From: Leeuwenhoekiella sp. | GTDB lineage: Bacteria; Bacteroidota; Bacteroidia; Flavobacteriales; Flavobacteriaceae | Assembly: GCA_011050015.1 (NCBI GenBank) | Contig: DRGP01000164.1 | Location: 1-35,514, forward strand | Length of the DNA: 35,514 nt | Direction: 5' to 3' | Shown here: piece after piece, positions 1 through 35,514 of the stretch | Numbering within the stretch: the first letter of the stretch is position 1 | Layout of the letters: each line of letters opens with the position of its first letter | Notes under the pieces: model-generated | The model's database searches: none | The model's input: the letters and a program-made list of their open reading frames with translations, nothing else | What the model was told of the DNA's origin: nothing | Made by a program: the position numbers and the translations under genes

Positions 1-107
1 AATGGATTGAAACTTGGTACAACAGAAGAAGAATGCACTCCACCTTGGGGTATAAAACTATAGAGGAATTTGAAATAGAAATGTATAATCAAAATGTAGC
101 AGCATGA
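1..107 (+). CDS. IS3-family transposase (OrfB) C-terminal fragment, runs off left edge
   Basis: Frame 3 reads WIETWYNRRRMHSTLGYKTIEEFEIEMYNQNVAA*, the typical IS3-family OrfB C-terminus (W/Y-N-x-x-R-x-H-S-x-L-G-Y-x-T-P/I-x-E-F). Confidence 0.88.
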   Translation, partial: WIETWYNRRRMHSTLGYKTIEEFEIEMYNQNVAA

Positions 108-118
108 CCCTTATCTAA

Positions 119-1261
119 TTGTCCACTTTTTTGTTGCAAGTCCATAATACAGACATTAAAATAATTGAAAACACAGAAACGACATATGTACAGATAGAGC
201 CAAAACTAAGACTGTACGCTATCACAGGTCAATGTACACAGCCAGGGGCAGATTACATTTGGATAGGGTCAAATATGCAGTACAGAAACAATCGCGATCT
301 GGGTGTGGGAGGTTTCTTCGTCGAAATCAGCGACGAGCCACTGGTGGGCGGTAATCTCAGCACAAGGCTATCGGACATTCAGAAACTCAACAATCAGGTG
401 CAGCAGATCACCGAAGACTTGAACCTTGACCCAACGATAGGCTACGCACTTGATGAAGTTGAAATAGGCACCGCGGAAGTACCCGCGTATATTGTTCGAC
501 CCGATGACTATAACAGTAAGGGGAAAGCTTCTTACCTGCTCATACACATACATGGCAACGGTCAGAACCGTACCAATAATGGCGGCCCCGCGTTCAAACA
601 GTTCTGTAGGGACAATAACATTATGCTTGCCACAATCAACGGGCAGGATCAGAGCAACCCGCCCTTCACTACGACGGCAAGCGGCTGGGGAAATCAAGAG
701 CACTACACACGCTATTTGCGCCTGTACAAATATTGCCAGGACACCTATAATCTGACCGACGAAGTGATATTGACCAGTGGCAGCATGGGCGGTCTGGTTG
801 CCGGTCATTTTGCATATACAAAACCGTTTCCCATAGCATTATGGGTCAATTTTGGGGGGGTACCAAGTTTGTCCAAAATGTTTGAGATTGAGAGTCGCCG
901 CCCCGCCATAAGGAACAGTTACGGCATGGCAGAGGACGGCAGCGATGACGCGAACGTGGCCGATTTCATTCTCGGCTATGACTGGTACGCGATGGGCATG
1001 TTGGACATTGCCGGAACGCCGCACAAGGTAGGTTTTCCACGGGTGTACACCTATGCGGGGCTTTCAGATGGCATCGTTCAATATCAGTTTGGGGGCACAG
1101 GGGAAAATGGTGAAGCCGTGTATCAGCGCTATGTGGCCGCCCTCCAGGCAGCCGGTGGTTTCGCTACCTATACGAGCCGTGCCGATGTGGGGCATGCGGC
1201 CGACGAGCTTATGGACGACGCCGTGAACGACGGAATACTAAGGAAAGAACTAGGAATATAA
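119..1261 (+). CDS. Phage tail-associated alpha/beta hydrolase/esterase, 5' end replaced by IS sequence
   Basis: Hydrolase domain with HIHGNGQN and nucleophile elbow TSGSMGG, preceded by a phage-like N-terminal region. The first ~9 codons of the called ORF lie in the IS terminus, so the native start is lost. Confidence 0.65.
   Translation: MSTFLLQVHNTDIKIIENTETTYVQIEPKLRLYAITGQCTQPGADYIWIGSNMQYRNNRDLGVGGFFVEISDEPLVGGNLSTRLSDIQKLNNQVQQITEDLNLDPTIGYALDEVEIGTAEVPAYIVRPDDYNSKGKASYLLIHIHGNGQNRTNNGGPAFKQFCRDNNIMLATINGQDQSNPPFTTTASGWGNQEHYTRYLRLYKYCQDTYNLTDEVILTSGSMGGLVAGHFAYTKPFPIALWVNFGGVPSLSKMFEIESRRPAIRNSYGMAEDGSDDANVADFILGYDWYAMGMLDIAGTPHKVGFPRVYTYAGLSDGIVQYQFGGTGENGEAVYQRYVAALQAAGGFATYTSRADVGHAADELMDDAVNDGILRKELGI
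120..144 (+). mobile_element. Right terminal inverted repeat of the IS3-family element (tgtccacttttttgttgcaagtcca)
   Basis: Lies 12 bp after the transposase stop; reverse complement TGGACTTGCAACAAAAAAGTGGACA starts with TG as expected for an IS3-family terminus. The left copy is outside the window. Confidence 0.65.
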
Positions 1262-1274
1262 TAAATAAATAAAC

Positions 1275-3038
1275 ATGAAAAAGATAATCACACTTTTAAT
1301 TGCGCTGACCCTGCTAAGCTGCGGCAATCCCACCCCTAACCCCTCCCGAGGGGATGGGGATAAAACCATAGACACGGTGATCCCGCCACCACCCAAACCC
1401 GTGGACAGCGTACCGGTAGTAGACACCATACCACCGCCACCGCCACCGGTCGTAGAAGATACCATAATACCTCAAAAGCCTGTTTATGCGATCTACACGC
1501 TAGATGCGGATGCCTACGGGATCATTCAGGGCAAGGTGACAGATGCGCAGGCACTGGCCAATCGTTACGCTCTGGAGGAAGCTATACAGGACGCTGCCGA
1601 AAAACAGGTGGATACCTTTAAAATCGGTGTTTTTGATGGTTATTTTGATGTTTCTACGGTTACCAGCCAGACGAATAAGAACTTCTACCCGTGGGTTGAA
1701 GGGATCAACATCCCCAGTGATTTTAACCTGGTAATGAGCGATAGTACCTACTTAAGGGTGCAACCAAATAATTCGCCACGGTACTCACTCTTCTCCCTAT
1801 ACTTTTCTGATAACACCTATATAGAAGGTGGACACCTTATAGGGGAGCGCGAGTTTCACACGTGGAGCGGTTCTGGAAGTGACGAATGGGGGCACCTGAT
1901 TGATATCAACAGCTCGCAAAACGTAACTATTAACGGCGTAGAAGCCAAGCGCGGCAACGGTGATGGTTTGGTGGTGCATAGCCGGGAATTTAGCTTTAAG
2001 GAGAATTACGTACCCGCCAAAAATGTGCTTATCATTAACTGCAAAATCATTGAAAACCGCCGCCAAGGTATAAGCATTACCGATGGTCAAGATATAATCG
2101 TTGAGGATAATTATTTTGAAGGTACGGGTACGACAGTTGGTAATTCCGAAGGTACGAATCCGCGCTTTGACATAGATATTGAACCTTACCGAGAGCGAAG
2201 CAAAGAAACCGGGGAGATCATTTGGTATGAATGGGTAGAAAACGTAACCCTTCGCGGAAATAAATCTATAGGCTCCGACAAAGGCTCGTTTATCGTTGCC
2301 GGTGGGAAAAACATACTTATCGAAAATAACCACGTAGCACAAGGCATGGGGAATAAAGCGAGTGAAGGCGTTGTAATAAGGAATAATGTTTGTGAAAATT
2401 ATGACGAAAACTATACCATTCTGCCCGGTATTTTTGCAGGCGACGGAACAGAAGTGTATGGCAACACAATTAACGGGTTTAGTCATTCAGTACATCTAAG
2501 CGGTGAAAATGTGGAATTTCACGATAATGAAGCCAGGGATTTCAGAAGTGCCGGCCTGTACCACCGGTATAATTTGAAAAACTCTAGGATAGAAAACAAT
2601 ACATTCATTAGCAATTCGCCAAAAGCCTATGCAATGTTCTTGCACCTGGCAACCATTGAAAATACAGAAATAATAAATAACACTTTTGAATCGGTTCGCA
2701 GCGCACTTAAGACCGTTTCTGTGAACGAGGGCAACGATTATACGTTTATGATTGAGGATAACGAATTTAAAAGCCGCGATAGGAATACGGTATTCAAAAG
2801 TTCAGGGATCAAATTTGTAGGCAACCATTTTAATAATCAACTCGAGTTCAAGGAATCTACAGATATTGAAGTTGAACAAAACACCATTGAATCCACAACA
2901 GACGCTATCGTCTTCAAAGAGGACGTGGGTACAATTTCTATTATAGGAAACAAGTTGATTACAGGTGGCAAGTGTACCGAAGCAAAATTCGATCCCGCTA
3001 ATCTAATCGAGCACTCCAATGAATGTATTTATCAATAA
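1275..3038 (+). CDS. Prophage-encoded lipoprotein with proline-rich linker and right-handed parallel beta-helix (pectate-lyase-like) domain
   Basis: SPII signal MKKIITLLIALTLLSC-G, then a Pro-rich linker (PPPPKP, PPPPPP), then repeated beta-helix rungs (VTINGVEAKRGNGDG, NVLIINCKIIENRRQG, NILIENNHVAQG). Confidence 0.75.
   Translation: MKKIITLLIALTLLSCGNPTPNPSRGDGDKTIDTVIPPPPKPVDSVPVVDTIPPPPPPVVEDTIIPQKPVYAIYTLDADAYGIIQGKVTDAQALANRYALEEAIQDAAEKQVDTFKIGVFDGYFDVSTVTSQTNKNFYPWVEGINIPSDFNLVMSDSTYLRVQPNNSPRYSLFSLYFSDNTYIEGGHLIGEREFHTWSGSGSDEWGHLIDINSSQNVTINGVEAKRGNGDGLVVHSREFSFKENYVPAKNVLIINCKIIENRRQGISITDGQDIIVEDNYFEGTGTTVGNSEGTNPRFDIDIEPYRERSKETGEIIWYEWVENVTLRGNKSIGSDKGSFIVAGGKNILIENNHVAQGMGNKASEGVVIRNNVCENYDENYTILPGIFAGDGTEVYGNTINGFSHSVHLSGENVEFHDNEARDFRSAGLYHRYNLKNSRIENNTFISNSPKAYAMFLHLATIENTEIINNTFESVRSALKTVSVNEGNDYTFMIEDNEFKSRDRNTVFKSSGIKFVGNHFNNQLEFKESTDIEVEQNTIESTTDAIVFKEDVGTISIIGNKLITGGKCTEAKFDPANLIEHSNECIYQ
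1328..1361. repeat. Palindromic C/G-rich repeat (cccctaacccctcccgaggggatgggg type) embedded in the lipoprotein CDS
   Basis: Sequence tcccacccctaacccctcccgaggggatgggga; same general type as the intergenic palindromes at 3471-3530, 22311-22346 and 31549-31577. Confidence 0.6.
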
Positions 3039-3068
3039 TCATCAATCAATAATCAAAATCGAACAATT

Positions 3069-3470
3069 ATGAAAAAGTTAATGTTAGTAATAGTGGCCCT
3101 GCTTATGGGCAGTAGTGTTTTTGCCCAGGCGCTGTCTCCGGAGATCAACTGGATGGAAATGTTTATTTGGGCCGGTGGCGGTTTGCTTTCCATAGAGAAA
3201 GTGGCGCAGGGGGTTTTACTCATCACACAGGCGCTTAAAAAGCTCACAGGATCTAACGGCACGATTACCTGGGTTATTTCCATCGGGGTCGGCCAGGCTA
3301 TTGCTGTGGTGGGAAAATTGCTATTGTCTGGTATCTTTCTGGATGTGCCATGGGTGGCCGCTCTGGTGCTAGGATTTGCGGGAACGCTGCTGGCCAATGA
3401 AGTATTTACCGTGGAAGAGATCAAAGACTTGTTGAAGCGGAAATTACCGCGTGACGATCAATCAGCATAA
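3069..3470 (+). CDS. Small membrane protein with signal peptide and about 3 TM segments; candidate phage holin
   Basis: Signal peptide MKKLMLVIVALLMGSSVFAQ plus hydrophobic segments, 133 aa, within the late phage module. Confidence 0.45.
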   Translation: MKKLMLVIVALLMGSSVFAQALSPEINWMEMFIWAGGGLLSIEKVAQGVLLITQALKKLTGSNGTITWVISIGVGQAIAVVGKLLLSGIFLDVPWVAALVLGFAGTLLANEVFTVEEIKDLLKRKLPRDDQSA

Positions 3471-3530
3471 ACCACCCCTAGCCCCTTGCCCTCCTCTCCG
3501 TTCCTTCGACGGAGGCAGGAAAGGGAGAGA
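3471..3530. repeat. Intergenic palindromic repeat cluster
   Basis: cacccctagccccttgccctcctctccgttccttcgacggaggcaggaaagggagag; contains inverted arms ctccgt...acggag. Confidence 0.5.
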
Positions 3531-3548
3531 AAAATTTAAAAAACAATT

Positions 3549-6323
3549 ATGACTATTACCGTTTACCGCGCTGCTGACGTACAAGTCTCCCAGTTTGAAA
3601 TAGATGAAGAAACTGTGTTTACCGAGAAGTTTATGGGTGAGCATAAGATTGTCGCGCCATTTATCGCAATTTCTGTGCTGCCTATTCAGATTGGGGATTA
3701 CATCGTGCATGGCGCGGAACGGTTCTATGTCAATGCACCCCCAGGCGTGCAGAAAATCAATAATTTCACCTATGCATACAACATTACTTTTGAGGGCGAA
3801 CGCTACGCCCTGTACAATAAGCTGCTCTTAGATGAAGGCGCAGCAGATTTCAGTTATCATGGGAGCCCGGAGGATCACTTGCTTTTGCTCCTGGAAAATA
3901 TCAACAGCACGCAAGGCGGCTGGACGATCACGGAGGTGGCCGACCTGCCCGCCAAAACATTGACCTACAACGCAGACAGCTGCCGTACCGCACTCACAAA
4001 GATCGCTGAACAGTTTGACCTGGAGTTCCGTATTGCCGGGCGGGCAATTACGATGGTGCGTAGTGTGGGTGTAGAAACAATCATGAGTTTCAGTTATGGC
4101 CGGGGTGCAGGCTTATACAGCCTTACCCGCGATGCTATTGAGGAAAAGAACCTGGTAACGCGGGTATACGGTTTTGGGGGACGTAAGAACCTGAGCTATG
4201 ATTATAGGAATGGTGCGAAGCGTTTGACTTTTGAGGAACGATATATTGATATCAATACAGATATTTATGGTATCAGAGAAGGTGTCGTAACCTTTGATGA
4301 TATCTTTCCGCAGCGCACCGGAACGGTTACAGGGATCAATCCCGAAGACCGGTTTCAGTTTGAAGATGGCGCGATGGAATTTGACCTTAACGAATATCTA
4401 CTGGAAGGTACCGTGGCCAAGGTAGTGTTCAAGACAGGGGCACTGGCCGGTTATGAATTTGAGATTGAACGCTATCGCGATGATGCAAAAGTGTTCAACT
4501 TTCTGGAATTTGCCGAAGAGGATGATTATGTGCTCCCCAATGACCTGAACTTTCCAGAAGTGGGAGATGAATATACACTTGTGGATGTCGGGATGCCTGA
4601 GATCTACACTATAGAAGCAGAGCAGGATGTTAAAGATGGCACTCAAGAATATGCTGAAGAAAATGGCGTACCACGGGTGACGTATGATCTTGATATGGAT
4701 GAAAAGTATGTGCGGGAGACCGGAGCATATGTAGAAGTTGGTTTTATAGTGCGAATTGAGGATACGAATCTCGCAATAGATAACCGTATACGCGTGGCCG
4801 AAGTGAACTATCCGCTGGTGAACCCCGATAAGCGCAAAGCTAAGATTGCCGATACGATCCCTTATACCATCGTGGAGCGCACGATTGCCGATACCATAGA
4901 CAATAAGACCGAAGTGGTGAATGTAGACCGCAGGCGCATTGAACTGGCCAGGCGCAGTGCAAAGCGGTTCCGTGATCTTCAAGGATTGTTGTTTGATGCT
5001 GATGGGTATTTTGATGGCAGCAGGATCAAACCCAATAGTATTGAGACGCTTATGCTTACCGTGGGGGCGAAGTCCCAGAACTTTGGACTTATCGGTGTTA
5101 GCATTGAAGCCAATGCCGGGGGCGATGTGAACGCGATGAACATCAGCGCGGGGCAGCTCGCTCACTACGAGATCGAGATTGAAGGGCTGGGTTACGTGTG
5201 GGACGTGGATGGCGCGATCTTTACCGGCTTGGATCCTGAAAAACCCTACTATGTATATGCAAAATGTGCCAGCACGAGCCTCACGGGCGTGTGGGAGATC
5301 AGCGAAACCCCCAGGCGCACGACTGATGAAGTGGGCTATTACCTGTTTAACCTGGGCGTGCTCTATGCGGTGAATGAAGGCCGCCGCGACTTTGACTTTA
5401 CCAACGGCATGACCTACATCAACGGGGATACGATCACCACCGGCCGGATCAAGAGTCTGGACGGTCTGAACTTCTTTGATCTGGCGCAGGGGAAGTTCAA
5501 AATAGGCAATGAGGAGAGCAGCCTGGACTATAACGTGACCGAAAAAGGCCAGCTCACGCTGAAAGGTGTTCTGGTAAGCTCTATGATTTTTGCCGAGGAT
5601 GCTGTGATTGAAAATCTACTTGTGCGGAATTTGAAAACAAGGGAGAACGGCCGCAGGATTGAGATTACGGAGGCGGGAAATAATTTAATGATGTATGATG
5701 AGGATGGAAATGAGGTGCTGCGCATTGATGATGATATTGAATCTAGTGGTGAACCGCCATACAATGCTATAGGAGGTATCCGCACAAGAAACCCTATCAA
5801 TGACAGGCAGGCGCGAATGACAGCCCGTGGGTACTATGCGGATGGTGCCGGTGTACGCACAAATTATGGTCTTACTTCAGTTGCTGGACGTTTGCTTGAA
5901 AACCAGTATTTGCCTGGTGCCGGTGTGATAGGCACAAATGAGAGCGGAAACGATATTAACTACGGTGTTCGGGCTGTTGGTGGCATGCATGTGGCTGGTG
6001 GCGGCCGCGGGCTACATGTGGAGAATGCGGTTCATTATAACGTCAGGAGTGTTACCACAAGCACGAGCGTAAGAAAAGACGATTACACATTGAGCTGTTA
6101 TAACCAGGTCAATATCGCCGTACTGCTCCCGCCAGACCCTTATAAGGGAAGAATGGTGCTGATACGGAGAAATAACTCATCCAGGATAAGCGCGCAAGGG
6201 AATGGTAATCAGATCCTGCGCCAAGGGTTAAGTAATGAAGTGGATGTAGGTGACGGTGCCGGAGATTGCGGCTTATTTGTTTTTGATGGAAGCTACTGGT
6301 TGTACAACGTCTGGTTTAGATAA
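3549..6323 (+). CDS. Large phage tail protein (tail-associated/endopeptidase-tail-like) with C-terminal receptor/fibre-type region
   Basis: 924 aa; N-terminus resembles phage tail structural proteins, Gly/Asp-rich repetitive C-terminus; sits among other phage late genes. Confidence 0.7.
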   Translation: MTITVYRAADVQVSQFEIDEETVFTEKFMGEHKIVAPFIAISVLPIQIGDYIVHGAERFYVNAPPGVQKINNFTYAYNITFEGERYALYNKLLLDEGAADFSYHGSPEDHLLLLLENINSTQGGWTITEVADLPAKTLTYNADSCRTALTKIAEQFDLEFRIAGRAITMVRSVGVETIMSFSYGRGAGLYSLTRDAIEEKNLVTRVYGFGGRKNLSYDYRNGAKRLTFEERYIDINTDIYGIREGVVTFDDIFPQRTGTVTGINPEDRFQFEDGAMEFDLNEYLLEGTVAKVVFKTGALAGYEFEIERYRDDAKVFNFLEFAEEDDYVLPNDLNFPEVGDEYTLVDVGMPEIYTIEAEQDVKDGTQEYAEENGVPRVTYDLDMDEKYVRETGAYVEVGFIVRIEDTNLAIDNRIRVAEVNYPLVNPDKRKAKIADTIPYTIVERTIADTIDNKTEVVNVDRRRIELARRSAKRFRDLQGLLFDADGYFDGSRIKPNSIETLMLTVGAKSQNFGLIGVSIEANAGGDVNAMNISAGQLAHYEIEIEGLGYVWDVDGAIFTGLDPEKPYYVYAKCASTSLTGVWEISETPRRTTDEVGYYLFNLGVLYAVNEGRRDFDFTNGMTYINGDTITTGRIKSLDGLNFFDLAQGKFKIGNEESSLDYNVTEKGQLTLKGVLVSSMIFAEDAVIENLLVRNLKTRENGRRIEITEAGNNLMMYDEDGNEVLRIDDDIESSGEPPYNAIGGIRTRNPINDRQARMTARGYYADGAGVRTNYGLTSVAGRLLENQYLPGAGVIGTNESGNDINYGVRAVGGMHVAGGGRGLHVENAVHYNVRSVTTSTSVRKDDYTLSCYNQVNIAVLLPPDPYKGRMVLIRRNNSSRISAQGNGNQILRQGLSNEVDVGDGAGDCGLFVFDGSYWLYNVWFR

Positions 6324-6325
6324 AA

Positions 6326-6434
6326 ACCCCCAGCAAGCATTTAAAGATCTCACTCAATTAAATACAAAAATCCACTTGGGACAACTGGGGGCAAGGCCAT
6401 CAGATTCCAAATGGATTTTATTAATTGAGTGAGA
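6326..6434. other. Long imperfect inverted repeat with an interlocking second helix (possible pseudoknotted RNA)
   Basis: Arms 6348-6381 (tctcactcaattaaatacaaaaatccacttggga) and 6406-6434 (tccaaatggattttattaattgagtgaga); CCCCCAG at 6327-6333 is perfectly complementary to CTGGGGG at 6385-6391, which lies in the loop. Confidence 0.55.
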
Positions 6435-6444
6435 CAACAAAGAT

Positions 6445-7272
6445 ATGCTAAAAGACCTAAAAACGCCTATTAGTTACTATGGCGGAAAACAAAATCTCGT
6501 AACTACCATATTACCTTTAATACCAGACCACCGTATCTATACCGAACCCTTTGTGGGAGGTGGTGCCATTTTCTGGTCAAAGCGACCAAGCGATACCGAA
6601 GTCATCAATGACTACAACCGAGAGTTAATCAACTTCTATGAATGTGTGCAAAATGAATTTGTAGAGTTGGAAAAGATGGTGCGCATCAGCCTGCACAGCC
6701 GGTCGCTACACAACGACGCCACTGTGATCTATAACAACCCTCACATGTTTGACAGACTGCGGCGGGCGTGGGCTATCTGGGTGCTGGCCGCGCAGAGCTT
6801 TAGCAGCATGCTTGATGGGTCTTTTGGGTATGACCGGATAGGAACGACTTCAAAGAAAATCCTCAATAAACGCAATGCGTTTACCACGGACATGGCCATA
6901 CGGATGCAGAATGTTCAAGTGGAGTGTACCGATGCCCTGCGCGTGATACGCTCGCGGGATTCAGTTGAGGCCTTTCATTATTGTGACCCGCCCTATTTTA
7001 ACAGCGATTGTGGCCATTACGATGGATATAGTCAGGAAGATTTTGAAAGTCTCTTAGACACGCTTTCAGGCATTCAGGGTAAGTTCTTGATGAGTAGCTA
7101 TCCCAGTGGTGTATTAGAGCGCTATAGTCAAAAGCATGGCTGGTACACGCGAACACTCGAACAAAGCGTGAGTGTGGCCAATGGAACGGGTAAGCCGGGT
7201 AAAAAGAAGATAGAGGTGCTAACGGGCAATTATGATCTGGGGAACCCTAGAGCGGCTTTAAAATTGTTTTAA
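6445..7272 (+). CDS. D12-class DNA N6-adenine methyltransferase (Dam-like), phage-associated
   Basis: ISYYGGKQ, EPFVGGGAIFWSK and DPPYF motifs typical of D12-class N6-adenine MTases. Confidence 0.9.
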   Translation: MLKDLKTPISYYGGKQNLVTTILPLIPDHRIYTEPFVGGGAIFWSKRPSDTEVINDYNRELINFYECVQNEFVELEKMVRISLHSRSLHNDATVIYNNPHMFDRLRRAWAIWVLAAQSFSSMLDGSFGYDRIGTTSKKILNKRNAFTTDMAIRMQNVQVECTDALRVIRSRDSVEAFHYCDPPYFNSDCGHYDGYSQEDFESLLDTLSGIQGKFLMSSYPSGVLERYSQKHGWYTRTLEQSVSVANGTGKPGKKKIEVLTGNYDLGNPRAALKLF

Positions 7273-7283
7273 ACTGCATTTAA

Positions 7284-7323
7284 ATTGTACTTTTCGTTTT
7301 CAGATATTGTACTTTTCGTTTTC
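7284..7323. repeat. Two copies of an 18-bp direct repeat attgtacttttcgttttc, 22-bp period
   Basis: 7284-7301 and 7306-7323 are identical; located between the methylase stop and the tRNA promoter. Confidence 0.85.
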
Positions 7324-7341
7324 GCGATTATAGAATTTAGT

Positions 7342-7349
7342 TATATTTG
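7342..7349 (+). promoter_or_regulatory. Putative Bacteroidetes -7 box (TATATTTG) for the tRNA gene
   Basis: Matches the TAnnTTTG consensus about 20 bp before the tRNA 5' end. Confidence 0.6.
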
Positions 7350-7369
7350 CCCTCTCAAAATAAAAAAAT

Positions 7370-7443
7370 GGGGATGTAGCTCAGTTGGCTAGAGCGCTTG
7401 ACTGGCAGTCAAGAGGTCGTCGGTTCGAGCCCGATCTTCTCCA
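7370..7443 (+). tRNA. tRNA-Ala (anticodon GGC)
   Basis: GGGGATGTAGCTCAGTTGGCTAGAGCGCTTGACTGGCAGTCAAGAGGTCGTCGGTTCGAGCCCGATCTTCTCCA; anticodon arm CTTGA-CTGGCAG-TCAAG, T-arm GTCGG-TTCGAGC-CCGAT. Confidence 0.95.
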
Positions 7444-7448
7444 CAACT
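7431..7448 (+). repeat. Attachment core at the tRNA side (ccgatcttctccacaact)
   Basis: Identical to 12482-12499; overlaps the tRNA 3' end. Confidence 0.9.
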
Positions 7449-7460
7449 AATTAACAGGAA

Positions 7461-7496
7461 CGCCCTATTTGCGGTATATAGCAGATAGGGCGTTTT
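7461..7496 (+). terminator. Rho-independent terminator after the tRNA, within the element
   Basis: cgccctatttgc ggtatata gcagatagggcg ttttt. Confidence 0.8.
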
Positions 7497-7501
7497 TCAT
7501 T

Positions 7502-7521
7502 TTCCCCACATAGTCCCCACA
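7502..7521 (+). promoter_or_regulatory. Putative integrase arm-type site, left copy (ttccccacatagtccccaca)
   Basis: Identical 20-mer at 12322-12341; each copy contains CCCCACA twice, 11 bp apart. Confidence 0.7.
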
Positions 7522-7652
7522 AAAGGTTAACTGCGGTAATTAACACGAATAGTTGAGGTATATTTTAGTTTGTGTATCGTTTTATGGCTCTAGTGATACG
7601 CAAAATGGTTTGTACTTACCCTGTGATATACAAAACACGTCCGCGGAAAATT

Positions 7653-7946
7653 TTAAAAATGCTCAATTAGTTCATTTAGTAATTCAATAGGCAGAAATAA
7701 ATTAGATGAGGTCTCCAGCTCTTTGCCGTTCTCATCTTCAAGAATTGATAAGATCATTCTAGTATGATCCGAAGCGTAGGCCGCATCCGAAATTTTAAAA
7801 CGGTAATTGCTTAATACCTTATCAACATCATTCGCCTGTATGAATGTCAGGCCGTCTATTGATATGCTAAAGAGGTCATGCGATTCCCAAAATTCTAAGT
7901 TTGTGAATTGATTCATAGGTTTAGTTATTGATACCCCCCCCCTCAT
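7653..7946 (-). CDS. Hypothetical small protein; G9 tract right after the start codon
   Basis: 97-aa ORF co-oriented with the element genes; minus strand starts ATGAGGGGGGGGGTA. An alternative start is the internal Met of MNQFTNLEF. Confidence 0.5.
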   Translation of the reverse strand: MRGGVSITKPMNQFTNLEFWESHDLFSISIDGLTFIQANDVDKVLSNYRFKISDAAYASDHTRMILSILEDENGKELETSSNLFLPIELLNELIEHF

Positions 7947-8026
7947 TTTTTTTCAGTGAATAAAATCATTGCTAAGGGGCGTTGTACGCGTTATTGCTTT
8001 GCTAGTGATTTTACCCCCTATCCCTA

Positions 8027-8929
8027 TTACCATTCTGCATTAAGATATCTTTCAAAATGATTTTCCTTTAGAAGGTGCTGGGGCGTCGCAAACTGATAGT
8101 TTTTATCTTTGTGCCATTTATTCTTACCGCTAAACAAACTTTGCGTAGCCTTTTGGAAGTCCTGCCATTCATAGCCCTGCGCTCTGCGTTCGTTGAATAG
8201 TTTTGTTGTGGCTCTGGTGGGTTTATGGTTCAAAGGTTTATTAATTGGTACTTTAGTATTTTGGCCTTTGTTATTGAATACATCAATAAACCATTGTACT
8301 GCTTTTTCTGAATTAGGATATTCCTTTGCCGGATCAATTTCTAACACTGCCGGTTGGTTTTTAATCCAGTTCCCAGCGAATACCTTAGCACGTGCCAGTA
8401 TCTTATCCGTATCTAGTGGAATAGATTCTAAAACACATTTATTATTAAGATCCGTTTCAAATTTTTGCCAGTTATCTATTTGTGGTTTATAGGTGTCTAT
8501 GAATGAATTATAAACATTTAAATCTTTTTCTTTCAAAAAAGAGAGAGAGCCATATTTATAATCTTTATTAAACTCTTTATTATGTTTAAACTTTCCTTTA
8601 AGAGGGTCTGCAACTTTCTTGTTAGAGGGTCTGCAACTTTCCTTTAAGAGGGTCTTAATGATTCTTTCATTACCCCTGCTCTGAAAATGCTTAATAGTAA
8701 CGCATCCTTTTTTCTCCAGCTCATTTATAATCTGTGATACCCTTGTAAGGCTCAAATTAAATATATCTGAAAAATAGCGGTTGGTTGCAAAGCATCCCTT
8801 TTCGTTATCCAGTGCAGCAATTCGCGCCAAAAATCCCTTTTCGGTAAATGATAGCTGGGTATGGCTCATTATTTCGGGGCTAATCCATATACCGCCTTTG
8901 TCTTTTTCGGGTTCATTTGGTTTACTCAT
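8027..8929 (-). CDS. wHTH replication-initiator/replisome-organiser-like protein
   Basis: N-terminal winged-helix pattern (LSFTEKGFLARIAALDNEKGCFATNRYFSDIFNLSLTRVSQIINELEKKGCVTIKHF) as in phage/plasmid initiators; the gene contains tandem iteron-like repeats. Confidence 0.65.
   Translation of the reverse strand: MSKPNEPEKDKGGIWISPEIMSHTQLSFTEKGFLARIAALDNEKGCFATNRYFSDIFNLSLTRVSQIINELEKKGCVTIKHFQSRGNERIIKTLLKESCRPSNKKVADPLKGKFKHNKEFNKDYKYGSLSFLKEKDLNVYNSFIDTYKPQIDNWQKFETDLNNKCVLESIPLDTDKILARAKVFAGNWIKNQPAVLEIDPAKEYPNSEKAVQWFIDVFNNKGQNTKVPINKPLNHKPTRATTKLFNERRAQGYEWQDFQKATQSLFSGKNKWHKDKNYQFATPQHLLKENHFERYLNAEW
8591..8659. repeat. Three tandem 23-bp repeats (iteron-like) inside the initiator-like gene
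   Basis: Units 8591-8613 ctttcctttaagagggtctgcaa, 8614-8636 ctttcttgttagagggtctgcaa, 8637-8659 ctttcctttaagagggtcttaat; AT-rich tract adjoining at about 8510-8590. Confidence 0.9.
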
Positions 8930-8994
8930 TACAAAGTATGGCTTATCTTTACAGCACGTTGATGCCGTTCGTTAACGTATCATTTGAACAATTA

Positions 8995-9023
8995 AAGGAG
9001 TAGTTTAGGCTACTCCTTTTTTT
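8995..9023 (+). terminator. Hairpin followed by a T-run, overlapping the stop of the 9010-9456 ORF
   Basis: aaggagtag tttagg ctactcctt ttttt. Confidence 0.5.
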
Positions 9024-9456
9024 GTGGTGGTAAATGGTAGGGGTGTTTATCAAGTATCACATTTAGCAGCTGTTTACCATAGGGGTAGTACTTTGGGAAA
9101 TAATCTACTATGGCCGTGGTACGATCTTCTGAAAACTGGATGATGATTAGGCTTTCGGGTTTGTAGTTTCCATTCTTAATAATTCTTTTATTGCCCTCAA
9201 ATACATCTGGTATTCTGGTGGGTCTCAATCCCGTAACCCCTGTGCATTTACTCCATTTGGGATTGTCCTGTATTACAAGCCAGTCAAAAAAGCCTTTTCC
9301 ATTATTGTATTGTCTGTTTCTTTCAATCCTGATGAGGTCTGTAAGTATTTCGCACTCACTTGCCGCACCAATCAATTGATAAAGCTCGTAGGACTTAAAA
9401 GAATTATCCAAAATCCTATATATCCCTCTTATAAATTTCGCTCCGTTCGTTGCCAT
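9010..9456 (-). CDS. Hypothetical protein of the mini-element
   Basis: 148-aa ORF, co-oriented with neighbours; no family recognised. Confidence 0.7.
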   Translation of the reverse strand: MATNGAKFIRGIYRILDNSFKSYELYQLIGAASECEILTDLIRIERNRQYNNGKGFFDWLVIQDNPKWSKCTGVTGLRPTRIPDVFEGNKRIIKNGNYKPESLIIIQFSEDRTTAIVDYFPKYYPYGKQLLNVILDKHPYHLPPQKKE

Positions 9457-9462
9457 ATCATT

Positions 9463-9744
9463 CTACTTATTAGAGTTGAACAATAGAGCGTTGATCTCTT
9501 TGCGGTTGAAATAGGTGCGGTTCCCTACCTTGTAAGGCTTCAAAATACCTTTGTTGCACCAAGCATGTAGGCAAACAAGGCTAATTTTAAGGAGTTTCCC
9601 CGTTTCTTTTCTTGTCAACCATTCGTCAGGCTCTTGTGGCTGGAGTTCTTTGCGCAAAAGGTCTAGTTTACCCTCTATGCCCTGTAAAATGGTTTCGGTT
9701 AATCCCTCTGGAGTAACGTTATTCAATAAAATTGCATCTGCCAT
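9463..9744 (-). CDS. Excisionase/MerR-like helix-turn-helix DNA-binding protein
   Basis: EWLTRKETGKLLKISLVCLHAWCNKGILKPYKVGNRTYFNRKEINALL matches the helix_turn_helix excisionase-family pattern. Confidence 0.88.
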   Translation of the reverse strand: MADAILLNNVTPEGLTETILQGIEGKLDLLRKELQPQEPDEWLTRKETGKLLKISLVCLHAWCNKGILKPYKVGNRTYFNRKEINALLFNSNK

Positions 9745-9839
9745 AATTCTTTGTTTTTAGATTATGGTCAAATGTATTTCGGTATGCAATCAAACTTAGC
9801 TCAAAGAAACTCAATAACGAACGCAATAATTATGAGCTA

Positions 9840-10580
9840 TTATCTAGCCTTGTATAGTTCGTTGATTTGCTTATCTAAATCGGGATAGCTGTGTGTATCT
9901 TTATTAGCCAATCTTTGAAAATCCGTTCCTTTTAATCCTTCTCTACAATACTCCCTTACAAATTCCCTGTAAGCCTTGGTGGTACACTTGATTTTAGGGC
10001 GTAAGCAATCATAGATCAACGTATATTTTACTGTGGGGGCATCATCTGCCAAATGGAAATTATCGTTTAAATAATCAAAAGATTCTAAACCGTCATTGAT
10101 AAAAATATGGTTGTATTTTGCTTTTTGTAGTTCACTGGTAGAATTACTGATAATGCTAACCTCAACATCATTCCTAGGGTTATATTCATTTTTTATCATC
10201 CACTCGATCAAACGTACCTTAATGATGTTTTGAAGCACCCTAAGACCTTTACTTTCATCATCGAGTAGATTATACCCAATTGCAAGCTCTAAAAACTTGT
10301 CAGGATCAATTTTAATCCCATCATCTTCAATTGTAGCGGTTTTAAAATACGCCTTGTTAAATTCTAGATCAATTATTGCTTTATGGCGTAGGTTTGTCAA
10401 TTCGTGCCTTACCGCATCCATTGTTATATGAAGCGATACACTCGAATGTATTTCGTCACGTTCCGTTATCACATAGATGTTGAGGTAATGCAAAAAACGC
10501 CCTCTTATTTCCTCTATTTCTTTCTTTTCTTGATCACTAACTATTAACATGCGTTGCCCCCGTTCGTTTTGTATTTTCAT
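9840..10580 (-). CDS. Hypothetical protein of the mini-element
   Basis: 246-aa ORF, co-oriented with neighbours; no family recognised. Confidence 0.75.
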   Translation of the reverse strand: MKIQNERGQRMLIVSDQEKKEIEEIRGRFLHYLNIYVITERDEIHSSVSLHITMDAVRHELTNLRHKAIIDLEFNKAYFKTATIEDDGIKIDPDKFLELAIGYNLLDDESKGLRVLQNIIKVRLIEWMIKNEYNPRNDVEVSIISNSTSELQKAKYNHIFINDGLESFDYLNDNFHLADDAPTVKYTLIYDCLRPKIKCTTKAYREFVREYCREGLKGTDFQRLANKDTHSYPDLDKQINELYKAR

Positions 10581-10602
10581 TTGAACAATGATTTAAGGAG
10601 TT

Positions 10603-10947
10603 TTAAGCAACGTACAGTTGATCTTTAAACTCATGGTAGCCCTCAAACATTTTAATGCCGTGGATAATCTCTATTTGATTGTTGAGGTAATCAAATGCCA
10701 GTTGTCGCGTTTCAAAATTTGGCAATATTCTAAAATAGGCCATTGCAAATCCCATGTAATTGGTAAGGTCTTTGGTTTCCGTTTCTTCAATAGCCGTTTC
10801 AAATGCTTCAAAACTTTCAAACATTTTAATGCCGTGGATAATCTCTATTTGATTGTTGAGGTAATTGAACGCCTGGGCTTTGTTCATGGTCTTTAAAAGG
10901 TTGTAGTATGCCTTTAAAAATCCGTCATGTGTGGTCAATAGATTCAT
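10603..10947 (-). CDS. Hypothetical protein made of two tandem ~58-aa repeats
   Basis: YLNNQIEIIHGIKMFE occurs twice in 114 aa; DNA identity over 49 bp. Confidence 0.75.
   Translation of the reverse strand: MNLLTTHDGFLKAYYNLLKTMNKAQAFNYLNNQIEIIHGIKMFESFEAFETAIEETETKDLTNYMGFAMAYFRILPNFETRQLAFDYLNNQIEIIHGIKMFEGYHEFKDQLYVA
10643..10865. repeat. Identical 49-bp direct repeats, 174 bp apart
   Basis: tcaaacattttaatgccgtggataatctctatttgattgttgaggtaat at 10643-10691 and 10817-10865. Confidence 0.95.
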
Positions 10948-10959
10948 AGTGAGTAGTAT

Positions 10960-12273
10960 TTAATTAGTTCCTGTTTTTACTGGTTTCAATACGGCCTTTT
11001 TATCCCGTTTTATCTCTTGGGTCTCCCAAAAGCTATTTAATACTTTGGCGTTGTCCTGTGCGGTCTTGCGTATGTAGTTCAAAAACATCTTTTCCGTGGT
11101 GTGGCCAGTTATTGCCATGAGTACGGGCGTGGGCAATTTGCCGTAATGGTTTGTGGCAAAAGAACGCCTACAAATGTGGGTGCTAACAAGCTCCCATTTT
11201 TCAAAAGTCCCTTTTTGCTTGCGCCACACACCTTTTTTTAATTTGGTGGTTTTCGCACCGTCTAGGAGTTCCGTAAAGCCTACGGTTTGGCAAACGGTCT
11301 TAATGTAATCATTGAATTTTTGCGTTGAGGTTGCCCGTGGGAAATTGCCCCCGTGCTTCTCTAGGATCGCCTTTACCTGTGGGTGCAAAGGCAGGATTAT
11401 TTTTTGCCCCGTCTTTTGGGCGGTGTATTCAATAAAGCCGTTATTGACATTTTCAGCGGTAAAGGATAAAAGGTCTCCAGCACGTGCGCCACTCCATACG
11501 CCTATGATTAGCCAATCCCTTGCATTATCCAAATAGGGCGTTTTGGTAAAGTCATAATCAAATACCCTATTGATTTCGGACGGGTTGAGCGTTACAAAGG
11601 TGGTTTTTTCCTTTGGTGGCCTAAACTCCGATTTTTCAATATCAATGCTTACTTTGATCCCGTTGCGTTTGGCTTCTTTGACAATGGTTTTTATAAAAGT
11701 CAGGTATTTCCCTATGGTGTTATAGCTAAGTAGATCAACCTCGTGAAAGTATTTGATAAACTCTTTGTGAAATTTCAGATCCACCTCAACAACTCGAAGC
11801 CTTTTCTTTTTATGCTTTTCAAACTGTTTTAGTTTGTTGATTATGGTGGAGTATTTCCTAATGGTGGCCTGTGATACTCCTATTTTGCCGTTAGCCTGTA
11901 TTTTGTGGTGCTGGTTGGCTTTGTGGTATTCTGCAAAATCGATCAAGAAATTTAAATCGGTCTCACTGTTTTGATTGAAGTAGGCAGTTATACCGTCTTT
12001 GAGCCATTCAGAATTGATTAACTCGCCTTTGGTGTACTTATCATTGAATTTATTGAGAATATCATTGCTAAGGCCGTTGAGGTCATTTTGAAGATTCTTT
12101 TTATCGGCAAACGTAGAAATTTGTTTTACCGATCCCTTTTTATTGTTCCAGTAGGTAGGATCAACAAGTAGAGCAGTGGATTTTGTAAAATCGTATTTGC
12201 GCCCGTGCTTAAATCGTAGGTATATGGTGCTGGGGTTTCCAGTGCCTTTTGTGAAGTACTTTAGAGTTGCCAT
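10960..12273 (-). CDS. int: Tyrosine recombinase/phage integrase
   Basis: Catalytic pattern SGARAGD (R), HICRRSF (HxxR), GHTTEKMFLNY (H...Y); SAM-like N-terminal domain; located next to attR. Confidence 0.95.
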   Translation of the reverse strand: MATLKYFTKGTGNPSTIYLRFKHGRKYDFTKSTALLVDPTYWNNKKGSVKQISTFADKKNLQNDLNGLSNDILNKFNDKYTKGELINSEWLKDGITAYFNQNSETDLNFLIDFAEYHKANQHHKIQANGKIGVSQATIRKYSTIINKLKQFEKHKKKRLRVVEVDLKFHKEFIKYFHEVDLLSYNTIGKYLTFIKTIVKEAKRNGIKVSIDIEKSEFRPPKEKTTFVTLNPSEINRVFDYDFTKTPYLDNARDWLIIGVWSGARAGDLLSFTAENVNNGFIEYTAQKTGQKIILPLHPQVKAILEKHGGNFPRATSTQKFNDYIKTVCQTVGFTELLDGAKTTKLKKGVWRKQKGTFEKWELVSTHICRRSFATNHYGKLPTPVLMAITGHTTEKMFLNYIRKTAQDNAKVLNSFWETQEIKRDKKAVLKPVKTGTN

Positions 12274-12321
12274 TTGTAATAATCATTTTGAACACTTCAA
12301 AAATAACCTTTTCTGGCAATC

Positions 12322-12341
12322 TTCCCCACATAGTCCCCACA
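12322..12341 (+). promoter_or_regulatory. Putative integrase arm-type site, right copy (ttccccacatagtccccaca)
   Basis: Identical and same orientation as 7502-7521. Confidence 0.7.
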
Positions 12342-12481
12342 TTTTTAGTATTCGTTCTAATTTTATCTAATCTATACTAATCCCTATACAGTTTGGAATA
12401 ACCCGTAAACACTAAGAAATACAAGTGCTAAGACTATTTTAAGAGGATTTAAACAACAATCTAAATTAACAGGGTTGGGTT

Positions 12482-12499
12482 CCGATCTTCTCCACAACT
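12482..12499 (+). repeat. Attachment core at the distal side (ccgatcttctccacaact)
   Basis: Duplicate of the tRNA-Ala 3' end. Confidence 0.9.
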
Positions 12500-12503
12500 T
12501 CTT

Positions 12504-12538
12504 AACCTCGATAAAAATTAATTTTATCGAGGTTTTTT
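12504..12538 (+). terminator. Rho-independent terminator just outside the element; likely the original tRNA terminator
   Basis: aacctcgataaaa ttaa ttttatcgaggtt ttttt, 5 bp after the att core. Confidence 0.8.
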
Positions 12539-12796
12539 ATTTTAATTTTTACATGAATTGAAATTCGCTAAGGAACCTCCAGTAATTTTCTTTCAAAAAG
12601 CGGTTTGGAACAACGCTGAAGAAGTATGTGCAGAAGATGGGGTATGAATACGGTTGAAATTTTATACTGAAAAATGAGCATAAAAGTTATTAACAATTCA
12701 TTCTTTTTATTTGATAAGTAAGTCGCCAACAGATGCTAAATGTTTGAAAAGTCCTATATTTACTGGTGTTTGGTTATTTGATGGTTATTTGATGAT

Positions 12797-14245
12797 ATGA
12801 ACGAAAAACAGTTAAAAAATCTAGTGTTAGAACTTACGGGGCAACCTAAAGAATGTGAATGGATTGAATTCAAAAAGAACAATTCTGATCCTGTTGAAAT
12901 AGGTAAAAGAATATCTGCATTATCCAATGGAGCCTGTATTCATAATCAAGATTATGGCTATTTAGTCTATGGTGTAGAGGATGATTCACATAAAATTGTG
13001 GGGTCTTCTTTCAAATGTAAACTTCAGAAAAAAGGAAATGAAGAATTAGAACATTGGCTCATTCAGCGCCTTAATCCGAGAATAGATTTTACAATCAAGC
13101 AAATAAATATTGAAGATAAAAATATTTGTATTTTCATTATTCCCTCAGCGCACAATCAACCTGTGGAATTTACACATAAGGCCTATGTTAGAATAGGAAG
13201 CATCACAAGGGAGTTAAGTGAGTTTCCAGAAAAGGCCAGAAAAATTTGGAAAAAGGGAAACTCTAAAGTTTTTGAACTACGCATTGCGCAAGAATCGATT
13301 TCTGGCTCGGACATCGTTGAATTATTATCAACACAGACTTATTTTGAACTTTTAAATATTCCATATCCTTCAAGTAGAGATGGGGTATTAAAAAAATTTG
13401 TGTCTGAGGATTTTATCATTAAAAACAAATCGAAATATCACATAACAAATTTAGGAGCAATTCTTTTAGCGAAGGATTTGAATAATTTTTCAGAACTCAA
13501 AAGGAAAGCAATTCGTGCAATTGTATATGATGGAAATAATAAACTAAATACAATCAGGGAACAAATTGGAGTTAGAGGATATGCTGTTGGTTTCGAAGGA
13601 TTAGTAAATTGGGTAAATAGTCAACTTCCGGCTAATGAGGTGATTGGTAAAGCTCTTAGAGATAATGTGCGTATGTATCCTGAAATTGCGATTAGGGAAC
13701 TAATAGCAAATATGATCATACATCAAGATTTTGAAGAGAAAGGTTTTCCAATGGTTGAAATTTATAGTGATAGAATTGAAATCACTAATCCTGGATTGGC
13801 AATGATTACTCCGAATAGATTCATTGATGAATATCTATCTCGAAATGAAAAATTAGCTGATATCATGCGGCGTTTCAGAATATGTGAAGAAAAAGGCAGT
13901 GGCATTGATAAAGTAATTGCTTTTACAGAACATTATCAATTACCCGCGCCTAACTTTTTAATACAAGAAAAACATACAAAAACCATAATGTATTCTTATC
14001 AGTCTTTTAATGATATGGAAAAGAATGATAAAATTCGTGCATGTTACCAACACGCCTGTTTAAAGTATGTTACAAACGAAAAAATGACAAATCAAAGTCT
14101 GCGCGAAAGATTTAAGATTGAGTCTAAGAATGCTGCAATTATATCACGAGTTATAAGAGATACGTTAGAAGAGAGCCTTATAAAAGATGATGATCCTTCT
14201 ACCAAATCTCGAAAATACGCAAAATATATACCTTTTTGGGCTTAA
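12797..14245 (+). CDS. Schlafen/AlbA_2-domain protein with divergent AAA_4/HATPase-like domain (putative transcriptional regulator type)
   Basis: ECEWIEFKKNNSDPVEIGKRISALSNGA...YLVYGVEDD and RELIANMIIHQDFEEKG...VEIYSDRIEITNPG motifs. Confidence 0.85.
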   Translation: MNEKQLKNLVLELTGQPKECEWIEFKKNNSDPVEIGKRISALSNGACIHNQDYGYLVYGVEDDSHKIVGSSFKCKLQKKGNEELEHWLIQRLNPRIDFTIKQINIEDKNICIFIIPSAHNQPVEFTHKAYVRIGSITRELSEFPEKARKIWKKGNSKVFELRIAQESISGSDIVELLSTQTYFELLNIPYPSSRDGVLKKFVSEDFIIKNKSKYHITNLGAILLAKDLNNFSELKRKAIRAIVYDGNNKLNTIREQIGVRGYAVGFEGLVNWVNSQLPANEVIGKALRDNVRMYPEIAIRELIANMIIHQDFEEKGFPMVEIYSDRIEITNPGLAMITPNRFIDEYLSRNEKLADIMRRFRICEEKGSGIDKVIAFTEHYQLPAPNFLIQEKHTKTIMYSYQSFNDMEKNDKIRACYQHACLKYVTNEKMTNQSLRERFKIESKNAAIISRVIRDTLEESLIKDDDPSTKSRKYAKYIPFWA

Positions 14246-14349
14246 CTTATTAAGTATAAACTTTCCTAATGATTACAGGAACGACAACTATGATTTTTCT
14301 TCTTTTGAAAGTGTTATAAACCTTAATTTTACAGGAAAAAGAAAAAACA

Positions 14350-15390
14350 ATGAAAAAAGGAGTTTTAATGGTCAATCTGGGTTCGCCGGAAAGTACTGAT
14401 CCTAAAGATGTAAAAAAATATCTGGGCGAATTTTTGATGGATGAGCGCGTGATCGACGTTCCCTACTGGGCGCGTACCCTGCTGGTGAAAGGTATTATCC
14501 TCAATACACGGCCTAAGCAATCTGCAGCCGCGTATGCTAAAGTGTGGATGGATGAAGGTTCGCCACTTATCGTAATTTCCGAACGTTTGCAGAAAAAAGT
14601 GCGCGAAAAAGTAGATGTTCCGGTAGAACTCGCCATGCGTTATGGAACGCCCAATATGCTTAGCGGACTTAAAAAACTGGATGAACAGGGTGTAGATGAG
14701 GTGCTGATCCTTCCGCTTTATCCACAATTTGCCATGGCTACCACCGAAACCATTCTTGTGCTGGCCGAAGAGTTACGGAAAGAGCATTTTCCGAATATGC
14801 GCTTTTCAGACATTCCCGCTTTTTACAATAAACCAGAATATATTGAAGTGCTTTCCAACAGTATTGGCGAAAAGTTAGAAAACCTGGACTATGAACACTT
14901 GCTTTTTAGCTACCATGGTGTGCCAAAAAGACACATCAGAAAAAGTGATGTGACCAAAAGCCATTGCAAAATAGATGGTCAGTGCTGCCAGACCCCTTCT
15001 GCCGCGCACCAGTTTTGCTACCGTCACCAGTGCTATGATACTACAAGACAGGTGGCCGAATCTTTAAACCTGAAGGAAGGAACCTATTCCACTTCCTTTC
15101 AATCCCGATTGGGCTTTGATCCCTGGTTGCAGCCCTATACAGACCGCACCATTGAGCGTATGGGCAAAGAAGGCATTAAAAAAATGGCTATTGTAACGCC
15201 GGCTTTTGTGAGCGATTGTCTGGAAACCCTTGAGGAAATCGCTATGGAAGGTCAGGAAATATTTCATGAAATGGGCGGTAAGGATTTTACGGTAATCCCA
15301 TGTCTCAACAATCGTGATGATTGGGCTTTTGTGGTTGCCACTTGGATTAATGACTGGGCGATTGTAGAAGCGAGCAAGTCGATTGCTTAA
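14350..15390 (+). CDS. hemH: Ferrochelatase
   Basis: MVNLGSPES, YHGVPKRH, CYDTTRQVAESL, TPAFVSDCLETLEEI motifs. Confidence 0.95.
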   Translation: MKKGVLMVNLGSPESTDPKDVKKYLGEFLMDERVIDVPYWARTLLVKGIILNTRPKQSAAAYAKVWMDEGSPLIVISERLQKKVREKVDVPVELAMRYGTPNMLSGLKKLDEQGVDEVLILPLYPQFAMATTETILVLAEELRKEHFPNMRFSDIPAFYNKPEYIEVLSNSIGEKLENLDYEHLLFSYHGVPKRHIRKSDVTKSHCKIDGQCCQTPSAAHQFCYRHQCYDTTRQVAESLNLKEGTYSTSFQSRLGFDPWLQPYTDRTIERMGKEGIKKMAIVTPAFVSDCLETLEEIAMEGQEIFHEMGGKDFTVIPCLNNRDDWAFVVATWINDWAIVEASKSIA

Positions 15391-15554
15391 TTTCCCCGTT
15401 ATGGCTTCCTTTCGTCGTGCCTCCTCATCGGAGCCAAGAGGGGGAGTTAGTAAGATTCTTTTGACCTTATTTTTAAAGCTCGCGAAAGCGTAAAAGTCTT
15501 ATAAGGAGTGTTCTTATGAAATTGCATTAACTTTACTTCAAATAATAAAATGTT

Positions 15555-15836
15555 ATGCTTTCGAAAAAGGAAATTAAACAGAAACTGGAGTTTCTCATGC
15601 CTGAACTCAGAGAAAAGTATGGCGTTGAGAAAATTGGACTTTTTGGTTCTTTTAGTCAAAATGAGGAAACGGAAGACAGTGATATAGATCTTTTGGTCTC
15701 GTTTTCCCGTTCTGTGGGTTGGGGCTATTGTAGTCTGAGTCTTTATCTTGAGGAGGTGTTTGACCGAAAAGTTGATTTGGTAACTCAAAGAGCCATTAGA
15801 CCTATGATGAAAAAGAGTATTCTCAAACAAGTTTAA
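15555..15836 (+). CDS. MNT-type nucleotidyltransferase antitoxin (MntA-like)
   Basis: GSFSQNEETEDSDID fits GS-x10-DxD of minimal nucleotidyltransferases; followed by a HEPN partner. Confidence 0.88.
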   Translation: MLSKKEIKQKLEFLMPELREKYGVEKIGLFGSFSQNEETEDSDIDLLVSFSRSVGWGYCSLSLYLEEVFDRKVDLVTQRAIRPMMKKSILKQV

Positions 15837-15847
15837 TTTGTTTAACC

Positions 15848-16148
15848 ATGAAGAAAAGTAAGAGAGAAAGCTGGCTTTTTATTCAGGATATTCAAATATA
15901 CAGATGGTATGAATTTAAATGCTTTTGAAGCTGATCAATTCACGGTTGATGCTACACTTAGAAATTTTACCATTTTAGGCGAAGCGACCACAAATATCCC
16001 TGAGAATATAAAGAAGAAATATCCAGAAGTTCCTTGGCGAGAAATGAAAGACCTACGTAATAAAGTTTCACACGAGTATTTTGGTGTTGATCTTACAATT
16101 GTGTGGGAGATAATTACAGATTTTATTCCCAATAATAAAAACAAATAG
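15848..16148 (+). pseudogene. HEPN/HepT-like toxin gene disrupted by a small frameshifting deletion
   Basis: Frame 2 from ATG 15848 reads MKKSKRESWLFIQDI; the rest (KYTDGMNLNAF...MKDLRNKVSHEYFGVDLTIVWEII) is in another frame. R-x4-H-x-Y motif (RNKVSHEY) retained. Confidence 0.75.
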
Positions 16149-16163
16149 AACACATCCTCCAGA

Positions 16164-17507
16164 TTGAGCACAAATCCTAAATCAGAAAAACTGGGCATTG
16201 AGCCTATCGGTCCATTATTAATAAAGCAGGCAGTACCCTCGGCGATCGGGATTCTGGTCATGTCACTCAATATTCTTGTAGATACCATTTTTGTGGGCAA
16301 CTGGATAGGATCCATTGCCATTGCAGCGATTAATGTGGTGCTACCGGTTTCCTTTTTTATTGCCGCATTGGGGATGTCAATCGGGATTGGTGGGGCGAGC
16401 ATTATCTCACGGGCTTTGGGTGCCAATGATCGACTCAAAGCTTTAAAAACATTTGGTAACCAGATTACCATTACGCTCGTGCTTACCATTAGTATGGTTA
16501 TTCTGGGACTTTTTTTTATAAATGATCTTATTCCTGCCTTTGGCGGAAAGGGGGACATCTTTGAGCCGGCCAAAATCTATTACCGTATTGTGCTTTATGG
16601 GGTTCCTATTCTTGCACTTTGTATGATGGGCAACAACGTGATTCGCGCGGAGGGAAACCCGAAATTTGCCATGGTGGCGATGATTTTTCCTTCAGTGGGG
16701 AATTTGTTGCTTGATTATATACTTATTAACCTGCTCGATATGGGCATGGCAGGCGCGGCGTGGGCGACCACTATTTCCTATGGATTTTGTTTTCTCTATA
16801 TTCTCTGGTATTTTCTGAGTAAAAACTCCGATTTAAAGATCAATTTTGGTCATTTTGGGATCGATTTGGCCATTTTAAAGGAGATTTCTGCACTGGGTTT
16901 TGTGACTCTCGCTCGGCAAGCGGTTGTGAGCATCACGTACTTATTGATGAACAATATTCTCTTTGATCTTGGGGGCGAGTCGTCAGTGACCGTCTATGCC
17001 ATTATTGGCCGCATGCTCATGTTTGCGCTGTTTCCAGTTCTGGGCGTAACGCAGGGATTTTTGCCCATTGCAGGCTACAATTATGGAGCGCAGAAATTTC
17101 CGCGTGTACGCGAAACCATAAACAAAGCGATCTATTATTCCTGCGGATTAGCGCTTCTTATTTTTGCGCTGATCATGATTTTTCCCGAAGAAATTGTATC
17201 CGTTTTTACGACAGATGTGGCAGTGCTCAGAGATACGCCTTGGGCGATGCGCTGGGTATTTGCGGCCATACCCATTATTGGGATTCAGTTGATCGGTTCG
17301 GCGTATTTTCAAGCCATTGGAAAGGCAAAGCCGGCACTTTTGCTTACGCTCACGCGGCAAGGGTTTTTCTTTATACCGCTAGTTCTTATTTTGCCCAATT
17401 ATTTCGGCGAACTGGGCGTGTGGATTTCCTTTCCTATCGCCGATGTACTTTCTACGATTGTAACCGGTTATTTTTTAAACAGGGAGATTAAGAGGACGCT
17501 AATATAA
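16164..17507 (+). CDS. MATE-family efflux transporter
   Basis: PLLIKQAVPSAIGILVMSLNILVDTIFVG, repeated TM blocks, AALGMSIGIGGASIISRALGA. Confidence 0.92.
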   Translation: MSTNPKSEKLGIEPIGPLLIKQAVPSAIGILVMSLNILVDTIFVGNWIGSIAIAAINVVLPVSFFIAALGMSIGIGGASIISRALGANDRLKALKTFGNQITITLVLTISMVILGLFFINDLIPAFGGKGDIFEPAKIYYRIVLYGVPILALCMMGNNVIRAEGNPKFAMVAMIFPSVGNLLLDYILINLLDMGMAGAAWATTISYGFCFLYILWYFLSKNSDLKINFGHFGIDLAILKEISALGFVTLARQAVVSITYLLMNNILFDLGGESSVTVYAIIGRMLMFALFPVLGVTQGFLPIAGYNYGAQKFPRVRETINKAIYYSCGLALLIFALIMIFPEEIVSVFTTDVAVLRDTPWAMRWVFAAIPIIGIQLIGSAYFQAIGKAKPALLLTLTRQGFFFIPLVLILPNYFGELGVWISFPIADVLSTIVTGYFLNREIKRTLI

Positions 17508-17611
17508 CTGATTTTTTACTTTTAGTAGAAATTTGACAAGAAAGGCTACCGTTTTTTTGATAAACGAGTCTCGCATTTTAGGAGATAAATCGGTTTTTTT
17601 AGGTATATTGA

Positions 17612-17911
17612 ATGTTCAATCAACTTATGAAAATCAACGATATAAAAGATGCTATACGAGAACAGCTGAATAGTTGTAATGACCGGGAACAGTTGCTCGA
17701 TGCATTAGTTAAACTCATTCCAGACCCTCAGCGCTCTGTAAGTACTACGTACGCTGAAGAACCGGAAACAAAATATGGAAATATAGTTGCTGTGCCCGAA
17801 GCGCATTATAAACTTTTAAAGGAAGATTGGGAGCTTTTTAAAAAAGGTAAAATTAAAGCAAAACCTTTAGAAGAGGTAATGAGCAGATTAAGTCAAAAAC
17901 ACCAATCTTGA
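17612..17911 (+). CDS. Antitoxin-like/addiction-module component; true start may be Met at 17627
   Basis: Overlaps the downstream ParE-like gene by 4 bp; paralogous in layout and sequence to 26664-26954. Confidence 0.7.
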   Translation: MFNQLMKINDIKDAIREQLNSCNDREQLLDALVKLIPDPQRSVSTTYAEEPETKYGNIVAVPEAHYKLLKEDWELFKKGKIKAKPLEEVMSRLSQKHQS

Positions 17912-18192
17912 GGATTATTCTGCTTGAAAGGGCGGAAATTGAGATTGATGATTCCGCATTTTATTACGACTCTCAAAAAACAGGTCTTGGAAGTCTATTT
18001 TTGCTTGAGGTAGAGCGTATATGTGTTTTAATTTCAAGAAATCCAGAAAGGTTTACCAAAAACCGAGATGGTTTTCGTGAAGCACCACTACAGCGCTTTC
18101 CTTTTCGTATAATTTATAAAATGGATAAAGATGAGCTTTACGTAGTTTCTGTTTTTCATATCCGCCGAAACCCCTCAAAAAAGCCGAAATAA
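17908..18192 (+). CDS. ParE/RelE-superfamily toxin
   Basis: AEIEIDDSAFYYDSQKTGLGSLFLLEVERICVLISRNPERF...APLQRFPFRIIYKMDKDELYVVSVFHIRRNP. Confidence 0.88.
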   Translation: MRIILLERAEIEIDDSAFYYDSQKTGLGSLFLLEVERICVLISRNPERFTKNRDGFREAPLQRFPFRIIYKMDKDELYVVSVFHIRRNPSKKPK

Positions 18193-18207
18193 AATAGTTC
18201 GCAAAAC

Positions 18208-19017
18208 CTAATTCTCCCCAAACGCCCACCTTAAAAACCCAGGAAACGCTTTTCCCCAGGTAGGCAGATCGTGCCTTCCACCTTCTATTTGCAAATAGGT
18301 GATATCGCCCGGAAAAGAATATCCTTTGGCCTGAAGTTCCTTGACCAGGTCAAGGGTGTCATCTATGCTATCTATAATGCCGTTGTTGTTACGATCTACT
18401 TTTTCGTCCAGGCTGCCGCACTGAAACCAGAAATCGAGGTGTGGGTTGTGATCGGCATTTTTTACCATATCGAGCACGATGCGACTTCGGTCTTCCATAT
18501 CTCCTTTTATGTATGGTTTTTTTCGCCACCAGAACGAGCCGCTGAAAACACCTATTTTATCAAAATAATTGGCATGGTTGAAGCCAATGTCAAAAGCGTT
18601 AAGTCCGCCCAGAGACATCCCGCAGAACACCCAGTCTGTCTTTTTATGGGATGCATTGAATTCGTCTTTGAGAAAAGGAATCATTTCTTTTATGATAAAC
18701 TGACTGTATATTTTAGCCCGGGCGCCACGCCCTTTAAAGTCGGAACAGCAGGCGGTACCATATTCTTGCAAGCGATTTCCGGCAGTGATGCCCACATAAA
18801 TAAACGGCTGTATACCTTTGGTGGTAAAAGCGGCGGTAAGGGTGCTGGCCAGGTTCATTTTGTCAAAATCCTGGCCGTCGTTCATGAGCAGTACAGGGAA
18901 TTTTTGGGGATTCTTCCAGAACGTAGGTGGCGCAAAAAGCCGAAAATCTACCTTTCGTTCCAAATATGTAGAATAAAGTGAGCCCTTGATGCTAATGTGG
19001 TCTATGTGAAAATGCAT
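18208..19017 (-). CDS. Esterase (alpha/beta hydrolase, EstD/Fes-like); start probably MHFHIDH
   Basis: VLLMNDGQDF, nucleophile elbow CGMSLGGLNAFDIG, GSLDE, GGRHDLPTW. Confidence 0.82.
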   Translation of the reverse strand: MHFHIDHISIKGSLYSTYLERKVDFRLFAPPTFWKNPQKFPVLLMNDGQDFDKMNLASTLTAAFTTKGIQPFIYVGITAGNRLQEYGTACCSDFKGRGARAKIYSQFIIKEMIPFLKDEFNASHKKTDWVFCGMSLGGLNAFDIGFNHANYFDKIGVFSGSFWWRKKPYIKGDMEDRSRIVLDMVKNADHNPHLDFWFQCGSLDEKVDRNNNGIIDSIDDTLDLVKELQAKGYSFPGDITYLQIEGGRHDLPTWGKAFPGFLRWAFGEN

Positions 19018-19136
19018 GGTCGTATTTAGTCTGCAAGTATAAGGATTCTGAAAATAAAACAATTACAGCGACAAAATAAGTTGCTTTTGTTTGATAATAC
19101 GTTTTTTTGACTCATTTTTAGTCTAAATTTAGAGCA

Positions 19137-19850
19137 ATGGCAGCCGTTTCACATATCCCTTATTTTTCAAACATCCTCAACCGGATCATTGATATTGAAG
19201 TGACCGGTCATTGGGGACACCCCATTTTGATGTTTCCATCGTCTTATGGCAGTTACACACAAAACAGGGATTTTGGCCTTAACGATACGGTGATGCATTT
19301 TGTGGATCAAGGCCTTATTAAGCTCTACAATATAGAAACACTCGACGGCTGGTCGTTTTACGCAGAGCATATGTCTTCTGAAGATAAAATTGCCAACTAT
19401 GAGCAGTATCTGCAGTTTATGACGCAGGAGTTGATCCCCAAGATACAGCAGGATTGCAATACGCATCGGGTAGCGGTGGCCGGCTGTAGTTTTGGCGGTT
19501 ATCATGCAGGTAATATTGCCTTTCGCTTTCCAGATTTTGTCTCACACCTTTTTTCCATGTCCGGTGTGTTCAATATTCGTAACCTCACCCCACTTTCTGA
19601 CGATATGCGCATTTATTTTAACTGCCCTGATGAATTTGTACTCAACGATGAATCGTGGAAATACAACCACATGCAGATCGTGCTAAATACTTCAGACTGG
19701 GATATTTGTCTTTCCCGAAACCAGCGTATGCACGAGGTGCTCAATAATAAAGGTATCGAGCACTGGTATGATGAACGCAGATGGATAGAACATGACTGGC
19801 CACTTTGGAAAATGGTGTTTCCAGAGTATATTCAACATTATTTTAGCTAA
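19137..19850 (+). CDS. Esterase-like alpha/beta hydrolase
   Basis: Nucleophile elbow VAGCSFGGYHAGNIA; C-terminal WIEHDWPLW. Confidence 0.8.
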   Translation: MAAVSHIPYFSNILNRIIDIEVTGHWGHPILMFPSSYGSYTQNRDFGLNDTVMHFVDQGLIKLYNIETLDGWSFYAEHMSSEDKIANYEQYLQFMTQELIPKIQQDCNTHRVAVAGCSFGGYHAGNIAFRFPDFVSHLFSMSGVFNIRNLTPLSDDMRIYFNCPDEFVLNDESWKYNHMQIVLNTSDWDICLSRNQRMHEVLNNKGIEHWYDERRWIEHDWPLWKMVFPEYIQHYFS

Positions 19851-19877
19851 CAAAAATCAATTTTTAAAATATAGATC

Positions 19878-20975
19878 ATGACAAAAAAAGTAGGAATAAT
19901 ATTTGGGATGGAAGATACCTTCCCCTGGGCATTCATAGAGCGCGTTAATGAACTGGGCAAAGGTGATATTATCGCTGAGCCCGTACTTATTGACAAAGTA
20001 CAACAAGGTGTTGATTACGGCTATCACGTAATTTTTGACCGTCTTTCTCACGAAGTGCCATTTTACCGCGCTTATTTAAAAAATGCCGCACTTATGGGCG
20101 CGGCAGTGGTCAATAATCCGTTTTGGTTTAGTGCAGACGAGAAGTTTTTTAATAACTGCCTGGCCGTACAACTGGGCGTTCCGGTGCCAAAAACCATTTT
20201 ATTGCCTTCAAACCACAGGCCAGATAATACTTCAGAAACCTCTTTTAGGAACCTCAAAAACCCAATGGATTGGGAATATATCTTTGATTATGTTGGTTTT
20301 CCTGCATTTATGAAGCCTTTTGATGGCGGCGGCTGGAAAAATGTATACAAAGTGCATGACAAAGAAGATCTTTTTGCACGTCATGCAGAAACTGCACAAC
20401 TGGTGATGATGCTGCAAGAAGAGATCGTTTTTGACGATTATTATCGTGTGTACTGCATCGGGCAAAAATATGTACATATTATGCCCTATGAGCCCAGAAA
20501 TGAATTTCATGACCGCTACGCAACCGAACCCAAAACAAATGGCGCAGCGCATAAGAAATTGATGAAAACTATTAAAGAGTATACCTTAAAGCTCAATCAG
20601 GCGCTGGGTTATGACTTTAATACGGTAGAATTTGCCATTCGTGACGGGGTACCTTATGCCATTGATTTTTGCAACCCGGCACCCGATGCAGATATTCATT
20701 CGGTAGGGCAAGTAAATTTTGACTGGATCGTTGAGCACTCGGCCAAATATGCCATAGAAAAAGCCAAAGCCTACAAACCGAAGCAGGACAATACTTCCTG
20801 GGGAACTTTCGTACAAAATGCGGTGTCCAAAACAAAACCGAAAACCAAGAGTGTACCTCTAAAATCGGCTGCAGAAGCCAAGAAAACCTCAGTTAAAAAA
20901 TCGACTAAAAAGGGTGAAAAAACGGCTATATCGAAGCCAACATCAGCAGCTAAATCAAAATTAAAAAAGGGATAA
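19878..20975 (+). CDS. ATP-grasp ligase-like protein with Lys-rich C-terminal tail
   Basis: FPAFMKPFDGGGWKNVYKV, EEIVFDDYYRVYCIGQKYVHI, VEFAIRDGVPYAIDFCNPAPD fit ATP-grasp motifs. Confidence 0.8.
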   Translation: MTKKVGIIFGMEDTFPWAFIERVNELGKGDIIAEPVLIDKVQQGVDYGYHVIFDRLSHEVPFYRAYLKNAALMGAAVVNNPFWFSADEKFFNNCLAVQLGVPVPKTILLPSNHRPDNTSETSFRNLKNPMDWEYIFDYVGFPAFMKPFDGGGWKNVYKVHDKEDLFARHAETAQLVMMLQEEIVFDDYYRVYCIGQKYVHIMPYEPRNEFHDRYATEPKTNGAAHKKLMKTIKEYTLKLNQALGYDFNTVEFAIRDGVPYAIDFCNPAPDADIHSVGQVNFDWIVEHSAKYAIEKAKAYKPKQDNTSWGTFVQNAVSKTKPKTKSVPLKSAAEAKKTSVKKSTKKGEKTAISKPTSAAKSKLKKG

Positions 20976-21212
20976 TTCTATAAGGAAGAACTTGAATTTT
21001 TTCTGTTTATAATTAGCTGGCAATAATTTTAGCAATATAATCCAAGTTTACCGCAGTTTAAAAAACCTTTTAAGAGCGCCATTTCTTGTTATTGCAACAT
21101 AAGATTGAAGAAAGAGCAATACGCAAAAATGAAAGTAGGCAGATTGTAAAAAAAATCTTTTTTTACGATGATACTAATGCTATAGAATTTACACTTCAAT
21201 AAACCCAACTTT

Positions 21213-22310
21213 ATGAAAAACTTTACCTTAGGAATTGAAGAAGAATTTCAAATATTAGACAGTGATACGCTGATGCTGCGTTCGCACATGTCTAAAATAC
21301 TGGATGGGGGCAAAGTTTTTCTCCAGGAGCGCATCAAGGAAGAAATGCATCAGGCCGTGGTGGAAATGGGCACCAATGTTTGCGAAAACATTAACCAGGC
21401 GCGCGATGAGGTTTCTTATTTGCGCCAGCAGGTCATTCAGCTGGCAGATAATGAGGGCATGAAAGTGGCTGCAGCGGGAACGCATCCTTTCTCGCATTGG
21501 AGCGACCAGTTGATCACGCCAAACCCGCATTATGACGCACTCATCGAGGAAATGAAAGACGTGGCTCGATCCAACCTTATTTTTGGCCTTCATGTGCACG
21601 TAGGTATTCCAGACCGGGAAGAAGGGCTTCAGATCATGAATGTGGCGCGGTATTTTCTTCCACATTTATACGCATTATCTACAAATTCGCCGTTTTGGGA
21701 AGCACGTGATACCGGTTTTAAATCCTTTCGCTCCAAGATTTTTGATAAGTTTCCGCGTACGGGAATTCCACCGTATTTCAGCAGCGTGGCTGAATATGAT
21801 AAGTTTGTGGAAATTTTGGTCAAGACCAATTGTATTGACAACGGCAAGAAAATATGGTGGGACATCCGGTTACACCCTTTTTATCCCACCGTAGAATTTC
21901 GCATTTGTGATATGGTAATGACCGTAGATGAGGTGATCTGTATCGCCGCGCTCATGCAGTGCATCATTGCAAAACTGCACAAGTTGCAGGAGCAGAACCT
22001 CACATTTAGAACGTATCGCCGCGTGCTAATCAATGAGAATAAATGGCGTGCGGCTCGCTGGGGTATAGACGCTAAACTTATCGATTTTGGCAAAAAAGAG
22101 GAAGTTAGTTTTGCTGCCCTGATCAATGAACTTTTAGAATTTATAGATGATGTGGTAGATGACCTGGGCTGTCGCAAGGAAGTCAATTTTGTGCACAACA
22201 TGATTCAACAAGGCTCTGGCGCAGACCGTCAACTTAAGGTTTTTAAAGAAACCGGAGATCTCAAAGAAGTGGTAAAGTATATTGTGGGCGAAACCTCTAA
22301 AGGTCTTTGA
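21213..22310 (+). CDS. Carboxylate-amine ligase, glutamate-cysteine ligase type 2 (YbdK/GCS2) family
   Basis: FTLGIEEEFQILD, AAAGTHPFSHW, GLHVHVGIPDREEGLQIMN, VEFRICDMVMTVDEV. Confidence 0.93.
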   Translation: MKNFTLGIEEEFQILDSDTLMLRSHMSKILDGGKVFLQERIKEEMHQAVVEMGTNVCENINQARDEVSYLRQQVIQLADNEGMKVAAAGTHPFSHWSDQLITPNPHYDALIEEMKDVARSNLIFGLHVHVGIPDREEGLQIMNVARYFLPHLYALSTNSPFWEARDTGFKSFRSKIFDKFPRTGIPPYFSSVAEYDKFVEILVKTNCIDNGKKIWWDIRLHPFYPTVEFRICDMVMTVDEVICIAALMQCIIAKLHKLQEQNLTFRTYRRVLINENKWRAARWGIDAKLIDFGKKEEVSFAALINELLEFIDDVVDDLGCRKEVNFVHNMIQQGSGADRQLKVFKETGDLKEVVKYIVGETSKGL

Positions 22311-22346
22311 TTCCCCTCCCAACCTCCCCCAAGGGGAGGAGTTAGG
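22311..22346. repeat. C/G-rich palindromic intergenic repeat
   Basis: ttcccctcccaacctcccccaaggggaggagttaggg. Confidence 0.6.
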
Positions 22347-22421
22347 GAAGGAATTTTAACAATCCATCAACTAAAACAGCCCTAAGAATCCGTAATTTCG
22401 CCCGTTATAATAAATTGAACG

Positions 22422-23258
22422 ATGGAGAATACCTATAGGATCGCAATTTTGGATATGAATGCTGGCGTGACCAATGAAGGCATGCGTTGTATCAAATTAA
22501 TTGCGGGACAGTTTTTGGAACAAGAAGGCGTAAAGGGGCATTACGATATTTTTGAAGTACGTACAAACAATGAGATCCCAGAGATAGAAGATTACGATAT
22601 TTTTATTTCTTCCGGTGGGCCAGGATCACCTTTGGTTTTTGGCGAAGCGTGGGAAACACCTTATTTTAGGTTTCTTGACGCGATTTTGACCCATAATTTG
22701 ATCAATCAAAACAAAAAATTTGCGTTTTTGATCTGCCATTCCTTCCAGTTAGCCGTCTTGCACTGGGATCTGGCCAAGGTTACAAAGCGTAAATCTACTT
22801 CTTTTGGCATCTTACCGGTACACAAAACGGATGCAGGAAAAATTGACGAACTGCTGGAAGGACTTAACAATCCATTTTATGCGGTAGATTCTCGCGATTA
22901 TCAAGTGGTGCGCCCCGATAAGCGGAAGATAGAAAGCCTGGGCGGTTCCATTTTGTGCAAGGAAAAAATGCGCCAGCAAATTCATCTGGAGCGAGCGGTA
23001 ATGGCCATTCGCTTTAGCGCGGAAATTGTAGGGGTACAGTTTCATCCTGAAGCAGATGCTGAAGGGATGATGCGCTATTTTCAGAAAAAGGAAAAACGCA
23101 GTCAGATCGTTAAGCGTTACGGAAGCAAAAAATACATTCAAATGATGGATTATCTGGACGATGACGACAAAATACTGATGACCCATATGCAGATCATACC
23201 ACGATTTTTAGTACGTGCTGCAGAACACATTGAAGAAACCAGATACGTCCCACTATGA
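22422..23258 (+). CDS. Class-I glutamine amidotransferase domain protein
   Basis: SSGGPGSPL, nucleophile context FLICHSFQLAV, VGVQFHPEAD. Confidence 0.88.
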   Translation: MENTYRIAILDMNAGVTNEGMRCIKLIAGQFLEQEGVKGHYDIFEVRTNNEIPEIEDYDIFISSGGPGSPLVFGEAWETPYFRFLDAILTHNLINQNKKFAFLICHSFQLAVLHWDLAKVTKRKSTSFGILPVHKTDAGKIDELLEGLNNPFYAVDSRDYQVVRPDKRKIESLGGSILCKEKMRQQIHLERAVMAIRFSAEIVGVQFHPEADAEGMMRYFQKKEKRSQIVKRYGSKKYIQMMDYLDDDDKILMTHMQIIPRFLVRAAEHIEETRYVPL

Positions 23259-24451
23259 TTCCAGAAATCCGAAAGCAATTCAACGAAGGCTACAAAGAGG
23301 AATATTATAAAAACCTGCAACAGGAAGTGCTGGATACCTTTGGCGAGCCTTGTAGATTTCGGATTTCAGAAACACCTGTTTTTATCAATAAAAGCCTTAA
23401 GAAGAAGGTTTTTGACGCCTGTGAGGCCATTATTGAGCAATTAAACACCATTGATTTAAAAGATATACGGGAAAAATTTATTCCACAGGAATTGAAAGTT
23501 CCGGGAGACTTGGGAAAACCCCATTTTCTGGCCATAGATTTTGGACTGTGTACGGGAGAAAACGGAGAGATTGATCCTCAGCTTATAGAATTACAGGCTT
23601 TTCCATCGTTGTTTTTTTATCAGCCTTTTTTGGGAAAAAGCTTTTTAAAACATTATCCCAATATTCCGAACGGTGATTTTCATTACTTTTTTAGTGATTT
23701 GGATGAAAAAGGATATGTGGAAGCACTGCGAGAGCTTATTCTGGACGGCCACCCGGCCGAAGAGGTCATCCTTTTAGAGATTTTCCCTGAAAAACAAAAA
23801 ACAAAAATTGATTTTGATGCGACTAAGCAAGCGCTGGGCATCGAAACGGTTTGTATGACCAAAATAAGCAAAGAAGGAAAACAGCTATTTTATACTAAAA
23901 ATGGGCAAAAAACACGCATAAAACGGATCTACAACCGGGTAATCGTTGATGAACTTAAAAATATTCCAGATCTCAAAACCCAGTTTCAGCTTACCGATGA
24001 GTTGGATGTGGAATGGGTGACGCATCCGGACTGGTTTTTTATGATTTCAAAAAGTATTTTGCCGCTATTGAAGCATAAATACATTCCAAAATCCTATTAT
24101 CTGAATGATTTCCCGAAAGATCTGGCTTTGAGTGATTATGTGCTCAAACCCCTGTTTTCTTTTGCCGGAAAAGGAATCAATTTGCATCCAGATATGGAAA
24201 CCATTGCTCAGATCACGGACAAAGAAAATTATATCCTGCAAAAAAAAGTGACCTACGCGCCACTTATAAAGACCAATACCGAAAAAAATTCTAAGGTAGA
24301 ACTGCGTATTCTCTTCATTTGGGATAAAGACGCAGATAAATTAAAACCCGTGGTAAACCTCACCCGCATGAGCAAAGGCGAACTTATAAATGTTTCCTAT
24401 CTGACAGAAGATACCTGGATCGGGAGTTCAATCAGTTTTTTTGAGAAGTAA
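23255..24451 (+). CDS. Conserved hypothetical, ATP-grasp-like
   Basis: ATGA overlap with the GATase gene; DYVLKPLFSFAGKGI and VELRILFIWDKDADKLKPVVNLTRMSKGELINV resemble ATP-grasp nucleotide-binding elements. Confidence 0.6.
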   Translation: MIPEIRKQFNEGYKEEYYKNLQQEVLDTFGEPCRFRISETPVFINKSLKKKVFDACEAIIEQLNTIDLKDIREKFIPQELKVPGDLGKPHFLAIDFGLCTGENGEIDPQLIELQAFPSLFFYQPFLGKSFLKHYPNIPNGDFHYFFSDLDEKGYVEALRELILDGHPAEEVILLEIFPEKQKTKIDFDATKQALGIETVCMTKISKEGKQLFYTKNGQKTRIKRIYNRVIVDELKNIPDLKTQFQLTDELDVEWVTHPDWFFMISKSILPLLKHKYIPKSYYLNDFPKDLALSDYVLKPLFSFAGKGINLHPDMETIAQITDKENYILQKKVTYAPLIKTNTEKNSKVELRILFIWDKDADKLKPVVNLTRMSKGELINVSYLTEDTWIGSSISFFEK

Positions 24452-24719
24452 CTCCGGTTTGTTTTGATTGAAAAACCGTCTAAAAATGACCGATAATAGG
24501 TCTATTTTGGTAGATATTCAATAAATCCTTTTGTTGGATTTGGTAGATTTTAACCGGGGCGGTGGCTTCGATACAAATTTCACTGCGCTTCGCTCCGTAA
24601 AATTCACTCAGCCACCTATGTGTTTCAACCAAAGGAAGATGTAGTTGGTTGAGTTTTTTGTCTTCGGCAAAAAGTATCGAAACCACCGGATCATTCCAAA
24701 AAAACCAGTCATTTTTGAC

Positions 24720-24739
24720 TCAAAATCGCCCGATTTTGA
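24720..24739. promoter_or_regulatory. Perfect 9-bp palindrome, candidate operator (TCAAAATCG-CC-CGATTTTGA)
   Basis: Located ~80 bp before the GH43-like start; its right arm supplies TTTG 23 bp before a TATTTTTA -7-like sequence. Confidence 0.45.
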
Positions 24740-24816
24740 CCTGTTTTCAACGGTTTTTCCCTATTTTTAGAGCATAATTCCTTGACCAAAAAACCTCCCC
24801 CAACTCACAGACTAAA

Positions 24817-26553
24817 TTGATGAAAAATACGATACTGCTACTGGTTTTTGCTTTTGGCCTTATTCACGGCAACGCGCAAGAAAATTATAAAACCTATTGC
24901 AATCCTATAGATTTGGGTTACACCTACATGATCTATAATTCACATAATGATCTTTCCTATCGCTCTGGCGCAGATCCTGCGGTGGTGGAGTTTCAAGAGG
25001 AATATTACATGTTTGTGACGCGTTCTATGGGGTATTGGCATTCCAAAGACCTCAATAACTGGAAGTTCATTAAACCCAAACAATGGTATTTTCAGGGTTC
25101 AAACGCGCCGGCCGCGCATAATTACAAAGACTCGCTGTTATATGTGGCAGGAAATCCTTCCGGCTCTATGAGCGTACTTTTTACCGATGAACCAGAAAAA
25201 GGGGAATGGGAAGCCACTCCAGGTATTTTACACAATTTACAGGACCCCGATTTATTTATTGACGATGATGGGCAGGCCTATATGTACTGGGGATCTTCTA
25301 ATAAATTTCCTATAAGGGGAAGAAAATTGGATCGGGAAAAAAGGTTTCGCCCTGCTAAAGAAGAGCACGAACTTTTTAACTTGGAACCAGAAAAATATGG
25401 CTGGCATCGTTTTGGAGAAAACAATTCAGATGCTATAGCTGGGTACTTAGAAGGCGCTTGGATGACCAAAAATAAAGATATTTATTACCTCACATTTGCC
25501 GCACCGGGAACTGAATTTAATGTCTACGGGGATGGGTCTTACGTGAGTGAAAATCCACTGGGGCCTTTTGAATATATGCCAAACAGTCCCTTTTCCTTTA
25601 AACCTGGCGGGTTTATTAACGGGATGGGCCATGGTAGCACGGTTACAGGCCCAAATGAAACCTACTGGCATTTTGCTACCATGGCGGTGGGTGTAAACGT
25701 AAATTGGGAGCGCAGGATTGGGATGTTTCAGACCTTTTTTGATGCTGAAGGTTTGATGCACAGCGACACCTATTTTGGCGATTATCCGCATTTTGTGCCT
25801 ACGTCGAAAGAAAAGCGGGGCGAATTTGCTGGCTGGATGTTGCTTTCGTATAAAAAACCGGTAAGCGTTTCATCAACATTTAAAGATCCGGAAGGCAAAA
25901 CAGATTTTTCTGCGGAAAACATCACAGACGAATACATAAAAAGTTTTTGGATTGCAGCAAAAAATAATGACGAACAATGGGTAGAAATCGATCTGGAAAA
26001 TCAAGTTGAAGTTTACGCATTTCAGATCAATTATAATGATTACAAATCTGATATGTATGGCAAATTGCCCAATCTGTATCACCAGTACGTCATTGAAGCT
26101 TCAGCAGATGGGACAACCTGGGAAACCATTATTGACAAAAGTGAAAACAAAGAAGATGTTCCCAATGATTATGTAGAACTCCCAAAACCAGTAAAAACCA
26201 GGTATATTCGGTATAAAAATGGGCATGTTCCCACGCCCTATTTATCAATTTCGGGGCTAAGGGTTTTTGGAAAAGGAAGCGGGAAAGCACCAGGAGAAGT
26301 AAAAGGCTTTAAAGTGGAAAGGCAAAAAGATCGGCGCGATGCACAGTTGAGTTGGAACGCGATTAAAGGCGCCCAGGGCTACAACATTTTTTGGGGGATT
26401 GCAAAAGATAAACTTTATAATACGTGGCTGGTTTACGATAAAAATGAACTGGAAATGAAAAATTTAAGTACAGACCAAAGCTATTATTTTGCTATTGAAG
26501 CCTTTAATGAAAATGGCGTTTCTAAGCGAATAAATCCCTTAAAAATCAATTGA
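24817..26553 (+). CDS. Secreted family-43-like glycoside hydrolase with F5/8-type C (discoidin) and FN3-like domains
   Basis: Signal peptide; RSGADPAVVEFQEEYYMFVT, QDPDLFIDDDGQAYMYWGSS; C-terminal discoidin-like and fibronectin-like segments. Confidence 0.82.
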   Translation: MMKNTILLLVFAFGLIHGNAQENYKTYCNPIDLGYTYMIYNSHNDLSYRSGADPAVVEFQEEYYMFVTRSMGYWHSKDLNNWKFIKPKQWYFQGSNAPAAHNYKDSLLYVAGNPSGSMSVLFTDEPEKGEWEATPGILHNLQDPDLFIDDDGQAYMYWGSSNKFPIRGRKLDREKRFRPAKEEHELFNLEPEKYGWHRFGENNSDAIAGYLEGAWMTKNKDIYYLTFAAPGTEFNVYGDGSYVSENPLGPFEYMPNSPFSFKPGGFINGMGHGSTVTGPNETYWHFATMAVGVNVNWERRIGMFQTFFDAEGLMHSDTYFGDYPHFVPTSKEKRGEFAGWMLLSYKKPVSVSSTFKDPEGKTDFSAENITDEYIKSFWIAAKNNDEQWVEIDLENQVEVYAFQINYNDYKSDMYGKLPNLYHQYVIEASADGTTWETIIDKSENKEDVPNDYVELPKPVKTRYIRYKNGHVPTPYLSISGLRVFGKGSGKAPGEVKGFKVERQKDRRDAQLSWNAIKGAQGYNIFWGIAKDKLYNTWLVYDKNELEMKNLSTDQSYYFAIEAFNENGVSKRINPLKIN

Positions 26554-26663
26554 TAGAATTCCCGAAAGGGCGTTTTATAATGCAAGAAATGATTAGGACT
26601 ACATAGGTTTTTGCCGTGATTTTTCCTATTTTTAAAACTTCATTTACTTTAAGGTCCCGTCCC

Positions 26664-26954
26664 ATGAATACAGAAGAATTGAAAAAAGCCATTTCACAAG
26701 AGTTGAAGAACTGTGATAACAAAAATTTGTTATTTGATATCCTACTGAAATTTCATCCTAATTCAAAACTGGAAGGAACTGAAAATTACGTAAGCGAATC
26801 CAGGGATGTTTATGCCTTAAAAAATGATTTCCAGTTGCCAGATTGGAAGTTTAAGGAGATTCAAGAGGATAGGAAAAAGCTAAAGCGCGGAGAGTTGCAA
26901 TTGTTGGATTGGGAAGATGTAGAAGTGAACATCAAACAACAATATGGCCTATAA
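26664..26954 (+). CDS. Antitoxin-like/addiction-module component, second copy
   Basis: MNTEELKKAISQELKNCDNKNLLFDILLKFHPNS aligns with the 17612 protein; overlaps the ParE-like gene by 11 bp. The ORF track starts further upstream at 26616. Confidence 0.7.
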   Translation: MNTEELKKAISQELKNCDNKNLLFDILLKFHPNSKLEGTENYVSESRDVYALKNDFQLPDWKFKEIQEDRKKLKRGELQLLDWEDVEVNIKQQYGL

Positions 26955-27234
26955 GGTAAAGTTTACTCCCAGGGCAAATTTTGAACTTACAGAGGCTACC
27001 GCACATTATAAAAAAGCCCGACCTAACCTTGCCCGGCTTTTTCTGGCAGAAGTTAAAACCATTCTGAGGGATATACAATCTGACCCTTTTCATTATCGTG
27101 AAATAGAAAAAGGATTGAGACAAGTCCCCATTAAAAAATTCCCCTTTGTGATCACTTACGAAATCAATTCTGAGATTATAGTAATTCATTCCATTTTTCA
27201 CACCAGTAGAAACCCTAATCAAAAACCGCTATAA
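26944..27234 (+). CDS. ParE/RelE-superfamily toxin, second copy
   Basis: KVKFTPRANFELTEATAHYKKARPNLARLFLAEVKTILRDIQSDPFHYR...VPIKKFPFVITYEINSEIIVIHSIFHTSRNP. Confidence 0.88.
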   Translation: MAYKVKFTPRANFELTEATAHYKKARPNLARLFLAEVKTILRDIQSDPFHYREIEKGLRQVPIKKFPFVITYEINSEIIVIHSIFHTSRNPNQKPL

Positions 27235-27236
27235 AC

Positions 27237-30200
27237 ATGCAAAAAACGACCAAAAACCTTCTGTTTTTACTCCTTATTTTCGCTTTTTCAAAAGCTGAAA
27301 AAATAACTGCACAAACCTTTGACAAGTCGCTGTACTCGGCTCTGGAATATCGATTAATAGGTCCATTCCGGGGTGGACGGAGTGCTGCGGTTACAGGCGT
27401 TCCCGGCAAACCAGACCTATTTTATTTTGGCGCTACCGGTGGCGGGGTGTGGCGTACCACAGATGGAGGCCGCGAGTGGGAAAATATCTCTGATGGGTAT
27501 TTTGGCGGAAGCATTGGTGCCGTTGCCGTCGCTCCCAGCGATCATAATATTATCTATGTGGGCGGTGGCGAAGAAACCCTGCGTGGCAATGTTTCTTCGG
27601 GATATGGCGCCTATAAATCCATTGATGCCGGGAAAACCTGGGAGCACATAGGGCTTGAAAACAGCCGCCACATCCCGCGCATGCTTGTGCATCCCACAAA
27701 TCCTGATATCGTGTATGCCGCAGTTCTGGGCGATATTTATAAACCCACTGAGGAGCGCGGTGTCTATAAATCTGTTGACGGCGGCGCGAACTGGAAAAAG
27801 GTGCTTTTTGCCAATGAAAATGCCGGTGCCGTAGATCTTACATTTGATCCCAACAACCCGCGTATTTTGTATGCTTCCACTTGGAATGTTCGGCGTACGC
27901 CCTACAGTTTAAGCAGTGGTGGCCCCGGTTCTGCCCTTTGGAAAAGTACCGATAGTGGTAAAAACTGGACCGAAATTTCAAAAAACGAAGGATTTCCACA
28001 AGATACGCTGGGGATAATTGGCGTTACCGTTTCGCCCGTAAATTCAGAGCGCGTTTGGGCGATTGTTGAAAATAAAGACAAAGGCGGTCTCTACCGTAGC
28101 GATGATGGCGGCGAAACTTGGGAACTTATCAACGATGACCGTAGTCTACAGCAGCGTGCGTGGTATTATATGCGCGTATATGCAGATACGCAGGATGAAA
28201 ACACGGTGTACGTGCTTAATGTGAGCTATCACAAAAGTACGGATGGCGGGAAGACCTTTGAATCGCATAATGCACCACACGGTGATCACCATGATTTGTG
28301 GATCGCGCCAAACGATCCTAAGCGTATGATCATGGGCGATGATGGCGGCGCACAGGTTACTAATGATGGCGGTGAAACCTGGAGCACCTATTACAATCAG
28401 CCCACCGCCCAGTTTTACCGTATTGCTACAGACAACAGTTTTCCCTATCGTATTTATGCAGCACAACAAGATAATTCTACCGTACGTATTGAGCATCGCA
28501 GCGATGGCAACACAATAAACGATGATAACTGGGAACCTACCGCCGGTGGCGAAAGCGCGCATATCGCCGTAGATCCCGAAAATCCTGAGATCGTTTATGG
28601 CGGTAGTTATGACGGTTTTCTCACTCGAATAAATCATGCCAAAAACACGGTGCGCTCCGTTTCGGTTTGGCCTGATAATCCTATGGGACACGGTGCTGAA
28701 GATATGAAATACCGCTTTCAGTGGAATTTCCCTATTATGTTTTCTAAGCACGATCCCGATAAGCTGTACACGTTTTCAAACCATGTACATTTAACCACAA
28801 ACGAAGGCCAAAGTTGGGAAGTAATAAGTCCGGATTTGACCAGAAATGATTCCACCACACTGAAATCTTCCGGCGGCCCGATTACACAGGATAACACTTC
28901 CGTGGAATATTACGGAACTATCTTCGCGGCAAATGAAAGTCCGTTACAGGAAGGCCTTATTTGGGTAGGCAGCGACGACGGACTGATACATGTAACCCGA
29001 AATGGCGGCGAATCTTGGGAAAATGTAACGCCCAAAAAAATGCCGGAATGGATGATGATCAACAGCGTGGAGCCAAGCGCCTTTGACGCCGGAACCTGTT
29101 ATGTTGCAGGAACCCGGTATAAATCCGGTGATTTTACGCCTTATTTATATAAAACCGAAGATTACGGTAAATCCTGGGAAAAAATAACCGAAGGTATTCC
29201 TGCAGACCATTTTACGCGTGTGGTACGGGAAGATCCCAAGCAGGAAGGTTTATTGTACGCAGGTACCGAAACCGGGATGTATATTTCCTTCGACGATGGC
29301 GAAAACTGGAAGCCTTTTCAGTTGAATCTCCCCATTGTTCCCATTACCGATCTTGCGATCAAAGACAACGATCTTATCGTAGCTACCCAGGGAAGAAGCC
29401 TGTGGATCATCGATGATCTAACGCTATTACATCAATTGTATAAGGTGAAAAACACCGATAAACCGATGTTATTTCAGCCTGAACAAGTGTACCGTATGGA
29501 TGGCGGTAGTCGAGAAACCTCCAAAACAGCAGGTACCAATCATCCCAACGGTGTGATGACGTATTATTATCTGCCGGAATTCAATGCTGAAAAAGACAGT
29601 ATTTCCCTCACGTATCTTGATGCAAAAAACGATACGATAAAGTCATATAATTCAAAAAGTGAAAAGAACAAACTGGAACCGAAAAAAGGCGGTAATGAAT
29701 TTGTTTGGGACATGACCTACGAAGGCGCAGAACGCCTTGAAGGCATGATCCTGTGGTGGGCAAGTACAGACGGCCCTAAGCAAATACCTGGCGATTATAC
29801 CGTAAAATTAAACGTAAACGGAACCGATTTTGAGCAATCTTACACCGTAATTCCTGATCCGCGTTCTGAAGCTTCCGTTGCTGATTTACAAGCACAATTT
29901 GACTTTATTACTGATGTGAATAAAACCGTGGACAAAGCGCACAAAAGCATCAAAAAAATTCGCAATATCAATGATCAATTGAAAGCGTTTACTACGCAAT
30001 ATAAGAAAGACAATTCTCTAAAAGAACTAAGGGGAAAAGCCAAAACACTTTCAGACAGTCTGGAATCTGTAGAGAAAGCGCTGTACCAGACCAAAAACAG
30101 AAGCGGTCAGGATCCATTAAATTTTCCGATCAAATTGACCAATAAACTGGCGCATTTAAACAGTCTGGTAGGTATGGGCAACTTTGGCCCTACAGATCAG

Positions 30201-30347
30201 GATGTAGCCGTAAAAAAAGAATTGACTCAAAAAATCAATAGCCAGTTGGCAGAATTTGACGCTTTGCTTTCACAACAAGTGGTGGAGTTTAATAAAGCCT
30301 TCAATGAAAGGAATTTGAATTATTTGTTTGTGGAGGAGTCTGAGTAG
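27237..30347 (+). CDS. Secreted VPS10/sortilin-like BNR-repeat beta-propeller protein
   Basis: Signal peptide; multiple S/T-x-D-x-G-x-T-W Asp-box repeats (STDSGKNWTE, SDDGGETWEL, TNDGGETWST). Confidence 0.92.
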   Translation: MQKTTKNLLFLLLIFAFSKAEKITAQTFDKSLYSALEYRLIGPFRGGRSAAVTGVPGKPDLFYFGATGGGVWRTTDGGREWENISDGYFGGSIGAVAVAPSDHNIIYVGGGEETLRGNVSSGYGAYKSIDAGKTWEHIGLENSRHIPRMLVHPTNPDIVYAAVLGDIYKPTEERGVYKSVDGGANWKKVLFANENAGAVDLTFDPNNPRILYASTWNVRRTPYSLSSGGPGSALWKSTDSGKNWTEISKNEGFPQDTLGIIGVTVSPVNSERVWAIVENKDKGGLYRSDDGGETWELINDDRSLQQRAWYYMRVYADTQDENTVYVLNVSYHKSTDGGKTFESHNAPHGDHHDLWIAPNDPKRMIMGDDGGAQVTNDGGETWSTYYNQPTAQFYRIATDNSFPYRIYAAQQDNSTVRIEHRSDGNTINDDNWEPTAGGESAHIAVDPENPEIVYGGSYDGFLTRINHAKNTVRSVSVWPDNPMGHGAEDMKYRFQWNFPIMFSKHDPDKLYTFSNHVHLTTNEGQSWEVISPDLTRNDSTTLKSSGGPITQDNTSVEYYGTIFAANESPLQEGLIWVGSDDGLIHVTRNGGESWENVTPKKMPEWMMINSVEPSAFDAGTCYVAGTRYKSGDFTPYLYKTEDYGKSWEKITEGIPADHFTRVVREDPKQEGLLYAGTETGMYISFDDGENWKPFQLNLPIVPITDLAIKDNDLIVATQGRSLWIIDDLTLLHQLYKVKNTDKPMLFQPEQVYRMDGGSRETSKTAGTNHPNGVMTYYYLPEFNAEKDSISLTYLDAKNDTIKSYNSKSEKNKLEPKKGGNEFVWDMTYEGAERLEGMILWWASTDGPKQIPGDYTVKLNVNGTDFEQSYTVIPDPRSEASVADLQAQFDFITDVNKTVDKAHKSIKKIRNINDQLKAFTTQYKKDNSLKELRGKAKTLSDSLESVEKALYQTKNRSGQDPLNFPIKLTNKLAHLNSLVGMGNFGPTDQDVAVKKELTQKINSQLAEFDALLSQQVVEFNKAFNERNLNYLFVEESE

Positions 30348-30387
30348 GCAGATTCTATTTCTAAAGGTTGATTTTGATCAAAACTTA

Positions 30388-30424
30388 GACCTCACAGGTT
30401 TTTAAAACCTGTGAGGTCTTTTTA
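30388..30424. terminator. Hairpin terminator, plausibly bidirectional between convergent genes
   Basis: gacctcacaggtttt t aaaacctgtgaggtc ttttt. Confidence 0.8.
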
Positions 30425-31378
30425 TTATCGAAAATCACTTCGCTTTAGAAATTTTTTTTCATCCTTTTGCATAGGTTCTAGACTATTAAAATAGATATTT
30501 TGCCCGTCAAAATCGGCTTCTATGAGGTAAAAACCGCCTTTAAAATAGCTTTTTTTGACGGTTACCTGTAACGGCGTTTTTGCTGCAGAAATAACCAATT
30601 GATGTGGAAGTAGCAATACATGTTTATCGTTATCCCAATTTTCAAAAAGCGCTCCCGAAAGTTGGTTCACATCGCCAAAAAATGACGCTACATAGGCGTT
30701 TTTTGGGCTTTTAAAGAGGTTTTCTGGCGTGGCGGTTTGAATAAAAGTACCCTTGCGCATCATTTTTATTTCGTCAGAAAAAGATAGGGCTTCCTCGCTG
30801 TCGTGCGTGGCGGTGATACAAGTAATGTTTTCTTTTTTCAGATAGGCGTATAGTTTTCTCCGCAGCGCATTCCGCCGGAAGTTATCAATGTGGCTAAAAG
30901 GCTCGTCCAGAAGCAACAATTCGGGCTGCTTGGCGATTGCACGAGCCAAGGCTACACGTTGCTTTTGGCCACCGCTCAGCAATTTTACATGGGTATTCTT
31001 AAAATCGGTAAGATCTACGACCTCTAAAAGTTCATTTACGCGCTCGTCCCGTTCTTTCATAAAATTGCGGGAAAGGAATTTCGCGATATTATCAGCTACT
31101 GAAATATAAGGCATGAGGTCAAAATCCTGCGCAAGGTACTTGATAAAAGGTTCGCCGGGAACGAGATTGAAATTAGGACCCAACAGTTTGTTCTCCTTCC
31201 AGAAAATCTGCCCGTTTTCCAGGTGTAAAAGACCATAAATAAGCTGCAAAAGGGTACTTTTTCCACAACCGCTCTCGCCCAAAATAGAAATATGCTGGCC
31301 TTGAGATACGGTAAAATCCATGTCTTGCAAGACGGTTTCCTGATCGTAAGAAAATGTATTTATTTTGACTTTTAGCAT
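30425..31378 (-). CDS. ABC transporter ATP-binding protein
   Basis: Walker A GESGCGKST, signature LSGGQKQRVALARA, Walker B LLLLDEPFSHID; start likely MLKVKINTF. Confidence 0.92.
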   Translation of the reverse strand: MLKVKINTFSYDQETVLQDMDFTVSQGQHISILGESGCGKSTLLQLIYGLLHLENGQIFWKENKLLGPNFNLVPGEPFIKYLAQDFDLMPYISVADNIAKFLSRNFMKERDERVNELLEVVDLTDFKNTHVKLLSGGQKQRVALARAIAKQPELLLLDEPFSHIDNFRRNALRRKLYAYLKKENITCITATHDSEEALSFSDEIKMMRKGTFIQTATPENLFKSPKNAYVASFFGDVNQLSGALFENWDNDKHVLLLPHQLVISAAKTPLQVTVKKSYFKGGFYLIEADFDGQNIYFNSLEPMQKDEKKFLKRSDFR

Positions 31379-31402
31379 GTAAAAGTGCTTAATGTTTTTC
31401 AA

Positions 31403-31477
31403 CGTCAACCTCAACTTGTTTCAGGTTCACATATACATTGGAGGTTCATGTGATTCTGAAATAAATTCAGAGTGACG
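31403..31477. repeat. Intergenic inverted repeat (cgtcaacctcaacttgtttcaggttc...gattctgaaataaattcagagtgacg)
   Basis: Imperfect inverted arms, similar to common Bacteroidetes intergenic palindromes. Confidence 0.6.
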
Positions 31478-31502
31478 TATCAAGGATTTTTCGGTATAAA
31501 AT

Positions 31503-31531
31503 ACCTCACAGGTTTTTAAAACCAGTGAGGT
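31503..31531. repeat. Second copy of the acctcacaggttttt hairpin, one mismatch
   Basis: acctcacaggtttttaaaaccagtgaggt compared with 30389-30417. Confidence 0.7.
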
Positions 31532-31548
31532 CTAATTTTTTCTAAGTT

Positions 31549-31577
31549 TAGTTCCCCTTTTTGGGGGCTAGGGGAAT
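31549..31577. repeat. C/G-rich palindromic intergenic repeat/terminator
   Basis: ttcccctttttgggggctaggggaa. Confidence 0.5.
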
Positions 31578-33752
31578 TCACCCTTTAATCTTCTCTTCCG
31601 TTTTCATCATTGTTTGAGGTAATTGCTTAAAACCCATATTATAAAGCGTAAAGGCAAAAATATCTGCGGTTTGCTCAATGGTTTTGCTTACCGGAGTTCC
31701 GGCACCGTGGCCGGCATCGGTTTCGATACGAATTAAAACGGGAGCGTTACCAGCCTGTTTTTCCTGCAGTTCTGCAGCAAATTTAAAACTGTGCGAGGGA
31801 ACCACGCGATCATCGTGATCACCTGTGGTCACCAGTGTAGCGGGATAGTTTATTCCATATTTTACATTATGCACGGGTGAATAGCCTTTAAGATACTCAA
31901 ACATTTCTTTACTGTCTGCCGAAGTACCATAGTCATAAGCCCAGCCGGCACCAGCGGTAAAAGTGTGGTAACGCAGCATATCCATCACACCCACCGCAGG
32001 AAGCGCGACCTGCATGAGGTCGGGGCGCTGAGTCATGGTCGCGCCAACAAGCAGACCGCCGTTGGAGCCGCCACGAATTGCCAAATATTTTTTGGAAGTA
32101 TATTTATTATCGGTCAAATATTCCGCGGCAGCGATGAAATCGTCAAAAACGTTCTGTTTTTTGGTCTTGATACCGGCATCGTGCCAGGATTTTCCATATT
32201 CGCCGCCACCGCGCAAATTAGGCACTGCATAAATACCGCCCATTTCCATCCAGATCGCGTTGGTAATGCTAAAAGAAGGCGTAAGGCTAATATCAAAACC
32301 ACCGTAACCATAAAGTATAGTTGGATTTTTACCATCTAGTTTGAGGCCTTTTTTATGAGTAATGATCATCGGGATTTTAGTACCGTCTTTTGAAGTATAA
32401 AAAACCTGTTTGCTCTCATAATTTTCGGGGTTGAAATTGATCGCGGGTTTCTGGAACAATTCTGATTTTCCGGTAGGAATGTTGTATTTGTAGATGTTCC
32501 CGGGCGTTACGTAATTGGTAAAGGTATAATAGAGTTCTTTATCTTCCCTTTTTGCACCAAAACCGCCCACGCTTCCCACACCGGGAAGTTCAACTTCACG
32601 GATGAGGTTACCTTCATAATCGTACTGTTTTACCTGTGACACCGCATCAACCATATATTCGGCAAAAATGAAACCGCCTCCAGTGGAAGGGGAAAGTACG
32701 TTTTTGGTCTCGGGAATGAAATCCACCCAATTTTCTGGTGTTGGGTTTGAAGCATCCACGGTTACGATTTTCATGTTTGGCGCGTTGCGGTTTGTGGCGA
32801 TATAAAGTTTTGACCCTACATTATCAATCACATACGAGTCAGTATCGGTGCTGTCAAGAATAGTCACAAAAGCGCTATCGGATTTTGTAAGATCTTTGAT
32901 CATTAGTTTATTACCCGATGTTGAGGTGCGTGGATTGATAATCAAATACTGGTCATCTTCAGTCACCTGGGCGCCGATGTAACGGTGTTTTTCTTCCGGC
33001 GTGCCGCCAAAAATAAGTTGGTCATTGCTTTGTTGCGTGCCCAGTTTATGATAATATACTTTATGCTGATCTGTTTTTGCAGAAAGCTGACTGCCCTCAG
33101 GTTTGTCGTAGCTGGAATAATAAAAACCTTCGTTGCCTTTCCAGGACATGCCACTGAATTTTATATCCTTCAAGGTATCTTCCATGATCTCGCGGTTTTC
33201 AGCGTTCATGACGAGCACTTTTCGCCAGTCGCTTCCTCCTTCGGAAATACTATAGGCGGCGAGTTTTCCGTTTTTGGAAAAATCCATTCCTCCCAGCGAA
33301 ACCGTACCATCTTCAGAAAAAGTATTGGGATCTAGAAAAACCGTCGCAGTATCGGGATTTTCGCCTGTTTTGTACCTATAAATGACATATTGATTCTGGA
33401 GTCCGTCGTTTTTGTAGAAATACGTATAATCACCTTCCTTAAACGGGGCGCCTATTTTTTCATAGTTCCAGATTTTCTCTAGTTTTTGCTTGATTTCTTC
33501 CCGGTATGGGATGTTTTTTAAGTAGCCAAAGGTCACCTTGTTTTCTTCCTTTACCCAAGCTTCGGTTTCGGGGCTGCGATCATCTTCAAACCAGCGGTAA
33601 GGATCTGGTACTTTTTCACCAAAATAGGTGTCTACGGTATCCACTTTTTTTGTTTCCGGATAATTTAGGGTCATGATATGTTCAATATTGGAATTTTCCT
33701 GACTGAAGCCAAATGCGGCTATTAGGAAAAAAAGGTAGTTTATCTTTTTCAT
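31578..33752 (-). CDS. Prolyl oligopeptidase (S9A family), secreted
   Basis: [21 protein letters not shown], nucleophile [27 protein letters not shown]. Confidence 0.95.
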
Positions 33753-33777
33753 GTTGGTTTTTCCCAAATATAACCCA

Positions 33778-33815
33778 AAAAAAACCTCCCGGACGATACG
33801 TTCGGGAGGTTTTAA
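33778..33815. terminator. Hairpin terminator between prolyl oligopeptidase and asd
   Basis: aaaacctcccg gacgatacgt tcgggaggtttt. Confidence 0.75.
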
Positions 33816-33835
33816 CTTTTTGGAAAGTCCCCTAC

Positions 33836-34825
33836 TTATACGAGTCCGTTTTCCACCAGATATTCAGAAATCTGTACCGCGTTTGTTGCAGCACCCTTGC
33901 GCAGGTTATCGGCCACAACCCACATATTCAACGTGTTGGGCTGTGAGTAATCACGTCGCAAACGCCCTACAAAAACATCATCTTTGCCTTCTGCATAAAT
34001 AGGCATGGGATAACTATTAGTATCTGGGTTGTCCTGTAGCGTAACCCCAGCACTATTTTTAAGTATTTGTCTCAACTCTTGCATATCAAAATCTTCATGA
34101 AACTCCACATTAATGGCTTCACTATGACCGCCCACTACGGGAATGCGTACCGCGGTGGCCGTAACCGCAATGGTCTTATCATTAAGGATTTTCTGCGTCT
34201 CGTTGACCAGTTTCATTTCCTCTTTGGTATAGCCATTATCCTGAAACACATCACAGGCAGGGATCGCATTGCGGTGTATGGGATATGGATAGGCCATAAT
34301 ACCTTTTTCACCGGCATATTCATTTTCCAGCTGCTGTACGGCTTTTACGCCCGTACCGGTAATGGATTGGTAGGTGGAAATCACCAGGCGCTTGATCTTG
34401 TATTTTTTATGTAAAGGCGCAAGCGCAACCACCATCTGTATGGTAGAGCAGTTGGGATTTGCGATGATTTTATCATCTTTGGTAATCGCGACTGCGTTGA
34501 TCTCGGGGACGATGAGTTTTTTACTGCCGTCCATCCTCCAGGCCGAAGAATTATCAACCACGGTGGTCCCTACCTGCGCAAATTGCGGTGCAAACTCCAG
34601 TGAAGTAGCTCCGCCGGCGGAAAAAATAGCGATATCGGGCCGTGCCTTAATGGCTTCGGCCATTGCATAAATGGTGTATTCTTTATCTTTAAAAGTAATG
34701 GTCTTGCCCACCGATTTTTCTGAAGCAACCGGAATTAATTGCGTAATGGGAAAATTTCGTTCTGCTAATACTTTTAACATCACTTGGCCCACCATCCCGG
34801 TGGCTCCTACAACAGCTATTTTCAT
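33836..34825 (-). CDS. asd: Aspartate-semialdehyde dehydrogenase
   Basis: [40 protein letters not shown] motifs. Confidence 0.96.
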
Positions 34826-35112
34826 ATATTTAAATCTTCTATTTTCTGTTATTTGTATGAAAATGCAAAAATAAGAAGTTGATATCCGATTGCGGGCATT
34901 CTTGCCGAAAAAATACATATTTATGGGAATTGTTATTTTTATATGGGTGCCAAATAATAAAAGTCATAGATTGATAAAATGAATGAGTTAGCTACAAAAA
35001 ATGGGAGAAATGGAAATAAATAAAGCATTTAAACGAAATTGATGCCCAGTTCAACAATATCTCCTTGGAGGAATTGATCAAAATAACCAATACTATTTAG
35101 TACATTTAAACG

Positions 35113-35514
35113 ATGTTAATTTTTCTGGACATAGACGGTGTAATGGTTCCGGCCAATTCCTGGAGGAAACCTGAATTCTTAGAAGACGGTTTCCCGGCCT
35201 TTAGTAAAGGAGCCGTAGCTGCACTTAATAAAATAATTACCGCTTCAGGTGCAGACCTTGTATTGATCACTTCCCACAAAGCAAAATATTCAATAGAAGA
35301 ATGGGAAAATATGTTTAAAAGGAGATCAATCCAGGTGAATAAAATAACCACACTTCCTAATAATAATGATTATCTAAATAGAAAAGACGAACTTTTAAAG
35401 TGGTTTGTCGCTGAAGAAATTAAAGGTAATTTCATCATCATAGATGACGATAAATCCCTTAATGGATTACCTGATTTTTTTAAGCGAAAACTTATTCAAA
35501 CCAGCGCTTTGGTG
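35113..35514 (+). CDS. HAD-fold protein (Swiss-army-knife RNA-repair HAD type), truncated by window end
   Basis: Translates MLIFLDIDGVMVPANSWRKPEF...ALNKIITASGADLVLITSHKAKY...FIIIDDDKSLNGLPDFF; DxDG and IDDD motifs. Confidence 0.7.
   Translation, partial: MLIFLDIDGVMVPANSWRKPEFLEDGFPAFSKGAVAALNKIITASGADLVLITSHKAKYSIEEWENMFKRRSIQVNKITTLPNNNDYLNRKDELLKWFVAEEIKGNFIIIDDDKSLNGLPDFFKRKLIQTSALV

Follow-up and report, generated by a model that had tools for sequence, protein, structure and literature searches.

Origins inside initiator genes and in small integrated elements

An origin of replication inside the gene of its own initiator is textbook knowledge for bacteriophage lambda. In lambda O the iterons are followed by an AT-rich tract containing ATTACAAAAG, and the P gene lies beside O. 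In the model of this origin given in a review (PMC5043065), the initiator bound to the iterons distorts the DNA and opens the AT-rich neighbor; the same source describes the lambda repeats as inverted. Two groups of small integrated elements also carry replication genes. PICI possess int, xis, their own initiator and iterons; their origins lie 3' of rep, consist of two iteron sets around an AT-rich region, and use a primase (PMC6092414). PICMI of the Vibrionaceae are about 6 kb long and encode an integrase, an HTH_17/AlpA protein and one replication protein, with no capsid genes (PMC10803314).

The DNA described here (the window) is a 35,514-nucleotide stretch from Leeuwenhoekiella sp. that contains a 5.07-kb element integrated in a tRNA-Ala gene. 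Positions 8509-8657 are very probably the replication origin of this element, located inside the gene of its own initiator and working by the mechanism proposed below. The best reading of the sequence is an O-type intragenic origin that would work like ori-lambda without its initiator belonging to the lambda O Pfam family. As in lambda, iterons lie in the initiator gene between the N- and C-terminal domains, and the AT-rich tract adjoins them on the C-terminal side. Among homologues of the window protein the array position is kept while the amino acids drift. The window units are direct repeats of 23 bp, unlike those described for lambda, and no P gene is found next to the initiator; P-like loader genes are present beside homologues in phages and prophages.

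The element resembles PICI in being small and integrated and in possessing int, xis, an initiator and iterons, but it has a single in-gene array and no primase match. It shares with PICMI the set of integrase, HTH_17/AlpA and single replication protein, likewise with no capsid genes. PICMI integrate at fis and encode a primase, whereas this element targets tRNA-Ala and encodes an O-type initiator; no Pfam match to the DUF3987/DUF5906 primase domain is present in it.

The 5.07-kb element

The element lies between the attachment repeats at 7431-7448 and 12482-12499. Its features in window coordinates are as follows.

7370-7444, plus strand: tRNA-Ala(ggc), the integration target
7431-7448, plus strand: attachment core, left copy, 18 bp, CCGATCTTCTCCACAACT, at the 3' end of tRNA-Ala(ggc)
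7502-7521, no strand given: repeat TTCCCCACATAGTCCCCACA, putative integrase arm site, with a similar motif in L031
7653-7946, minus strand: gene for a 97-aa protein that is conserved in the sister element, located downstream of the initiator
8027-8929, minus strand: O/DnaD-like replication initiator gene, 300 aa (PHROG 2880/270/428, Pfam HTH_36, AlphaFold, Foldseek)
8509-8588, minus strand: 80 bp of low stability and high AT content, proposed to unwind, with AATAAAGA repeats (AT content, duplex stability, AT maximum 3' of homologue arrays)
8589-8611, minus strand: iteron 3 (TRF, pairwise unit comparison)
8612-8634, minus strand: iteron 2 (TRF, pairwise unit comparison)
8635-8657, minus strand: iteron 1, 5' in the direction of the gene (TRF, pairwise unit comparison)
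9010-9456, minus strand: 148-aa conserved element protein, chassis gene
9463-9744, minus strand: HTH_17 excisionase/AlpA-like protein (Pfam HTH_17 2.5e-10, PHROG excisionases)
9840-10580, minus strand: 246-aa conserved element protein, chassis gene
10603-10947, minus strand: 114-aa protein with one motif in two copies, chassis gene
10960-12273, minus strand: tyrosine integrase (Pfam Phage_int_SAM_5, PHROG 216)
12322-12341, no strand given: second copy of the putative integrase arm repeat
12482-12499, plus strand: attachment core, right copy

In the congener G407 the tRNA-Ala gene lies directly before hemH, which in the window lies to the right of the element, so that G407 presents the empty integration site. 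Together with the 18-bp repeat, this bears out the sequence-only reading of a small tRNA-integrated element. Each end of the related element L031 has two copies of the motif GTCCCCACATA, which resembles the putative arm repeat. In the window element every gene is open and both attachment repeats are intact. Searches of 7431-12499 against Pfam and PHROG recognized no helicase or P-like loader gene, and the same databases gave no terminase gene, par gene or primase match in the element. It carries no structural genes.

An element without structural genes could be a phage satellite, and satellites need packaging sites, so that the array might instead serve in cis for packaging or partition. This is highly improbable since complete phages show the same array position inside the initiator gene and the 5 kb yielded neither a terminase nor a par gene.

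Several further features lie around the element. Left of tRNA-Ala, window 1-7272 encodes a phage tail protein (Prophage_tail), possible lysis genes and a Dam-type methylase; because the contig starts at window 1, this region looks like the end of a separate prophage, which is a possible helper. Just left of tRNA-Ala (window 7284-7323) the 18-bp repeat ATTGTACTTTTCGTTTTC occurs twice, 22 bp apart. Between the right end of the element and hemH lies a Schlafen/AlbA_2 plus HATPase_c_4 gene (window 12797-14245) that is not found at the corresponding place in G407 and may be a second insertion.

The iteron array and the AT-rich tract

The strongest tandem repeat of the 35.5-kb window is found at 8589-8655 (TRF period 23, 2.9 copies, score 113); the second-best array scores 55, about half as much. 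Three direct 23-bp units span 8589-8657 within the initiator-like gene and read, on the minus strand, TAAGACCCTCTTAAAGGAAAGTT, GCAGACCCTCTAACAAGAAAGTT and GCAGACCCTCTTAAAGGAAAGTT. The three tandem units had been proposed from the sequence with an identity of 20/23 or better, which is correct for two of the pairs (20 and 21 of 23) and slightly generous for the middle unit, which takes part in a pair with 18 of 23. No further comparable copy of the unit occurs in the window.

The units start at codon phases 2, 1 and 0, so that each is translated in a different frame, as had been noted. The self-match score of the array is 26, compared to a maximum of 15 both in 1000 codon shuffles and in 1000 synonymous permutations encoding an unaltered protein. 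Since none of the 1000 protein-preserving permutations reaches the score, the repeat is kept as DNA, and the earlier claim to this effect stands.

An AT-rich stretch had been reported at about 8510-8590. The tract 8509-8588, which abuts the array on the side coding for the C-terminal domain, is approximately 81% AT versus 64% for the gene and 58% for the window, and, ranked by low duplex stability, the 80 bp from 8509 reach the 99.99th percentile of the window. The tract is proposed to unwind.

The initiator

The 8027-8929 product matches PHROG replication-initiation families (2880 at 1.2e-13, 270 at 3.8e-10 and 428 at 3e-8), in agreement with its first description as initiator-like. Pfam returns HTH_36 plus weak matches; the N-terminal winged helix combined with the PHROG 270/2880 match places the protein with the HTH_36 phage initiators. 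AlphaFold predicts a winged-helix domain at residues ~18-95 (pLDDT mostly >90), a disordered linker (pLDDT <50 at residues 105-127), which is lysine-rich, and a helical C-terminal domain at residues ~135-267. The iterons encode residues 92-113 and the AT tract encodes the residues after them, which together form the linker region. In Foldseek, domains of DnaD and Rep initiators appear alongside MarR-like proteins among the top matches, at weak E-values. A PDB sequence search returned only general winged-helix regulators.

The sequence-only reading called the arrangement lambda-O-style, and this applies to the layout and not to membership of the lambda O family. Both lambda O and the window protein match PHROG 678 (O-like), at 1.7e-35 and 2.4e-5, respectively, whereas Phage_rep_O (PF04492) matches lambda O (5.7e-36) and not the window protein. 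A profile comparison of the two proteins with hhalign was not significant.

The N-terminal domain belongs to the same family as that of HTH_36/DnaD-like phage initiators (PHROG 270, 2880, 428 and 19658; e.g., those of Pseudomonas phage Skulduggery and Lactobacillus phage c5), which have 22-24-bp arrays at the same in-gene position and an AT tract behind. These phages carry a DnaC-like or helicase gene beside the initiator, whereas the 5-kb element does not.

Conservation of the layout among homologues

Relatives of the initiator were found by six-frame genome searches, by tblastn in phages and by secondary queries that included IMG/VR. Scans of genome contigs and viral contigs with the window protein alone as query returned no relatives, and the mixed homologue alignment contained no conserved patch usable for a viral scan. 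The homologue set comprises 121 dereplicated genes, 116 of which encode at least 180 aa (full-length), and the final array count was restricted to full-length genes and periods of 20-24 bp. In-gene arrays are present in 84 of these 116 genes, a count that, like the others given here, describes breadth and not probability since related genes are not independent data points. The full-length homologues come from Flavobacteriaceae, from phages of Pseudomonas, Lactobacillus, Enterococcus, Lysinibacillus and Oceanospirillum, and from IMG/VR; the phages HU1, c5, GJ44, LspM-01, Skulduggery, B1578 and Cruim01 are examples with an array. A gene for a helicase or a DnaC-like loader comes after the initiator in HU1 and Skulduggery, and two flavobacterial prophages (L030 and L032) carry the same initiator type followed by a DnaB helicase gene.

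The arrays lie at about codon 80-140, right behind the winged-helix domain, and their first bases fall between about codons 78 and 138. It had been predicted that homologues would keep the repeats as nucleotides while the linker drifts, and this is what homologues of ~20-35% identity show: the array stays in place and is followed by an AT-rich tract while the units are clade-specific and the encoded linker varies. For example, L002, L003 and L004 (~30-34% identity) have arrays of 22, 23 and 21 bp, respectively, at the same place with different units. A repeat score of at least 14 is found in 90 of the 121 genes, whereas any of 30 codon shuffles scores that high in only 5% of genes, and in 78 of the 84 array genes the repeat score exceeds that of each of 40 permutations preserving the protein.

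A repeat in a disordered, lysine-rich linker could be a coincidence of low complexity or be selected in the protein, and the 21-bp period of L004 is indeed in frame and encodes TPSENRQ repeats. However, the period is not a multiple of three in 71 of the 84 arrays, and for the window this explanation is refuted by the three codon phases and by the synonymous permutations, leaving it a negligible probability.

In 82% of homologues the most AT-rich 50 nt of the gene directly follow the array on its 3' side (14.5% expected). This bears on the proposal that the iterons are an operator through which the protein represses its own or a neighboring promoter, since autoregulation is conceivable for a winged-helix protein whose gene contains its sites. 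The position of the AT maximum argues against an operator, as does the start of the array ~270 nt into the gene and not at a promoter. Furthermore, the homologues match replication-initiator families and neighbor helicase genes, and related elements with other initiators have 22-23-bp arrays and AT-rich DNA right after the stop codon. An operator is therefore very unlikely, and an origin is the preferred reading.

The AT-rich segment behind homologue arrays often contains AATAATACA repeats. Within 110 nt after the array, AATACA was observed 134 times versus 42.8 expected from synonymous permutation. The Thr codon is ACA in 160 of 173 cases in the NNT motif compared to 444 of 1455 elsewhere, and in GC-rich genes the corresponding values are 45 of 47 and 19 of 291. 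The comparison of homologues suggests that iterons and AT-rich tract are both under constraint at the DNA level, and the AATAATACA repeats are a candidate for a conserved unwinding motif. The tract of the window has AATAAAGA and not the AATAATACA common among homologues, which counts against the origin reading.

The AATAATACA repeats 3' of the arrays (e.g., in L069, L071 and L002) encode NNTxxNNT, and the ACA/AAT bias is seen even in GC-rich Pseudomonas phages. The DnaD recognition element consists of 5'-TnnT pairs (PMC10201434); the AATAATACA tract resembles it, with TnnT being too loose a match in AT-rich DNA.

Arrays are absent from the short one-domain homologues L005-L015, from phages LE1 and SE-1, from one IMG/VR clade (L083, L084, L088-L090 and L092) and from Polaribacter L231, a full-length two-domain homologue (27% identity) on the same chassis as the window element. 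Christiangramia L234, also two-domain and on this chassis, has only degenerate ACCC...GAAAA units in the linker, of which a single one exceeds the 99% null. Apart from L005-L015, these cases count against the origin reading. The idea of a universal iteron core (CCCY...GAAAA or AAAA) was rejected, as it fits 40 of the 84 arrays and the others have clade-specific units. The idea that short one-domain homologues always have iterons behind the stop codon was rejected for L005-L015; iterons in that position were found only in several elements on the integrase chassis of the window element.

A chassis family of small tRNA-integrated elements

Searches with the 148-aa protein and the integrase identified elements with the gene order of the window element in tRNA-Leu and tRNA-Ala genes of other Flavobacteriaceae. 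In Planktosalinus lacus (L031/L230) the array lies in the gene. A sister element in a second congener, G408, has an integrase 79% and an HTH_17 protein 87% identical to those of the window, but at the place of the initiator it has another winged-helix initiator, of 133 aa (PHROG 11233), with no array. In G098, G155 and G120 the same chassis carries other initiators or initiator-like proteins; 22-23-bp arrays begin no more than a few dozen bases past the stop codon, and AT-rich DNA lies behind the array where sequence remains. Since a shared chassis carries other initiators and arrays, the replication module appears to be exchangeable across a constant integrase chassis, with the origin inside the initiator gene or next to its end.

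The elements L053:14321-18705, L031:249-8044, L225:3967-8522, L226:4397-9145 and L227:4441-14080 share one integrase/HTH_17 chassis and differ in their replication initiators, and most have the 148-aa protein. No relaxase was recognized in these five elements and no structural genes were seen in four of them, the exception being the 7.8-kb Planktosalinus element L031. There the initiator has as neighbors (L031:829-3210) a tail tape-measure-like protein of 793 aa and an HNH endonuclease, which hints at a lifestyle related to phages. L224:4835-4999 contains seven 23-bp direct repeats right behind a 238-aa protein on the element chassis, with the contig ending inside the array. At L033:6268-9298 an integrated element combines a DUF5712 protein, which may be relaxase-like, with a short relative of the initiator that lacks iterons. 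Neither a helper nor a packaging site or transfer function came to light for the chassis elements, and that they are satellites is a guess.

The intragenic origin might be genuine by descent and no longer fire, the element being a decaying remnant with few genes, no helicase gene and only three units. This is unlikely, and it is the most serious of the alternatives. Against it, the element genes are all open with both attachment repeats intact, and in other genera 4.4-9.6-kb relatives that share the chassis are found in tRNA genes.

Proposed mechanism of replication

The lambda origin offers the simplest model. In the functional origin that we favor, the integrase and the HTH_17 protein would first excise the element. 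The winged-helix N-terminal domain would then bind the three iterons, and since one unit corresponds to ~2.2 helical turns the sites would lie on roughly the same face of the DNA. The assembled nucleoprotein would open the adjoining AT-rich tract, and the helical C-terminal domain would bring in the replicative helicase, allowing replication. As the element has no recognizable helicase or loader gene, the helicase presumably comes from the host or a helper. The iterons and AT tract lie in or next to the sequence for a disordered linker, where the encoded amino acids matter little, so that gene and origin can travel as one cassette.

Implications

Since this kind of origin is known, the novelty lies in its occurrence outside the lambda O family and in a family of minimal elements, and in how widespread the layout and its two DNA parts are. 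In open-licence papers nothing direct was found on intragenic iteron origins in this initiator type or on Bacteroidota satellites; older lactococcal and streptococcal phage-origin papers were outside this scope, and parts of the general pattern may have been described before. The comparison suggests that, beyond the lambda O family, a broad class of phage and satellite initiators, most of them unannotated, has its origin within the gene as a rule.

A wider reading is offered tentatively, as a possibility slightly harder to accept than to doubt. The window element may be a member of an undescribed family of ~4.4-9.6-kb tRNA-integrated elements of Flavobacteriaceae, in which a fixed chassis (integrase, 114-aa, 246-aa, HTH_17 and 148-aa proteins) takes interchangeable replication cassettes. 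The origin would lie at or directly behind the DNA-binding part of the initiator, whether or not a reading frame runs through it, and its grammar (iterons of 21-24 bp followed by AATAATACA-type repeats, in the interdomain linker) would be common to O/DnaD-like initiators across phages from three or more phyla and readable from sequence alone.

The element raises the question of how 5 kb without a recognizable helicase loader recruits a helicase, and it is a candidate portable minimal replicon for Flavobacteriaceae. If the pattern is general, the origins of uncultured phages could be located from their sequences.
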